A stretch of DNA of 64,000 bases, from the NCBI GenBank assembly GCA_020444275.1, contig JAHLLG010000006.1, positions 138,316-202,315 on the forward strand. The letters run 5' to 3'. Below are positions 1 to 64,000 of the stretch, in pieces. The DNA is from Bacteroidota bacterium (GTDB lineage: Bacteria > Bacteroidota > Bacteroidia > Bacteroidales > UBA12077). The notes below the pieces were generated by a model that was given only the letters and a program-made list of their open reading frames with translations, searched no databases and had not been told where the DNA came from. The translations under genes were made by a program, and so were the position numbers. The stretch's first letter is position 1. Every line of letters begins with the position of its first letter.

Positions 1-1
1 C

Positions 2-1942
2 GACGAACCGATTGGTAAATTATTAAAAGTGGAGGATGATACCACATTATACGAAGTGGTAGGATTAATGGAAGATCCACCGGAAAATTCACACTTTCAC
101 TTTGATTTGTTAGGTTCAATGGCAAGAATTGGACAAAGCAGAAGCACATTCTGGGTTTCACATAATTTTTATACATATATTCAACTAAAACCAGGTACTG
201 ATCCTGTAGCATTTACCGAAAAAATGCAGTTGATGGTTGAAAAATATGTGGGACCACAAATTGAGCAAGCTTTAGGAATTAATATGGAAGAATTTGCCAC
301 ATCGGGAAATTCTTTCTCCTATTTTATTCAACCACTGTATGACATTCATTTGCATTCGGACTTACAATATGAGATTGAAACAAACGGCAATATGCTGTAT
401 GTTTATATTTTTATATCCGTAGCGATCTTTATTCTTGTAATTGCAAGTATTAATTTTACTAACTTGGCCACTGCTAGAGCTTCTAATCGATCAAAGGAAG
501 TTGGAATTCGAAAAGTTGTAGGTGCAATGAAAGAACAGTTGGTTCTTCAGTTTTTAACAGAATCTTTTATTATCACACTTTTTTCTTTAGGTTTTGCAGT
601 TGTTATTCTGGAGCTGTTCATGCCCTTTTTAAATAACTTAACACAAATTCCATTAAGTATTGATTATTTTAGTTGTTGGTATATTGTACCATCATTAGTA
701 CTTCTTATTTTATTAGTAAGTTTAATGGCAGGAAGTTATCCTGCATTTTTCCTGGCATCCTTCAGGCCCGTAGCTGTATTAAAAGGGAAGCTTAAACTGG
801 GAGCAAAGAGCGGAACATTAAGATCAGTTCTGGTAATTACGCAATTTGTAGTATCTGTTTTTATATTACTATCTACATATACAGTTTCCAGTCAGTTAAA
901 CTATATGCTTAATAAAGATCTAGGATTCGATAAAGAAAATATTTTGATGATTCGCAGATCTGATGCACTAGATAATCAGATGGAAACATTTAAATCAGAG
1001 TTAAATAAGATTCCTGCTGTAGAGGCCGTTACGAATTCCAACTCCTATCCGGGAGTGAATTTTTCAAATAACGCTTTTTTTAAAGAAGGAGAATCAACCA
1101 GCAATACCTATTTGCTGCATCAATCCTGGGTAAGTTTCGATTTGGGAAAAACCTTTGGTTATGAACTTGTAGAAGGAAGGTTTTTCTCGCGTCAATTTCC
1201 TACCGACTCAAATGCAGTTGTAATAAACGAAGCTGCTGTTAAATCTTTAGGGTTGAATGATCCAATTGGAAAAGCTTTGCTTCGTCCAAGCGGACCTAAT
1301 GAAGTAACCAGAATGCCTATTATTGGAGTTGTAAAAGATTTTAACTTTAAATCGTTGCATACTAAAATTGAACCAGCAGTGTTCACAATAATGCCGGGTA
1401 ATTGGGAGGGTGTAGTTAGTGTTAAGTTAAAACCCGAAAATATGACTAACACAATAAGTCAGATTCAGAGTGTTTGGGAAAGCTTTAATACCGGATATCC
1501 GTTTGAGTATTTCTTTTTTGATGATCATCTGGCAGATCTTTATAAAGCCGAACAAAGAACAAATAGTATTTTTATTTTATTTTCTGCTTTATCTATTCTT
1601 ATAGCGTTTATGGGATTGTTAGGGTTAATATCATTTATTGCAGAGCAACGGAAAAAAGAAATTGGAGTGCGCAAAACATTTGGTTCTACTTCGTTAAATA
1701 TTGTGATATTAATTAGCAAAGATATTTTGAAATTAATCGTAATTGCGTCAATTATTTCATGGCCAATTACATATTATGTTATGGACAACTGGCTCCAAGA
1801 TTTTTCATACAGAGTTGGTATTAATTATGTGATGTTTATTGTTATACCAATACTTACTATAATCTTATCCTTACTAACTGTCATTTATCAAACGGTTAAA
1901 GCAGCCAGGAAAAATCCTGCTGAAACCTTACGATACGAATAA
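2..1942 (+). CDS. ABC transporter permease, FtsX/MacB type (5' partial)
   Basis: This is the C-terminal part of an inner-membrane permease of the FtsX/MacB_PCD superfamily. The reading frame is open to the left edge, so the true start lies outside the window. Two FtsX-like membrane modules are visible. The first begins near residue 130 and carries the conserved cytoplasmic loop ending EVGIRKVVGA. The second lies near residues 520-640 with the matching KKEIGVRKTFG loop, and the protein ends with the family's typical NPAETLRYE. The large segment between them (about residues 300-510) is the periplasmic domain. Such proteins work with an ATPase in mechanotransmission-type export or lipoprotein handling, not in bulk transport through the membrane. 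The cognate ATPase gene starts 21 bases downstream. The substrate cannot be read from the sequence. Confidence 0.9.
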   Translation, partial: DEPIGKLLKVEDDTTLYEVVGLMEDPPENSHFHFDLLGSMARIGQSRSTFWVSHNFYTYIQLKPGTDPVAFTEKMQLMVEKYVGPQIEQALGINMEEFATSGNSFSYFIQPLYDIHLHSDLQYEIETNGNMLYVYIFISVAIFILVIASINFTNLATARASNRSKEVGIRKVVGAMKEQLVLQFLTESFIITLFSLGFAVVILELFMPFLNNLTQIPLSIDYFSCWYIVPSLVLLILLVSLMAGSYPAFFLASFRPVAVLKGKLKLGAKSGTLRSVLVITQFVVSVFILLSTYTVSSQLNYMLNKDLGFDKENILMIRRSDALDNQMETFKSELNKIPAVEAVTNSNSYPGVNFSNNAFFKEGESTSNTYLLHQSWVSFDLGKTFGYELVEGRFFSRQFPTDSNAVVINEAAVKSLGLNDPIGKALLRPSGPNEVTRMPIIGVVKDFNFKSLHTKIEPAVFTIMPGNWEGVVSVKLKPENMTNTISQIQSVWESFNTGYPFEYFFFDDHLADLYKAEQRTNSIFILFSALSILIAFMGLLGLISFIAEQRKKEIGVRKTFGSTSLNIVILISKDILKLIVIASIISWPITYYVMDNWLQDFSYRVGINYVMFIVIPILTIILSLLTVIYQTVKAARKNPAETLRYE

Positions 1943-1963
1943 TATGAACTAAAAAATACAATT

Positions 1964-2647
1964 ATGCTTAAGACGAAAGAACTAGTTAAAATTTTCAGAA
2001 CGGATGAAATTGAAACAACTGCACTAAACAAAGTGGATTTAGAAGTGCAAAAAGGTGAGTTTGTTGCTGTTATGGGACCATCAGGATGTGGTAAATCTAC
2101 CTTGTTAAATATTTTAGGATTATTAGATAATCCAACATCAGGAGAGTTACTTTTTGATGGTACTGATGTGTCAAAATTCAAAGAAAAGCAACGTACAGAT
2201 TTAAGAAAAGCCAATGTGGGCTTTGTTTTCCAAAGCTTTAATCTGATCGATGAACTTACTGTTTTTGAAAATGTTGAATTACCTTTACTTTACTTAAAAG
2301 TTTCTGCTTCAGAACGCAAGAAAAAAGTTGAAGAGGTTTTGGATCGAATGAAAATTGCACATCGTAGAAAACACTTTCCACAGCAATTATCGGGTGGTCA
2401 GCAACAAAGAGTTGCTATTGCCAGAGCGGTTGTGGCTAATCCAAAACTGATCTTGGCCGATGAGCCTACTGGTAACCTCGATTCGGCAAATGGCGAGGAA
2501 GTTATGAAACTATTATCTGAGCTGAACAAAGAAGGAACAACCATTGTTATGGTAACACACTCACCATCGGATGCTGAATATGCGCATAGAATTGTTCAGT
2601 TATTCGACGGACATATCGTTACAGAAAATATTAAGAAAATTTTGTAA
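1964..2647 (+). CDS. ABC transporter ATP-binding protein, LolD/MacB type
   Basis: This 227-residue protein is a standalone nucleotide-binding subunit. Walker A is GPSGCGKST at residues 38-46. The signature LSGGQQQR starts near residue 142, and Walker B followed by the catalytic Glu is seen in LILADEPTGNLDS. The length and the LDSANGEEV stretch after Walker B are typical of the LolD/MacB/FtsE group that energises FtsX-like permeases. The gene follows the permease by 21 bases and is followed by a strong terminator, so it closes that operon. A MacA-like adaptor is encoded far away at 58965-60278, and a functional link between the two is possible but not shown. Confidence 0.93.
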   Translation: MLKTKELVKIFRTDEIETTALNKVDLEVQKGEFVAVMGPSGCGKSTLLNILGLLDNPTSGELLFDGTDVSKFKEKQRTDLRKANVGFVFQSFNLIDELTVFENVELPLLYLKVSASERKKKVEEVLDRMKIAHRRKHFPQQLSGGQQQRVAIARAVVANPKLILADEPTGNLDSANGEEVMKLLSELNKEGTTIVMVTHSPSDAEYAHRIVQLFDGHIVTENIKKIL

Positions 2648-2672
2648 TAAAAGCAAAAACAGAAAGTTTTAT

Positions 2673-2700
2673 AAAGGAACAATTTTTTGTTCCTTTTTTT
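2673..2700 (+). terminator. Rho-independent terminator after the ABC operon
   Basis: A perfect 9-bp stem (AAAGGAACA, 2673-2681, with TGTTCCTTT, 2688-2696) has a six-base loop and runs into a T tract. It lies 25 bases after the ATPase stop codon and before the DUF2807 gene. Confidence 0.85.
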
Positions 2701-2721
2701 AACCAATTAAAATATTAAGTC

Positions 2722-3408
2722 ATGAGATATCTACTAACAGCATTTATGTTTTGTGTTTCATTTTCAATATTCGCACAGAATATTGAAAAACGAACTATTG
2801 ATTCTTTCGATAAAATAGAGGTAACCGGCAACATTAAAGTAGAAATGAAACTGGGGAATAAAGAATCTCTGGAAATAAAAGCCAGAAACGTTGATCCATC
2901 GGAAGTTGTAACAGAGGTTGATGATAAATTATTAAAAATTAGAATGAAATCGAATTTATTTGAAGATGAAGTTCAGGCAATAATCAAAGTAACGTATACC
3001 GAAATCAGGGAAATAAATTCGAATGCATCTGCTGAAATTGTTTTCAAAGACAAAATTGAGGGAGATAAGATTTTTGCAGAAGCTACAAGCGGTGGAAGAA
3101 TCATTATGGAGGTAGATCTTAATGCAATTGAGCTTAAATCATATCAAGGAGCACATATTGATGTTTCCGGAAAATGCAAAATACAGGAGTCATTTATTAA
3201 TACTGGTGGAGTTTTAGCAGCCTCTAATTTTGCTTGCGACGAGGTTTTTATTCGCATGAACACTGGAGGAAATGCTGAAATTATTGCCAACAAGAAAATT
3301 GAGGCAAATGTAAATACCGGTGCAAAGCTGAGCTTCTTTGGTAAGCCTGAAGATGAAAGCTTAAAAACTACCTTGGGAGGAAATATTACCAAATGGGATG
3401 AAGAATAA
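2722..3408 (+). CDS. Exported DUF2807 (GIN-domain, head of putative autotransporter adhesin) protein
   Basis: This 228-residue protein has a clear signal peptide (residues 1-19, cleavage after FAQ). The rest is the right-handed beta-helical DUF2807/GIN fold, shown by the opening IDSFDKIEVTGNIKVE, repeated short beta strands and turn motifs with NTGG (near residues 154 and 179). The family is very common in Bacteroidota as periplasmic or surface-associated proteins of unknown function. It lies between two terminators and appears to be transcribed alone, although read-through from the ABC operon cannot be excluded. Assignment to the family is firm; no function is claimed. Confidence 0.88.
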   Translation: MRYLLTAFMFCVSFSIFAQNIEKRTIDSFDKIEVTGNIKVEMKLGNKESLEIKARNVDPSEVVTEVDDKLLKIRMKSNLFEDEVQAIIKVTYTEIREINSNASAEIVFKDKIEGDKIFAEATSGGRIIMEVDLNAIELKSYQGAHIDVSGKCKIQESFINTGGVLAASNFACDEVFIRMNTGGNAEIIANKKIEANVNTGAKLSFFGKPEDESLKTTLGGNITKWDEE

Positions 3409-3433
3409 GAAAAGTAAATTAAATAGCAAATAA

Positions 3434-3462
3434 AAAAGGATTGACAATTTATCAATCCTTTT
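3434..3462. terminator. Bidirectional terminator
   Basis: A perfect 11-bp inverted repeat (AAAAGGATTGA, 3434-3444, with TCAATCCTTTT, 3452-3462) is flanked by A and T runs, so it can stop transcription from both sides. It sits between the convergent DUF2807 gene (+) and the small gene at 3484-3690 (-). Confidence 0.85.
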
Positions 3463-3483
3463 GTGTTATAAAAACAGGTATTT

Positions 3484-3690
3484 TTAGTTTTTGGAATTTT
3501 CATCAATTTCAAAATCTTCATCTCTGCCAAATAGATCAAATTCTTCCTCCTCTTCGTCTAGTTCAGCAAAAATCTCTTTTTTAAAGTTTTTCTTTTTTTT
3601 ACCTGTTCCAACTTTTTTAACTTTCAACTCTTTTTCTTCGTCAAAAGAATTAGATTTTTTCGTTTTTTGAAAATTTCTGTTTGATTTCAT
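3484..3690 (-). CDS. Small highly charged hypothetical protein (68 aa)
   Basis: I do not recognise this gene. The product is 68 residues long, with a basic N-terminal half rich in Lys (GKKKKNFKK near residues 30-38) and a very acidic C-terminal half (DEEEEEFDLFGRDEDFEIDE). There is no signal peptide or membrane segment. Support for a real gene is its position: it is convergent with the DUF2807 gene, with a bidirectional terminator immediately after its stop, and it overlaps no other gene. The composition suggests an intrinsically disordered, possibly RNA- or ribosome-associated protein, but that is only a guess. Confidence 0.55.
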   Translation of the reverse strand: MKSNRNFQKTKKSNSFDEEKELKVKKVGTGKKKKNFKKEIFAELDEEEEEFDLFGRDEDFEIDENSKN

Positions 3691-3929
3691 CGATAAAATA
3701 AATGTTAATTTAAATGCTTAATCTAATAAGTATATAAGTAGTTTATTTACGAAATTTGGTATGTCAGTAATAACATGTCTGTTCGTTTAGAAGCTTGGTT
3801 AATTCATTATGCAAGTTAACTAATTTTTGGTATTTGAAGAAAACAATTATAAAAAATATTCTTAGAACATAAATTTATTTCCGGACCATAGTAACGATAT
3901 AAGGTCTTTACTCGTTTCGTTTTTTTTAA

Positions 3930-3937
3930 TACATTTG
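3930..3937 (+). promoter_or_regulatory. Bacteroidota -7 promoter element (TACATTTG)
   Basis: The TACATTTG octamer matches the Bacteroidota sigma-factor -7 consensus TAnnTTTG. No good -33 TTTG is seen at the ideal distance. Transcription would begin near 3943. This places the in-frame TTG at 3935 inside the promoter and favours the ATG at 3974 as the start of the next gene. Confidence 0.5.
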
Positions 3938-3973
3938 AGCAAACCAGATCATTTATTAACCAACCACTTCATT

Positions 3974-4375
3974 ATGGAAAAAGTTATTTTAGACACAGAT
4001 TATGCTGAAATATCGCATAACCCAGAATTTAAACTTGGTAAAATTGTGTGGAAACGCAAAACATCAACAGAAGAATATCAGTATGCATTTATTACTTTAT
4101 TGGAATATGCAAAAACTCATCAAACGGATAATTTTCTATCTGATATTCGTAACCAAAGTGTAGTTTCACCGGAAAACAGAAAGTGGTTTGAAGAAGAGAT
4201 GCTGCCCAAAGCAATAGAAGCCGGGCTAAAAAGAGCCGGAGTTGTGTTTGATGGCAATGTGTTTAAGAAGTACTACATTAACATGATTATCAAGGTGTCC
4301 AATAAGTTTGGGCTTCCTTTAAAAATGTTTAGCTCCGAAGATGAGGCAAAAGAATGGTTTAAATCTCAAGAGTAG
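3974..4375 (+). CDS. SpoIIAA/STAS-like conserved protein (133 aa)
   Basis: This is a short cytosolic protein without signal peptide or membrane segments. Its pattern (an N-terminal pair of beta strands with IVWKRKTSTEEYQ, then alternating helices and strands, ending in SSEDEAKEWF) resembles the SpoIIAA-like/STAS-fold proteins common in Bacteroidota. That assignment comes from overall pattern and is moderate. The start at ATG 3974 is preferred over an upstream in-frame TTG at 3935 because the TTG overlaps a promoter -7 element. The gene ends 9 bases from the convergent U32 gene, with no obvious terminator between them. Confidence 0.75.
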   Translation: MEKVILDTDYAEISHNPEFKLGKIVWKRKTSTEEYQYAFITLLEYAKTHQTDNFLSDIRNQSVVSPENRKWFEEEMLPKAIEAGLKRAGVVFDGNVFKKYYINMIIKVSNKFGLPLKMFSSEDEAKEWFKSQE

Positions 4376-4384
4376 TTACTTTAA

Positions 4385-5641
4385 TTATTGTTGTTTAACC
4401 TTATCAGCATCAACAATTTTATACAGCTTATCTGATCTTCTTATTAAAGTGTTCATCGGAATAGAACAACGTACTCCTTTTTGTGCTGTTTGGGTGTTTT
4501 TTAAATCCACACGAATTTCTTTAACGGTGGTTTGAACAACACCGGTTGTTGGTCCCGTAATTAAAATTTCGTCGCCAACCTTTAGCCGATTTGTTTCGAT
4601 TAGAAATTCGGCGACTTTAATTTTACTGAAATAGTTGGTTGTTTTACCAACATATATTTTTCTTTTGGTGGCTCGCGATCCGTACTTATGACTCCACTCA
4701 CCCAGCTTCTGCCCCAGGTAATAACCATCCCAGAACCCTCGGTTAAATACCGTTGAAAGTCGTTCTGTCCAGTTTGCTATTTTTTCTTCGGTAAATTCAC
4801 CATCTACATATGCTTGCACGGCTTCGCTATAGCATTCTGATACAGTTTTTACATATTCTGGTGGGCGCGCCCTGCCTTCAATTTTAAGTACGGTTACTCC
4901 TGCATCCAATAATTTATTTAAGAACTTAATTGTGCTTAAATCTTTGGGCGACATAATGTATTCATTATCTATCTCAAGTTGATTGCCAGATTCCTTTTCA
5001 GTTACCGTATATGCTTTTCTGCAGGTTTGCAAACAAGCACCACGATTGGCCGAATAGTTTTTTTCGTGCAGACTTAAATAACACTTTCCCGATATTGCCA
5101 TACATAGAGCTCCATGCACAAACATTTCAATTTTAACCAAGTTACCTGAAGGACCTTTAATTTGTTGCTCTTTTATTGCTTTACTTATTTCAGAAACTTG
5201 ATTTATATTAAGTTCTCTTGCTAAAACAATTACATCAGCAAAATTGGAGTAAAACTTTAAACTTTCGATGTTACTTATGTTTAGTTGGGTTGATATATGC
5301 ACTTCAACGCCAACCTCACGCGCATATTGAATAACCGAAATGTCTGAAGCAATTACAGCTGTAACTTTATTCTTTTTAGCAGCATCAATAATTTGTTTCA
5401 TCAATGCCAGTTCTTTGTTATATATAACCGTATTAACAGTTAAGTATGTTTTTATGGTATGTTCATTGCAAATAGAAACGATCTTTTCCAGGTCGTCGAA
5501 TGTAAAATTGTTTGAAGAGTGAGCTCTCATATTCATCTTCTCAATACCAAAATAAACTGAGTTTGCTCCTCCCTGTATAGCTGCCATTAAAGATTCATAA
5601 GAACCAACGGGAGCCATTATTTCAAAATCTTCTCTTTTCAT
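4385..5641 (-). CDS. U32 family protein (YegQ/TrhP-like RNA hydroxylation factor)
   Basis: This 418-residue protein belongs to peptidase family U32. It shows the family signature around residues 174-212: an HGA box followed by cysteines in LCMAISGKC, then NRGACLQTCR. In characterised members (E. coli TrhP/YegQ and RlhA) these cysteines hold an iron-sulfur cluster, and the protein acts with prephenate-derived chemistry to make 5-hydroxyuridine in tRNA or 5-hydroxycytidine in 23S rRNA. The short length with a single C-terminal beta-barrel-like domain (about residues 330-418) fits the TrhP-type group better than the longer RlhA, but the exact RNA target is inferred. The old collagenase name is unlikely to describe its role. 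It is transcribed alone on the minus strand. Confidence 0.88.
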   Translation of the reverse strand: MKREDFEIMAPVGSYESLMAAIQGGANSVYFGIEKMNMRAHSSNNFTFDDLEKIVSICNEHTIKTYLTVNTVIYNKELALMKQIIDAAKKNKVTAVIASDISVIQYAREVGVEVHISTQLNISNIESLKFYSNFADVIVLARELNINQVSEISKAIKEQQIKGPSGNLVKIEMFVHGALCMAISGKCYLSLHEKNYSANRGACLQTCRKAYTVTEKESGNQLEIDNEYIMSPKDLSTIKFLNKLLDAGVTVLKIEGRARPPEYVKTVSECYSEAVQAYVDGEFTEEKIANWTERLSTVFNRGFWDGYYLGQKLGEWSHKYGSRATKRKIYVGKTTNYFSKIKVAEFLIETNRLKVGDEILITGPTTGVVQTTVKEIRVDLKNTQTAQKGVRCSIPMNTLIRRSDKLYKIVDADKVKQQ

Positions 5642-5805
5642 CAGACTATATTTTGCGCAAAGGTAAATTTTATAATTAAATATTTATAATGAACCATTCG
5701 GAGCGAGAATTTGTTCTAATAAGTTACATAGTTACTTTGATCTTAAACTAAAACAATTGACTTTCACTGAAATAAGTAATATATTAAACCTAAAAATTTA
5801 CCGTT

Positions 5806-6525
5806 ATGTGTCAGGACCACAAAGTAATTGAAACGGCAGGGTATATTAAGAAAGAACAGAAACTTACCACTGTCATGAACAACATCTTACCCAACTCTTT
5901 TGTTCTGGAGAGCCAACATCCGTTTCCGGGGTATCACGGAGCAAATTTGCCGGAGAAATTAAAACCGGGCTCACTATTTCTAATACTGGATAAAGATTAT
6001 ACATTCGAAGAAGTGGCCAGAATATCAAAACGCATTAAGCAAGCATTTCAACATGATTTTAATGCATCAGAAGGACACATCTATTTTAAAACATCATGTT
6101 ATCCATGTATACGAATAAAATACCTGAAAAGCTTTACCTTTTTACCAGAGCTCCAAAATCTATATAAAGAGCATGGAATTAAGTTTGCCAAGCAAAAAAT
6201 GATCGATACACAAGGTTTAATCGTTATCAATAAAACGTTTTATGTTGATGAGCTGGAAGAGGGAATATATAATGATCTTGAAGAGGACTCTAAATTTTAT
6301 ATTGAAATTGAAAAGGATTTGCCCTGGGATGTTTTCAAGGAATTTACATTGAATATTAAGAATAATGTTGACAACAGTAACTTTGATGCTGCGGAGGGAG
6401 TTTTCTATCGAAAATCAGGTATTGTTGAAGTGATTCGATTATATATCTGCGAAGGCGAAATGGAAAAGATTAAAACCATTCGAAAGCTATATGACGATTT
6501 AATTAAAAAAAATATAGCTAATTAA
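5806..6525 (+). CDS. Uncharacterised protein with internal duplication (239 aa)
   Basis: I do not recognise a named family. The protein is soluble-looking, with no signal peptide. It appears to consist of two related halves, roughly residues 30-125 and 137-235. Each half has a hydrophobic strand ending in an acidic pair (LFLILDKD, FYIEIEKD), a helix, and the matching motifs FNASEG (85-90) and FDAAEG (193-198), 108 residues apart. After each motif come a strand and a final helix containing LYKEHG or LYDDLI. Two cysteines (SCYPC, residues 98-101) occur only in the first half. A perfect terminator follows, so the gene is monocistronic. Function is unknown. Confidence 0.8.
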   Translation: MCQDHKVIETAGYIKKEQKLTTVMNNILPNSFVLESQHPFPGYHGANLPEKLKPGSLFLILDKDYTFEEVARISKRIKQAFQHDFNASEGHIYFKTSCYPCIRIKYLKSFTFLPELQNLYKEHGIKFAKQKMIDTQGLIVINKTFYVDELEEGIYNDLEEDSKFYIEIEKDLPWDVFKEFTLNIKNNVDNSNFDAAEGVFYRKSGIVEVIRLYICEGEMEKIKTIRKLYDDLIKKNIAN

Positions 6526-6548
6526 GAGGATTATTTTATTAGCAAAGT

Positions 6549-6582
6549 AACCTGACAATAAATACTTGTTGTCAGGTTTTTT
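6549..6582 (+). terminator. Rho-independent terminator
   Basis: A perfect 10-bp stem (AACCTGACAA, 6549-6558, with TTGTCAGGTT, 6569-6578) is followed by a T run. It ends the transcript of the gene at 5806-6525. Confidence 0.88.
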
Positions 6583-6654
6583 ATGGTTTAATTTTTGACA
6601 TTGTAATATGTAACTTTATTACTTTTACTGCGAATAATTGCCGTAATAAATACT

Positions 6655-9282
6655 ATGCGAAATATTAAATCAATATTTATCGGATTAATCCTTGGGGTTA
6701 TAATTCTAATTGGAATCTTATCTGTTGTAAGTTATATTTATGAGGATGAGGTTAGTCAATATTTAATTGAGGAGCTAAATGAAAATATACTCACAGAAAT
6801 TGAAGCCGAAGATGTTAATTTCTCGCTAATTAAGAAATTTCCAAAAGCTTCAGTTGAGTTTAAAAATGTTCTGGCACATTCAAAGGATGGATTTTATAAA
6901 GATGTGAAAGGGTATAATACCGATACGCTCTTTTTTGCACAAAGCATTTTTGTTAAAGTTGATATTTTGGATTTAATTCAAGATGATATATCCATCCACA
7001 GCATTCATTTTAATAAAGGAAACATTAATCTTTTTACTGATCATTTGGGAGATCCAAATTATATTTTTTGGAAAGAACACACGAATGATTCCGCGCGCAA
7101 AGATTTTAGCATTGAGCTAAGCCAGGTGAAAATTACCAATGCTGATATTCTTTACTGCAACGATGCCACAAATATTATTTATCATTCGTGGGCTGAAAAG
7201 ATAGATTTTGAAGGAAATCTTTCCCGAAAAAATTATTTATTAAAGATTAAAGCTAACCAGCTTATATATCAGCTGAGTGTAGAAGATGTAAATTATGTTA
7301 TAAACAAAAATACAAGAACAAATCTGGAGCTGGATGTTATTGACGATTTAATCCATCTGAATAATGGAAATCTTAACCTACAAAACCTGGCATTTTCTGT
7401 TAATGGAAAAATTGAAAAGGGAGATCATAAAAATATTGATCTGTTGATTTCGGGAAACAATTTAAATTTAAAAAGCTTTTTAGATAATCTGCCGGAAAAG
7501 TTTAGAGCGGAATTTCCAAATATTATTGGTCAAAAAGGAGAAGCAACACTTAAGTTAAGTATTTCAGGAGATCAAATTAACAGAAAAAAACCGCATATCG
7601 AGGCGCTTTTTTTATTAAGTAATACACAACTATTCGATATGGAAAGAGATTTCCGACTAAGTAATGTAAATATTGAAGGTCAATTTACAAACGGAAATCT
7701 AAACAGCGCGAAAACATCAAAGCTTGTTTTTAAAACATTTAATGCAAATATCGAACGCAACTATTTTGAAGGCAGTTTTGAACTATCAAATTTTTCTGAT
7801 CCTAAAATTGCTCTAGATTTAAAATCGGAACTCTATTTTGACGAAATCAAAAATATTTTTAAGCTCGATACAATGGAAGTATTGAAAGGTGTTGCAACAA
7901 CCAAAATTAAATATCAGGGCTTATATCAGGAGTTAAAATCGTTCGAGTTTAAAGACTTATTTACAAAAGATTATGCTGTTGAAGTTTCTATTACTGATGG
8001 GGCCATAAAAATTCAAGAAAACCCGGTTTTTTTGGATAACATATCCGGAAATATCTCCTTGATGAATACACTATATACTGATAGCTTGTATTTTAAAATA
8101 AACAACAACGATTTTTTAATTAAAGGAAGAATTTCAAAGTTATTTGAGTTTTTTAATAAAAAAGAGATCTTCAATATCAACGCAAGGGTTTTCTCAAACA
8201 GGTTGAATTTAAATGAACTTGCAGTTTTGTTTCAATCTGATAATGCTGAAAACAAGGAATCCTTCCAGTTCCCTGAAAAACTTGCTTTACAGTTAAGACT
8301 AAATATTGATAATTTCGAGGCAGGAAAATTTAATGCAACAGATATTCATGGTAACCTTAACTATAAGCCAAAAATGTTTTCGTTGCACGAATTGTCATTT
8401 AACTCTATGAACGGACATGTAAAAGCCGGAGGAGTTATTATCCAGAAATACGATAACAATTTTACCTTACGAACTCAAAGTCGTTTGGATAATATTAATA
8501 TAAATAAACTATTCTACTCGTTTAATAATTTTGGGCAAACCTTTATTTCTAATCAGAATCTGGAAGGTAATCTAACTGGTGATGTTTTTTTCTCGTCGGA
8601 ATGGTCGAATGAGATCAAAGTTAAGAAAGAAAGTGTAGTAGCAGATTGCGATATTAAAATTAGCAATGGAGAGCTGAATAACTTTGAGCCCATGAAAGGT
8701 CTTTCCAAGTTTATTGATATGGACGAACTGGAACAAATCCAATTTTCAACGCTTGAAAACAAAATTACAATCAAAGATGAGCAAATAAGTATTCCACAAA
8801 TGGATATAAATTCATCGGCGTTAAATTTAACAGCTTCAGGGGTCCATCAATTTAGCAGTGAATACGAATACCATGTACAAGTGTTACTTTCAGACCTGCT
8901 TTCATCGAAGATGAGAAATTCTAAACGGCGGAACCAGTCAGAAGAATATGAGGAAGATCTGGAAGGACGCATCATGCTTTACTTATTACTCAAGGGTGAT
9001 AAAGATAAAAGTAAGGTAAAGTACGATCGAAAAGCAGCCAAATCGGATCGCAAGGAAAACATGCAAAACGAGAAAAGAGAACTCAAACAAATTCTTAACG
9101 AAGAGTTTGGGTGGTTTAAAAAAGATAGTACTGTAAATACGCAACCCACAAAAGAATCGGATCAATTCGAAATAGAGTTTGAAGAAAACAGGAAAAAGCA
9201 AGAGAAAGAAAAACACGAAAATAACGAACAGAGATTTACTATTGAGTGGGAAGAAGACACCACGGTTAATCATAGACAATAA
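6655..9282 (+). CDS. AsmA-like / DUF748-type envelope protein
   Basis: This 875-residue protein has one N-terminal transmembrane helix (about residues 7-28) followed by a very long beta-strand-rich region. That matches the AsmA/TamB-like proteins, whose repeating beta-groove fold bridges inner and outer membranes and is implicated in phospholipid or outer-membrane homeostasis. An AsmA-like C-terminal region lies near residues 560-770. The last 100 residues are unusually charged, rich in Lys and Glu with EFEENRKKQEKEK, and are probably disordered. A weak promoter (TTTG at 6594-6597 and TACTTTTA at 6620-6627) precedes the gene. The histidine kinase gene starts 70 bases after its stop. Family-level assignment is good; a specific role is not known. 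Confidence 0.82.
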   Translation: MRNIKSIFIGLILGVIILIGILSVVSYIYEDEVSQYLIEELNENILTEIEAEDVNFSLIKKFPKASVEFKNVLAHSKDGFYKDVKGYNTDTLFFAQSIFVKVDILDLIQDDISIHSIHFNKGNINLFTDHLGDPNYIFWKEHTNDSARKDFSIELSQVKITNADILYCNDATNIIYHSWAEKIDFEGNLSRKNYLLKIKANQLIYQLSVEDVNYVINKNTRTNLELDVIDDLIHLNNGNLNLQNLAFSVNGKIEKGDHKNIDLLISGNNLNLKSFLDNLPEKFRAEFPNIIGQKGEATLKLSISGDQINRKKPHIEALFLLSNTQLFDMERDFRLSNVNIEGQFTNGNLNSAKTSKLVFKTFNANIERNYFEGSFELSNFSDPKIALDLKSELYFDEIKNIFKLDTMEVLKGVATTKIKYQGLYQELKSFEFKDLFTKDYAVEVSITDGAIKIQENPVFLDNISGNISLMNTLYTDSLYFKINNNDFLIKGRISKLFEFFNKKEIFNINARVFSNRLNLNELAVLFQSDNAENKESFQFPEKLALQLRLNIDNFEAGKFNATDIHGNLNYKPKMFSLHELSFNSMNGHVKAGGVIIQKYDNNFTLRTQSRLDNININKLFYSFNNFGQTFISNQNLEGNLTGDVFFSSEWSNEIKVKKESVVADCDIKISNGELNNFEPMKGLSKFIDMDELEQIQFSTLENKITIKDEQISIPQMDINSSALNLTASGVHQFSSEYEYHVQVLLSDLLSSKMRNSKRRNQSEEYEEDLEGRIMLYLLLKGDKDKSKVKYDRKAAKSDRKENMQNEKRELKQILNEEFGWFKKDSTVNTQPTKESDQFEIEFEENRKKQEKEKHENNEQRFTIEWEEDTTVNHRQ

Positions 9283-9352
9283 ATTGCAAGAATTTTTGTT
9301 ATTAAAACCGATAGTAATGTTATTTTTATAGTTTCAAAAAATCGGATAAGCT

Positions 9353-10504
9353 TTGAACATTTATACCAAAAAACAAAAGTGGAAGCTTTTGCTACTTGCA
9401 GTTGCAGTTGTTATTGGAATTTTAACTTTCTTAATTACCAATAATCTGGCAAAAAAACTAGCTGTTGAAGAACGAAAAAAGGTGGAGCTTTGGGCTCTTG
9501 GCATGAGACAGCTATCTGCTTTAGACAATGAAGATAAAGATTACACCTTTATTCTGGAGGTAATAAAAAACAACGAAACGGTTCCTGTAATACTTACCGA
9601 CAAAGAAGGGCAGATTATCTCATCAAGAAACCTGGATCCAAATAAAGAAAATGAACCGGAATATTTGAGCAAACAGCTCGAAAAAATGAAAAGTGACAAT
9701 AAGCCAATTGAGATAACATTACTCGACGGAAATAAAAATTTTATCTACTATAAAGAATCTATTTTACTAACCCGGCTCTTTTATTTTCCGATAATTCAGT
9801 TCGGAGTAATAACGTTGTTTTTGCTGGTTTCCTATATCGCTTTTAGTGCATCGCGAAAAGCAGAACAAAACCAGGTTTGGGTCGGAATGGCAAAAGAAAC
9901 AGCACACCAGTTGGGCACACCAACATCATCGTTAATGGCAAGTCTTGAGTTGTTACGGTTGAAAAATGTTGACGAAAAAGTAGTTGCGGAATTTGAAAAA
10001 GATGTAAATAGACTGGAAAAAATCACCGAACGCTTTTCAAAAATAGGGTCTGCACCCAAACTTGAAAAACAGAATATTGTTGAAACCTTAATACATGCCA
10101 TTCATTACATTAAGGCCAGGTCATCAGAGAAAGTAAAATTCAGCATAAATTTCTCCGAAAATGATAAAATACTGGTGCCGTTCAACCCTTCATTATTCGA
10201 GTGGGTAATTGAAAATCTATTTAAAAATGCTATCGATTCAATGGAAGGAATTGGAACCATAACGGTTCATATTGATGATCGAATCCAGTATCTTTTTATT
10301 GATATTATTGACGAAGGGAAAGGCCTTGCTAAATCAAAATATAAAACCATTTTTCAACCGGGTTACACAACCAAACAACGTGGATGGGGACTGGGATTAT
10401 CACTTTCCAAAAGAATAATAGAACTGTATCACGATGGAAAAATCTTTGTCAATCACTCCGAAATTGATAAAGGAACTAATATGCGAATCGTATTAAAAAA
10501 GTAA
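9353..10504 (+). CDS. Sensor histidine kinase (orphan, HQLGTP type)
   Basis: This 383-residue membrane kinase has transmembrane helices near residues 11-30 and 140-162, flanking a small periplasmic sensor of about 105 residues. The phosphoacceptor is His185 in the H box AKETAHQLGTPTSS, a variant widespread in Bacteroidota. The ATPase domain shows the N box (NLFKNAIDS), G1 (DEGKGL) and G2 (GWGLGLSLSK). There is no HAMP, receiver or output domain, and no response regulator gene adjoins it, so its partner is elsewhere. The start is the TTG at 9353, because a stop codon lies two codons upstream and the next ATG would remove the first membrane helix. It follows the AsmA-like gene closely and may be co-transcribed. 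Confidence 0.9.
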   Translation: MNIYTKKQKWKLLLLAVAVVIGILTFLITNNLAKKLAVEERKKVELWALGMRQLSALDNEDKDYTFILEVIKNNETVPVILTDKEGQIISSRNLDPNKENEPEYLSKQLEKMKSDNKPIEITLLDGNKNFIYYKESILLTRLFYFPIIQFGVITLFLLVSYIAFSASRKAEQNQVWVGMAKETAHQLGTPTSSLMASLELLRLKNVDEKVVAEFEKDVNRLEKITERFSKIGSAPKLEKQNIVETLIHAIHYIKARSSEKVKFSINFSENDKILVPFNPSLFEWVIENLFKNAIDSMEGIGTITVHIDDRIQYLFIDIIDEGKGLAKSKYKTIFQPGYTTKQRGWGLGLSLSKRIIELYHDGKIFVNHSEIDKGTNMRIVLKK

Positions 10505-10596
10505 TATTCGGGCGTTTTAAATGCTAAAATGAATTAGAGCTTAAATCCATAGACGCTTTGATGCATTTTTTCTTTTTTTATTCAAATATAAATTTA

Positions 10597-10605
10597 TACT
10601 TTTGC
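10597..10605 (+). promoter_or_regulatory. Bacteroidota -7 element for the rpmF-plsX-fabH operon
   Basis: TACTTTTGC matches the extended -7 consensus TAnnTTTGC exactly. The region upstream is T-rich but lacks a clean -33 TTTG at about 19 bases. Transcription would start near 10612. The transcript leader would then be only about 16 bases and would contain AGGAGGG at 10620-10626, immediately before the ATG at 10628. Confidence 0.6.
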
Positions 10606-10627
10606 ACGATGTAATTTTTAGGAGGGT

Positions 10628-11164
10628 ATGAATCAGTTGTCGAAATATCGAATTGTTTATCAGGGATTAGCAGAAGGAAAGCACGAATTCGATTTTCAAG
10701 TTGATAATATGTTCTTTGAAAATATGGAATATTCAGATATAAAAAGTGGTGATCTGAAAGTGAATGTAATTCTGAACAAAAAAAGTACGTTTTTAGAGCT
10801 CGATTTTCAAATTCAAGGTTCGGTTGATTTAACATGCGATCGCTGTTTGGAAATGTATGAGCAACCCATAGAATTTGAAGGAAAGCTTTTTGTTAAATTT
10901 TCAGAAGAAGACAGTTCTGCAGAAGATGTTATTTATTTGTCGCCTGCCGAACATGAAATTGATATCGCTCACTATATTTATGAAAGTATAAATTTGAGTA
11001 TTCCATTAAAACGGGTACATCCCGAAGATGAAAACGGCGATGTTACCTGTAATCCTGAAATGTTAGAAAAGTTGAATTATTATAAAACAGAGAAATCTGC
11101 CGATGAGGATATCGATCCGCGGTGGAATGATTTAAGAAATTTAATGGCAAACAATAATAATTAG
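10628..11164 (+). CDS. yceD: DUF177 / YceD family protein (23S rRNA accumulation protein)
   Basis: This 178-residue protein belongs to the YceD/DUF177 family. The family's cysteine pair is seen in LTCDRCLE (near residues 70-77), with downstream acidic strands and a C-terminal [10 protein letters not shown] motif. E. coli YceD is needed for normal 23S rRNA levels. The gene order yceD, rpmF, plsX, fabH is one of the most conserved in bacteria and confirms the identity. It lies 5 bases ahead of rpmF. The Shine-Dalgarno-like AGGAGGG is only one base from the ATG, which is odd both in spacing and for a phylum that rarely uses such sites. Confidence 0.92.
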
Positions 11165-11169
11165 TAGAA

Positions 11170-11355
11170 ATGGCACATCCAAAGAGAAAGACATCGAAAC
11201 AGAGAAGAGACAAGAGAAGAACGCATTACAAAGCAACGGCACCAACTGTTGCTTCATGTTCAAATTGCGGTGCTACACATGAATATCACAGAGTATGTCC
11301 CGAGTGTGGATATTACAAAGGACAATTAGCTGTTGATAAAGAAGTAAAAGCATAG
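11170..11355 (+). CDS. rpmF: 50S ribosomal protein L32
   Basis: This is a 61-residue ribosomal protein. The N terminus [17 protein letters not shown] is the standard L32 start. A zinc ribbon is complete with Cys30, Cys33, Cys43 and Cys46 (CSNC and CPEC). Because it keeps all four cysteines it is the zinc-dependent form. It lies between yceD and plsX in the conserved operon, 20 bases before plsX. Confidence 0.98.
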
Positions 11356-11375
11356 TTTAAGAAATTCAAACTCAT

Positions 11376-12317
11376 ATGAGAATTGGAATAGATATTATGG
11401 GTGGTGATTTTGCTCCTGAAGCTACGGTTTTAGGAGCAATTTTAGCTCATAAGGAAATGTCATCCGAAGATCGTATTGTTCTTATTGGAGATCAGGATAA
11501 AGCACTGGAAATTATTAACAGGGAAGGCATTAATCCTGATTTTTTTGATTTGGTGCATGCAACCGAAGTAATTGAAATGCATGATCATCCTGCAAAAGCA
11601 TTTACCAAAAAACCTGATTCAAGCATTGCAAAAGGATTTATGCTCCTGGCAAAAGGAGAGATTGATGGTTTTGCAAGTGCTGGAAGCACAGGAGCCATGA
11701 TGGTGGGCGCTATGTATACCGTAAAATCAATTCCTGGAATTATTCGTCCCGTTATTACAGGACCGATACCAAAGCCTGATGGTTCTAATTCTATATTATT
11801 AGATGTAGGATTAAATCCGGATACCAAACCAGATGTTTTATATCAGTATGGTTTGTTGGGATCAATTTATGCAGAAAATGTATATGGCATTAACAATCCG
11901 AAAATTGGGTTAATGAACATTGGATCCGAAGAAGAAAAGGGCAATTTGGTTACAAAATCGGCGCATGAGTTGATGAAAGATTCAAGCGACTTCAATTTTA
12001 TTGGAAATGTTGAGGCCAATGAACTTTTTGACGAAGGAAAGGCAGATGTGATTGTTTGTGATGGTTTTGTAGGAAACGTAATTTTAAAAGAAGCAGAAGC
12101 TTTTTATGCATTGTATCGGAAAAGGAAATTGAAAGATGATTTTTTCGATAAATTTAATTTCGAAAATTATGGTGGCACGCCTATCTTAGGGGTGAATAAA
12201 AATATTGTAATTGGTCACGGAATATCGAACGATGTGGCTATTAAAAACATGATTCTCCACACGAAAGAAGTGGCTGAAGCAAACCTTTCTGAAAAAATCA
12301 AGGAGGCATTTAAATGA
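11376..12317 (+). CDS. plsX: Phosphate acyltransferase PlsX
   Basis: PlsX converts acyl-ACP and phosphate to acyl-phosphate, the acyl donor for PlsY in phospholipid synthesis. The 313-residue length is normal. The N-terminal [12 protein letters not shown], the GxxSxGST-like AGSTGAMM stretch near residues 103-110, and the [10 protein letters not shown] and CDGFVGN motifs are characteristic. The stop codon overlaps the start of fabH by 4 bases, which suggests translational coupling between phospholipid and fatty acid synthesis genes. Confidence 0.97.
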
Positions 12318-13324
12318 CAAAATTAAGAGCAACTATCACGGGTATTGGGGCTTATGTTCCTGATTATATCCTAACCAATGACGAATTAAGTAAAATGGTC
12401 GACACTTCGGATGAGTGGATCATGACTCGCATTGGTATAAAAGAGAGACACATCATTAAAGAAAAAGGCGAAGGATCTTCGTTTGTTGGAACAAAAGCAG
12501 TACAAGAATTGCTTGAAAAGACCAATACTTCGCCCGATGAAGTTGACTTATTAATTTGCGCAACAGTTACTCCTGATCATCAGTTCCCTGCAACTGCCAA
12601 TATTATTTCCGATAAAGTTGGAATAAGAAATGCACACAGCTTTGATTTAAATGCTGGATGTTCTGGATTTTTATATGCATTAAACACAGCATCTAAATTT
12701 GTTGAAGGAGGAGCATATAAGAAGGTTGTTGTTGTTGGAGCTGAAAAAATGTCGTCGATTGTTGATTATCAGGACAGAGCTACTTGTCCTATTTTTGGTG
12801 ATGGCGCGGGTGCTGTTCTTTTAGAACCAACTACTGAAGATATTGGTATTGTTGATTCTATTTTGCAATCCGATGGTGTAGGAAGAGTTCACTTGCATCA
12901 AAAGGCGGGAGGTTCTGTTGCTCCTGCATCTCACGAAACCATTGATGCACGTCAGCATTATATTTACCAGGAAGGACAACCGGTGTTTAAATGGGCTGTT
13001 TCAAAAATGGCCGATGTTTCAGTCGAAATGATGCAACGCCACAATATTGAGCCAGATGATTTAAATTGGTTAGTACCACACCAGGCTAATATGCGAATTA
13101 TAGAAGCTACAGCAAACCGTATGGGAATAAAAAAAGAGCAGGTAATGATTAATATTCAAAAGTATGGAAATACAACTGCGGCTACTTTACCATTGTGTTT
13201 GTGGGAATGGGAAGATCAACTCAAGAAAGGTGATAATATTATTCTTGCAACATTCGGCGCAGGTTTTACCTGGGGGTCAATGTATGTGAAGTGGGGATAT
13301 GATGGAAAAGATGTAAAGAAATAA
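12314..13324 (+). CDS. fabH: 3-oxoacyl-ACP synthase III (FabH)
   Basis: FabH condenses acetyl-CoA (or a branched starter acyl-CoA) with malonyl-ACP to start fatty acid synthesis. The catalytic triad is complete: Cys116 in NAGCSGF, His256 in VPHQAN and Asn286 in YGNTTAA. The 336-residue length is normal. The gene is the last of the yceD-rpmF-plsX-fabH operon, overlaps plsX by 4 bases and is followed by a terminator. Starter-unit preference cannot be read reliably here. Confidence 0.97.
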
Positions 13325-13349
13325 AATTTAATAAGATATTTAAATAGAT

Positions 13350-13385
13350 AAAACCTCCGATGTTTCCAAAACATTGGAGGTTTTT
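13350..13385. terminator. Terminator between fabH and mnmH
   Basis: The stem AAAACCTCCGATGTTT (13350-13365) pairs with AAACATTGGAGGTTTT, with one G-T wobble and a small CC loop, followed by a T run on the plus strand. A shorter A run on the other side may let it also stop mnmH transcripts. Confidence 0.82.
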
Positions 13386-13406
13386 CGTTTATAGAATATT
13401 TGTTTT

Positions 13407-14435
13407 TCAAATATGCTCTTTAGCAAACTCAATCAATTTTTTTGCATTCTTTTCCGGATCATCCGAATCAAACTGAATGGAGTGCACAGAATCTTTATCG
13501 CGTTGATTTAGCCCAAAACTGTAGCTTTTATCGTAATAGGCTAAGGTAATATCAGCCACATTTCTTAAATCGCCGTTTTTAAGCGATTCTATGGCACTTT
13601 TTACATTCTGACCACCAAGTCTTTTCCCAATGCGTAAAATGCAATTTTCGAGGTGTTGTTCATCAAAATTAGCATATTCAGATAGCAGACGTTCAATGCG
13701 AACATTTTTATCCAGGTCAACTTTTATAACCGTTGCATTGCGCATGGTTTTAAATAATTCATCAGGAATCCAGTTTGTGCCAATGGAATGGCTTTCGTCT
13801 TCGAGCCAAATGGGTTTAGTAATATCCAACGATAACCATTCGTACAGGAGGTTATTTTCAAATTGTTCGTTGGTTGGTTGTGGCTCCTGACCTAAAGAAC
13901 CAAATGCAGAACCTTTGTGATGAGCTAATCCTTCCAGATCGACCACTTGTTCGCCATACTCTTTTAACCGTAATAATTTTTCGGTTTTACCGCTTCCGGT
14001 AAGTCCTCCCAGGATAATTATATTTTTTGATTCAGCCAGTTTCTGTTTTCCAAATCGGCGAAAAGCTTTGTATCCTCCTTCAAGGATATAGGTTTTAATC
14101 CCCACAGTTTCAAACAGCCAGGCCATACTCTCGCTTCGCATTCCACCTCTCCAGCAATGTACTAATATCGAATTATTAACAGCCAGTTTACGCGCAGTAT
14201 CAGCAAAGTGACGGAGTTTTGTTCCCACAATTTCCAGTCCTTTTAGTACTGCAGGTTCTTTTCCTTGTTGTTTATACGTTGTTCCAACAATTGCCCGTTC
14301 TTCATTCGTAAAAATAGGTATGTTGTAAGCACATGGTATATGTCCTTTTTCAAACTCCCCGGGAGAACGTACATCAATTACAGGAATTGATTTAGAACGT
14401 TCATAAAACTCTATAACACCTATTTTTTCCGACAT
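13407..14435 (-). CDS. mnmH: tRNA 2-selenouridine synthase MnmH (SelU)
   Basis: MnmH replaces sulfur by selenium in 2-thiouridine at the wobble position of some tRNAs, through a geranylated intermediate. The 342-residue protein has an N-terminal rhodanese domain with the active cysteine Cys94 in HCWRGGMRS. A C-terminal P-loop domain starts at GGLTGSGKT (143-151). Both are diagnostic for MnmH. The enzyme needs selenophosphate from SelD, and no selD is present in this window. A near-consensus -7 element (TACATTCG on the minus strand, about 14460-14453) lies just upstream. Confidence 0.95.
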   Translation of the reverse strand: MSEKIGVIEFYERSKSIPVIDVRSPGEFEKGHIPCAYNIPIFTNEERAIVGTTYKQQGKEPAVLKGLEIVGTKLRHFADTARKLAVNNSILVHCWRGGMRSESMAWLFETVGIKTYILEGGYKAFRRFGKQKLAESKNIIILGGLTGSGKTEKLLRLKEYGEQVVDLEGLAHHKGSAFGSLGQEPQPTNEQFENNLLYEWLSLDITKPIWLEDESHSIGTNWIPDELFKTMRNATVIKVDLDKNVRIERLLSEYANFDEQHLENCILRIGKRLGGQNVKSAIESLKNGDLRNVADITLAYYDKSYSFGLNQRDKDSVHSIQFDSDDPEKNAKKLIEFAKEHI

Positions 14436-14483
14436 AAAAATGATTTTATTGCACGAATGTAATTAAAATTTAGATAACTAATA

Positions 14484-14519
14484 AAAAATCCTGTCAGGGT
14501 TTCAAACCCTGACAGGATT
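14484..14519 (-). terminator. Terminator of the 19157-14540 sensory operon
   Basis: A perfect 16-bp inverted repeat (14487-14502 with 14504-14519, core CCTGTCAGGG/CCCTGACAGG) is followed on the minus strand by a T run. It lies 21 bases after the AIM24-like stop codon. Confidence 0.88.
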
Positions 14520-14539
14520 ACAAAATTTATTTTGTAAGA

Positions 14540-15307
14540 TTATCCTTCGAGAAAATCGCCTAATATAGAACGGCTTCCTTTTTTAACGTTCCCTCCCATG
14601 GGAGATAAACGCTGTATTAACTTTCGTATTGGCATGGATTGTAACCACACTTTTCCGGTACCCCGCAGGGTTGCCAGGAAAATCCCTTCGCCACCAAATA
14701 CCATCGATTTTAAACCTCCCGATGATTCGATATTAAAATCGATTTGAGGTTCATAAGCTACAATGCATCCGGTGTCTATGCGCAATGTTTCGTTTTGTAA
14801 TGTTTTTTCAATTACGGTTCCTCCGGCATGCAAAAATGTTTTTCCGTCGCCTTCGAGTTTTTGTAAAATAAATCCCTCACCTCCAATCAAGCCAGCTCCG
14901 ATCCGCTTATTTAATGTAATGGAAACTTTGGTTCCCATTGCCGCACATAAAAAGCCATCTTTTTGAACGATAATTCTACCTCCACTTGCTTTAAGGTCAA
15001 CAGGTATAATTTTACCGGGATATGGTGCTGCAAACGACACTTTTCTTTTTCTCAAACCCTGGTTTGTAAAATGGGTCATAAAGATAGATTCGCCGGTTAA
15101 TAGTCTACTGCCGGCAGAAAATACTTTGTTCATAAAACTTTGATTCGGCGAAGAGCCGTCGCCAAGCTTTGTTTCAAAGCTTATACCTTCTTCCATATAG
15201 AGCATGGCGCCTGCTTCTGCAATAACGGTTTCCTGCGGATCCAATTCAACTTCTACCAGCTGAATATCATCGCCTAAAATTTTATAATCTATTTCGTGTG
15301 ATGTCAT
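14540..15307 (-). CDS. AIM24 / TIGR00266 family protein
   Basis: This 255-residue protein belongs to the AIM24 (TIGR00266) family of beta-rich tryptophan-RNA-binding-attenuator-like proteins. The family pattern is seen in [15 protein letters not shown] near residue 30, [10 protein letters not shown] near residue 71, and the GGEG/GGSG-like glycine loops near residues 142 and 206. There is no signal peptide. The family name comes from a mitochondrial homologue; the bacterial role is unclear. The gene starts only 2 bases after the hybrid kinase stop codon, so it is almost certainly co-transcribed and probably translationally coupled with it. A role in that signalling pathway is inference. Confidence 0.88.
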
Positions 15308-15309
15308 TT

Positions 15310-18159
15310 TTATTTTGTATTAGATTGTTCTGAAAAATAACGGATTAACACTTCTTTTATTTCTTCTATACGCACCGGTTTAGCCAGGTAATGGTTCATG
15401 CCACTGTCAAACGCTTTGGTTTTATCCTCTTCGCGTGCATTGGCTGTCATAGCTACGATAGGCAGTTTGTAACCTGCGCTTCGGATCTCAGCTGTAGCTT
15501 CCAAACCATCTTTTTCCGGCATCATAATATCCATAAAGATGATATCAAATTTGTTTTCTTTTACCTTATCTACGCAATTCTGTCCGTTATGAGCAATGGT
15601 TATTTCATACCCCAGATTTTTAAAAATAGTTTGTGCAACGCGCTGGTTTATGATATTATCTTCGGCCAACAGAATGTTAATTTTCTTTCTTAATTTATTT
15701 AATTCTGGTAGTTCCTTTTCTTTAACTTTTAAGTTGGTAAAATTATTCTGTATGATTTCAAATACCTCTGAAGCTTCGTAAGGTTTAATCAGATAGTAAT
15801 CGACTCCATTCATTTTACATTTAACATAATTACCCGGCTGATCGTTTGAGCTTACAACGGCTATCAGGAATTTTTCCGAAAGTCCTTTTTCGCTTAGTTT
15901 ACGGGCAAACCCAATTCCATCAAAGTTAGAATTGTCATTAATAAGAATTAAGTGGTATTTTTTGTCTCCCTTTTGAAGATTCTCTTCGATTAATTGAAAT
16001 GATTTATCCGAAGGTTTTACTTGTTCGTTGTTGGTTTCAAAACTTGAAAACGTATGCAAAAGTGTATTATCTTCATCTGGATTATCGTTAATAATTAACA
16101 CATTTATCTGATTGTAATCTTCGATGTTGGAAACATCAACCTTTTTTTCCAGTTTTTCGTTAGAATATACCTGAATGGTAAATGAAAATTTGGAACCTTT
16201 ATACTGCGGGTCGGTTGAAATGGAAGAAGGACTTTCAACCCACATTTCGCCTCCCATCAATTCTACCAATTGCTTAGAAATAGTAATACCTAAACCTGTT
16301 CCACCAAACTTTCTGGTTGTTGAACCATCGGCTTGTGAGAATGAGCTAAAAATATCACTTAGCTTCTCCTTTGGTATTCCAATTCCAGTATCTTCAATAG
16401 AAAAAAGTAAAGTAAGGTATCCGTTGTGCTTTTTAACTTTTTCTGTTGTAAGCACGATTTTACCTTCGTAGGTAAACTTAATTGCATTCCCGATGAGATT
16501 AGAAATAACCTGTTTTAGTCTAAACGGATCGCCAATAATATCATTCGGAACATCGGGCTGTACTTCAAAAGTTAGTTGTAGGTTTTTTTCCTGTGCACGC
16601 GGATTAAAAAGAGAAATTGTTGCATCAAGCTCGTCGCGAAGCTTGTACGGTGTTTCTTCGATAATCATTTTACCTGCTTCAATCTTTGAGAAATCCAGGA
16701 TATCGTTAATAATTGAAAGCAACAGATCGGCAGATTTTAGAATGATTTGAACAGCATCGCTTTGCTTATCATCTAAATCAAGAGTTTCAAGCGTGTTAGC
16801 CATTCCAATAATTCCATTTAGTGGCGTGCGAATTTCATGACTCATTTTTGCTAAAAACTCCGATTTGGCTTTATTGGCAGCGACTTCGCGCTTACGTGCA
16901 ATTTCTATTGGTGTAATGTCAATAAAGGCTTCTAAAGAAACATCTTCATTATCTATTCTATATGGAATTTCTTTTTTATAAATGATTACCTCATTATCAT
17001 TATCATCGTAATATACATATTGATTAAGATTATCTGTATAGGAGAATGAATCGCTGTCCTGAAAGTTCCGAGAAATTAAAAACTGATCTGTAATATTTTT
17101 ACCTACCAGCTCATTTTCACTACTTAATCCGAAAATATTCACGGCCGTTTTATTTAAACTTTTTACCATGCGGTTTTCACCCATAACCATAATTCCAATA
17201 GGTAATGATTCCAGTATTTCTCCCATGGCTGTCAATGAATCCTTAATTTTACGTTCTTCCCTGTTCTTTTTGCGCATTACAATTACAAACAAGATGATAA
17301 TTAAAATTAAGATTAGCACGGTTGAGGCACCTACTATAATGGAGTTTGTGATTACAGTTCGAATAATTATTTTAGTTTCAAGAGAGAAAACAATTCCCAT
17401 ATCGTTGGTTAGAATTCTTACCGGATAATATGCTGATAGATATTCATCGCGAGTATTTTCATGGTTAACTTTATGTAAAATTGATCCTTTAAAGCCGTTC
17501 TTTAAGTTGGTTGTTATTTTTTCAATTTTATGTACCGATAAGCTGTCACGAGTTAAGTTGTTTGATATAATCTCACCATCGAGACTAACTAACCATTGCC
17601 AGAGCGTATTCCCAAGGTGATAGTTTTCAAATACTGACAGGATGTAATTATCAATATCAGCCTTCACCAGGATATTGATAACGGCTTTATTATCTTTAAA
17701 TACAGGTAGCACATAGGTATATGTTCCATCATAGTTTTTAGAAACTTTTTCTTTTTCAAGCAGAGGCAATTGGCGCTGCGAAATGTAATAATCGCTGATA
17801 AAATGGTTCGTTTTATCTTTAAAAAGGCTATATACATTTTTATTGTTATCAATGATCCGAATGTTTCGAATTAAGTTTTGATATTTAAAATAAAAAAGCT
17901 CCAGTTTTTTCACTTTTAATTCGAGCGATTCCTGATTTTCGAAAAAGCTGGCAATATCTGAAGAGAATACAATATAGTTAATCTCATTTTCAAACTCATA
18001 ACCTGACTGCTCAATTTCCCAACCACAAATCTGAGCTTGGTTGGAAAGCATGTCGGTATGGAAATTTAACTGTTGATTGTAAATGTGATAACCATAGTAG
18101 GCATTTACTCCAATGATAACAACAATTACAGCTGATATAAGGTAATAGAACTTTTTCAT
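15310..18159 (-). CDS. Hybrid sensor histidine kinase with a degenerate first receiver
   Basis: This is a large membrane kinase of 949 residues. The order is TM1 (near residues 4-24), a periplasmic Cache-like sensor of about 240 residues, TM2 (near 270-292), PAS, HisKA with the H box [12 protein letters not shown] (near residue 437), HATPase with [10 protein letters not shown], and two receivers. The last receiver is canonical (phospho-Asp in FMDIMMP, Lys in LAKPV). The first looks inactive, because the residue aligned with the phospho-Asp sits in LILINDNS, where Asn replaces Asp. I place the start at ATG 18159. An in-frame ATG at 18168 and one at 18201 are alternatives, but the latter would overlap the upstream gene by 28 bases. 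The kinase is sandwiched between a Cache lipoprotein gene and an AIM24-like gene. Confidence 0.9.
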
Positions 18160-18173
18160 ATATAACATTTGTT

Positions 18174-19157
18174 TCAATTCGTAATTTTTAGCAATAACCA
18201 ATTTGTTTCTGTAATAATGGATTTATATATCGTGTATTTTTTATTATCAATATAAAATGTTTCTCTGTTTTTTCCTGCCAGCAATGCATCTACAGCTTTT
18301 CTGAAATGTTTGTTTTCATGCTTTGTTAACCTCGGGTTGTTATTCATAAAAATATCTTCTGTTACCGGCTTATAATATCTGTATTCTCTGGGTGCCGGAA
18401 TATTGAAAATTCTTGAAGCATCCCGGGTACAACAAATAAGTTTACCGTTCTGATCGATTAATATTAACTTCTCACTATCAGAGTTTAGGTAATTGGTCCT
18501 AAAACTGTGTAAGGTGATATCGCCTGAGATAATAGCCAAAAACTTATCATGAAAATATACAGGTTGAACACAAGATATTACCCATCCTCTTCCAAAGGGA
18601 TCAGCAAAGGGAGTGCTTGTCCAATACGCTTGTTTTTCATTAAAAGGTTTATTCAAAGCGGATTGATAATTATTTAGTTTTGTTAGATCAATTGAGCTTT
18701 TTAAGTAGTTTGCCACATTAATGTATGGATAAATGCGTAAAAAAGAGCTGGTATCGAGAAAATAAACCTGAGCTAATAAGGGGTTTTTATTAATAGTTTC
18801 AATAAAGAACGTGTCTATTTGTTCACTATTGATAATAATGTTTTTAATGGACTCGATATTTTTGTTCGCAGGGAAATAAACCGCTGAACCCGATTTCTTA
18901 TAACTGCAAAAAAGAATTTGCCCGGGATAATAATGATATTTATCTGATGAAAAGGAGTGAGTTTTCTTGTCGAACGATACCTTGTATTGAATGTTCCTGG
19001 ATAGTTCTGTTATGTCTTTGGTAACTGAAGATAGATCGTTATTAATTAACCGGGCAATGTGGTTGAGGTGTTTTAAATTTAAATCCTCTTCTTGTTTCTT
19101 TTTGCAAGAACTGAGTAGTAAAAAGAGGATTGATATAACATAAATTGTGTTTTTCAT
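18174..19157 (-). CDS. Cache-domain lipoprotein (putative periplasmic sensor partner)
   Basis: This 327-residue protein has a lipoprotein signal with Cys18 in LLLSSC, followed by a single double-Cache-like (PDC) sensor domain. Diagnostic features are the strand pair FLRIYPYIN, then the turn WTSTPFADPFGRGWVISCVQPVY near residues 185-210, and FLAIISGDIT, all typical of dCache receptors. There are no membrane helices after the lipid anchor and no cytoplasmic part, so it cannot signal alone. Its stop codon lies 14 bases before the chosen start of the hybrid kinase gene. The natural inference is a ligand-binding partner that presents its signal to the kinase's own periplasmic domain. Confidence 0.8.
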   Translation of the reverse strand: MKNTIYVISILFLLLSSCKKKQEEDLNLKHLNHIARLINNDLSSVTKDITELSRNIQYKVSFDKKTHSFSSDKYHYYPGQILFCSYKKSGSAVYFPANKNIESIKNIIINSEQIDTFFIETINKNPLLAQVYFLDTSSFLRIYPYINVANYLKSSIDLTKLNNYQSALNKPFNEKQAYWTSTPFADPFGRGWVISCVQPVYFHDKFLAIISGDITLHSFRTNYLNSDSEKLILIDQNGKLICCTRDASRIFNIPAPREYRYYKPVTEDIFMNNNPRLTKHENKHFRKAVDALLAGKNRETFYIDNKKYTIYKSIITETNWLLLKITN

Positions 19158-19274
19158 TTAAACATGCTTTACCTGCCAGGTTATAAATAGTCATACAAGT
19201 TATAAAAAAAATTAAGATGTTTAAAAGATTTGTGATAAATGGAGACGATTCTGATTTAAACGGAATAATACTGT

Positions 19275-20207
19275 TTATAAACGATGCTTGGTTTCCTGAT
19301 CGAATAAAATGCTCAGGTAGTTTTCATATCGCAGTTGGCTAATTTTACCTTCTTCAACAGCCTTTTTTACAGCGCATCCGGGTTCATGTACGTGCGTGCA
19401 GTTATAATATTTGCAATCTGCTGATTCTTTAAACAGTTCAGGAAAAAAATGAAACAGCTCTTCATCGTTAATATTATAAAGACCGAATCCGCGAATACCA
19501 GGGGTATCTATAATATATCCACCCATTGCAAGTTCAAACATTTCGGCAAAGGTTGTGGTGTGTTTACCCGATTTATGATAATCTGAAATTTCGGCTGTTT
19601 TCAGATCAAGATTAGAATCTATTAGGTTGATCAGTGAAGATTTACCTACTCCGGAGTTACCAGATAAAAGTGAGATTTTATCTTTAAAAAGATTTTTTAT
19701 TGTGTTAACGTTTATTTCTTCCTTTACCGATGTAGTAATGCACTCGTAACCAATATTCTGGTAAATATCAATAAGTTCCTGCAAGTAGTTTTTTTGCTTC
19801 TCATTATACAAATCAATCTTATTAAAAATTAGCTTGGCTGTTATTCTGTAGGCTTCGGCGGTAATTAAAAACCGATCGATAAAAATGGTATAAGTTTCAG
19901 GATTAGCAATGGTTACCATTAATACTGCCTGGTCGATATTTGCTGCAAGGATTTGAGTTTGTTTTGATAGGTTTGTCGATTTACGTATGATATAATTTTT
20001 TCGATCCAGAACATTTTTTATTACTCCGGATTCTGCATTTTCTTCAAATGTATATTCTACATAATCGCCCACAGCAATAGGGTTTGTACTTTTAATTCCA
20101 TGCATGCGCAGTTTTCCACGAATAGTACAAGGAATTACCTGATTTGTTTCGGTATCCTTAACCGAATACCAACTTCCGGTCGATTTTATAACGAGTCCTT
20201 TTTTCAA
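19275..20207 (-). CDS. rsgA: Ribosome small subunit-dependent GTPase A (RsgA)
   Basis: RsgA is a circularly permuted GTPase that checks late maturation of the 30S subunit. The permuted order is visible: an N-terminal OB domain (residues 1-70), then G4 NKID (129-132), G1 GNSGVGKS (183-190) and G3 DTPG (234-237). The C-terminal zinc site has Cys265, Cys270, His272 and Cys278. The 310-residue length is normal. It lies 117 bases upstream of the Cache lipoprotein gene on the same strand. Confidence 0.97.
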   Translation of the reverse strand: MKKGLVIKSTGSWYSVKDTETNQVIPCTIRGKLRMHGIKSTNPIAVGDYVEYTFEENAESGVIKNVLDRKNYIIRKSTNLSKQTQILAANIDQAVLMVTIANPETYTIFIDRFLITAEAYRITAKLIFNKIDLYNEKQKNYLQELIDIYQNIGYECITTSVKEEINVNTIKNLFKDKISLLSGNSGVGKSSLINLIDSNLDLKTAEISDYHKSGKHTTTFAEMFELAMGGYIIDTPGIRGFGLYNINDEELFHFFPELFKESADCKYYNCTHVHEPGCAVKKAVEEGKISQLRYENYLSILFDQETKHRL

Positions 20208-20507
20208 ACGCTCAATTTGTTTCTCACTTTAATTAACTATTTAATAACATTGAAGTATATTATTAACTTCTGAAATTAGTATTGTTAATTCGTTTTTATT
20301 ATTAACTACAAAAATAGGGTTTTCATTACGAATAATTCGATTATAAGATTTAAAATATAAACGTGTAAGCGACAGTAAATTAGTAACATGACCATATCAA
20401 GGAAAGGTATTATGTTATAAAACATGTTTTTTAGGGGGTCACCTTTTGGAGAAAACGGGAATAAATAGGTAGAGAGATTACTTATTTATTAACTTTAAAA
20501 TTAAATT
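20208..20507. other. Intergenic region between divergent rsgA and C10 protease genes
   Basis: These 300 bases hold the divergent upstream regions of rsgA (-) and the C10 protease gene (+). The stretch is AT-rich with several copies of TTATTAAC-like sequence around 20230-20330 and a GAAGT/ACTTC inverted pair near 20252-20270. No TAnnTTTG promoter, RNA structure or coding region could be supported. Confidence 0.4.
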
Positions 20508-21674
20508 ATGCAAAAAATTAAACTGTTTAAATTACTCTTATTCCTTGTAGTTATAGGAGTTATTAATTATTCTTGTAATAAAGATGAGGATATTGAAACG
20601 GGTTTACCGTTAGATATTCCAGAAAATTTTGTATCTATGGAGGAAGCTTCGGATATTGGGAACCATTTTAGATATCCCATTTCCTTTACTTCTGAAAATT
20701 CTAATTTAAAGAGTTCTCAGGCACAAAAAAAGAAAATAGAATCGATTAATAAAATTACAGATGACACAGGTGAAACAACTTGTTATGTTATTAATTATGA
20801 AAATGGCGGGTTCATTATTCTGTCAGCAGATAAAAGAGCATATCCTATTTTAGCGTTTTCTGAAACTAGTTTTTTTGATGTAGATTTGGATAAATTTCCA
20901 TTTGAACTATCGAATTGGATGGAGAATAAGAAGAATAAAATTAAGGAAATCCGAAAATCAAATTTACCACAGAAAAAGGAAACGGAGATAATCTGGGACA
21001 ATTTAGATAAACAAAAGGCTCCATTACCCGGAGACGATGACGATGACGGGGAGGTTGATCCTTGTCAGGATGTCCATACTCATATAGGTCCTTTACTTGA
21101 AACTACGTGGTGGCAGTTAGGAGGGTTTAATGATGCAGTTTCACTTATTTGTACTGGCGGAGAACAGGCCCCTGCTGGATGTGTAGCTGTAGCTGCTGCT
21201 CAAGTTATGCGTTATCATGAGTATCCTGACCGGTATAATTGGTCAAATATGCCCAACACTTATGCTACTGCAGAAACTGCAGCATTAATAGCAGAAATTG
21301 GAAATAAAGTTGTAATGTGGTATTCTTGTGAAAGCTCTGGAGCAGAAACAGAAAATTTACTAGTAGTTTTTGATCACTTTTTTGGGTATTCAACTCCAGT
21401 TTATGCTCCTTTTAATCGTTCTGTTGTTATAGGTGAATTAAACCATGGACGCCCTGTAATACTTAGAGGCAAAGGAACAGAAGGTCACACCTGGGTTTGT
21501 GATGGATATTTAAGGTCAACATTTTGCGAATCAGGTGCAAGTTATCTATCGTTAAATATGAATTGGGGGTGGGAAGATGGAGATTACAACGGTTTTTATT
21601 CTTATGATGATTGGACCCCCGGAGGTGATAATTATAATGATGATAAATATATGATAACAAATATAATTCCATAA
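20508..21674 (+). CDS. C10 family (streptopain-like) cysteine protease, lipoprotein
   Basis: This 388-residue predicted secreted protease has an N-terminal signal ending at Cys23 (NYSC). The acidic run NKDED after it resembles surface-export signals of Bacteroidota lipoproteins. Residues 40-170 match the Spi-like propeptide region, with GGFIILSADKRAYPILAF near residues 100-117. A linker of five Asp residues (176-180) precedes the catalytic domain. The nucleophile is Cys225 in APAGCVAVAAAQVMRYH, and the catalytic His is His327 in GHTWVCDGY, both typical of family C10 with SpeB and the Bacteroides fragilis Bfp proteases. A downstream lipoprotein gene follows 10 bases after the stop. The lipobox is atypical, so lipidation is less sure than secretion. 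Confidence 0.88.
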   Translation: MQKIKLFKLLLFLVVIGVINYSCNKDEDIETGLPLDIPENFVSMEEASDIGNHFRYPISFTSENSNLKSSQAQKKKIESINKITDDTGETTCYVINYENGGFIILSADKRAYPILAFSETSFFDVDLDKFPFELSNWMENKKNKIKEIRKSNLPQKKETEIIWDNLDKQKAPLPGDDDDDGEVDPCQDVHTHIGPLLETTWWQLGGFNDAVSLICTGGEQAPAGCVAVAAAQVMRYHEYPDRYNWSNMPNTYATAETAALIAEIGNKVVMWYSCESSGAETENLLVVFDHFFGYSTPVYAPFNRSVVIGELNHGRPVILRGKGTEGHTWVCDGYLRSTFCESGASYLSLNMNWGWEDGDYNGFYSYDDWTPGGDNYNDDKYMITNIIP

Positions 21675-21684
21675 ACTAGATATT

Positions 21685-22209
21685 ATGAATAGATTAAAAA
21701 TGTTTTTTATAGTAATACTTCTAGCAGTTATCTCATGTTCAGAAGAAGAAGACACTAAATCTTATTCTGTCATATCAACTACTGTTAAAATAGCGATAGT
21801 TAATGATCAAGGAGAAGATATGTTAGACCCACAAATTCAAAATCATTTTGATGAGAATGACATTAAAGTTTTACATAAAATTAATGGAGAATTAGAAGTA
21901 TTCTCGGAAGGCTTATTAGATGCTTCCAGAGGGTTTAAAATATACAAGCCTTACGAATTAGGCTTTAACGAGCAATACTTGTTCTGTTTGTTGGCAACCG
22001 ATCCTTCATATAAAACAGGATATCTTGATGACTATATGCCAATAGCTTATATTCAATGGAATGAAACAGATATGGATACCTTGCAATGTCAGTACCAGGA
22101 AACAGGAGCAATTTTGAGAACGGTTACGGTGTGGTTTAATGGTATAGAGAAATGGAACTATGAAAATACCTATAATAATGATCCAAGGTTAATTGAGATT
22201 GTGAAATAA
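21685..22209 (+). CDS. Small lipoprotein co-transcribed with the C10 protease
   Basis: I do not recognise a named family. The 174-residue product has a good lipoprotein signal (LLAVISC, Cys18) followed by the acidic run SEEED. The mature part is predicted to be all-beta, with STTVKIAIVNDQGEDM at its start and a TVTVWFNG strand near the C terminus, which suggests an Ig- or jelly-roll-like domain. It starts 10 bases after the C10 protease gene and is followed by a terminator, so the two form an operon. In B. fragilis, C10 proteases are encoded next to small proteins proposed as inhibitors, so an inhibitor or chaperone role is plausible but unproven. Confidence 0.75.
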   Translation: MNRLKMFFIVILLAVISCSEEEDTKSYSVISTTVKIAIVNDQGEDMLDPQIQNHFDENDIKVLHKINGELEVFSEGLLDASRGFKIYKPYELGFNEQYLFCLLATDPSYKTGYLDDYMPIAYIQWNETDMDTLQCQYQETGAILRTVTVWFNGIEKWNYENTYNNDPRLIEIVK

Positions 22210-22225
22210 TTTGAAGCTTTGATAA

Positions 22226-22259
22226 AAACCCTGCCGCTGATTTAAAGTCGACAGGGTTT
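22226..22259. terminator. Terminator between the protease operon and typA
   Basis: AAACCCTGCCG (22226-22236) pairs with CGACAGGGTTT (22249-22259) with one mismatch. Flanking A and T runs make it usable from both directions for the two convergent operons. Confidence 0.75.
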
Positions 22260-22295
22260 ATAATAATCAATTAAAATAAAAAGGATCTTTATAAA

Positions 22296-24089
22296 TTATT
22301 TTTGCATTCTTTTTCGCTCGTGCTCTTTTAAATATATTTTTCGTAACCGGATCGATTTAGGCGTAACTTCAACATATTCGTCGGCTTGAATATACTCAAG
22401 AGCTTCTTCAAGCGAGAATTTCACAGGAGGAGCCAATTTTACTTTATCATCAGAACCAGAAGCCCGCACGTTTGATAATTTCTTTGTTTTGGTAACATTT
22501 AAACCCAAATCACCTTCTTTTGTATTTTCACCAACAACCTGTCCTTCATAAATTTCTTCCATAGGAGAAACAAAAAATCGACCCCGGTCTTGCAGTTTAT
22601 CCAGCGCATAAGCTATGGCTTGGCCTGTTTCTATGGCAATCAGAGAACCTACCTGGCGTTTTTCAAAATCGCCTTTGTATGGTTCAAAACCTTTAAAACG
22701 GTGCGATATGACAGCTTCGCCTGCAGTGGCGGTCATCATAATATTTTTTAAACCGATAATTCCGCGAGAAGGAATATGAAACTCAAGTAAGACACGATCG
22801 TTTTTACGTTCCATATTCATCATCTCACCTTTTCGTTGTTGGATAATTTCAATGGCTTTTCCTGAAAAATCTTCAGGTAAATCAACTGTAAGAAATTCGA
22901 TAGGCTCATTCTTTTCACCATCAATTTCTTTAATAATAACCCGAGGTTGTCCAACTTGTAGTTCGTATCCTTCACGGCGCATGGTTTCTATTAAAACCGA
23001 TAAGTGTAAAACTCCACGACCATAAACCGTAAATGCTTCGGCCGAATCGGTTGGTTCAACACGCAACGCCAGGTTTTTTTCCAATTCACGATCCAACCGT
23101 TCTTTTAAGTGACGTGAGGTAACAAATTTACCTTCTTTACCGAAAAATGGAGAATTGTTAATGGTAAAAAGCATACTCATTGTAGGTTCATCGATAGCAA
23201 TAGGATCCAATCCTTCAGGATTTTCATAATCTGCAATAGTATCACCGATTGAAAAATTTTCAATTCCTACCAATGCACAAATATCACCTGATCGTACTTC
23301 GTTTACTTTCTTTTTTCCTAAACCTTCGTATGTAAGCAGCTCTTTAATTTTGGTTCTTTTAATGCCGTCGCGTTTTACTAAAGAAACATTCATACCTTGT
23401 TTTAAATTACCTCGCAAAAGTTTTCCAATAGCTATTCTTCCCACATAGGGTGAATAATCTAATGAAGTGATTAGCATTTGAGGTGTTCCTTCGTATGATT
23501 TTGAATCGGGGATGTGCTCAACAATACAATCCATTAAGGCTGTAATGTTATTAGTTGGTTTTTGCCATTCGTCCGACATCCAACCTTGTTTGGCAGAACC
23601 ATAAATGGTTGGAAAATCCAGCTGATCTTCCGTGGCATCAAGGTTAAACATCAAATCAAAAACCTGTTCCTGAACCTCTTCGGGTCGGCAGTTTGGTTTA
23701 TCAACCTTGTTGATTACCACAATAGGTTTTAATCCTAACGAAAGTGCTTTCTGAAGCACAAAACGTGTTTGAGGCATAGTACCCTCAAATGCATCGACTA
23801 ATAAAAGTACACCATCGGCCATGTTTAGAACACGTTCAACTTCACCTCCAAAATCGGCGTGACCAGGAGTATCAATGATATTGATCTTATAATCTTTATA
23901 AATTACTGATACATTCTTAGATAAAATAGTAATTCCACGTTCTCTTTCCAGATCATTATTATCTAGGATGAGATCTCCGGGATTTTCATTTTCTCGGAAA
24001 AGTTTTCCGATGAGTAGCATTTTATCAACCAGGGTAGTCTTTCCATGATCGACGTGCGCTATAATAGCTATGTTTTTGATTTTTTGCAT
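22296..24089 (-). CDS. typA: Translational GTPase TypA/BipA
   Basis: TypA is a ribosome-binding GTPase related to EF-G, needed for 50S assembly under stress and cold. The 597-residue protein shows G1 AHVDHGKTT (residues 11-19), G2 within RERGITI, G3 DTPGHADF and G4 NKVDKP. The C-terminal TypA-specific domain (about residues 480-590) ends with a basic tail. The length is normal. A perfect -7 promoter element lies about 22 bases upstream, giving a very short leader. Confidence 0.97.
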
Positions 24090-24110
24090 TTACCCTAAAA
24101 ATTTAAGCGT

Positions 24111-24119
24111 GCAAAGGTA
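24111..24119 (-). promoter_or_regulatory. Bacteroidota -7 element for typA
   Basis: Read on the minus strand the sequence is TACCTTTGC, an exact match to the extended TAnnTTTGC consensus. A TTTC at about 24-base spacing could serve as a weak -33 element. Transcription would start close to 24104, about 15 bases before the ATG. Confidence 0.65.
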
Positions 24120-24204
24120 TGTGTTTTTATTTAATATGTAATAGAAACACTTAAAATTAATATATGTTTGTTTTTATAATTAGAATATAAAACGCCGAAC
24201 TGGA

Positions 24205-24237
24205 TAAAAAAACCCGCCAGATAATTCTGGCAGGTTT
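24205..24237 (-). terminator. Terminator of the GT117 gene
   Basis: Read on the minus strand, AAACCTGCCAGA (24237-24226) pairs with TCTGGCGGGTTT (24221-24210) with one mismatch and runs into a T tract. It lies 18 bases after the GT117 stop codon. Confidence 0.8.
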
Positions 24238-24254
24238 AAGAATTTAAAAGGATT

Positions 24255-27200
24255 TTATTGAGATAGTTTAAATGCATTACTTAACGATTCCTCGATCGAT
24301 TTTGCCAATTCCTGATCGCCATATCGTTGTGCAAAACCATTGAGTTGTTGCAGGTAATGTATGGTTAATCTCATTTCGTAATCTAAGCTGGAAATAAACT
24401 TAGGAGGCATTGAGAAATAGTAATTTAACTCATGCATAGATGTTTCGGCAAAATCGGCAACAATTTCATTTGCTTTTTCGGTGGCCCCTATTCGATAATA
24501 TGTTTCAATAATGTCTAATGTAAACAGATCGTATTTGAAATTATGTTTGGGCATAATTTCCATACATCTGTCCAGAACCAATTCAGCTGAATCTTTCTTA
24601 CCTTCCATCAACAGTTGTTTTGCAAGACGGTTAAATTTATTTCTGATTTGAATAACGGAAGTTGTTCTGTCAATGGTATGATCTATCCAAATATCCGGAT
24701 CGTTCATATTACCCCACTTAAATTCTTCCATCAGTTTTTTATATAAAACATCAGAATCAACGCGTCCGGTTTCCAAATATCCTTTCGAAGGCGTTTTTAT
24801 TGGAACCAAACGATAAGCAAAACCATCTACTTGCAGATAATCAGTTAATCCGATATTACCATCTCCGGCAGTTGAAACGAAATAAATTGGTCGTTCCCAG
24901 TTGTTGTTTGCCAGCAGATCCATAATCATTAACTCGTTTTTCATAATTCTGCTTTTGTTAATGGTAAATCTTAGCTCAGGCACTATTTTGTCTGCATCTT
25001 CAGGACTAACGATTCCGTTATTTACAACGGTTGCAGAATCAACCGGAACAATAAACTTATTGGTAGGTAAATAATCGATAAACTCATTTTGTCCTACCTG
25101 TAATTTGGTTCTTTTATCGTCTGATGCAACAAAATCTATAGCCTGATCAACTGCCACAAATTCGTTTATTCTTTCGTTGATATAAATTACATCGCGCGTT
25201 CCGTTCAGGTATTGATCATGTGTCAGGCCAAATGGAACCGGCTCAGAATCGTAAGCTTTACGTTTCATTTGATCAATATACCAGTGTGTATTTAATAATG
25301 AAAGATTTACAACCCGAACATCTGTTCGGATTCCTTCTACTTCCTGTGCATACCAAAGAGGGAATGTGTCATTATCGCCATTTGTAAAAAGGATTGCATT
25401 TGGCGCACATGAATTCAGATAATTTGAAGCAAAATCGCGTGCAATATATCGATTCGACCGGTCGTGATCATCCCAGTTTTGGGTCGCCATTACCGTTGGA
25501 ACTGCAATTAAGCAAATTGTGGTTGCTAAACCGGCACTAACAACGGGGTTAACTTTTTTATGGAAGAAATTATAAATACTCAGTACGCCCAATCCTATCC
25601 AGATTGAAAAAGCATAGAAAGATCCTGCATAAGCATAATCACGTTCGCGCGGTTGAAGCGGATATTGATTCAGGTAAACAACAATGGCTATTCCTGTAAG
25701 TACGAACAGAAGAAGAACAACAACAAAATCATTTTTCTTTCGCCGCAAATGAAAGAAAAATCCGATTAACCCAAGTATTAATGGTAGCATGTAATAAACG
25801 TTCCGCGATTTTTCATTCTTGATACTATCAGGCAGATCGTTTTGTGGACCGATCAATCCTTCATCAATAAAATTAATTCCGGTAATCCAGTTTCCATTCA
25901 TCAATTCACCATGACTTTGGGTATCGTTTTGTCGCCCCGAGAAATTCCACATAAAATAACGCCAGTACATATGTCCCAACTGGTATTTGAAGAAAAATTT
26001 AAGGTTTTCGCCAAATGTCGGAATATACTTGATCTCAGGTTCGCCGTTATATCCGGTTATGGTTACTTTTTTTCCTTTTATATCAGCCCACTCTTTGTAC
26101 TCCTTCGCATGATCAGGATTCGACTGACTATACATTCTTGGGAAAATGGTTGTAAATCGCTCATCATATTCATAAATGGCATTTAGTGAGTACGTTTTAA
26201 CATACTTTCCATCTTTTTGTCTGTAGGTATAAGGATCTTTACTATCTACAATTGGTGCATTAAAATACTGGCCTTTAAAAAGTGGACGATTTCCATATTG
26301 TTCACGGTTTAAATAGTGCAATAAATTAAAAACTGTTTCCGGATTGTTCTCGTCCATCGGAGTATTAGCTAATGAACGAATTACGATCATGGTAAAACTG
26401 CTATAACCAATCATAATTACGGTAAAAGCAACCATAATGGTGTTTAAAACAACTTTTTTCTTTTTGTGTGTATAATACAGACCCCAAACGATGAATCCGA
26501 TGAGTAATAAAATATAGAAAAAGTTTCCGGTATTAAATGGCAAACCAAATCCGTTAACAAATAGTAACTCAAACCATGTAGCTACTTTTACAACGCCAGG
26601 AATTATGATATACATGATAGTTCCAAGAATAGCTAGTGAAACTAGCAATGCTTTGATAATTCCATTGCGAGTTACCGGATATTTTTTATAATAATAAACA
26701 AAAACAATAGCTGGTATTGCCAATAAGTTAAGCAAGTGAACTCCTATTGATAACCCCATTAAATAAGCAATAAGAATTAACCAACGGTTCGAATATTTTT
26801 CGTGTGCAATATTTTCCCATTTTAAGATCGCCCAAAAAACTAATGCTGTAAATAACGATGAAAGGGCATAAACTTCGCCTTCAACTGCCGAAAACCAAAA
26901 GGTGTCTGAAAAAGTGTATGCTAAAGCGCCAACTACGCCACTTCCAATTACAGCAATTAATTGACCAGTGGTAAGTTCTTCTTTTGGGAACATCTTTTTT
27001 GCAAGGTGTGTAATCGACCAGAAAAGGAATAATATCGTGAAAGCACTTGCTAAACCAGACATGGCATTAACCATCATGGCAGCATTTTCAGGTGATCCAC
27101 CAAATAGCGTAAAAAATCTTGCAATTATCATAAAAAAAGGAGCTCCCGGTGGGTGGCCCACTTCAAGTTTATATGCGGTTGCAATAAATTCACCACAATC

Positions 27201-27302
27201 CCAAAAACTGGTGGTTGGTTCAATAGTTAATAAATAGGTAGTGGCTGCAATTAAAAATACAATCCATCCGGTGATACGATTTACGATCTTAAATTTTTCC
27301 AT
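24255..27302 (-). CDS. DUF2723 / glycosyltransferase family 117 membrane protein
   Basis: This 1015-residue polytopic membrane protein is of the DUF2723 (GT117, TMEM260-like) family. The N-terminal half has about a dozen hydrophobic helices. The first periplasmic loop carries the family motif FWDCGEFIA near residue 33, with the acidic residues expected in a GT-C catalytic site, and the following HPPGAPFF. Residues about 560-600 hold more helices, with QPRERDYAYAGSFYAF between them. The C-terminal third is soluble and helical with TPR-like repeats. TMEM260 is a protein O-mannosyltransferase, so a role in protein O-glycosylation, widespread in Bacteroidota, is likely but inferred. It is transcribed alone. 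Confidence 0.9.
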   Translation of the reverse strand: MEKFKIVNRITGWIVFLIAATTYLLTIEPTTSFWDCGEFIATAYKLEVGHPPGAPFFMIIARFFTLFGGSPENAAMMVNAMSGLASAFTILFLFWSITHLAKKMFPKEELTTGQLIAVIGSGVVGALAYTFSDTFWFSAVEGEVYALSSLFTALVFWAILKWENIAHEKYSNRWLILIAYLMGLSIGVHLLNLLAIPAIVFVYYYKKYPVTRNGIIKALLVSLAILGTIMYIIIPGVVKVATWFELLFVNGFGLPFNTGNFFYILLLIGFIVWGLYYTHKKKKVVLNTIMVAFTVIMIGYSSFTMIVIRSLANTPMDENNPETVFNLLHYLNREQYGNRPLFKGQYFNAPIVDSKDPYTYRQKDGKYVKTYSLNAIYEYDERFTTIFPRMYSQSNPDHAKEYKEWADIKGKKVTITGYNGEPEIKYIPTFGENLKFFFKYQLGHMYWRYFMWNFSGRQNDTQSHGELMNGNWITGINFIDEGLIGPQNDLPDSIKNEKSRNVYYMLPLILGLIGFFFHLRRKKNDFVVVLLLFVLTGIAIVVYLNQYPLQPRERDYAYAGSFYAFSIWIGLGVLSIYNFFHKKVNPVVSAGLATTICLIAVPTVMATQNWDDHDRSNRYIARDFASNYLNSCAPNAILFTNGDNDTFPLWYAQEVEGIRTDVRVVNLSLLNTHWYIDQMKRKAYDSEPVPFGLTHDQYLNGTRDVIYINERINEFVAVDQAIDFVASDDKRTKLQVGQNEFIDYLPTNKFIVPVDSATVVNNGIVSPEDADKIVPELRFTINKSRIMKNELMIMDLLANNNWERPIYFVSTAGDGNIGLTDYLQVDGFAYRLVPIKTPSKGYLETGRVDSDVLYKKLMEEFKWGNMNDPDIWIDHTIDRTTSVIQIRNKFNRLAKQLLMEGKKDSAELVLDRCMEIMPKHNFKYDLFTLDIIETYYRIGATEKANEIVADFAETSMHELNYYFSMPPKFISSLDYEMRLTIHYLQQLNGFAQRYGDQELAKSIEESLSNAFKLSQ

Positions 27303-27341
27303 CGAATAATATGATTTTGTTTAAACCCAAAAATTATGTGT

Positions 27342-27349
27342 CAAATCTA
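27342..27349 (-). promoter_or_regulatory. Bacteroidota -7 element for the GT117 gene
   Basis: Read on the minus strand the sequence is TAGATTTG, an exact match to TAnnTTTG, placed about 40 bases upstream of the GT117 ATG. No convincing -33 TTTG is found at 17-23 bases. Confidence 0.55.
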
Positions 27350-27480
27350 GTTCAAATTCTGATAATTAATGTTTTCTGCACCCAATTTATTGTGTAAAAA
27401 CCAAAAAAAATAAACAGAATCTTCAAATTGGTTCGAAAATACGTAAATTAGCCAAATTCTGAAAATTTAAAAGATTTGTT

Positions 27481-27825
27481 ATGTCTAAAAAGAGCAAAAA
27501 AAACCGTGTTGATATTGTATATTCTACCAATCCCGATTTTAATTATGAGTACGACCAGGAAGAAGAACAGGAAACACTAGCGCCTTCGCAACAAAAGTTG
27601 AAAGTTTATTTAGACACAAAAGCTAAGAAGAAGGGTAAACAAGCAACATTAGTAAGTGGTTTTGTAGGCTCAACGGATGATTTGAAAGAATTGGGTAAAC
27701 TGCTGAAAACAAAATGCGCAGTTGGTGGTTCTGTTAAAGATGGAGATATTTTAATTCAGGGTGATTTCAGGGATAAAGTTGTAGAGATTTTAACCAATGA
27801 AGGGTACAAGGCAAAAAAGTTGTAG
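27481..27825 (+). CDS. eIF1/SUI1 (YciH-like) translation factor homologue
   Basis: This 114-residue protein has a basic N terminus, an acidic linker (YDQEEEQETL), then the compact SUI1 domain from about residue 38. The family signature is seen in KGKQATLVSGFVGS and CAVGGSVKDGDILIQGD. Bacterial YciH proteins resemble eukaryotic eIF1 and may affect start-codon choice or stress translation. The nuclease/phosphatase gene starts only 2 bases after its stop codon, so they are co-transcribed although the functions look unrelated. Confidence 0.93.
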   Translation: MSKKSKKNRVDIVYSTNPDFNYEYDQEEEQETLAPSQQKLKVYLDTKAKKKGKQATLVSGFVGSTDDLKELGKLLKTKCAVGGSVKDGDILIQGDFRDKVVEILTNEGYKAKKL

Positions 27826-27827
27826 AG

Positions 27828-29156
27828 ATGAATAAGTTGAAAGTTACAGTAGGTATAGTTGTTTTATTAATAACAAACTCGTTTTTTTTAAAAGCTAATG
27901 ATACCATCAGAGTAATGCATTACAATTTAATGTATTATGGTAAAAAAGTATATGATTGTGATAATATCAACAATAATATTGATGAAAAAAATGAAAATTT
28001 AGCAGAAATCATTCAATATGTGAAACCAGATATATTTTCTGTAAATGAACTGGACGGAGAAGGCGCTTATCCTGTTTCTGATGACGCAACATATTTGTTA
28101 GATAATGCATTAAATGTGGATGGAGTTTCTTATTATAAAAAGGCCGAATTTCCGGGTATTTATCTGGTAAATACTATTTTTTATAATTCCAATAAACTTC
28201 GGGTAAAAGAGCATTATCCGCTTGACGTTTCTTATGGGGGATTAGACAAAATATTTAACGTGTATAAGTTTTATTACAATGCAGAAGATCTGGAAGCAAC
28301 AAATGATACTGCCTATGTATATTGTTTGGTGGCGCACTTAAAGGCCGGAAGTTATTCCGAAAATGAAACACAAAGAGCCTATGAAACCAGTTTGATTATG
28401 GATTACTTTGAATCGATTGGTGAAGCAGGCAACTATTTGATATTAGGCGATTTTAATGTTTACTCTCCAACAGAAACTGCATTTCAAAACTTAATAAATC
28501 CCGATAACAGTATTTTTAACTTTAATGATCCGGCAAATCAAATTGGCGAATGGTCAAAGAATTACAGTTACAGATATTATCACACGCAGTCTACACACGC
28601 TTATGGCGAATGCTTTTCGGGTGGAGGTATGGATGATCGTTTTGATTTTATATTGGCATCGGATTACATTATAGATGGAGCAGATCATTTTACCTACGTT
28701 CCGGATTCATATCAAACCATTGGACAAGATGGTAGCAACTATAATGGTTCACTAAATACAACGTCTAATTCAGCAGTCCCCAATAATATCGCGCAAGCAC
28801 TATACAATATGAGTGATCATTTACCGGTATATCTTGAATTAGCGGTTGATCAGAATCAGGGCGAACCATTAGGTTTAACAGAACTGCTCGAAGAAGATAT
28901 TCGAATTCATTATCAAAATCCGGCATCTAATAAAATGAATCTGACAATTGAGGGCATGGATCGACGTAACCTATCTATTCAGCTTTATACAGTAAAAGGC
29001 GAAAAAGTTTTTGAAAAGGAATTCGGTTTAGATATTGGACATACAAATATTACTTTAAACATAGAAGATCTTAATAGTGGTTTGTATGTTTTAAATATTT
29101 CTGATCATAGTAAGTTATTCTACTCATCAAAAGTAGTTATTCAAAACGGAGATTGA
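27828..29156 (+). CDS. Secreted endonuclease/exonuclease/phosphatase-fold protein with T9SS sorting domain
   Basis: This 442-residue exported protein has a signal peptide (residues 1-24) and an EEP (DNase I-like) catalytic domain up to about residue 345. Catalytic motifs include VMHYNLM, the conserved Asn-Glu in VNELDG, LVAHLKAG, LGDFNVYS near residues 204-211 and the terminal SDHLPV near 328-333. Residues about 365-442 form a type IX secretion C-terminal domain, with YQNPASNKMNL, an LYTVKGEKV strand and LNSGLYVLNI. The protein is therefore probably delivered to the surface or medium, where it may cleave extracellular DNA or phosphate esters. The exact substrate is not predictable. Its stop overlaps the next start by one base. 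Confidence 0.9.
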   Translation: MNKLKVTVGIVVLLITNSFFLKANDTIRVMHYNLMYYGKKVYDCDNINNNIDEKNENLAEIIQYVKPDIFSVNELDGEGAYPVSDDATYLLDNALNVDGVSYYKKAEFPGIYLVNTIFYNSNKLRVKEHYPLDVSYGGLDKIFNVYKFYYNAEDLEATNDTAYVYCLVAHLKAGSYSENETQRAYETSLIMDYFESIGEAGNYLILGDFNVYSPTETAFQNLINPDNSIFNFNDPANQIGEWSKNYSYRYYHTQSTHAYGECFSGGGMDDRFDFILASDYIIDGADHFTYVPDSYQTIGQDGSNYNGSLNTTSNSAVPNNIAQALYNMSDHLPVYLELAVDQNQGEPLGLTELLEEDIRIHYQNPASNKMNLTIEGMDRRNLSIQLYTVKGEKVFEKEFGLDIGHTNITLNIEDLNSGLYVLNISDHSKLFYSSKVVIQNGD

Positions 29157-32065
29157 TGATCAATACTGCAAAAAGCTTTTTTCTTGTTGCTTTGTTAGCA
29201 ATTTTGCTAACTGGTAATTTGTCTGCACAGTACTATTCAACAGGAGTTGATCCGCCCTCAGCCAAATGGGAACAAATAAACACAGAAAATTTCCAGATAA
29301 TTTTTCAAGTTGGGTTTGAGGAGCAGGCTCAAAAAGTAGCCGGCATTATGGACTATTATTATCAACATGCTGGTAAAACATTAAACCACTCTCCGAAAAA
29401 GATCTCTATAATTCTTCATAACCAAACTATTTTATCGAATGGTTATGTTGCATGGGCTCCGAAAAGAGTTGAGTTGTTTACTACTCCACCACAAGATGCA
29501 TTGCCCGATCCATGGTTGGAGCATTTATGTATTCATGAATTTCGACATGTTGTTCAGTTAGATAAACTAAACCAAGGTTTAACGAAAATATTTTCACTGA
29601 TTTTTGGGCAGCAGGCAACTGCATTAGTTGCAGGGCAAATACCGATGTGGTATTACGAAGGTGATGCAGTTAGCACCGAAACAGCCTTCTTAAACTATGG
29701 CCGTGGAAGGAGTCCTTCATTTCAACGAGGAATAAAAACCAATTTATTGAGCGACGAGAAAACATTTTCTTTTGATCAAAGTCTATTCGGATCGTATAAA
29801 ACTTATGTTCCGAATCATTATGAATTTGGATATCATTTAACTGCTTATGCCAGAAAAAAATATGGGTCGGAAGTTTGGAGCGATGTTCAGGATTATGTGG
29901 CACGCAATCCGTATACCATACTGCCTACGCCATTCGCTTTTTACAGAGGATTAAAAAAGAATGCTGGCTTATCGCAAAAAGAATTGTACCATGAATCGTT
30001 AAACTACCTGGATAGTGTCTGGACATCGCAGCATGCTGCACAGGATTTTCAGAAAGCAAAATTCTTACAGAAATATTCCATCAATGAGTATGAAGATTAT
30101 TTGAACCCGCTGCCTATAAACGAAAAGCAGGTTATAGCATTAAAGAAAGGGTTGTCTCATATTCCACAATTTGTTTTAATTAGCGAGCAGTCTGAAAAAA
30201 GTATTTATGAACCCGGATATGTAATTAATAATGATTTTTCTTATGCAAATGGTTTTATGGTTTGGGCAGAGTATCAACCGGATGTACGATGGACAAACAG
30301 GGAGTACACAAAACTTAAGTTGCTTAATTTAGAAACAAATCGAGCAAAGTATATTGCTAAGAAAGAGCGTTATTTTAGTCCTGATATATCAACAAAAACA
30401 CAACGGATAGTAGTTGTTGAAGTAGATCAGCTGAACCAGAGCTCGCTTGTAATACTCAACAGAGAAGGTGGGGTGTTAAAAACAATTCAACCGCAATCGG
30501 GCAGTTTTCTTCAGAAACCACGCTGGTCAGATAACGAAGAGTTTATATACACCATTGAATTAACAGATCAAGGTAAGCAGATATCCAGATACAATTTACA
30601 GACTGAAACCTGGGAGTTTTTGTTTAAGCAAGAAAACGCTGACATACAAAAAATAGTTCCTTCAGAAAATAAGGTTTTATTTCACTCCACGTACAATGGT
30701 ACCGATAATATTTACGTGTTCGAGGTAAAATCAAAAAATATTTTTCAGCTAACCAACTCACGTTTTGGTATATCGGAATTTAACATTAGCGCGAACAAAG
30801 GCAAAATAATTGCAAGCGAATACACTTCGCAAGGATTTAGAGTAACCACAATTCCCATAGAACGAGCTTTGTGGAAAAGAGACTATGAGATAAGTAGTTA
30901 CAACTACAATTTAGCAGAAACAATAACCAATCAGGAAGAACATAAACCAGAACCTTTTGATGATCAAACTAAAGAGTATGACATCAAACCGTATCACAAA
31001 TCATTACATCTTTTTAATTTTCATAGCTGGAACCCTTTTTATGTCGATTATGACAATATGAATTTGGATCAAGTTTTTGAGGATCCTTCTGAAATCACAA
31101 GTAATATTCATCCTGGGTTCACTGTTCTTTCTCAAAACAAATTAAGCACAGTAGATGCAATTGCAGCCTACGCTTATAAAGATGGCAACCACTTCGTGAC
31201 ATCATCTGTGGTGTTAAAAGGTCAATATCCGACCTTGCGTTTAACTGCCAATTATGGATCGCAGCAGCTGATAAGATCTGTTGAAGGGTCTACATGGCAA
31301 CCTATATCCAAACAGGGATATAATTATGATATTGATTTAGCCGTACCACTTAGTTTTTACAAGGGAAAGTATGTGAATGTTTTCAAACCGTCTGTATCGG
31401 TTGAATATTTCGATAATTACTATTACAATTATGAAAAGGACTATTACGTAAATGGTTTGGAGATGGTAAATACCAGCTTACTGTATTCTTTCTACCAAAG
31501 AAAAGCAGCTAGAGATATTATTCCTGAGTTTGGAGGGATGTTCAGAGTAAGATTAATTTCAACGCCTTTTGATCAGGAGCTGTATGGATTTTTGCATAGT
31601 GTAAATGCGGTTTTCTTTATTCCGGGTTGGGGAAATTCTGGATTTCAGTTAAATGCAGGAATTCAACATCAACATCCGGATTTGTATCTGTTTTCAAGCG
31701 ATTTATCTTTTCCAAGAGGAATAGTGCAACAACGAACAGAAGAAATGCTAACATTATATGCTGATTATGTTTTCCCGATTGCATATCCTGATTTTAGTCT
31801 GGGTTCAGCATTTTACTTAAAGCGGTTGCGAGGAGATGTTTTTGTTGATCAGGCTTTTAATGCATACCGAGCGGTTAATTCAGACCAAACTGCTATTGTA
31901 TGGGAGTATACAGATTATACTAGTGTTGGTGTTGAGTTTATTGCTGATTATCATCTTTTGCGATCGATATTTCCATTAAGTACAGGTGTTAGGGTAGGAT
32001 ATTTACCTACAAAAAAAGATCTTTTTTATGAGATGATCTTTGGCATTGATTTATATAGTTTTTAA
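29156..32065 (+). CDS. Outer-membrane beta-barrel protein with HExxH metallopeptidase-like N-terminal domain
   Basis: This roughly 969-residue exported protein has a signal peptide (cleavage after LSAQ near residue 24). The N-terminal domain carries HEFRH at residues 127-131 and, about 50 residues later, MWYYEGDAVSTET, which supplies a third acidic ligand as in gluzincin peptidases. The middle (about residues 330-600) has repeats that look like a TolB/PD40 beta propeller, with SPDIST and PRWSDNEEF boxes. The last 300 residues are amphipathic strands ending in aromatic Phe, typical of an outer-membrane barrel. I choose the ATG at 29156, which overlaps the preceding stop as TGATG. The architecture is recurrent in Bacteroidota but has no established function that I know. 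Confidence 0.8.
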   Translation: MINTAKSFFLVALLAILLTGNLSAQYYSTGVDPPSAKWEQINTENFQIIFQVGFEEQAQKVAGIMDYYYQHAGKTLNHSPKKISIILHNQTILSNGYVAWAPKRVELFTTPPQDALPDPWLEHLCIHEFRHVVQLDKLNQGLTKIFSLIFGQQATALVAGQIPMWYYEGDAVSTETAFLNYGRGRSPSFQRGIKTNLLSDEKTFSFDQSLFGSYKTYVPNHYEFGYHLTAYARKKYGSEVWSDVQDYVARNPYTILPTPFAFYRGLKKNAGLSQKELYHESLNYLDSVWTSQHAAQDFQKAKFLQKYSINEYEDYLNPLPINEKQVIALKKGLSHIPQFVLISEQSEKSIYEPGYVINNDFSYANGFMVWAEYQPDVRWTNREYTKLKLLNLETNRAKYIAKKERYFSPDISTKTQRIVVVEVDQLNQSSLVILNREGGVLKTIQPQSGSFLQKPRWSDNEEFIYTIELTDQGKQISRYNLQTETWEFLFKQENADIQKIVPSENKVLFHSTYNGTDNIYVFEVKSKNIFQLTNSRFGISEFNISANKGKIIASEYTSQGFRVTTIPIERALWKRDYEISSYNYNLAETITNQEEHKPEPFDDQTKEYDIKPYHKSLHLFNFHSWNPFYVDYDNMNLDQVFEDPSEITSNIHPGFTVLSQNKLSTVDAIAAYAYKDGNHFVTSSVVLKGQYPTLRLTANYGSQQLIRSVEGSTWQPISKQGYNYDIDLAVPLSFYKGKYVNVFKPSVSVEYFDNYYYNYEKDYYVNGLEMVNTSLLYSFYQRKAARDIIPEFGGMFRVRLISTPFDQELYGFLHSVNAVFFIPGWGNSGFQLNAGIQHQHPDLYLFSSDLSFPRGIVQQRTEEMLTLYADYVFPIAYPDFSLGSAFYLKRLRGDVFVDQAFNAYRAVNSDQTAIVWEYTDYTSVGVEFIADYHLLRSIFPLSTGVRVGYLPTKKDLFYEMIFGIDLYSF

Positions 32066-32125
32066 AAAACAGATTGATCATCACAATAAATTAACGTATT
32101 GGTGGTTTTAACAGAATAAACCGTG

Positions 32126-32133
32126 TATATTTG
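32126..32133 (+). promoter_or_regulatory. Bacteroidota -7 element for bactofilin
   Basis: TATATTTG matches TAnnTTTG exactly. A TTG at 32099-32101 lies 24 bases upstream, slightly too far for an ideal -33 element. The leader to the ATG at 32224 would be about 84 bases. Confidence 0.5.
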
Positions 32134-32223
32134 ATTTTAATTATTCGAGCAAGTATTTTTTTTAATTTATATTTGTCAAATTATAGAAGATTTAATAGTG
32201 TAATTGTATAAAATATTGAAGAG

Positions 32224-32631
32224 ATGGCTAAATATAATGAACCAGAAACCAACACTGCAATAAATTTGATAGGTGCTGGAACCGAGATTACAGGTGATGT
32301 GAATTCAAATGGAGATATTCGAATTGATGGTACATTAAGTGGAAACTTAAAGACTGCAGGAAAAGTAGTTATTGGTGAAACCGGAAAAGTAAAAGGAGAG
32401 ATCGATTGTAAGAATTCAGAAGTCCTAGGACAAATTGAAGGAAAAATTAAAGTTGGGGAATTACTTTCTCTGAAAGCTACTTCAAAAATATTTGGTGATA
32501 TTATTACAAAGAAACTGGCAATTGAACCAGGGTCTAAATTTACAGGAAACTGCAAAATGGGCGAAGAATCTATTAGCAGTGTTGTTAACGAAGAATCTAA
32601 ATTTGGGAAAAAAGATCAAAAAAGCGCTTAG
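32224..32631 (+). CDS. Bactofilin (polymer-forming cytoskeletal protein)
   Basis: This 135-residue protein is a bactofilin (DUF583). It has short unstructured ends and a central right-handed beta-helix core from about residue 17 to 105. The repeating hydrophobic-glycine strand pattern is seen in TEITGDVNSNGDIRIDGTL, KVVIGETGKVKGEI and GDIITKKLAI. Bactofilins self-assemble into nucleotide-free filaments that scaffold cell-shape or envelope enzymes. In many Bacteroidota a bactofilin gene stands just ahead of the F-type ATPase genes. Here it is followed by an AtpI-like gene and then the V-ATPase operon. Confidence 0.93.
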   Translation: MAKYNEPETNTAINLIGAGTEITGDVNSNGDIRIDGTLSGNLKTAGKVVIGETGKVKGEIDCKNSEVLGQIEGKIKVGELLSLKATSKIFGDIITKKLAIEPGSKFTGNCKMGEESISSVVNEESKFGKKDQKSA

Positions 32632-32682
32632 TTAAATTTGGCAAAAGATCTTTTAGATTTCACCATAATGTTGTGTGATAAG

Positions 32683-32712
32683 AATACCGGGAGCAAACTC
32701 CCGGTGTTTGTT
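32683..32712 (+). terminator. Terminator-like hairpin after bactofilin
   Basis: AATACCGGGAG pairs with CTCCCGGTGTT around a CAAA loop (32683-32708) with a very stable GC core. The following tract TGTTATT is only weakly T-rich, so termination may be partial. Confidence 0.6.
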
Positions 32713-32787
32713 ATTATGATAGTATAGCCTGGAGTTGTAATAACAATAACCGTATTATCGGATAGTTTATTTTGAAACCAATAAGTA

Positions 32788-33177
32788 ATGCAAGCATTTA
32801 AAAGATTCCTTTTTCGTGAGATAGTATTCACTGCAACACTTTCATTAGCAGCATATGTTCTTTTTTCAACTCTTCTATCGGAATATTATTTGCCTGTATT
32901 TTGGATACTACTTGGATTGATTGCTACACTTACGGCTATATTCCATTATTCAATAGTTCAGATACAGGAAAAACAACCAGGCAGATTTTCAACACGTTTT
33001 ATGATGATTACCGGAATAAAAATGATGGTTTATTTGGTCTTTATAACGGTCTATGCCTTTATGTATACTGAAAATGCAGCCAAATTTTTAATTTCATTTT
33101 TAACTCTATATCTACTATATACCATTTTTGAGGTTATATTAATTGTTCGTTACTTTAAAAACTTAAGAAAAAAATAG
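32788..33177 (+). CDS. Four-helix AtpI-like / DUF6168-type membrane protein
   Basis: This 129-residue integral membrane protein has four predicted helices (about residues 10-28, 35-53, 72-90 and 98-118) and a basic end FKNLRKK. The pattern and the neighbourhood match the small AtpI-like protein that stands between bactofilin (often with AtpZ) and atpB in many Bacteroidota. AtpI-type proteins assist assembly of the F-ATPase c ring. Assignment rests mainly on topology and position. No AtpZ-like gene is found between it and bactofilin. Here atpB lies 8 kb further on, behind the V-ATPase operon. Confidence 0.7.
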   Translation: MQAFKRFLFREIVFTATLSLAAYVLFSTLLSEYYLPVFWILLGLIATLTAIFHYSIVQIQEKQPGRFSTRFMMITGIKMMVYLVFITVYAFMYTENAAKFLISFLTLYLLYTIFEVILIVRYFKNLRKK

Positions 33178-33348
33178 TTTTACGTAAATAGGATATAATA
33201 ATACCTCCACTTTTTTGTATATTTGAAATTCCTCACCACTTTCTAAACCGCCTAATAGAAAAGAAAATTGATATAATTCATTGACATGGTGTTTTGTGTG
33301 CACATGTTGTTAAACAGATAACAGTGTGAAAAAACTAACAAAGAAATT

Positions 33349-33379
33349 TTTGGAAATTATTTTTAGTAGTATACATTTG
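33349..33379 (+). promoter_or_regulatory. Complete Bacteroidota promoter for the V-ATPase operon
   Basis: TTTG at 33349-33352, exactly 19 bases, then TACATTTG at 33372-33379. This fits the published Bacteroides consensus TTTG-N19-TAnnTTTG with no mismatch and is the best promoter in the window. The start site is expected about 7 bases after the -7 element. Confidence 0.75.
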
Positions 33380-33433
33380 TTGCTTACAAAAAGTAATATG
33401 TTTTTTAGTCAAATAATATGATAGTTCAAGTAA

Positions 33434-33454
33434 TTTAGTAATCAGTTTAGTAAT
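33434..33454 (+). repeat. Short direct repeat TTTAGTAAT in the V-ATPase leader
   Basis: TTTAGTAAT occurs at 33434-33442 and again at 33446-33454, followed by the related inverted form ATTATCTAATAATCTAAAT. It lies inside the predicted untranslated leader. It may simply be AT-rich drift. Confidence 0.4.
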
Positions 33455-33551
33455 TTAATTATCTAATAATCTAAATATTTGTTGATTAATTAAGATTTGT
33501 TATTAGATTTGTAACTCATTTTTTATTCCTAAACAATAAGAACTTATAAAT

Positions 33552-34169
33552 ATGGAAAACAAACTTCAGGAATTAACTCAGAAGCTTTATAACGAGGGGG
33601 TTGAAAAAGCAAATGCTGAAGCAGAGAAAATCCTTGCCGATGCAAAATCTGAAGCTGAGAAAATTAAGCAGGAAGCTGAAAAGGAAGCAAAAAAGATTGT
33701 TGATTCAGCCGAACAAAAATCAGCCGAAATCAAAAAGAATGTTGATGCTGAATTAAGTCTTGCAGCAAAACAAACCGTAAGGACAACAAAACAAAAAATT
33801 ACCGACATGATTGTGAGTAAGGTAATTGAAGAACCTGTAAAAAAGTCCTTCGATGATGAAAAGTTTGTTAAACAAATTATTGAAACGGTTGTAAAAAACT
33901 GGAATCCGCAGAAAAATGAAACCATTGATTTATCTGTGCTTTTACCAGATGATTTAGAAAAAGAATTTTCTAAATATTTTACAGCAAAATCAGGCAAAGA
34001 ATTAAATGCTAATCTGGAATTGAGCTTTAGCGATTCTATTAAAGGTGGTTTTAAGGTTGGTCCGGCTGATGGTTCATACAAGATTAGTTTTAGCGAGGAA
34101 GATTTCGAAAACTTCTTTAAATCTTACCTTCGTCCGAAAACCATTGAAATGTTATATCCAGGAGAATAG
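33552..34169 (+). CDS. V-type ATPase subunit E
   Basis: Subunit E forms part of the peripheral stalk that holds the catalytic head against the membrane sector. The 205-residue product has the expected architecture: a long Ala/Glu/Lys-rich amphipathic coiled coil (about residues 1-70, with EAEKIKQEAEKEAKK), then a globular C-terminal domain that binds the head (about 90-200). It is the first gene of the V operon, directly downstream of the strong promoter, and is 2 bases from the next gene. The order E, DUF2764, A, B, D, I, K matches spirochaete and Chlamydia V-ATPase operons. Confidence 0.88.
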   Translation: MENKLQELTQKLYNEGVEKANAEAEKILADAKSEAEKIKQEAEKEAKKIVDSAEQKSAEIKKNVDAELSLAAKQTVRTTKQKITDMIVSKVIEEPVKKSFDDEKFVKQIIETVVKNWNPQKNETIDLSVLLPDDLEKEFSKYFTAKSGKELNANLELSFSDSIKGGFKVGPADGSYKISFSEEDFENFFKSYLRPKTIEMLYPGE

Positions 34170-34171
34170 TT

Positions 34172-35023
34172 ATGTTTCGTAATTATTATCACTATTTTGT
34201 AGCAGGTTTGCCCGATATCTTTCTGGACGACACAGAGGTTCAATTTCACATGCTTGACTTTAAGCACGAGTTGAAGGAAAACCTGAAGTCCGAAGATTAT
34301 AAATTGGTTGAATTGCTATTTCTACCTTATGATAACCAGAAACTTCTTCAGTTTTTAGATGAGGATTTTGAAAATCAGAATAAATTAGGGAACTACTCTT
34401 TTGAAGATTTTGAAATAGAGTTTTCTGACGAAAGAAAAGGAATACTTCCATCCTATATGTATGAGTTCGTGGAGATTTTCAATGATGAGGAATTATCTAA
34501 AAATGTTACAAAAAGTTGGGAAGATCTGTTAACCCAGATGTATTATGATTATGTTTTAAAAACAAAAAATAAGTTTTTGAAACAGTGGTTCGAATTTAAC
34601 CAGAATCTGAATAATATTTTGATTGGGTTAAACTGCCGGCAGTATGACCTGGATCCGGAGAAAAAGCTGGTTGGCGACAATGAAATTACCCGCGCAATTA
34701 GTACCAGTAATGCAAAAGATTTTGGTTTAGGTGTTGATTTACCATATGTAAATGATATCATTACACAAGCCGAGAAAGAAAATCTTTTGGCCAGAGAAAA
34801 GGGACTAGATCAGATCAAGTGGGATAAGGTAGAAGAGATTACACTGTTCGATTATTTTACAATTGAAGTTATATTAGCTTATACAATAAAACTCGATATG
34901 GCTTATCGATGGTTAGAGTTAGATGAAGAAAAAGGACGTGAAATGTTCCGTAAGATCATTGAGAGCTTAAAATCAGGATTCGAGTTTCCTAAAGAATTTG
35001 CAATAAATAGAAAAAACAAATAA
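34172..35023 (+). CDS. DUF2764 protein, candidate V-type ATPase C-like subunit
   Basis: This 283-residue soluble protein belongs to DUF2764, found only as the second gene of V-ATPase operons of the Bacteroidota/spirochaete/Chlamydia kind. It is helix-rich, with several acidic stretches and NNILIGLNCRQYDLDPE near residues 148-164, resembling the all-helical V-ATPase C subunit (C/AC39) that links rotor and membrane sector. No separate C subunit gene exists in this operon, so a C-like role is a reasonable inference. It lies 2 bases after E and 1 base before A. Confidence 0.82.
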   Translation: MFRNYYHYFVAGLPDIFLDDTEVQFHMLDFKHELKENLKSEDYKLVELLFLPYDNQKLLQFLDEDFENQNKLGNYSFEDFEIEFSDERKGILPSYMYEFVEIFNDEELSKNVTKSWEDLLTQMYYDYVLKTKNKFLKQWFEFNQNLNNILIGLNCRQYDLDPEKKLVGDNEITRAISTSNAKDFGLGVDLPYVNDIITQAEKENLLAREKGLDQIKWDKVEEITLFDYFTIEVILAYTIKLDMAYRWLELDEEKGREMFRKIIESLKSGFEFPKEFAINRKNK

Positions 35024-35024
35024 A

Positions 35025-36779
35025 ATGACAAAAGGAAAAGTAGCAGGAATTATCGCAAACCTTGTTTTTGTTGAGGTGGACGGACCTGTTCAACAAAACG
35101 AGATATGCTACATTAATTTGGGCGATACCAAATTAATGGCCGAGGTTATTAAGGTAATGGGAACCCAGGCATATGTACAGGTTTTTGAAAGTACTCGTGG
35201 ACTTAAAGTGAACGATACCGTTGATTTTACAGGACATATGCTAGAGGTATCTTTAGGACCTGGTATTCTTTCAAAAAACTTCGATGGTCTGCAAAACGAC
35301 CTGGATAAAATGCACGGAGTTTTCTTACAACGAGGAGAACATACCAATCCATTAGAGGATGATAAAAAATGGGAATTCAAACCTATTGCAAAGCCTGGAG
35401 ATGTTTTAGAGGCTGCCGGATGGTTAGGTGAAGTGAAAGAAAACTGGATGCCTCATAAAATTATGATTCCATTTAAGTTTAAAGGTAAATACACAGTTAA
35501 AAGCATAGTTGAAGCTGGTGAATATACCATTAAAGATACGATTGCTGTTGTTACCGACGAGGATGGAAAGGATATAGATTTAACCATGGTTCAGAAATGG
35601 CCTGTTAAAGTGGCTATTAAAGCATATAAAGAAAAGCCACGACCATTCAAATTATTGGAAACAGGTGTTCGTGTAATCGATACATTAAATCCAATCGCTG
35701 AAGGAGGTACAGGATTTATTCCAGGTCCGTTTGGTACTGGAAAAACAGTACTGCAGCATGCGTTATCAAAGCAAGCCGAAGCAGACATGATTATTGTTGC
35801 TGCTTGTGGTGAACGTGCAAACGAGGTGGTGGAAATTTTTACTGAATTCCCCGAATTAGACGACCCTCGCACAGGCCGTAAACTAATGGAACGTACAACA
35901 ATTATTGCAAATACATCAAACATGCCGGTTGCTGCACGTGAAGCTTCTGTTTATACAGCTATGACACTTGCTGAATATTACCGTGCAATGGGATTAAAGA
36001 TCTTATTACTCGCCGATTCAACATCTCGTTGGGCACAGGCGCTACGTGAGATGTCAAATAGAATGGAGGAGCTACCAGGTCAGGATGCATTCCCAATGGA
36101 CCTGCCTGCAATTATTTCTAATTTCTACTCGCGCGCAGGATTTACTTATTTAAATAATGATGCGACAGGGTCAATTACATTTATCGGAACGGTATCACCT
36201 GCTGGTGGTAACTTAAAAGAGCCGGTAACGGAATCAACTAAAAAAGCAGCGCGATGTTTCTACGCACTGTCGCAGCAACGAGCTGATAGTAAACGTTATC
36301 CTGCTATTGATCCACTGGAGAGTTACTCGAAATATGCAGAATATCCAGAATTGGAAAAATATTTTAGAGAAAATATCGATGCTGAATGGCCAGAGAAAAT
36401 CGCTTTGGCAAGAGATATTTTGATTCGAAGTAGAGAAGTGGATGAGCAAATTAACATCTTAGGTGATGATGGTGTACCTATCGAATATCATGACAGATTC
36501 TGGAAAGGTGAAGTTGTCGACTTTATTATTCTTCAACAAGATGCTTTTGATAACATCGATAACTCTACTCCATTAGACCGTCAGAAATATATGTTGGATA
36601 AGGTGCTAGACATATATCATACAGACTTCACTTTCGAATCTTTCGAAGACGTTGGAGCTTTTTTTAAGAAAGTGATCAATGTGATGAAACAAATGAACTA
36701 CTCTGAATTCCAATCAGATAAGTTCAAAGAAAATGAAAAAGAACTTAACACGTTAATCGAAGAAAGGAAGACAGCATAA
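35025..36779 (+). CDS. atpA (V-type): V-type ATPase catalytic subunit A
   Basis: This is the catalytic nucleotide-binding subunit, 584 residues long. Walker A is GPFGTGKT at 234-241. Other family features are the V-type-specific non-homologous insertion before it (about residues 110-185, with EWKWEF-like KKWEFKPIAKPGD), the CGERANEV motif, the SSR-like LADSTSRWAQALREMS and PAIISNFYSRAG. The sequence is typical of bacterial V/A-type enzymes and not of F1 beta. The stop codon overlaps the start of subunit B (TAATG). Confidence 0.97.
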   Translation: MTKGKVAGIIANLVFVEVDGPVQQNEICYINLGDTKLMAEVIKVMGTQAYVQVFESTRGLKVNDTVDFTGHMLEVSLGPGILSKNFDGLQNDLDKMHGVFLQRGEHTNPLEDDKKWEFKPIAKPGDVLEAAGWLGEVKENWMPHKIMIPFKFKGKYTVKSIVEAGEYTIKDTIAVVTDEDGKDIDLTMVQKWPVKVAIKAYKEKPRPFKLLETGVRVIDTLNPIAEGGTGFIPGPFGTGKTVLQHALSKQAEADMIIVAACGERANEVVEIFTEFPELDDPRTGRKLMERTTIIANTSNMPVAAREASVYTAMTLAEYYRAMGLKILLLADSTSRWAQALREMSNRMEELPGQDAFPMDLPAIISNFYSRAGFTYLNNDATGSITFIGTVSPAGGNLKEPVTESTKKAARCFYALSQQRADSKRYPAIDPLESYSKYAEYPELEKYFRENIDAEWPEKIALARDILIRSREVDEQINILGDDGVPIEYHDRFWKGEVVDFIILQQDAFDNIDNSTPLDRQKYMLDKVLDIYHTDFTFESFEDVGAFFKKVINVMKQMNYSEFQSDKFKENEKELNTLIEERKTA

Positions 36780-38104
36780 TGGAAACACAAGCATTTCAAA
36801 AAATATATACAAAGATCACGCAGATCACAAAAGCTACTTGTTCCTTAAAAGCGACAGGTATTGGTTATGAAGAAATGGCTATTGTGAACGGGCGACTGGC
36901 TCAGGTTGTTAAGATCATTGGCGATGAAGTTACGCTTCAGATCTTCTCAGGAACCGAAGGCGTTCCAACAAATGCTGAAGTAATTTTCTTAGGACGTCCT
37001 CCTGTATTGAAAGTTGGAGAGGAACTATCAGGAAGATTCTTTAACGCATATGGCGATCCAATTGATGGTGGACCAGCAGTAGAAGGAGAAGAACGACAAA
37101 TTGGTGGACCTTCTGTGAACCCTGTTCGTAGAAAACAGCCATCAGAGTTTATTCCTACAGGGATTGCTGGTATCGACCTAAACAACGCTTTGGTAACGGG
37201 TCAAAAGATTCCTTTCTTTGCCGATCCGGATCAACCATTTAACCAGGTAATGGCAAACGTAGCACTTCGTGCCGATGCCGATAAGATTATACTTGGAGGT
37301 ATGGGATTAACCAACGATGATTATTTATATTATAAGAATGTTTTTGATAACGCCGGTGCTTTGGATCGTATTATAAGTTTCGTTAATACAACTGAAAATC
37401 CACCGGTAGAGCGTATTTTGGTGCCAGATATGGCATTAACAGCTGCAGAATATTTCGCAGTGGATAAACATCAAAAAGTTCTTGTTCTTTTAACAGATAT
37501 GACCCTTTATGCCGATGCATTAAGTATTGTATCGAATCGTATGGACCAGATTCCTTCGAAAGACAGTATGCCAGGATCTCTTTACAGTGATTTAGCAAAA
37601 ATTTACGAGAAAGCGGTTCAGTTTCCTGATGGTGGTTCGATTACCATTATTGCTGTAACCACATTATCTGGTGGAGATATTACTCACGCAATTCCTGATA
37701 ATACAGGTTATATTACCGAAGGACAGCTATTCTTACGTAAAGATACAGACATCGGGAAAGTTATTGTAGACCCATTCCGTAGTTTGTCTCGTTTAAAGCA
37801 GTTGGTTATTGGTAAGAAAACACGTGCGGATCATCCACAAGTGATGAATGCAGCTATTCGTTTATATGCTGATGCAGCTAATGCTAAAACAAAACAGGAA
37901 AACGGGTTCGACCTGACTGATTACGACGAACGTGCACTGAATTTCGCAAAAGATTATTCAGAAAAACTGCTAGCTATTGATGTAAATGTTGAAGTTGATC
38001 AAATGCTTGATACAGGTTGGAATTTATTTGGTGAATATTTTAAACCTGCAGAGGTTGGTATCAAACAAGAGTTTGTTGATCAGTACTGGCCAAAAGAAGA
38101 TTAG
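36779..38104 (+). CDS. atpB (V-type): V-type ATPase subunit B
   Basis: This 441-residue non-catalytic subunit alternates with A in the head. It lacks a working P loop, having FADPDQPFNQV at the corresponding position, as expected for B subunits. Family motifs include FIPTGIAGID near residue 121, VLLTDMTLYADAL, SNRMDQIPSKDSMPGSLYSDLAKIYEKA and SGGDITHAIPDNTGYITEGQ. It follows A by a one-base overlap. An 82-base gap with a large hairpin separates it from D, the longest gap in the operon. Confidence 0.97.
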   Translation: METQAFQKIYTKITQITKATCSLKATGIGYEEMAIVNGRLAQVVKIIGDEVTLQIFSGTEGVPTNAEVIFLGRPPVLKVGEELSGRFFNAYGDPIDGGPAVEGEERQIGGPSVNPVRRKQPSEFIPTGIAGIDLNNALVTGQKIPFFADPDQPFNQVMANVALRADADKIILGGMGLTNDDYLYYKNVFDNAGALDRIISFVNTTENPPVERILVPDMALTAAEYFAVDKHQKVLVLLTDMTLYADALSIVSNRMDQIPSKDSMPGSLYSDLAKIYEKAVQFPDGGSITIIAVTTLSGGDITHAIPDNTGYITEGQLFLRKDTDIGKVIVDPFRSLSRLKQLVIGKKTRADHPQVMNAAIRLYADAANAKTKQENGFDLTDYDERALNFAKDYSEKLLAIDVNVEVDQMLDTGWNLFGEYFKPAEVGIKQEFVDQYWPKED

Positions 38105-38108
38105 TTAA

Positions 38109-38179
38109 AAGTTTCAGGTTTAAGGTTAAAAGTTGTATGCAATTTAAAACCTGAGACCTGAAACTTGTAACCTGAAACT
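38109..38179 (+). repeat. Imperfect 27-bp inverted repeat within the V-ATPase operon
   Basis: Between subunits B and D the arm 38109-38135 pairs with 38140-38166 around a four-base loop. The outer 11 bases (AAGTTTCAGGT/ACCTGAAACTT) are perfect and the inner part has several mismatches. A third copy of the ACCTGAAACT unit follows at 38170-38179. There is no T tract, so it is not a simple terminator. It could stabilise or process the A-B part of the message, or be a copy of a short interspersed repeat. Confidence 0.7.
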
Positions 38180-38186
38180 ATAAAGT

Positions 38187-38786
38187 ATGGCAATAAAATT
38201 TCAATATAATAAAACATCCTTACAACAATTAAACAAGCAGCTTAAAATTCGTTTAAGAGCTTTGCCAACACTGCAAAGTAAAGAGGCAGCTCTTCGAATG
38301 GAAGTTAAGCGAGCTAAAGACCAGTCAGAAGCCTTACTTGAGAAGCTGGAAAAACGCATGAAGGACTACGAGGCCATGGTAAGGTTATGGGGTGAGTTTG
38401 AAGAAGATTTGATAACTGTAAGCGATGTTAAAATGAGCGTGAAGAAAATTGCAGGTGTGAAAACACCCATTTTAGATGATGTAATTTTCGACATTAAGGA
38501 ATTTAGCCTTTTCAATAAACCGAGTTGGTTTTTACATGGTGTTCAAATTCTCCAATCTCTTGTAAAAATATCTATTGAAAGTGAATTCTTTTTACGTAAG
38601 ATGGAACTTTTAGATTTTGCAAGAAAGAAAACTACTCAAAAGGTGAATCTTTATGAAAAGGTTCAGATTCCGGGATATGAAGAGGCGATTTCAAAAGTGA
38701 AGCGATTCTTGGAAGATGAAGAAAATCTTTCTAAATCGTCTCAAAAAATTGTGAAGAAACGTCAACAAAATATGGAGGCTGCGTAA
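38187..38786 (+). CDS. V-type ATPase subunit D
   Basis: Subunit D is the central rotor shaft, the counterpart of F-type gamma. The 199-residue protein has two long terminal helices that make the antiparallel coiled coil (about residues 6-70 and 125-190), with KTSLQQLNKQLKIR at the start and a basic C terminus, as in other D subunits. It lies just before subunit I and shares one base with it (TAATG). No gene for the shaft partner F is recognised in the operon. Confidence 0.92.
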   Translation: MAIKFQYNKTSLQQLNKQLKIRLRALPTLQSKEAALRMEVKRAKDQSEALLEKLEKRMKDYEAMVRLWGEFEEDLITVSDVKMSVKKIAGVKTPILDDVIFDIKEFSLFNKPSWFLHGVQILQSLVKISIESEFFLRKMELLDFARKKTTQKVNLYEKVQIPGYEEAISKVKRFLEDEENLSKSSQKIVKKRQQNMEAA

Positions 38787-40561
38787 TGATAGTACCAATG
38801 TTGAAATATTCTTTCCTAATCTATCATAAGGAGTATGTTCCATTTCTTGAGAAATTGCAGGAATTAGGTGTGCTTCATATTATAGAAAAAAAGAATGAGG
38901 TTGATGAAAATATAAAAATCTCACTGCATCAGATTAGTGAGATTAACAAAGCATTAAAGTTCTTAGGTAAGCGAAATCTGGAAGAATCTCCGGCAAAACC
39001 TGAAATGGATGGATTAGAAATAGTAGAATCCATTAAAAAGCTTACTGAAGAAATAAATGCTATTGAACAGGAGCAAATTTCATTAAATAAAGATATACAG
39101 AAAGCTCAACCCTGGGGAGATTATGATCCTCAAATGGAAGAGAAATTTGCACAAAAGCAGATTTATTTAAAGTATTTCGTATGCGGTGAGAAAAAGTTTA
39201 ATCCTGAATGGAAAGAGAAATATCCTATTGAGATAGTGAATACTCAAGACGGATATGTCTATATCCTTGCGCTGCAGCGAGGTTCAAATCCTATCGACAT
39301 TGACGCTGAAGAAATAAAACTTCCGGAACAAAAATTATCGGAATTATTAACTAAGGACAGAGCGAATAAAGAACGTTTAGCAGAAATTGAAAAAACGTTT
39401 GATGAATATGCGATAAAATATCAGGATATTTTAAGAGAAACTCGTCGGAAGCTGCAGGAAAAAACTGATTTTGAATTAGCAATCAATCATACCGAAAAGC
39501 GAGCCGAAGAGAAGGTTATGCTTTTAGAAGGATGGATTCCTGAAGAGAAAAAAGAAGATCTTGAGGAGATGCTTAATAAGCAGGATGTTTACTATGTTTT
39601 GTCCCAACCAAAATCAGACGATAAGGTGCCAATAAAACTCAGAAATAATAAGTTTAATCGACTTTTTGAACCTATTGGGGATTTATTTTCTTTACCTGAT
39701 TATGAGGAGTTAGATTTAACACCGTTTTTTGCACCGTTCTTTATGTTATTCTTCGGATTCTGTGTGGGAGATACAGGATATGGATTGTTTATTCTTATTG
39801 CAACCCTAATCTTTAGAAGAAAAGCAAGTAAAGAATTAAAGCCATTGTTAACATTAGCATCTTATCTTGGGGCTGCTACAGTTTTAATGGGGTTCATTTC
39901 AGGAACATTTTTCGGTGTTGAACTTGTAAAAGTTGAGGCATATCCATTAAAAGATATTATCCTTGATCCTTTAAAACTATTCTGGTTATCAATAGGTATA
40001 GGTGGTTTACAAATATTCTATGGAATGTTTATTAAAGCTGCCAATCAGATTAAGCAAGGTGGATTAAAGTATGGTTTATCAACGATTGGTTGGATTTTAC
40101 TAATAATTAGCGGTGCACTAGCTGTTGTTTTTCCAATGATCAACATTAGCTTACCAAAAATTGTGATTCAAATATTATTTGGTATTAGCGGAGCATTAAT
40201 CCTAATTTTTGCTAATCCGGATATTAATATTTTTGCAAGTATTGGCTCAGGACTGTATGATGCTTATAATATGATTACAGGTGTATTTGGTGATCTACTA
40301 TCTTACATCCGATTATTTGCACTGGGAATTTCAAGTGCTATTTTAGGATTAGTATTTAACCAGATTGCAGCTCAATTTTTAGGCGGAAGTTTCTTAAGCT
40401 ATATACCATTTATCATTATTTTATTAATAGGACATGGATTGAATATTTTCCTTGCTAGTCTTGGAGCTTTTGTTCATCCATTACGTTTAACATTTGTTGA
40501 ATTTTATAAGAATGCCGGCTTCACTGGAGGTGGCAAACAATATAAACCTTTTTCAAAATAG
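38786..40561 (+). CDS. V-type ATPase subunit I (a-type stator)
   Basis: This 591-residue protein is the membrane stator that carries the ion half-channels. The first 320 residues are soluble and helical and bind the peripheral stalk. The rest holds about seven membrane helices. The essential Arg is in LLSYIRLFALGISSAI near residues 508-523, and FVHPLRLTFVEFYKN lies near the C terminus, both diagnostic. It is at the short end of the family's length range. It overlaps D by one base and is 33 bases before K. Confidence 0.96.
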   Translation: MIVPMLKYSFLIYHKEYVPFLEKLQELGVLHIIEKKNEVDENIKISLHQISEINKALKFLGKRNLEESPAKPEMDGLEIVESIKKLTEEINAIEQEQISLNKDIQKAQPWGDYDPQMEEKFAQKQIYLKYFVCGEKKFNPEWKEKYPIEIVNTQDGYVYILALQRGSNPIDIDAEEIKLPEQKLSELLTKDRANKERLAEIEKTFDEYAIKYQDILRETRRKLQEKTDFELAINHTEKRAEEKVMLLEGWIPEEKKEDLEEMLNKQDVYYVLSQPKSDDKVPIKLRNNKFNRLFEPIGDLFSLPDYEELDLTPFFAPFFMLFFGFCVGDTGYGLFILIATLIFRRKASKELKPLLTLASYLGAATVLMGFISGTFFGVELVKVEAYPLKDIILDPLKLFWLSIGIGGLQIFYGMFIKAANQIKQGGLKYGLSTIGWILLIISGALAVVFPMINISLPKIVIQILFGISGALILIFANPDINIFASIGSGLYDAYNMITGVFGDLLSYIRLFALGISSAILGLVFNQIAAQFLGGSFLSYIPFIIILLIGHGLNIFLASLGAFVHPLRLTFVEFYKNAGFTGGGKQYKPFSK

Positions 40562-41059
<498 letters not shown>

Positions 41060-41092
41060 AAAGAAACAAATAATATTTTTTTTCGTAACAAG

Positions 41093-41127
41093 AGACGGTG
41101 CAAATCAGACTGCACTGTCTTTTTTTT
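41093..41127 (+). terminator. Terminator between V-type and F-type ATPase operons
   Basis: AGACGGTGCA (41093-41102) pairs with TGCACTGTCT (41111-41120) with one G-T wobble and is followed by seven T residues. It separates subunit K from atpB and implies independent transcription of the two ATPases. Confidence 0.88.
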
Positions 41128-41162
41128 ATTTATATAAGTGAACGATTTTATGTTTTATTCCT

Positions 41163-41170
41163 TAAATTTG
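41163..41170 (+). promoter_or_regulatory. Bacteroidota -7 element for the F-type ATPase operon
   Basis: TAAATTTG matches TAnnTTTG exactly and lies 21 bases before the atpB ATG. No clear -33 TTTG is present. Together with the preceding terminator it supports a separate atpB-E-F-H-A-G transcript. Confidence 0.6.
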
Positions 41171-41191
41171 TAATTACTCAAAGCCTTTTAT

Positions 41192-42283
41192 ATGCAAAGA
41201 ATCCTTTTTAATATTGCGGTTGTTACCTTACTTTTACTTTCTGTACAAGGATTTGCAATCCCAGAGGATCCAACGCATAAAGAAGAACATAGCGAGCAGC
41301 AGGAAAATAAAAAGTTTAATCCGGGATCATTTATTTTTGATCATATTCAGGATAGTTATAGCTGGCATATTTTTACATATAAAGGGCACCATTATTCCAT
41401 ACCTTTGCCGATAATTATATATAGTAAAGACCAGGGATTGGTTTCATTTTGGTCTTCAAAAATTGCACATGGTCATAGCTATAAAAACTTCACGATTGCA
41501 CCGGAAGGTGAGTTTGCAAATAAAATTATCGAAGTAAATGAACATGGTGAGTTTGTGGCTCGACCATTTGATATTTCATTAACAAAGAATGTGGCTGCTA
41601 TAATTATATGTGGAGTTTTCATGATCATTCTTTTTATTTCGGTGGCTAAAACATATAAAAGAAGAGAAGGTATGCCTCCCAAAGGAATGCAATCGTTACT
41701 TGAACCATTAATCCTGTTTATTCGTGATGATATTGCTAAAAACAGTATTGGCGAGCATAGTTATGAAAAGTATACACCATTCTTACTAACTATATTTTTC
41801 TTTATTTTATTTAATAATTTATTAGGATTGGTGCCTATTTTTCCGGGAGGAGCTAATGTAACCGGAAACATTACCGTAACTATGGCGTTGGCATTAGCAA
41901 CTTTTATTACTACTACGTTTACAGGAAATAAAAACTACTGGAAGCATATCTTTAATCCCCCTGGAGTTCCCTGGTGGTTAAAGTTGCCGTTACCATTAAT
42001 TCCGTTTATAGAATTAATAGGAGTTATCATAAAACCATTTGTGTTAATGATACGTTTGTTTGCGAATATTTCAGCAGGACATATCATTGTATTAGGTTTC
42101 TTTAGTTTAATTTTTATTTTTGGAAACATGGACCCGAAGCTGGGATATGTAGTTTCTCCAGTTTCCATTGCATTTACAATATTTATGTCGATGCTTGAAT
42201 TGCTGGTGGCATTCATTCAGGCATATGTTTTTACAATATTATCAGCTATTTATTTTGGTATGGCTTCTGAATCTGAACATTAA
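41192..42283 (+). CDS. atpB: F-type ATP synthase subunit a
   Basis: Subunit a provides the proton half-channels against the c ring. The 363-residue protein has the long N-terminal extension usual in Bacteroidota: a signal-peptide-like helix (residues 1-22), then about 115 hydrophilic residues with several His (HKEEHSEQQ, HIQDSYSWHIF), before the first core helix near residue 132. The essential Arg is in MIRLFANISAGHI near residues 284-296, and GLVPIFPGGANVTGNI is the usual family loop. It is the first gene of the F operon. Confidence 0.97.
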   Translation: MQRILFNIAVVTLLLLSVQGFAIPEDPTHKEEHSEQQENKKFNPGSFIFDHIQDSYSWHIFTYKGHHYSIPLPIIIYSKDQGLVSFWSSKIAHGHSYKNFTIAPEGEFANKIIEVNEHGEFVARPFDISLTKNVAAIIICGVFMIILFISVAKTYKRREGMPPKGMQSLLEPLILFIRDDIAKNSIGEHSYEKYTPFLLTIFFFILFNNLLGLVPIFPGGANVTGNITVTMALALATFITTTFTGNKNYWKHIFNPPGVPWWLKLPLPLIPFIELIGVIIKPFVLMIRLFANISAGHIIVLGFFSLIFIFGNMDPKLGYVVSPVSIAFTIFMSMLELLVAFIQAYVFTILSAIYFGMASESEH

Positions 42284-42305
42284 ATATTCACTTAAAATTG
42301 ATATT

Positions 42306-42566
42306 ATGTTAACATTAGGAATTATTTTACAGGCAGCAGCAGCAAATTTTGCATTTGCAGAAATTGGTGCAGCAATTGGAGCAAGTGTAGCAGCAATTGC
42401 AGCAGCGTTTGGCATTGGTAAAATTGGTAGTAGTGCCATGGAATCTATTGCACGCCAACCAGAAGCTGCAGGTGATATTCGATCAAACATGATCGTTGCA
42501 GCTGCACTTATTGAAGGGGTTGCTTTCTTTGCTATTGTTGTGTGTTTTCTCATTCTATTTATTTAA
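42306..42566 (+). CDS. atpE: F-type ATP synthase subunit c
   Basis: This 86-residue two-helix proteolipid starts at the ATG at 42306; a longer in-frame upstream extension overlaps atpB and is not credible. The loop ARQPEAAG (residues 49-56) contacts the central stalk. The ion carboxylate is Glu70 in ALIEGVAFF. The Na+ signature is absent, because Gly follows the Glu where Na+ types have Ser, and helix 1 has no Gln at the matching position. A proton ring is therefore expected. A hairpin with a T tract follows at once. Confidence 0.96.
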   Translation: MLTLGIILQAAAANFAFAEIGAAIGASVAAIAAAFGIGKIGSSAMESIARQPEAAGDIRSNMIVAAALIEGVAFFAIVVCFLILFI

Positions 42567-42572
42567 GCATTT

Positions 42573-42614
42573 AAACTTTACAGAGCAGCGGTTGGCTGTC
42601 TGTAAAGTTTTTTT
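42573..42614 (+). terminator. Terminator-like hairpin between atpE and atpF
   Basis: A perfect 12-bp stem (AAACTTTACAGA, 42573-42584, with TCTGTAAAGTTT, 42599-42610) is extended inward by CAGC/GCTG and followed by seven T residues. It has the form of an intrinsic terminator yet lies inside the operon. Partial termination or 3'-end protection would raise subunit c mRNA over the rest, as the ring needs many c copies per complex. Confidence 0.85.
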
Positions 42615-42632
42615 AATTTAAAACATGTTGTT

Positions 42633-43127
42633 ATGGAACTGATAAAACCTGATCTGGGACTTTTAATATGGATGCTATTTTCCTTTAGTATTGTAGTGTT
42701 TGTTCTGGCAAAGTTTGCTTGGCGTCCAATTCTGGCTGCATTAAAACACAGGGAACGATCAATTCAAAGAAGTTTAGAAGCAGCACAAAGAGCAAAAGAT
42801 GAACTGGCTAAAATTGAATTTGGAAACGAAAAAATAACACAACTTGCTAAACTGGAAAAAGAAAACCTCTTGAAAGAGGCAAAAGAGATAAAAAATAATA
42901 TTATCGAAGAAGCTAAAGAAGCAGCTAAAATAGAAGCTAAGAAAATAATAGAAGAGGCTAGAAATAGTGTTGAACATGAAAAGAATCTGGTTATAAACGA
43001 TATAAAAAATCAAATAGCTTCTTTATCAGTCGATATAGCAGAAAAAATACTAAAGCAAAACCTGGGTGATGAATCAACTCAGAAACAGCTTATTGATGAA
43101 TTGGTTAAAGATATTGATTTGAATTAA
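42633..43127 (+). CDS. atpF: F-type ATP synthase subunit b
   Basis: Subunit b is the peripheral stalk. The 164-residue protein has one N-terminal membrane helix (about residues 9-28) with the family motif FAWRPILAAL just after it, then a long charged coiled coil rich in Glu, Lys and Ala, and a C-terminal region binding delta (EKILKQNLGDE). Length is normal. atpH starts 5 bases later. Confidence 0.96.
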   Translation: MELIKPDLGLLIWMLFSFSIVVFVLAKFAWRPILAALKHRERSIQRSLEAAQRAKDELAKIEFGNEKITQLAKLEKENLLKEAKEIKNNIIEEAKEAAKIEAKKIIEEARNSVEHEKNLVINDIKNQIASLSVDIAEKILKQNLGDESTQKQLIDELVKDIDLN

Positions 43128-43132
43128 AGTAA

Positions 43133-43696
43133 ATGCATAATAGCCAAATAAATACAAGATATGCAAAAGCTCTTTATCTGCTAGCCGAAGAAAAAGAATT
43201 ACTGGATTTAGTTAGGAGCGATATGGAGTCAATTCTCAAAGGGATTGAAGAAAACAACGATATTGAGATTTTGTTAGAGCATCCCGTAATAAAATCATCA
43301 AAAAAAGCACAGTTATTAGACGATATATTTAATGATACCTTGTCGGAACACACAAAGTCTTTTATAAAACTAATTGTTAAAAATAGACGCGAAAAACACT
43401 TAAAAAACATATGTAGAGTTTTCATAAGTTTATATAAAGACAAAAAGGGTATTAAAACAGCAGTTCTAACAACATCTTTCGATTTAACCAGAACACATAA
43501 AGAAAAAATAAAAAAATCAATCGAAGAAACTTTTAAATCTCCGGTTGAACTCGATACCAAAGTTGATAAATCAATAATTGGTGGTATGCTTATTCAGATA
43601 GATGACAAATTATTGGATTTAAGTGTGGCAAGACAAATACAGGAACTAAAAAATCAGTTCTTAAATATTGATTTTAATAATAAAAAGAATAAATAA
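43133..43696 (+). CDS. atpH: F-type ATP synthase subunit delta
   Basis: Delta caps the F1 head and joins it to the b stalk. The 187-residue protein has the N-terminal six-helix domain (INTRYAKALYLLAEEK near the start, LLEHPVIKSSKKAQLLDDIF) and the C-terminal domain with VDKSIIGGMLIQIDDKLLDLSVARQIQELK, the family signature. A 54-base gap containing a stable hairpin separates it from atpA. Confidence 0.96.
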   Translation: MHNSQINTRYAKALYLLAEEKELLDLVRSDMESILKGIEENNDIEILLEHPVIKSSKKAQLLDDIFNDTLSEHTKSFIKLIVKNRREKHLKNICRVFISLYKDKKGIKTAVLTTSFDLTRTHKEKIKKSIEETFKSPVELDTKVDKSIIGGMLIQIDDKLLDLSVARQIQELKNQFLNIDFNNKKNK

Positions 43697-43702
43697 AATC
43701 TG

Positions 43703-43734
43703 CCTGCCATCCCGATAATTTTTCGGGTGGCGGG
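43703..43734 (+). repeat. GC-rich hairpin between atpH and atpA
   Basis: The arm CCTGCCATCCCGA (43703-43715) pairs with TCGGGTGGCGGG (43723-43734), with one bulged T and one wobble, around an AT-rich loop. It is much more GC-rich than its surroundings and ends 16 bases before the atpA ATG. It resembles the inverted repeats scattered between genes in many Bacteroidota genomes; a role in translation of atpA is also possible. Confidence 0.65.
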
Positions 43735-43750
43735 TTTAAAAGCAATAGCT

Positions 43751-45334
43751 ATGGCAGGAATTAAACCAGGAGAAGTCTCCTCAATTTTAAAAAAGGAATT
43801 AGAAGGCTTTACAACAAATTCCGAACTAGAAGAAGTAGGTAGTGTTTTACAAGTTGGAGACGGCATAGCTCGAATTTATGGATTATCTAATGTACAATCC
43901 AACGAGTTAATTGAGTTTGAAAACGGAATGAAGGCGATCGTTTTAAACCTTGAAGAAGATAATATCGGAGTGGTACTTTTGGGATCTTCAGATGAAATTA
44001 AGGAGGGCGATAAGGTTAAACGTACTAAACGAATAGCTTCTATTAACGTTGGGGAAGGTTTGTTAGGAAGAGTTATAAACACTATTGGAGAACCTATTGA
44101 CGGGAAAGGTCCGGTTACCGGCGATCTTTACGAAATGCCTTTGGAAAGAAAGGCTCCTGGTGTAATTTATCGTCAACCTGTAAATGAACCCATTCAAACA
44201 GGAATAAAACCTATCGATGCTATGATTCCTATTGGCCGGGGTCAACGTGAGTTAATTATAGGCGACCGGCAAACAGGAAAGACAGCCATTGCTATCGATA
44301 CGATTATTAATCAGAAAGAATTTTATGATAAAGGCGAACCGGTTTATTGTATTTATGTTGCGATAGGTCAGAAAGGTTCAACCGTTGCGAATATTGCTGA
44401 TACTTTAGAAAAGCATGGAGCGATGGCATATACAACCATAGTTACCGCAACTGCATCGGATCCGGCTGCCTTGCAGTTTTATGCGCCTTTTGCCGGAGCC
44501 TGTATAGGCGAATATTTTAGAGATACAGGTAGACCAGCGCTAATAATATATGATGATTTATCGAAACAAGCGGTAGCCTATCGCGAGGTATCTTTATTAC
44601 TTCGTCGGCCACCAGGTCGTGAAGCATATCCGGGCGATGTATTTTATTTGCATTCAAGATTGCTGGAAAGAGCAGCCAAGATTATTCAATCCGATAAGAT
44701 TGCAGCTCAAATGAACGACTTGCCTGAATCATTAAAAGGAAAAGTTAAGGGTGGAGGCTCCTTAACTGCTCTACCAATAATTGAAACACAAGCTGGTGAT
44801 GTTTCTGCATATATTCCTACCAACGTAATTTCGATTACCGATGGGCAGATATTCTTAGAAACAGATCTGTTTAATGCTGGGGTAAAACCTGCTATTAATG
44901 TGGGGATTTCGGTTTCCAGAGTTGGTGGACATGCGCAAATCAAATCCATGAAAAAAGTTGCAGGAACCTTAAAACTCGATCAGGCCCAATACCGGGAATT
45001 AGAAGCGTTTGCGAAGTTTGGATCCGATTTGGATCCAGCAACCATGGCAGTTTTGGATAAAGGAGCCAAAAATGTAGAGATATTAAAACAAGGACAGTAC
45101 AAACCCGTATCTGTTGAAAAACAGATTGCAATTATTTATTGTGGAACAAAAGGGTTACTCGAGGATGTTCCTGTTGATAAAGTGAAAGAATTTGAGAAGG
45201 ATTTTCTGGATATGATGGAAACTCAACATGAAAAGGTACTCCATGAATTGAAATCTGGTAACTTATCTGATGAAGCAATTAAAGTAATTGAATTGGTAGC
45301 AAAAGATGTCGCTTTAAAGTATAAAGCAGATTAA
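43751..45334 (+). CDS. atpA: F-type ATP synthase subunit alpha
   Basis: The non-catalytic head subunit, 527 residues when started at ATG 43751 ([10 protein letters not shown]). An upstream in-frame GTG at 43727 lies inside the hairpin and is rejected. Walker A is GDRQTGKT at 171-178. Other alpha signatures are [47 protein letters not shown] and [19 protein letters not shown]. atpG follows after 3 bases. Confidence 0.98.
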
Positions 45335-45337
45335 GAC

Positions 45338-46216
45338 ATGGCAAATTTAAAAGAAATACGCACCCGAATTGCTTCGGTTAAATCAACCCGGCAAATTACC
45401 AGTGCAATGAAAATGGTGTCTGCGGCAAAACTCAAAAAAACGCAGGATACTGTTATTCACCTGCGGCCATATGCAGGTAAACTTCATCATATCCTGTTTA
45501 ATATTAATCAAAGTATTGAGCAGGATGAGGAAAATATTTATGCTCGCAAGGATGATCCTGAAAAAGTTTTAATTGTATCTATCACATCAAATAAAGGCCT
45601 TTGTGGCGCATTTAATGCTAATGTAACCAAACGTGTAAGTGCCTTAATTAATGAGGAATATATTAAAAAGTATGATGAGGACCATATTGAAATATTTTCA
45701 ATTGGAAAAAAAGGAACCGAAACATACAAATCAAAAGGATTTAATCTTTTAGGATATAACAATGATATATTGGATGATCTAAGCTTCACTAAAGCATTAC
45801 CGCTTATCGAAGATATTATGCATAGGTATGTAAAAAGGGAATTTGACAAGGTTATGTTGGTGTATAACAGATTTAAGAACGCAGCAGTTCAGGTCTTATC
45901 TGTTGATTCATACTTACCAATAGAAATACCTGAAAATATTAAGCCCAACGAAAGCTTTGATTTTATTTTTGAACCTACGAAAGAATATATTGTAAAAGAA
46001 CTCATCCCAAAATCATTAAAAATACAGTTTTACGAAGCAATTCTGGAGTCACTGGCAGCAGAGCATGGAGCAAGAATGACGGCTATGCATAAAGCAACAG
46101 ACAACGCAACCTCACTTCTGAGAGAACTACAGCTGAAATACAATAAAGCACGACAAGCTGCTATTACCAATGAGATTCTGGAAATTGTCGGAGGAGCTGA
46201 AGCTTTAAGTAAGTAG
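45338..46216 (+). CDS. atpG: F-type ATP synthase subunit gamma
   Basis: Gamma is the central rotor shaft. The 292-residue protein begins with the conserved helix MANLKEIRTRIASVKSTRQI and ends with the family signature near residues 247-285 (ARMTAMHKATDNA, YNKARQAAITNEI). It is the last gene of this F cluster. No beta (atpD) or epsilon (atpC) gene follows, so the catalytic subunit must be encoded elsewhere, as in many Bacteroidota. Confidence 0.98.
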   Translation: MANLKEIRTRIASVKSTRQITSAMKMVSAAKLKKTQDTVIHLRPYAGKLHHILFNINQSIEQDEENIYARKDDPEKVLIVSITSNKGLCGAFNANVTKRVSALINEEYIKKYDEDHIEIFSIGKKGTETYKSKGFNLLGYNNDILDDLSFTKALPLIEDIMHRYVKREFDKVMLVYNRFKNAAVQVLSVDSYLPIEIPENIKPNESFDFIFEPTKEYIVKELIPKSLKIQFYEAILESLAAEHGARMTAMHKATDNATSLLRELQLKYNKARQAAITNEILEIVGGAEALSK

Positions 46217-46302
46217 CTTAATTGTTTTTTACATCCAAATCATATTAGGTTTAGTAGCATCTACTTGTTATATTCGCAAGTATATTATTGTGCATTTTTG
46301 AT

Positions 46303-46941
46303 ATGAGCAAGTATATTTTCGATTTAATAAGGCAGGGTGAGCATCAAGAGCTAGACTTTAAGCACTCCATAAACGACTCAAAAAAAATAGCGCGATCATT
46401 AGCTGCTTTTGCCAACAAAGATGGTGGAAAATTGCTGGTTGGGATAAGAGATAATGGAAGCATAGCCGGTGTGCGAAGCGATGAAGAATTTTATATGATT
46501 CAGGCTGCCGCTGAAATGTATTGTAAACCGTCACTTAAGTTTGAAACAAAGGTGTGGGAAATACAGGATAAAACAGTACTGGAAATAACGATTCCTAAAG
46601 TTTCAGCGGATAAACTGATTACAGCACCAGATAAGAACGGCAATTTTAAAGTTTATATTAGGGTAAATGACGAGAACTTTATCGTTAATAATATATTCTT
46701 AAAAGCCTGGAATAAGAAAAAGTTTGGAAAAGGTGTACTTATTCGATATGACGAACCGGAAAAAATCCTGTTTGAATATTTACAAAAGAATCAGAGTATT
46801 ACATTTTCAAAATTTTGTAAACTAACAAAATTGAATAGGTATAAGGCAGAAAAAATCTTAGTAAATATGGTAGTTTTAGAATTAATTAAAATTAATTTTT
46901 CTGAAAATCAGATCTCATATGAGTTGGTTAAAAAGCAGTAG
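46303..46941 (+). CDS. AlbA_2 (Schlafen-like) domain protein
   Basis: This 212-residue cytosolic protein has an AlbA_2/Schlafen N-terminal domain. It shows GEHQELDFKHSIND near the start and SLAAFANKDGGKLLVGIRDNGSIAGV near residues 33-58, the usual DNA- or nucleotide-binding core. The C-terminal part (about residues 145-210) looks like a small winged-helix domain (SFSKFCKLTKLNRYKAEKIL-like). The ATG at 46303 is preferred to an in-frame TTG at 46288. Such proteins are often transcription regulators or nucleic-acid-binding factors. It lies 86 bases after atpG; linkage to the ATPase is not implied. Confidence 0.85.
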   Translation: MSKYIFDLIRQGEHQELDFKHSINDSKKIARSLAAFANKDGGKLLVGIRDNGSIAGVRSDEEFYMIQAAAEMYCKPSLKFETKVWEIQDKTVLEITIPKVSADKLITAPDKNGNFKVYIRVNDENFIVNNIFLKAWNKKKFGKGVLIRYDEPEKILFEYLQKNQSITFSKFCKLTKLNRYKAEKILVNMVVLELIKINFSENQISYELVKKQ

Positions 46942-47105
46942 AACGTTCTAATGTAAACGTACTTATTGTAACACATTGTAATTAATGGATATATGTAAAA
47001 AATTAAATAACAAAATAATTTTATTATTAGGCACGTTTTTATATTTTTAGGGCCGAAAAAACGAAGAAGAAATAAATTTAATCCGATAACTAAAAATTTA
47101 ATACC

Positions 47106-48083
47106 ATGAAATTCAAAATTTTGAGTAGAATAACTGCAATGATTATAGCATTGGGTTTTGCAGTTACATTGAATGCACAAACAGAAACAGAAGCTGTTGA
47201 TGCTTTAAAAGACGGTGTTGCTAAATCGCAGTCAAAAGACTATTTGGGTGCTATCGAATCATTTAAAAAGTGTGTATCTATTTATGATGAGCTGGATTTA
47301 TCTGCCAGCGAAAATAGAGCAACTGCTGCATCGCAAATACCAAGCATGCAATATAAATATGCATTGAGCTTGTATAAGAAAAAGGATTACGATGGATCAA
47401 TCGAGGCATTTAATACATTAGTTGATTATGCTGAAACATACGATGATGCTAAAATGAAGAGAAAAGCAGAAGGTATCATTCCAAAGTTATATTATGCAAA
47501 AGGTGCTGGTTTAATTAGTTCAGAAGACTATGATGGTGCTATAGCTGCTTTGGACAAAGCTATTGAGTTAGATCCTGATTACCCAATGTCATACGTAAGA
47601 AAAGCTCAAGTTTATAAAGAGCGTGATGATGAAGCAAATTTTAAACAATCAATTGATGGTGCAATTACTGCAGCAAATACGAAAAATGATAATAAAACAA
47701 AAGAGACCGCTGAAAAACTGGCAAGCAACTACTATCTTGTAGCAGGTGCTAATGCTGTAAAAGGTGAGAATTGGGCTGACGGTGAAAAGTATTTTAAAGC
47801 TTTAATGGAATATAAAGAAGCCGATGAAGATATTTATTATCAGCTAGCCGTTATCTATAATAAGCAATCGAAGTGGGACGAAGCTGTTGAAGCTGCCAAT
47901 AAAGCTTTAGAACTTATGGGTGATGTGGAAACTAAAGATGCAAAAATCTATTTCGAAATGGGTAACTCTTATTACGGAAAAGGTGATAATGCTGCTGCTT
48001 GTGATGCTTATTCAAAAGCAAACAAAGGAGATTATGCCGAAGCTGCTAAATATCAAATGGAGCACGTAGTAAAATGTCAATAG
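47106..48083 (+). CDS. Exported TPR-repeat protein
   Basis: This 325-residue protein has a signal peptide (residues 1-25, cleavage after LNAQ) followed by at least five tetratricopeptide repeats across the whole mature protein. Repeats have the usual spacing of aromatic and Ala/Gly positions, such as DYDGAIAALDKAIELDPDYP near residue 140 and KWDEAVEAANKALELMG near residue 258. The protein is acidic and predicted periplasmic. TPR proteins act as scaffolds for envelope complexes; the partner is unknown. A strong terminator follows, and the next genes are convergent. Confidence 0.9.
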   Translation: MKFKILSRITAMIIALGFAVTLNAQTETEAVDALKDGVAKSQSKDYLGAIESFKKCVSIYDELDLSASENRATAASQIPSMQYKYALSLYKKKDYDGSIEAFNTLVDYAETYDDAKMKRKAEGIIPKLYYAKGAGLISSEDYDGAIAALDKAIELDPDYPMSYVRKAQVYKERDDEANFKQSIDGAITAANTKNDNKTKETAEKLASNYYLVAGANAVKGENWADGEKYFKALMEYKEADEDIYYQLAVIYNKQSKWDEAVEAANKALELMGDVETKDAKIYFEMGNSYYGKGDNAAACDAYSKANKGDYAEAAKYQMEHVVKCQ

Positions 48084-48104
48084 TTCTAAGATAATATAGA
48101 AAAG

Positions 48105-48133
48105 AAAAGGTGATCATTTGATCACCTTTTTTT
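48105..48133. terminator. Terminator between the TPR gene and the receptor operon
   Basis: A perfect 12-bp inverted repeat (AAAAGGTGATCA, 48105-48116, with TGATCACCTTTT, 48119-48130) has a T run on the plus side and an A run on the other. It can end both the TPR transcript and the convergent minus-strand receptor operon. Confidence 0.88.
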
Positions 48134-48140
48134 ATGCTAA

Positions 48141-50447
48141 TTACTGATGAAAATCGGTAATATTATTGGATATTTTCAGAATCTTATATACTTCGCCATC
48201 AGCATTTCTAATTGGTGTATAGGTTTCAGCAAACACAAGTTCTTTGTTCTTAATTTTCACTTTTGATGTTTCCTTTTGAACCTTACCGGATCGTAACTCT
48301 CTCCAGAATTTTTCATATTCGGCTTTCTGTTTTTCTGTAAACTCTATATTTCCTGAGTGATGTGTACCAATTACTTCATCTCGGCTAAGTTCGAGCAGAT
48401 TGAGGTAGTTGTCGTTTACATTGGTAATATTTCCATCCAAATCGTACTCAATAACATAGCTTGAAGTATTTAATGCTTCAACAAGGCCTTCCATTTCGGC
48501 ACTTTTACGCGACGATTCTTCCTGGGTAGCCTGAAGCTCCTCCATGTTCTGGCGCATTTCTTCCTCCTGTGCAGCCATTTCTTCGGCCTGTTGCTGCGAA
48601 CGTTCAAGAAGTTCGGATGTTCGTAAATTAATTCGAACAGACGATAACGTTGAAGCAATACTTTCAGCTAGTTTTTCAACAAATTCTATTTCATGCTTTT
48701 CAAATACGTTAAACGATGCTATTTCCAACACACCTAAAACATCTTCTTCTAATTTAAGCGGAACAATAAGCAGACTGCTCGGATTTGCACCACCTAACCC
48801 AGAGGTAATTTCCATATAATCTTGCGGAACATCAGTCATGAATACTGTTTTCTTTTCAATTGCACAGGTTCCTACAAGACCTTCGCCGATTTGGATCTGT
48901 TTTTTCATAAACTTTCTTCTGTCGTAAGCAAATGCAGAAAGAAGGCTAAAATGAATATTGTCCTTGTCCTCATCATTAAGAATAAATAAACCGCCCTGAT
49001 TGGCTTTTAAATAGTTTACCAGGTTCATAATGATCTCAGTCGCCAGATTTTCCATATTATCATTATTCTGGCGTAAAATGTCTGAAAATATAGCAAGTCC
49101 TTCGTTTGCCCATCGCCTTTTTTCGTCTTCAATTTTTCGCTTTTCCTCTTCCTGATCAGCTTTTACGAGACTATTTCTCATCTCAATCAGTGATTTCCCT
49201 AAAACATCATCATCACTTAATAAGTCAAACTCATAATCTAACTCGCCCTGTCCGATATGATTTGCAAAGTCGACTTTTTTATTAAGTCCCTCAATAGAGC
49301 TGTTCAGTGCTTCGCTCATCTCCTGGATTTCATCACCACTTTCAATATTAATTTTCATATTTTCATCAATATGTCCACTTGCTAATCGTTTTAAAAGCTC
49401 GGTAATTTTTGTTAAAGGATTTGTTATGTTTTTGCTTATAATAGCGATTACAAGAGCCATAAGAAGGATGCCCAGAATACCCACCAAAATCGAAATTTTA
49501 AAGTTACGATTAGCTTCCGACATAATAGTACTTACCGGAACAGATATTGCTATAGACCATGGAGTAGTAGTTTTTCCAACAAATATTGGAGCATACGAAA
49601 TATAGTTTTTTACTCCATTTTCGTCTTCTGAAATGTAATTAAATGGATTTCCTTCTTGAATATTTTTTGTGATGTTATATTTTTCGTTATCGTCGGGGAA
49701 TAATTTTGAAATAGGTTCATTTAGATAATCTTTATTTGGATGTCCGGCAATTCTGCCACCATTAGAAACCAGGAATGCATAGCTTCCTTCGAAAGGTTGA
49801 ATTTCTTCAACCATTTCCTGGAACTGTAATAAGGTGATATCAAACGAAACCACAGCAACAAATTTTCCATTTACAACTACAGGAGCATTTAAACTGGTCA
49901 TGAGCAACGACTCTGTTTTACCAGCTGTTAAAACATCAAAGTAGGGTTCATTTATGTTGGGATTTAAATTAGCTTTTGTTTCCGCATATAGCTCCGAATC
50001 GCCATCTAAACTTCGTAATTCTGTACTTTGTTTTACAATGCCACCTTCTCTCCAGAACGAATGACTTATTCTTCCATACGGTTTGTCCCAGGTGGGATCA
50101 ATCATATTTAATTCCCAGCTATCCCATAAAGCATAAATATTAGGGTTGTTTTTAAAAACTTTGGTATATACCTGATGCACAATTTCTTGCCATTCGTCCT
50201 TATCGAACTGATCATAAATCAGAAATGCGTCACTTAATGCTTTTACTGCTGCAAGTTTAGCATCTAAGTTGGCTTTTACATCCTTAGCTGCTTCATGAAC
50301 ATATCGTTGAGTAACTTCAGTAGCATCTTTATATGCCATTTTACGGGCATTAAAACTGATAAATCCTACAGCAGCTATGTAAATAATAATAGAAGCAGAA
50401 ATAATAAACAACTGAATCTTTTGTTGTATTTTAAGTTTGATCTTCAT
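48141..50447 (-). CDS. Cache-HAMP-GAF-PAS receptor without output domain (paralogue 1)
   Basis: This 768-residue membrane receptor has TM1 (about residues 13-33), a periplasmic dCache sensor (35-310, with the SWELNMIDPTWDKPYGR loop and FVAVVSFDITL), TM2 (about 318-340), a HAMP domain and a second HAMP-like segment (to about 430). Then come a conserved linker RRWANEGLA, a GAF domain (about 460-610), a coiled coil with EEMAAQEEEMRQNMEELQATQEE, and a final PAS domain (about 655-765). There is no HisKA, ATPase, receiver, GGDEF or methyl-accepting domain. It must signal through a partner. It is the third of three tandem paralogues, 11 bases after the second. Confidence 0.88.
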   Translation of the reverse strand: MKIKLKIQQKIQLFIISASIIIYIAAVGFISFNARKMAYKDATEVTQRYVHEAAKDVKANLDAKLAAVKALSDAFLIYDQFDKDEWQEIVHQVYTKVFKNNPNIYALWDSWELNMIDPTWDKPYGRISHSFWREGGIVKQSTELRSLDGDSELYAETKANLNPNINEPYFDVLTAGKTESLLMTSLNAPVVVNGKFVAVVSFDITLLQFQEMVEEIQPFEGSYAFLVSNGGRIAGHPNKDYLNEPISKLFPDDNEKYNITKNIQEGNPFNYISEDENGVKNYISYAPIFVGKTTTPWSIAISVPVSTIMSEANRNFKISILVGILGILLMALVIAIISKNITNPLTKITELLKRLASGHIDENMKINIESGDEIQEMSEALNSSIEGLNKKVDFANHIGQGELDYEFDLLSDDDVLGKSLIEMRNSLVKADQEEEKRKIEDEKRRWANEGLAIFSDILRQNNDNMENLATEIIMNLVNYLKANQGGLFILNDEDKDNIHFSLLSAFAYDRRKFMKKQIQIGEGLVGTCAIEKKTVFMTDVPQDYMEITSGLGGANPSSLLIVPLKLEEDVLGVLEIASFNVFEKHEIEFVEKLAESIASTLSSVRINLRTSELLERSQQQAEEMAAQEEEMRQNMEELQATQEESSRKSAEMEGLVEALNTSSYVIEYDLDGNITNVNDNYLNLLELSRDEVIGTHHSGNIEFTEKQKAEYEKFWRELRSGKVQKETSKVKIKNKELVFAETYTPIRNADGEVYKILKISNNITDFHQ

Positions 50448-50458
50448 GGTATTATTTG

Positions 50459-52768
50459 TTATTCGTTAAAATCTGTAATTTCATTTGCAATTTTCAGAAT
50501 CTTTTTTACTACTCCGTTTTCGTCTAAGATAGGAGTGTATACCTCTATAAAGTTTAGTATCGTTCCTTTTACGGTATATTTTGTTTTCTCTTTACGTGTT
50601 TTCCCAGAAGTTAAATCGTTCCAGAATTTATCATATTCGGCTCGCTGTTTATTGGTTAACTCCATTTTATCCGAATGATGTGATCCTAACACTTCTGATC
50701 TGGATAAGCTTAAGAGATTTAAATAGTTATCGTTTACTTTGGTAATAAAGCCTTCAGGACTATATTCAACGATACAACTTGATTGTTCCAGGGCATGCAA
50801 GAAACTTTCCATTTCGGCATTTTTTCTGCCTGCTTCTTCCTGTGTTGCCTGCAGTTCTTCCATATTCTGGCGCATTTCTTCTTCCTGTGCAGCCATCTCT
50901 TCAGATTGTTGCTGGAATTTTTCCAACAGTTCGTTGGTTTGGATACTAATTTGCACTGATGAAAGCGTAGAAGCAATATTTTGAGCTACTTTCTCAACAA
51001 AGTCAATATGGTATTTTTCAAACTTTTTAAACGAAGCAAGTTCAATTACTCCATATACTTTTTCTTCCATTTTAAGCGGAACAACTAACAAAGATCGAGG
51101 ATTAGCACCTCCTAAACCTGATGTGATAGCAATATATTCATCTGGTAAATCTTCAATATATGTAGTTTGTTTTTCGATAGCAACCGATCCAACAATACCA
51201 TCTCCGTAAGGAATTTTCTTTTCAAGGTGCTTTTTTCTGTCAAAGGCGAAAGCCGAAGTTAGATCAAGAAACATGTTATTTTTATCTTCATCGTTAAGTA
51301 TAAAGAGGCCACCCTGACTAGCCTCCAGATAGTATACAAGATTTTTAATAATTTCGTCGGATAATTCCTGAAGATTATTATTGTTTTGTCGTAATATTTC
51401 TGCAAATCGTGCAAGGCCTTCATTTGTCCAGCGACGTTTTTCGTCTTCCACTTTTCGTTTTTCTTCCTCTTCGCGGGCTTTTTTAAGACTGTTTCGCATA
51501 TTTACCAATGCCTGCCCCAACTTATCTTCATCGCTTAATAATTTAAATTCATAATCTAGGTTTCCGGAACCGATATGGTTTGCAAAATCAGTTTTAAGGT
51601 TTAAACCATCGACCGATGTTTTTAAAGCTACGGTCATCTCTTCTATTTCATCGCCCGATTTTACTGATAAATCCAATTGGCTATCTGTTTTACCATTGGC
51701 TAGTTCTTTTAAGAAATCGGTAATTTTCTGAATTGGGTCTGAGATATTTTTGGTGATGATATAGATTGCAAAACCTAACAGAAATATGCCGATTACACCA
51801 ACAATTAACGAAATCATAAAGTTTCTGTCCGCTTGAGCCATTATGGATGGAACCGGAACAGAAACGCCTAAAAACCATGGAGTATTTGTTCTGCCAATTT
51901 CTATGGGTGCAAATGCAATAAAGTGGCGTTTGTTTAAACTGTCTAATGCCATAATATCAAAACTATCGCCATGCTCCATTGTTTCAAGCAGATCAAAATC
52001 TTTTTCTGATTCAAGTTTGAATGTAGCTGCCTGATTTAAAAGGTCTGTATTCGGATGACCGGCATACTTGCCCTCCTCTGTCAATAAAAATGCATAACTT
52101 CCTTCGTACTGGTGCAGGTCAATTCTTTCAACCATTTTTTGAAAGCGGGTTAATATTAAATCTATACCAACCATTCCATGATACTCATTATCTATGATGA
52201 TTGGAGTAACGAGGCTTGTCATTAATTTAGAAGTTTCTCCTTCGTCTGTAAAAACATCAAAATAGATAGGTAACACCATTTCTCTGGCCTGGTTTTTAAT
52301 ATTAGCATAAACCGGAGGGTCACCATCTATACTTCTGATATCTTGTTTTTGATATACATCTCCATTAACTCTTGAAAAAACATTTGCTATACGTCCGGTT
52401 GGTTTAATCCATTCAGGATCGAACTTGTTTAACTCCCAACTATCCCAAAGTTTATAAAAGGCTGGGTTATCCCGATATACATGATCATACATTTTTATAA
52501 AAAGCGGATCCCACTGCTCTCTGGGCATATCCTGGTATACTTTAAAGGCATTGGCAAGTGTTCTCACAACAGCCATGTACTCGTTCAGGTTGGATTGTAT
52601 TTTATAAGCAAACTTTTGTGCATTGGCTTTAACCAGTTCAACGGAATCTTTATAGGTTGTCTTTTTTGCATTTACGCTTATATAACCTATAGCAATTGCA
52701 TAAATAGCAACAGAAAGCGAAATTAAGAACAACTGCATTTTATTTTTTAAACTAAGTTTTAGTTTCAT
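50459..52768 (-). CDS. Cache-HAMP-GAF-PAS receptor without output domain (paralogue 2)
   Basis: This 769-residue protein has the same layout as its neighbour at 48141-50447 and aligns with it from end to end. Shared landmarks are the sensor loop SWELNKFDPEWIKPTGR, the linker RRWTNEGLARFAEILRQNN, the GAF segment with ITSGLGGANPRSLLVVPLK and the coiled coil EEMAAQEEEMRQNMEELQATQEEA. The C-terminal PAS carries LSRSEVLGSHHSDK, nearly the same as in paralogue 1. The periplasmic sensor is the most divergent part, which suggests a different ligand with the same output partner. No catalytic output domain is present. Confidence 0.88.
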   Translation of the reverse strand: MKLKLSLKNKMQLFLISLSVAIYAIAIGYISVNAKKTTYKDSVELVKANAQKFAYKIQSNLNEYMAVVRTLANAFKVYQDMPREQWDPLFIKMYDHVYRDNPAFYKLWDSWELNKFDPEWIKPTGRIANVFSRVNGDVYQKQDIRSIDGDPPVYANIKNQAREMVLPIYFDVFTDEGETSKLMTSLVTPIIIDNEYHGMVGIDLILTRFQKMVERIDLHQYEGSYAFLLTEEGKYAGHPNTDLLNQAATFKLESEKDFDLLETMEHGDSFDIMALDSLNKRHFIAFAPIEIGRTNTPWFLGVSVPVPSIMAQADRNFMISLIVGVIGIFLLGFAIYIITKNISDPIQKITDFLKELANGKTDSQLDLSVKSGDEIEEMTVALKTSVDGLNLKTDFANHIGSGNLDYEFKLLSDEDKLGQALVNMRNSLKKAREEEEKRKVEDEKRRWTNEGLARFAEILRQNNNNLQELSDEIIKNLVYYLEASQGGLFILNDEDKNNMFLDLTSAFAFDRKKHLEKKIPYGDGIVGSVAIEKQTTYIEDLPDEYIAITSGLGGANPRSLLVVPLKMEEKVYGVIELASFKKFEKYHIDFVEKVAQNIASTLSSVQISIQTNELLEKFQQQSEEMAAQEEEMRQNMEELQATQEEAGRKNAEMESFLHALEQSSCIVEYSPEGFITKVNDNYLNLLSLSRSEVLGSHHSDKMELTNKQRAEYDKFWNDLTSGKTRKEKTKYTVKGTILNFIEVYTPILDENGVVKKILKIANEITDFNE

Positions 52769-52830
52769 GCCTGGTATATTTTATTGCTTATTTATTCAAG
52801 ATTTAATTTTTCCTGTTTTACTCGGGTTAT

Positions 52831-55122
52831 TTAATAATCATTAATATCTACAGCTAAAAATAGTATTTTTTCTATATTTTCATTGATATAGACCGGAGTA
52901 AAGGAGGTTATCAGTTTTAACTCTCTATCTTTTTTGTCTTTTAAGAAAGTTGTTTCGCTATGAGGTTTACCACTCATAACTGTATTTAATATTTTTTGAA
53001 ATTTAACCATATCTTTTTGGGCAACAAAATCTTCTGCCTGCATACCTTTTGCTTCGTTAAGGCTATAGTTGAATTTACCCAGGAAAAGTTCATTTGCATA
53101 AATCAACGTAGCATTCAGATCAAACTCAGCTTTTAACAAAAACTGATCTATACTATTTATGATTGCACTGAACTCTTCGCTTTTCCTTGAAGATTCTTCT
53201 TGTGTAGCTTGAAGTTCTTCCATATTTTGTCGCATTTCTTCCTCTTGTGCAGCCATCTCTTCTGCCTGTTGCTGCGATTTTTCCAGTAATTCTGATGTTT
53301 TTGTGTTTATCTGAACAGCTTTTAAGGTAGATGCAATACTTTCTGCAACTTTTTCAGCAAATGCAATCTCATGTTTTCTAAAAGGATGAAATGCAGCAAC
53401 TTCTATTACACCCAGCACATCATTTTCTGTTTTTAGTGGCACCAATAATAAACTATTGGGGTTAGCATCTCCTAAACCTGAGGTTATTTGAATATAGTCT
53501 TCAGGTATTTCTGTTAGGTAAATGGTACTCTGCTCTGCTGCACAGGTTCCTACCAGGCCTTCTCCAAGTTCAACCTGCTTTTGAATATATTTTTCTCTGT
53601 CGAAAGCAAATGCGGCTAATAGATCATAGATAACCACCGAGGATTCCTGTTCGTTTACAATAAATAATCCTCCCTGGTTGGCATCAAGATAATGAACAAT
53701 ATTTTTGATAATATCATTTGCAAGCACCTTAATATTATCGTTATTTTTCCTGAGTAGTTCGGCAAATTTTGCCAATCCTTCGTTTGCCCAGCGTCGTTTT
53801 TTATCTTCTTCTTTTCGTTTTTCTTCTTCCGATCGGGCTTTTAACAAGCTGTTTCTCATGTTAAGTAACGATTGTCCTAAACGGTCTTCATCGCTTAATA
53901 ATTCCAGTTCATGATCAATTTTTCCCGATCCGATTTTATTGGCAAATTCGGCTCTTTGATTTAAACCTTTAATCGATGTATTAAGGGCTAAAGCCATTTC
54001 GCCCACTTCGTCGTTTGATTTAATGTTGAGAATTAGTGAGTTGTCTATTTTTCCTTTTGCAATACTTTTAAGGATCTCTGTAACTTTAATAATAGGAGTT
54101 GTAATATTTCTGGCAATAAGCCACACAACAATAGTTAATAGCAGCAATCCTATAAAACTAACCAACAGAGATTTATATAGAATACTTTTTGCCTCTGCAG
54201 TAATTATTCTATTGGGAACTACTATAGCTAAAGACCATGGAGTGTTGATATCTTCAACCTGAATGGGAGCAAATACATAAAAACTTTTCTGTCCCAATTC
54301 ATTTTCGTGTGTAAACGAAAAGCTGACCCCTTTTTTTACCTGTTCACTTATCTGATATAGTTTATTTAATTCCGGTTGTTCTTCACGAATCAGTTTTCCC
54401 ATTAAACTGGTATTTGGGTGGGCAACAAAAGTACCATCATTCGCAAGCAAAAAGGCATAACTATCTTCAAAAGGTTTTATTTGCGTAATGATTTCTTCGA
54501 ACCGGTCTAAATCTAAATCAACACCGGCTAATCCGATAAAAGTGTTACCCAACTTAATAGGAACAGAAATGTTGGTATTCATGTATGAATCTTCTTCTCT
54601 GCCTGTTGGTGAATATAACTTTGGATCAACAATCATTGATTTACCGGTTGACTTCATGGCATAATAATTTCCTGTGATGTCGTCTCCATCAGTATTTAAT
54701 CTGGCTTCAAGTTGTGTAATATTACCTTCCTGATCTCTTACCCAACCATTCAAGTAACGACCAAAAGGTTTATCCCATGAAGGATCAATATGATTTAATT
54801 CCCAACTGGTTGCAACGGCAAGATAATGCGGATTTTCGTTAATTACATGTAGTTGTTGTTGCAAGAAAATAGCATTCCAGTCTTTCCACGGCAAATTGTG
54901 GTAAGCCTGACCCGCTTGCGCCAGTGTTTTGGTTATGTTAAAATCTGCAGATAATTCGGCTTTGATTAAATTGGCATATTCGTGTGCGTTTTTATTCGCT
55001 ACTTTTCTAGCTTCTGTTAATGCTATATGTCTTGATTTAAAAGTAATATAACCTACCGATGCAATAAAAATCAACATGGAAGTTGTAAGGATATAAACCA
55101 GCATTTTTGCGTTAATCTTCAT
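52831..55122 (-). CDS. Cache-HAMP-GAF-PAS receptor without output domain (paralogue 3)
   Basis: This 763-residue protein is the first transcribed of the three receptors and the most diverged. The sensor has SWELNHIDPSWDKPFGR and FIGLAGVDLDL. The cytoplasmic part keeps both HAMP-like segments, the linker RRWANEGLAKFAELLRKNNDN, the GAF domain and the coiled coil EEMAAQEEEMRQNMEELQATQEE. Its C-terminal PAS differs clearly from the other two (FNYSLNEAKGMQAEDF), so it may sense or bind a different partner. It has no kinase, cyclase or phosphatase domain. It lies 89 bases after the metallopeptidase gene. Confidence 0.87.
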   Translation of the reverse strand: MKINAKMLVYILTTSMLIFIASVGYITFKSRHIALTEARKVANKNAHEYANLIKAELSADFNITKTLAQAGQAYHNLPWKDWNAIFLQQQLHVINENPHYLAVATSWELNHIDPSWDKPFGRYLNGWVRDQEGNITQLEARLNTDGDDITGNYYAMKSTGKSMIVDPKLYSPTGREEDSYMNTNISVPIKLGNTFIGLAGVDLDLDRFEEIITQIKPFEDSYAFLLANDGTFVAHPNTSLMGKLIREEQPELNKLYQISEQVKKGVSFSFTHENELGQKSFYVFAPIQVEDINTPWSLAIVVPNRIITAEAKSILYKSLLVSFIGLLLLTIVVWLIARNITTPIIKVTEILKSIAKGKIDNSLILNIKSNDEVGEMALALNTSIKGLNQRAEFANKIGSGKIDHELELLSDEDRLGQSLLNMRNSLLKARSEEEKRKEEDKKRRWANEGLAKFAELLRKNNDNIKVLANDIIKNIVHYLDANQGGLFIVNEQESSVVIYDLLAAFAFDREKYIQKQVELGEGLVGTCAAEQSTIYLTEIPEDYIQITSGLGDANPNSLLLVPLKTENDVLGVIEVAAFHPFRKHEIAFAEKVAESIASTLKAVQINTKTSELLEKSQQQAEEMAAQEEEMRQNMEELQATQEESSRKSEEFSAIINSIDQFLLKAEFDLNATLIYANELFLGKFNYSLNEAKGMQAEDFVAQKDMVKFQKILNTVMSGKPHSETTFLKDKKDRELKLITSFTPVYINENIEKILFLAVDINDY

Positions 55123-55211
55123 ACTCAGTCTTTGTTGGAAAATAACTTCTAAACTTACATTAAATTAAGAAAAAATCAAATAAAAGGTTGCAAATATTAG
55201 GATTGCCGTAA

Positions 55212-55931
55212 CTAATAAATTTGAATAGAATATGTTCGAAGTTCTTTTGCTAATTTTTTTGCATCACCAAGTATTGAATCCATAAGTGACCAGAATGGTT
55301 TCCCGTGGTTTTTTTCGCGTGTATGACAAAGTTCGTGAATAATAACATAATCGATTAAATGATCTGGTAATCGCATAAGGTGTAAATTAAGGTTAATATT
55401 ATTTCTGCCAGAACAACTTCCCCATAGTGTTTTAGCATTTTTTATATAAACCCTGTTAAATTGGAAATGGTGTTTTCGGGCTAATTCAGATGTTCTGTTT
55501 GGTAAGTATTCCTTTGCTTCCAAACGAAGAGCCCGGGTTAATGTTGTTTTAATATGTTGTTGTATTTCGGGGTGTTCTACAGGATAGTTTTCAGGATAAG
55601 CAATTTTAACAGTGCTTGAACTGATATTCGCTATTACTTTATCTGTTTGGTCTTTATGAACAATTAACTTTCTGAATTTTGTATTAAAGTTAGTGTCTTC
55701 TGTAAATGTGGTAGCTTTATTTTCAATTTGCTCAATTTTAGGCAAATGTTCAAGTATCCAGGATCGTCTTTTTTGGACAATTTTAAACGCTTGTTTGTAG
55801 GTAACATACTTGGGCATGGTTACAACGACTCCTTTCAGAGGGCGAAGTGCAATACTTACATTTTTTGACCGATGATTCTTTTTAAAAACCACCTCTCCAA
55901 TTCCATCTACATGAATTATCTTATCGGGCAT
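55212..55931 (-). CDS. YgjP-like (DUF45) metallopeptidase
   Basis: This 239-residue cytosolic protein belongs to the YgjP/DUF45 family related to WLM/SprT proteases. The zinc motif HELCH (about residues 194-198) is followed by the third ligand in HGKPFWSLMD, and the family box WGSCSGRNNINLNLHLMRLP lies just before. The length is normal. A role in protein turnover or repair is usual for relatives, but the substrate is unknown. It lies 24 bases after the hybrid kinase gene and 89 bases before receptor 3, so it is embedded in the signalling run without an evident link. Confidence 0.9.
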   Translation of the reverse strand: MPDKIIHVDGIGEVVFKKNHRSKNVSIALRPLKGVVVTMPKYVTYKQAFKIVQKRRSWILEHLPKIEQIENKATTFTEDTNFNTKFRKLIVHKDQTDKVIANISSSTVKIAYPENYPVEHPEIQQHIKTTLTRALRLEAKEYLPNRTSELARKHHFQFNRVYIKNAKTLWGSCSGRNNINLNLHLMRLPDHLIDYVIIHELCHTREKNHGKPFWSLMDSILGDAKKLAKELRTYSIQIY

Positions 55932-55955
55932 TTAGTATTTTTATAAGGAATATTC

Positions 55956-58796
55956 TTAGTTTAAAAATCGGGATATTTTTTGCATCAGAAGATGAACAGT
56001 AATTGGCTTTAATATATAGTCGCTATATCCCAGGTTCAAAATTTCATCTTGCTGATCTTCTGTTGCATAGGCCGTTTGAGCTACTACCGGGATTGTAAAA
56101 CCTTTTTTAATTAACTCTTTTAGTGCCTCATGGCCATTCATAACCGGCATGTTTATATCCATTAAAATTAAATCTACTTCGGGCTTTTCCTTAACCAGTT
56201 CAATAACTTCCTTTCCATTTTTAGCCCATTTAACCTTAGCTTTGGTATTGGCTAAATAGGAGTATAACAATTTATAATTAGCTTCAACATCTTCGGCTAT
56301 AACAATTGTTTTGTTTTCCCAGTTTGCTTTTTTAAATAGTTCGCTTTTTGAGCTAATACTCTTTTTGTTTTTACTTACCTCGTAAGGTATAGTAAAAAAG
56401 AATTTGGCTCCTTCTCCTTTTTTCGATTCAACCCAAATTTTCCCACCTAATAATTCAACTAAACTTTTAGTTAATGCTAGGCCGATACCGGTTCCACCAT
56501 ATTTTCGTGTGGTTGATTCATCGGCTTGTCGAAAACGATCAAAAATAAACTCGACTTCATTATCTTGTATGCCGATACCTGTATCTTTTACAAAGCAAAG
56601 AATTTCGTGATCTTTTAATGTATATCCGAATTCCACTTTCCCTTTGGATGTAAATTTAAGTGCATTATCCAACAAGTTAGTAAAAATTTGTCGTAAACGT
56701 TTTATATCAGTTACAACATATAACTCCTTGTCTTGAACATCTTTATGAAGAGTTAAATCAATTGATTCCAGTTTGGAACTCTCCGTATGATCTTTAAGAT
56801 CAATTAAGAGTTCGTCGAGCATGGTATTAATATTACTATTGGTTTTGTTTACCGAAAGATTGGCCGATTCAATTTTCGAAATATCGATGATGTTATCAAT
56901 TATTTCAAGTAATAACTTACCACTGTTGTTTAATAAACGCAGGTATTCTTTTTGATCTTCGCGAGAAACCTCTTTGGTATTTAACAGTGTAGAAAATCCT
57001 ATAATTGCATTTAACGGAGTTCTTATTTCGTGCGAAAGGTTCATTAAAAAGGATGTTTTTAAACGATCCGATTCTTCAGCCTTTATTTTGGAATCGTAAA
57101 GTTGCTGTTCAAATGTTTTTTGTTCTGATATGTTACGATAGATCACATAATACCCGATTCGCTTCTCATTAAAATAAATTGGTGTTCCGATAATAGAAAC
57201 AAAAACTTTCTCTTTATTTTTGGTTATTCGTATAGCCTCTATTTGTTTATTCAAACCTTCTTTGAAGTTTTCACTGTACGTTGATGCTTCTTGTTTTAGT
57301 TCTTCGGGAACAATGAGTTCGTCGAGTTGTTTATTAATGCATTCTGTACTTTGAAAACCAAATAACTTTGTAAATGCAGCATTTGTGCGCTGAATAACAC
57401 CATTTTGGTTTAAAAAAGCGATGGCTTCAGGTGACTCTTCAAATAGTTTTTCGTAGCGCGCATCTTTTTCCTGGCTTTTTAGCTTAGATTCTTTTATTTC
57501 AGTAATTACCTGATTAATTGATTTACCAATCGTCTTGAATTCAGAAAAGTTTATTTTTGATTCATCAATAAGAACATTTTCGTGTGAGGCTTTTTCAAAA
57601 AATTGCACGAACGATTTAATGGTCGCTTTTGTTTTACGCGAAAGGAAGAGTGCAAAAATATAGATAAAGATGAGCAGTATGCTCAACCAGATTATTACTA
57701 TCAGAATATCTTTTTGGATTGATCTTTTTAGTGCAGATTTTTTTGTTTGCACAACCTCATTAATTTCCTCGATATAAACTCCGGCACCAACCATCCATTT
57801 CCATTCAGGCACGCCTTTTACAAATGAAATTTTTTGGCTTATGGTATCGCTTGTTAATTTCTTCCAGGAATAGTAGATGTAATCTCCTTCAGGATTTTTA
57901 ATGGCTTTACGTTCCTCCTGAATTACTTTAATTCCATTGGGATCTTCTAATTCCCAGAGAATTTTCTTTTCTTTTATCTTTTTACCATCGGTAATTAAAG
58001 GGACTCCATCATATGTATTTACAAATATATATCCTTCGTTTCCGAATCGATAATTGGATAGCCAATCAATAACGTCTTGCTGAACCTCTGATGTAAAATC
58101 CTGATAATAATCGCCTGTTCCGATATACCAGTTCAGTGGTTCAAACAATTTAACATAGGATATCTTTTTAAAAGCCATGGTGCTATCCAACCCCGGTCTG
58201 GTCCAATAGTTTGTAACAAATCCTTCTCCTTTGGTAGTAACTACCTTTAGCTCGTTTTGCACTACATAGCTTCCCAAATCATCTTGTAAATTATACACAT
58301 ACTTGCCTTCAAATTCGGGTTTTACAGGAAACAAAATTTCATAACCATTTAAATTGCCAATAAAATAGTAGCCTCTACCATCATCAAACCGAATAGGTCG
58401 TAACGCTTCTTTAATCTGTGATTTTATTGTTTCTATTGAAGATGAATTTCTATTTCTATTGTAGATGCTTGAAGCTATATTATGAGCCAGTTCAACACGC
58501 TTTTTCAGCTTTAATCGTATGGCGGTATCTGTTTGATTAATTTGATAATTAATGTAGTTAATTGCCCTTTCGGTTTCCTTTTTGATGTTTTCTTTTTGCG
58601 TATTCAGATACTCCTGTTGCAATTGAGCAGTCTCTCTCTCAAAATTGTCTTTTTCGCGCTTAATCCAAAGTAATAAAACCACTATGAACATTAAAGATAC
58701 AGCAACAATAACCTGTAATAGAAAGATTCTTACAAGTTGAATTTCTTTTTTTTTGAATAAACCAAATAGATTAAAATGGCCTTTTTGTTCTGTCAT
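55956..58796 (-). CDS. Hybrid histidine kinase with dCache_2 sensor
   Basis: This 946-residue membrane kinase has TM1 (about residues 21-44), a double Cache_2 periplasmic sensor with two similar modules (DDGRGYYFIGNLNGYEILFP near residue 138 and NEGYIFVNTYDGVPLI near 250), and TM2 (about 365-387). A PAS domain (about 450-560), HisKA with [14 protein letters not shown] (near residue 585), HATPase with GTGIGLALTKSL and one canonical receiver (phospho-Asp in LILMDINMP, Lys in ILKPI) follow. It has no DNA-binding domain, so the phosphate must pass on. It is the first gene of a minus-strand run containing the three outputless receptors. Confidence 0.93.
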   Translation of the reverse strand: MTEQKGHFNLFGLFKKKEIQLVRIFLLQVIVAVSLMFIVVLLLWIKREKDNFERETAQLQQEYLNTQKENIKKETERAINYINYQINQTDTAIRLKLKKRVELAHNIASSIYNRNRNSSSIETIKSQIKEALRPIRFDDGRGYYFIGNLNGYEILFPVKPEFEGKYVYNLQDDLGSYVVQNELKVVTTKGEGFVTNYWTRPGLDSTMAFKKISYVKLFEPLNWYIGTGDYYQDFTSEVQQDVIDWLSNYRFGNEGYIFVNTYDGVPLITDGKKIKEKKILWELEDPNGIKVIQEERKAIKNPEGDYIYYSWKKLTSDTISQKISFVKGVPEWKWMVGAGVYIEEINEVVQTKKSALKRSIQKDILIVIIWLSILLIFIYIFALFLSRKTKATIKSFVQFFEKASHENVLIDESKINFSEFKTIGKSINQVITEIKESKLKSQEKDARYEKLFEESPEAIAFLNQNGVIQRTNAAFTKLFGFQSTECINKQLDELIVPEELKQEASTYSENFKEGLNKQIEAIRITKNKEKVFVSIIGTPIYFNEKRIGYYVIYRNISEQKTFEQQLYDSKIKAEESDRLKTSFLMNLSHEIRTPLNAIIGFSTLLNTKEVSREDQKEYLRLLNNSGKLLLEIIDNIIDISKIESANLSVNKTNSNINTMLDELLIDLKDHTESSKLESIDLTLHKDVQDKELYVVTDIKRLRQIFTNLLDNALKFTSKGKVEFGYTLKDHEILCFVKDTGIGIQDNEVEFIFDRFRQADESTTRKYGGTGIGLALTKSLVELLGGKIWVESKKGEGAKFFFTIPYEVSKNKKSISSKSELFKKANWENKTIVIAEDVEANYKLLYSYLANTKAKVKWAKNGKEVIELVKEKPEVDLILMDINMPVMNGHEALKELIKKGFTIPVVAQTAYATEDQQDEILNLGYSDYILKPITVHLLMQKISRFLN

Positions 58797-58964
58797 AAGT
58801 TAAGGGATGCTGCTTGTAATGTATGCAACGAAGTTATAAAATAATTGGCTTTTAAAAAAGCGCGAAATTAATCTTTTAATAATGATATGTTTTCATAAAT
58901 TTGATATTTTATTTGTAGTTATTTGATGTGTTATACCTTAAATTGAACTATTAGAAAAGGCCTT

Positions 58965-60278
58965 ATGAAAAGCAATAAATTACTTAAGATATTATTAGTA
59001 GCAGCAGTTGTTTTAATCATCTTTGCTATTGTTGGTAAAAAAGCCGGTTGGTTTGGTGGTGCAGTAACCATTAAAGTTAGTATAGAAAAACCTGAGTATA
59101 GAGATATAACTGAAGTGGTTACCGCTAGCGGTAAAATACAACCTGAAACAGAAGTAAAGATTTCACCTGATGTGTCGGGGGAAATTGTAGGTCTTTACAT
59201 AAAAGAAGGGGATTATGTTCAAAAGGGGGACTTATTATTAAAAATAAAACCTGACATCTATTTATCAGCGGTAGACAGAGCAAGAGCATCGGTTAATACC
59301 GCCAGGGCAAACCTTGCTAATAGTGAAGCATTCCTTGAGCAGATAAAAGCAAAACATAAACAAACTCATAAAGCTTTCGAGCGAAACAAAGTACTTTGGG
59401 AAGAGAAAACCATTTCTGATGCCGAATATGAAACATCACTGTCATCTTACGAGATGGTGAAAGCTGAAATGGAGGCAGCGAAAAAATCAGTTGAGGGAGC
59501 TAAGTATTCTGTACAAAGCGCACAGGCATCACTATCCGAGGCAGAGGAAAACTTAAAGAAAACAATCATTTATGCACCGATGAGCGGTACTATTTCAATG
59601 CTTAATGTAGAAAAAGGTGAACGGGTGGTTGGAACCATGCAAATGGCAGGAACCGAAATGCTGCGTATTGCAGATTTAAACCGAATGGAGGTTAAGGTTG
59701 ATGTAAATGAAAATGATATTGTTAAAGTTAAGTTAAATGACACAGCCTTAATTGAGATTGATGCATATCTTGGTGAAACATTCAAAGGTGTGGTAACAGA
59801 AATAGCCAATTCAGCAAATGTTTCAGGGATGAGCGCCGATCAAGTTACCAGTTTTGATGTGAAGGTATATCTATTGGAAGATTCATATTATCACTTAGTA
59901 TCTGAAAATAACCCAAATCCTTTTCGTCCGGGCATGTCGGCTTCTGTTGATGTGCAAACCAATACAAAATCAAACATCCTAACTATTCCGATACAATGTG
60001 TTACAACAAGAGCAGATTCTACTAATAACAGTGGAGAAAAAATAGTGGACATTGACGAAGAATTAAACGAGGTGGTGTTTGTTGTTTCAAGCGATTCTGT
60101 TGTGGTAACAGATGTTAAAACAGGAATTCAGGATAGTAAGTATATTGAAATAGCTGAAGGTATAAATCCGGACGACAGAATAGTTACAGCGCCATTTAGT
60201 GCAATTTCACGAAGATTGAAACAAGGCACCAAGGTGGAAATTGTAGGTAAAGATGAGTTATTTAAAGAAAAAGATTAA
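58965..60278 (+). CDS. MacA/HlyD-type periplasmic adaptor protein
   Basis: This 437-residue membrane-fusion protein has an N-terminal anchor helix (about residues 8-26), a first lipoyl half with GKIQPETEVKISPDVSGEIV, and a long coiled-coil hairpin (about 95-190). The second lipoyl half has APMSGTISMLNVEKGERVVG, followed by the beta-barrel and membrane-proximal domains. In MacA-type systems such adaptors join an FtsX-like ABC transporter or RND pump to an outer-membrane channel. No permease or channel gene adjoins it. The MacB-like pair at the left edge of the window is a possible partner. It is 36 bases before tsaB. Confidence 0.92.
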   Translation: MKSNKLLKILLVAAVVLIIFAIVGKKAGWFGGAVTIKVSIEKPEYRDITEVVTASGKIQPETEVKISPDVSGEIVGLYIKEGDYVQKGDLLLKIKPDIYLSAVDRARASVNTARANLANSEAFLEQIKAKHKQTHKAFERNKVLWEEKTISDAEYETSLSSYEMVKAEMEAAKKSVEGAKYSVQSAQASLSEAEENLKKTIIYAPMSGTISMLNVEKGERVVGTMQMAGTEMLRIADLNRMEVKVDVNENDIVKVKLNDTALIEIDAYLGETFKGVVTEIANSANVSGMSADQVTSFDVKVYLLEDSYYHLVSENNPNPFRPGMSASVDVQTNTKSNILTIPIQCVTTRADSTNNSGEKIVDIDEELNEVVFVVSSDSVVVTDVKTGIQDSKYIEIAEGINPDDRIVTAPFSAISRRLKQGTKVEIVGKDELFKEKD

Positions 60279-60314
60279 TTTCGGGGCCTTAAAGGTGTAT
60301 TGAAAATTAGATAT

Positions 60315-61028
60315 ATGGCACGAATCTTAAATATTGAAACATCGACAATGATATGCTCAGTGAGCGTTTCGAAGGATGGTGAAGCTGCAGCTGTTCGGGA
60401 GAGTAATGAAGAGAAATCGCACGCAAAGAAACTAACCCTTTTTATCGAAGAAATCATGGATGAGCTAAACATGACTTTCGATGCTATAGATGCTGTTGCT
60501 ATTAGTAAAGGTCCGGGATCATATACAGGATTAAGAATTGGCGTTTCCACTGCAAAAGGTATTTGCTATGCTAAGGATAAGCCGCTAATAGCGGTAAATA
60601 CTTTACAGTCTATGGCGTATGGTTTAATACATTCGGAAGAGATAAAAAAATATCCGGAACATAACGATAAACTACTCATAGTACCTATGATTGATGCCCG
60701 AAGAATGGAAGTGTACTCTGCTTTTTTTAGCTCCGAGGGAGAATTTATTCGTGAGGTAAAAGCTGAAATTATTGATGAAGAATCTTATCAGGATTTATTA
60801 CCTAACCATAAAATGATTTTCTTTGGCGATGGTTCAGATAAAATAAAGGAGGTAGTTAAACACGAAAACGCGGTTTTCATTGATGATATTTATCCGTCGG
60901 CAAAATATATGGCAAAGCTCTCAGAAGCTGCATTCAACGAAAAGAATTTCGAAGATGTTGCTTACTTTGAGCCTTTTTATTTAAAAGATTTTATAGCAAC
61001 AGTACCAAAGAAAAATATTTTTAAGTAA
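60315..61028 (+). CDS. tsaB: tRNA t6A biosynthesis protein TsaB
   Basis: TsaB partners TsaD and TsaE in making N6-threonylcarbamoyladenosine at position 37 of ANN-decoding tRNAs. The 237-residue protein has the ASKHA fold with the start ILNIETST and SVSVSKDG, and the signature AISKGPGSYTGLRIGVSTAKG near residues 63-83. The glycoprotease-like metal site of TsaD is absent, as expected for TsaB. I prefer the ATG at 60315 to an in-frame TTG 15 bases earlier. Confidence 0.96.
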   Translation: MARILNIETSTMICSVSVSKDGEAAAVRESNEEKSHAKKLTLFIEEIMDELNMTFDAIDAVAISKGPGSYTGLRIGVSTAKGICYAKDKPLIAVNTLQSMAYGLIHSEEIKKYPEHNDKLLIVPMIDARRMEVYSAFFSSEGEFIREVKAEIIDEESYQDLLPNHKMIFFGDGSDKIKEVVKHENAVFIDDIYPSAKYMAKLSEAAFNEKNFEDVAYFEPFYLKDFIATVPKKNIFK

Positions 61029-61066
61029 ATGCATAATTTTTGCATTATACCGATAAAGATTATAAT

Positions 61067-61840
61067 ATGAGATTAATTAAACTACATGCGATATTACTGG
61101 TTTTGATTGCTTGCATGGTAACTGTAGTTAAATCTCAGGAGAAAATCAAACCCTATATATCTGGAGAAAAATTAGTATACGTTGCGCACTTTGGCTGGTT
61201 AAATGCTGGTAAGGCAACGTTCACAATTTACGAAAAAGAGTTTGAAGGAAAACATTTATATCATGCAGTGGCTGAGGCCAGCACCATTGGTTTGGCCGAC
61301 AAACTTTTTGAGGTAAGGGATGTGTACGAAAGCTATTTTAATCCGGAGAATAATCAAACCTATCTTGCTATCCGAAACATTAGTGAAGGCAAATACAGAT
61401 ATTATAACGAAGTGCGATATTATTATGATGAAAACAAAGTGGTAAGTCAAAAATCTGGTGAACATGAAGTGCCCGATAATATTCTGGATATGCTCGGCGC
61501 CTTTTATTTTTTTAGGGGGTCGATGGTTGAAGAAATAACCGAAGTAGGCGATGAACTGATAATGGATACCTATTTTGCAGATGAAATTTTTCCTTTAAAA
61601 ATGCGCTATGTGGGTGATGAAAAGATAAAAACTAAACTGGGTACATTTAATACCATGAAATTTTCGCCTGTTGTAGAGCCCGGAAGAATCTTCGATTCTG
61701 AAGATGATGTAACCATCTGGCTTTCGAAAGATAAAAACTTTATACCTTTGCAAATTCGAATCGACCTGATTATTGGATCTATTAAATGCGATCTTATAGA
61801 ATATTCCGGGTTACAATATGAATTGGATCAGATAGATTGA
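61067..61840 (+). CDS. DUF3108 exported protein
   Basis: This 257-residue protein has a signal peptide (residues 1-24, MRLIKLHAILLVLIACMV then VKSQ) and a beta-rich DUF3108 domain. The domain opens with SGEKLVYVAHFGWLNAGKATFTI near residue 31, and later LGTFNTMKFSPVVEPGRIFD and DVTIWLSKDKNFIPLQIRIDL. The fold resembles LolA/LolB-type lipid-handling proteins, and many Bacteroidota have one copy; function is not established. The ATG at 61067 gives a clean signal peptide, so the in-frame TTG at 61040 is rejected. Confidence 0.88.
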   Translation: MRLIKLHAILLVLIACMVTVVKSQEKIKPYISGEKLVYVAHFGWLNAGKATFTIYEKEFEGKHLYHAVAEASTIGLADKLFEVRDVYESYFNPENNQTYLAIRNISEGKYRYYNEVRYYYDENKVVSQKSGEHEVPDNILDMLGAFYFFRGSMVEEITEVGDELIMDTYFADEIFPLKMRYVGDEKIKTKLGTFNTMKFSPVVEPGRIFDSEDDVTIWLSKDKNFIPLQIRIDLIIGSIKCDLIEYSGLQYELDQID

Positions 61841-61933
61841 ATTTACTTGAAACTACAGATTTAAAAATTTGAATTAGATATTTAAATGATTTACACTATT
61901 TTTACAGCAAAAATTAGATAAAAACATATAAAG

Positions 61934-62503
61934 ATGGCAAGTACTTCAGATTTTAAGAATGGATTATGTATTGAATACAATGGAGAACTGTTTACAATTG
62001 TGCAGTTTCAGCATGTTAAACCGGGAAAAGGAGCAGCATTTGTTCGCACAAAGCTTAAAAATTTAAAAACCGGAAAAGTAATCGATAATACGTTTAATGC
62101 AGGTGTTAAGGTTAATGTACAGCGCATTGAACGACGTCCGTATCAGTTTTTGTATAAAGATGATATGGGATATCATTTTATGCACTCTGAGACATTTGAA
62201 CAGGTTGCATTTCAGGAGGAATTGATTAACGCTCCTGATTTATTAAAAGAGGGACAAGGCGTTGAGGCTGTTTACCACGCCGATACAGAAACTCCTTTGT
62301 ATTGCGAGCTTCCTGCGTATGTTATTTTGGAGGTTACATATACCGAACCAGGATTAAAAGGAGATACCTCATCAAGTACATCATTGAAGCCGGCAACAGT
62401 TGAAACCGGAGCAGAAATTATGGTTCCACTGTTTGTAAATACCGGCGATAAAATAAAGGTAGATACCCGAGATCACTCATACGGAGAGCGAGTAAAAGAG
62501 TAA
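61934..62503 (+). CDS. efp: Elongation factor P
   Basis: EF-P relieves ribosome stalling at polyproline stretches. The 189-residue protein has the three-domain length, the tip loop KPGKGAAF with Lys32 at the modification site, [10 protein letters not shown] and the C-terminal [18 protein letters not shown]. The Lys32 side chain may be modified, but no modification enzyme is encoded here. It stands alone, 93 bases after the DUF3108 gene. Confidence 0.98.
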
Positions 62504-62560
62504 CACTTTCTTTTTGCACTTAAATTTTGTACATTTATTCAGATTTGAAAATCAGAAGAA

Positions 62561-63799
62561 ATGGATATTGCCGGAAAAGCATCAATAAACAGGTTAAAGC
62601 TTTCAACGTTTAAGCTTAACACGTTACTTACCATTACAAATGCAATTAACGCGAATCTTTCAACCGATGAGTTGCTTAAACGCTATGAAAAGATTCTGCG
62701 CGAGGATTTGAATATTGGTAAAATTTTAATCTACAAATACGATAAGGATTGGTCTTTAATTCTTAGTTCGGGTTGCTCAAAAGAAATTATAAAACGGATT
62801 GATGTTGAAAAGGATCTGTTAGATCACGATGAGATATCGTTTATAACAGCTTCACCAAATCCAACACTTAGAGTATTTGATAATATTATTCCGGTAATCA
62901 ATAATAATACACCTATAGCGTTTGTTTTAATTGGCGATATTGATGAGGAAAAAGAGGGAGTTAGCCCTACCATTAAGCACCTGCACTTTATTCAAACACT
63001 TTCGAATATTATTATTGTTGCCATTGAAAATATTCGCTTATACCGCGAGTCGTTAAAGCAGGAAGCATTAAAAAAGGAGTTAGAGCTGGCATCGAAAATG
63101 CAGTCTATGCTCATTCCAGACCGGTCTATACTACCACATAATGATAAAATCTTAGTATCTACCTTTTATCATCCTCACCTGGAGGTTGGTGGTGATTACT
63201 ACGATTTTATTCAGCTTAGCGATGATGAGGTAGGGTTTTGTATTGCCGATGTTTCAGGGAAAGGAATTTCAGCGGCACTGTTAATGTCAAATTTTCAGGC
63301 AAACTTGCGTGCACTTTTTACAGCCGAAGTACCATTAGCTGATATGATAGAGAAGCTTAACGACAGGGTAATGTTAAGTGCAAAAGGAGAAAAATTTATT
63401 ACACTGTTCATAGGCAGGTATAGTTATAAAACCCGCACATTAGAATATATTAACGCAGGGCATAACCCACCTATTTTTTATGATATAAAAAAGAAAGAAC
63501 TGCAATTTTTACGTGATGGTTGTGTAGGAATGGGAATGCTCGATGAAATTCCCACGTTAAAGCAAGGTAAAATTACCATACAGAATAAATCAAAACTATT
63601 CTGTTATACCGACGGATTGGTTGAGCTGGTAGATGAAGAAGGAGTAACGTTCGGAACAAAGCAGATCGAAGAAAATATCGCTAATTCGAGAGATATCGAC
63701 GATAATATCGGAACCATAGTAAAACAACAAAAAGTACTGGAAGATAACGCTTCCATTTTCGACGACATTTCGATTATCGGGTTTGAGTTTTATAGCTAA
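62561..63799 (+). CDS. GAF-PP2C (SpoIIE/RsbU-type) protein phosphatase
   Basis: This 412-residue cytosolic phosphatase has an N-terminal GAF-like domain (about residues 20-165), a linking helix (KQEALKKELELASKMQSML) and a SpoIIE/RsbU PP2C domain (about 195-410). Metal-binding acidic residues are present in EVGGDYYDF, CIADVSGKGISAALLM, YTDGLVELVD and the final FDDISIIGFE. Such enzymes dephosphorylate anti-sigma-factor antagonists or similar STAS proteins. The small SpoIIAA-like protein at 3974-4375 is a conceivable but unproven substrate. The gene lies 57 bases after efp. Confidence 0.93.
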   Translation: MDIAGKASINRLKLSTFKLNTLLTITNAINANLSTDELLKRYEKILREDLNIGKILIYKYDKDWSLILSSGCSKEIIKRIDVEKDLLDHDEISFITASPNPTLRVFDNIIPVINNNTPIAFVLIGDIDEEKEGVSPTIKHLHFIQTLSNIIIVAIENIRLYRESLKQEALKKELELASKMQSMLIPDRSILPHNDKILVSTFYHPHLEVGGDYYDFIQLSDDEVGFCIADVSGKGISAALLMSNFQANLRALFTAEVPLADMIEKLNDRVMLSAKGEKFITLFIGRYSYKTRTLEYINAGHNPPIFYDIKKKELQFLRDGCVGMGMLDEIPTLKQGKITIQNKSKLFCYTDGLVELVDEEGVTFGTKQIEENIANSRDIDDNIGTIVKQQKVLEDNASIFDDISIIGFEFYS

Positions 63800-63840
63800 T
63801 AGAACCTCATTGATGATATAAAAGCCGATGACCAAAAGCA

Positions 63841-63934
63841 GTCATTCCAAACGAAGTGAAGGAATCCCTAAGTTCCCATAGTCAGATAAAAAGATTACTT
63901 CTTCTCTGATAAATATCGGGATCATCATAATGAC
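63841..63934. repeat. Interspersed-type intergenic repeat (GTCATT...AATGAC)
   Basis: This roughly 94-base stretch after the phosphatase gene starts with GTCATTCC and ends with AATGAC, which are inverted ends. Inside are GGAATCCC and a small inverted pair TCAGA/TCTGA (63882-63909). Sequence of this type (GTCATTCCnAACGAAGTGAAGGAATC) recurs between genes in many Bacteroidota genomes. Only one copy is visible in the window. The remaining bases to 64000 contain no gene that I can support. Confidence 0.6.
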
Positions 63935-64000
63935 ATTGCTTTTTTCTTTTGGAACACGCTCTTCCTTCTTATATTTATTTCTCCCACACCCTTTTTTTAT

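Follow-up and report, generated by a model that had tools for sequence, protein, structure and literature searches.

A V/A-type ATPase operon nested within the F-type ATP synthase locus of an uncultured Bacteroidales family

The window analysed here is a 64,000-nucleotide stretch of contig JAHLLG010000006.1 (assembly GCA_020444275.1). An initial annotation of positions 32224 to 46216 had described a bactofilin gene and an AtpI-like gene, followed by a V-type operon (E, DUF2764, A, B, D, I, K) and then by atpB-E-F-H-A-G. The open reading frames and their Pfam/NCBIfam matches agree with this order and with the coordinates. The features are as follows.

32224..32631, + strand, bactofilin gene (PF04519, E 5e-29)
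32682..32709, + strand, G+C-rich hairpin 3' of bactofilin, at the atpZ position of some relatives
32788..33177, + strand, AtpI-like gene with four hydrophobic stretches and no Pfam family matched; aligned with the pre-atpB gene of relatives
33504..33511, + strand, TAGATTTG, candidate -7-like element 5' of the V operon; two further candidates in the same gap
33552..34169, + strand, V/A-type ATPase subunit E (PF16999, E 2e-4, below cut-off; plus operon position)
34172..35023, + strand, DUF2764, probable subunit C/d (PF10962, 3e-70; PF01992, 1.1e-4, below cut-off)
35025..36779, + strand, V/A-type subunit A (profile match)
36779..38104, + strand, V/A-type subunit B (profile match)
38187..38786, + strand, V/A-type subunit D (profile match)
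38786..40561, + strand, V/A-type subunit I (profile match)
40595..41059, + strand, V/A-type subunit K, two hairpins, Na+ ligands L54, T57, Q58, Q106 and E135 (and Y61)
41090..41123, + strand, terminator-like hairpin and T run, recurrent in the window's family
41163..41170, + strand, TAAATTTG, -7-like element 5' of atpB
41192..42283, + strand, atpB (F subunit a; profile match)
42306..42566, + strand, atpE (F subunit c; profile match), H+-type site
42633..43127, + strand, atpF (F subunit b; profile match)
43133..43696, + strand, atpH (F subunit delta; profile match)
43751..45334, + strand, atpA (F subunit alpha; profile match)
45338..46216, + strand, atpG (F subunit gamma; profile match)

On reading the sequence, 42306 and 43751 appear the more likely starts of atpE and atpA. 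No hit to atpZ and no convincing remnant of it was observed in the window, and the gene is present in 8 of 15 other loci of the family that were tested.

The V operon carries the gene set E, DUF2764, A, B, D, I and K of the Bacteroidota V/A-type Na+ ATPase, with E assigned by a sub-threshold match and its position. It had been called complete, which holds in this Bacteroidota sense; compared with a nine-subunit A/V-type ATPase, however, the window's genome gave no match to a subunit F gene (PF01990, ATP-synt_F) in a search that was positive in 6 of 14 controls, and no separate subunit G gene was recognised in the operon. The missing subunit F match also sets it apart from the V-ATPase of Enterococcus hirae, and DUF2764 stands at the place expected for subunit C. 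DUF2764 is probably subunit C/d. It scored against vATP-synt_AC39 (subunit C/d) under the Pfam cut-off (22.1 bits versus 29, E 1.1e-4), and its best PDB match by fold was subunit d of the yeast V-ATPase, with a probability of 0.99 but an E value of 0.05 and a TM score of 0.47. The profile search with DUF2764 matched no solved chain, and the fold search matched no viral fold at E 0.001. The accessible portion of PMC10790697 leaves this V-operon protein a DUF, and assigning it to subunit C/d, if correct, would close a gap for the Bacteroidota enzyme.

By most descriptions, F operons either stay intact or are divided into standard modules. The alpha subunit scored above the TIGR00962 cut-off (785 bits versus 484), as expected of an F-type H+ ATP synthase, and membership of the N-ATPases was rejected since it reached only 594 bits against the cut-off of 750.5 of the alternate-F1F0 model. 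The same genome has the beta and epsilon genes, atpD and atpC, some 52 kb upstream of the bactofilin gene (G000:C4:116909-118704); beta was recognised by a PF00006 match and by reading, epsilon by reading alone. As these two subunits are encoded elsewhere, the F enzyme is only partly encoded within the 14 kb, and the initial description of a 14-kb island with two enzymes was overstated. The same separation of epsilon-beta from gamma-alpha-delta-b-c-a was reported for 87.8% of the Bacteroidetes studied in PMC5709465; the accessible portion of that paper does not describe a V operon between the two halves, unlike what we observed in one genus of the window's family (below).

For the Na+ ligands of K we used a numbering that is in part presumed. 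In the alignment the complete ligand set was found in K in 47 of 47 rows, and the Na+ set was found in F subunit c in 0 of 56. The positions were partly taken from the accessible text of PMC2359735. K also aligns with 2bl2, the rotor of the E. hirae Na+ V-ATPase, at 5e-18 with the ligands kept. Judged by rotor-site residues alone, the V enzyme is predicted to be of the Na+ type and the F enzyme of the H+ type. Two matches to NQR2/RnfD were found in the window's own genome. A Na+/H+ rotary pair is a known combination: the ProAD survey (PMC11738941), as far as its text was accessible, lists one F and one A/V enzyme in 890 genera and differing ion specificity in 1,137 of the 1,388 genera with several enzymes, and there makes no mention of nested loci. 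Likewise, the accessible part of PMC10790697 describes in Bacteroides fragilis a Na+ V-type and a H+ F-type ATPase in one genome, the V operon having seven genes with DUF2764 second and Na+ ligands in K, as here; its V and F operons bear distant locus numbers (ptos_001821-29 and ptos_002482-88), whereas the window's V operon is nested in the F locus. The two machines themselves are thus known, and a V operon nested in an F locus was not found described in the accessible portions of the open-licence literature searched.

The arrangement is shared by the uncultured Bacteroidales family of the window, here labelled f1. The junction between the K gene and atpB was present in 23 of 25 f1 genomes, the other two being undecidable, and since it recurs in 23 genomes an assembly error is excluded for the gene order. 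In one genus of the family, g2, V is located between atpD-C and atpB: two genomes (G002 and G004) carry atpD-C followed by bactofilin-AtpZ-AtpI-V-atpB on a single contig, two (G001 and G005) show the upstream half of that order, and G003 is undecidable. Support for the family as one clade in the V trees was 82 (larger tree) and 33 (small tree). With resolution near f1 this weak, the case for V having entered the family once depends mainly on the junction that its members share.

The initial annotation had placed a terminator and a new -7 element between the two gene sets, and both were found, as the hairpin with T run at 41090-41123 and TAAATTTG at 41163-41170. In 19 of the 23 f1 genomes having the junction, these elements were tested further. 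Eighteen of them have a clear hairpin with T run and one an imperfect hairpin, and TAnnTTTG was observed at 19 of 19 junctions against 4.1 expected from dinucleotide shuffles. The motif was also seen 5' of the E gene in 14 of 14 f1 loci (3.9 expected, dinucleotide shuffles); f1 loci are related to one another, so that agreement among them is non-independent. TAnnTTTG was absent between K and atpE in a second family, f73, where the shuffles expect just 0.48 of 3, which gives this absence little weight. From these elements and the rotor sites we infer promoters, a terminator, separate transcription, ion specificity and the direction in which each enzyme works.

Comparison of the bactofilin-to-atpB interval, which was run in part, supports insertion of the V operon into the F locus. 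Outside f1 and f73, bactofilin no more than 0.95 kb from atpB, and V absent from the interval, was seen in 18 of 49 F loci and 16 of 41 families, including f41, f10, f20 and f8, which are near f1 in the F trees; in f62, which neighbours f8 in the F tree, 4.8 kb contained no bactofilin. That no more than 18 of the 49 loci have this order counts against the reading. In 48 of these 49 loci atpB and atpE were less than 1 kb apart. A distance of 15 kb or less between V and atpB was seen in no more than 3 of the 107 genomes examined outside f1 and f73, and 94 have the two on different contigs, most assemblies being contig drafts in which "apart" often means "on different contigs". This count omits G299, whose V place is not listed, and genomes in which no atpB was found (20 of 80 and 17 of 65) are not part of the 107; four members of that set (G670, G597, G460 and G713) are from outside the order. 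Newly found V-bearing genomes numbered 90, of which 89 were searched for atpB and G171 was fetched directly. Since the order is contiguous in relatives and closeness of V to atpB is rare, V interrupts that order. It might instead have been that V occupies this place in all relatives, and none was seen at this position outside f1, or that bactofilin and AtpI-like genes normally precede V operons: bactofilin, AtpZ and AtpI-like genes gave no hit within 3 kb 5' of V in 41 V loci outside f1 and f73, 23 of which have at least 1 kb upstream.

Four direct-repeat families occur in window positions 33100-41300, none flanking the insert, and the near search of the K-atpB stretch gave no plasmid match. 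In L022 an imperfect 98-nt repeat (71%) follows both atpB and K; it was set aside, being A+T-rich, and the gap in G171 from atpB to the Na+/Ca2+ exchanger gene that follows measures only 9 bp. Weak matches to V subunit A 5' of atpB outside f1 (51-81 bits) coincide with F beta and were dismissed as cross-hits, except in G033, whose match has 25% identity.

A second nesting was observed in family f73 (two genomes), where V lies between atpB and atpE and is led by a Na+/Ca2+ exchanger gene. G096 shows the order atpB-exchanger-V-atpE, and G171 the same order across two contigs. A single clade of f1 and f73 was rejected in the V tree (p-AU 0.0005) and in the F tree (p-AU 1.2e-6), the small trees being built on subsets of the rows (27 of the 56 for V, 29 of the 62 for F). 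Since a common origin is rejected in both, the two nestings seem independent, and the two machines were apparently joined at one locus on more than one occasion.

We consider it probable that a self-contained V operon was placed in the F locus and is insulated there, giving a Na+ V and a H+ F enzyme, with f73 nested independently. In the f1 ancestor, the V/A-type operon would have come to lie between the accessory genes (bactofilin, atpZ, AtpI-like) and atpB-E-F-H-A-G, keeping its own promoter region and a terminator at its end, with a new promoter arising for atpB. The V terminator and new atpB promoter would make separate regulation of the two machines possible. The rotor sites suggest Na+ as the ion transported by the V enzyme and H+ as that of the F enzyme; the F enzyme would make ATP from the proton gradient, and the V enzyme would exchange ATP against a Na+ gradient maintained by an NQR/Rnf-type pump. 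The nested layout of f73 (atpB, exchanger, V, atpE) would have been reached independently.

Whether the position has a function is another matter. The chances seem to us even that ordinary rearrangement brought V to the F locus, where it was tolerated because it was insulated, with no functional link: it has its own terminator-like and promoter-like elements, 104 of the 107 genomes outside f1 and f73 lack closeness, and atpD-C is also apart in the window's genome, but the second nesting in f73 and conservation across f1 speak against mere chance. Somewhat less credible to us is that closeness is selected, adjacent Na+ and H+ rotary ATPases aiding dosage, membrane insertion or joint regulation, so that lineages return to it. 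The separate nestings in f1 and f73 favour this, as do the exchanger gene in the f73 insert and the divergent DUF2764 and atpB genes 5-12 kb apart in G212 and G345 (f94) and G240 (f16). A rough chance of 0.004 was obtained for three such families among 48, but this is a post hoc figure that treats the families as independent and f16/f94 as one case. Moreover, closeness is kept in just 2 of 5 f94 genomes with both genes (231 kb apart in G288, on different contigs in G402 and G117), was not seen in G367 (f16) and is missing from most families.

Arrival of V by horizontal transfer straight into the F locus appears unlikely. The small V tree joins f1 with f38, f95 and f96 (support 91), and this grouping fails the test against the F data (p-AU 9e-12), but the larger V tree shows it only inside a 19-row group (support 80), the V data also tolerate f1 with its F-tree neighbour f41 (p-AU 0.126), and the comparison is one of V against F trees, of which the V tree is weakly supported. 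The tree check that the initial annotation proposed does not show transfer. One ancestral nesting, shuffled later into the f1 and f73 layouts, is highly improbable; the two layouts do share a position at the operon's atpB end, but such an origin is rejected in both trees, and f96, f95 and f107, near f73, have atpB adjoining atpE with V on another contig.

Returning to the placement of an insulated V operon in the F locus, one may speculate, without giving it much credence, that Bacteroidales repeatedly thread a Na+ V-ATPase into the H+ F operon at different points, that in f73 transcripts of the V operon perhaps extend into atpE-F-H-A-G, and that the two ion circuits share dosage and switching, with the exchanger in the same f73 block. 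The two apparently independent nestings, with a predicted Na+/H+ pair, offer a natural comparison for testing whether control of the two ion circuits is joint.

An ORF list and family scans confirmed the gene order and coordinates that had been proposed for the window, which represents G000:C4:138316-202315 in a genome (G000) of 4.22 Mb and 10 contigs:

32224-32631, bactofilin
32788-33177, AtpI-like gene
33552 to 41059, V/A-type ATPase operon (V): E, DUF2764, A, B, D, I, K
41192 to 46216, F-type ATP synthase genes (F): atpB-E-F-H-A-G

The proposal that these 14 kb hold two enzymes is overstated, since F beta and epsilon lie outside the window at C4:116909-118704, ~52 kb before the bactofilin gene. 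Five ATP-synt_ab matches were observed in the genome, which by position and reading we infer to be F alpha, V-A, F beta and V-B, with Rho as the putative fifth; these assignments give one V and one F enzyme. V/A subunit F had no match in this genome. By reading, a G+C-rich palindrome is present between atpH and atpA (43697-43750). The atpZ of some relatives is missing from 32631-32788, and a strong hairpin (32682-32709) occupies that spot.

Twenty-five genomes of the window's family (f1, uncultured Bacteroidales), its own included, were searched with ATP-synt_ab, after which window proteins served to map the loci. The V_K-atpB junction was present in 23 of them and contradicted in none, the contigs of G001 and G022 stopping short of it. 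AtpZ was found in 8/15 family loci tested, though not in the window. In genus g2, atpD-atpC and a gene that on reading appears glycosyltransferase-like are followed, ~3-3.5 kb on, by bactofilin, AtpZ, the AtpI-like gene and V. Here atpB comes after V on the same contig in G004 and G002, the upstream half is seen in G001 and G005, and G003 is undecidable; in this genus V has one half of the F genes on either side. In G006 (L008:1348-2863), F alpha was read as two pieces, and the gene looks interrupted or mis-sequenced.

At the V_K-atpB junction, TAnnTTTG, which we take to be the Bacteroidota -7 consensus, was observed in all 19 f1 loci tested (4.1 expected from dinucleotide shuffles), preceded by a hairpin and T-run that was imperfect in L010 but clear in the other 18. 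The motif also stands before V_E in 14/14 family loci, against 3.9 expected. V and F are likely to be transcribed separately in f1. In general scans, terminator-like sites exceeded shuffles (16 vs 8.4) and sigma-70-like sites were at chance level (60 vs 63).

The initial annotation had V inserted into an F locus, between bactofilin/AtpI-like and atpB. This is supported as the simplest reading, bactofilin, AtpZ and atpB being contiguous in f41, f10, f20 and f8, families neighbouring f1 in the F trees, although not in the neighbour f62. Outside f1 and f73, a second family considered below, bactofilin lay within 0.95 kb of atpB in 18/49 F loci (16/41 families), comprising 13/42 with at least 1.5 kb upstream and 5/7 shorter ones, two of these five matches being partial at a contig end. 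atpB and atpE were under 1 kb apart in 48/49; the exception, G143 (1.06 kb, L136:1616-2680), has a gap without V matches. DUF2764 occurred in 149/393 genomes of the order and in 8/392 drawn from the phylum; eleven loci named in its scan all came from uncultured Bacteroidota genomes, including GWA2_31_9b and GWB2_32_14, and belong to f1. Among 107 genomes (46 families, f1 and f73 excluded) with both DUF2764 and atpB placed, the two were on different contigs in 94 and within 15 kb in three (G212 and G345 of f94, G240 of f16). In these three, V and F are divergent neighbours on opposite strands (L057, L058, L059), with 5-12 kb and other genes between DUF2764 and atpB; such closeness is not a rule in either family, as three further genomes of f94 and a further one of f16 lack it. 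Four genomes of the order carry a second ATP-synt_ab gene pair 4.4-6.4 kb apart (G169:C66, G089:C65, G084:C17, G100:C86), perhaps another F/N-type ATPase.

A second nesting was observed in f73. The order in G096 is atpD-C, atpB, a Na+/Ca2+ exchanger gene, V E to K and atpE-F-H-A, and it is repeated in G171 over two contigs, with only 9 bp from atpB to the exchanger. The nested stretch of G096 occurs twice, on separate contigs whose match scores are the same; the duplication is probably an assembly artefact. 79-bp tandem repeats lie between its V_B and V_D (L022:11712-12320). The exchanger gene (PF01699, 2e-53), between atpB and the nested V, was located as follows:

L022:5107-6156, Na+/Ca2+ exchanger gene
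L051:6610-7659, Na+/Ca2+ exchanger gene

V trees place f73 with f107 (support 99 to 100) and F trees with f95/f96 (95 to 96). In all three of these families atpB adjoins atpE and V is on another contig, which gives no distance in f107, where both contigs are short; an opposite-strand gene precedes V in f107. A single f1 + f73 clade was rejected (p-AU 0.0005 for V, 1.2e-6 for F), so that the nestings look independent. TAnnTTTG was absent between V_K and atpE in three f73 loci (two genomes), where only A+T-rich hairpins were seen; with 0.48 expected, this says little. Since TAATTTTG lies between the exchanger and V_E, a separate start for V may exist in f73 as well.

If 48 families with genomes of 3.7 Mb are assumed, chance alone should bring V and F within 12 kb of each other in 0.31 cases; the three seen (f1, f73, and f94/f16 counted once) have a probability of 0.004, which is a hint only, as the data were already known when the limit was set and independence between families is incomplete. 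The single parts of the island are already known; the nested layout, of which we found no description in the literature searched, has apparently arisen twice.

DUF2764 is probably subunit C/d. Its match to the C/AC39 family was under threshold (1.1e-4), and a search with its profile turned up no solved chain. The best solved match of its model (11 sequences; mean pLDDT 84, against 61-69 for four other models) was yeast V-ATPase subunit d (probability 0.99, E 0.05, TM 0.47); other matches shown reached at most 0.16.

Na+/H+ pairs of rotary ATPases are described as common in PMC11738941. For B. fragilis, PMC10790697 proposes a Na+ V / H+ F pair and reports V mutants nearly lost in deoxycholate. 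The window genome has two NQR2/RnfD matches, which may indicate a Na+ pump. The Na+ rotor of E. hirae (2bl2) aligned with K at 5e-18, and the residues L, T, Q, Y, Q and E of K are conserved in 47/47 rows (S for T in two). At the positions of Q32, V63, E65, S66, T67 and Y70 in the I. tartaricus rotor, subunit c of F carries I, L, E, G, V and F, and none of 56 rows (six missing the first column) carries the Na+ set. With the K ligands kept and the Na+ set missing from c, V is predicted to move Na+ and F to move H+.
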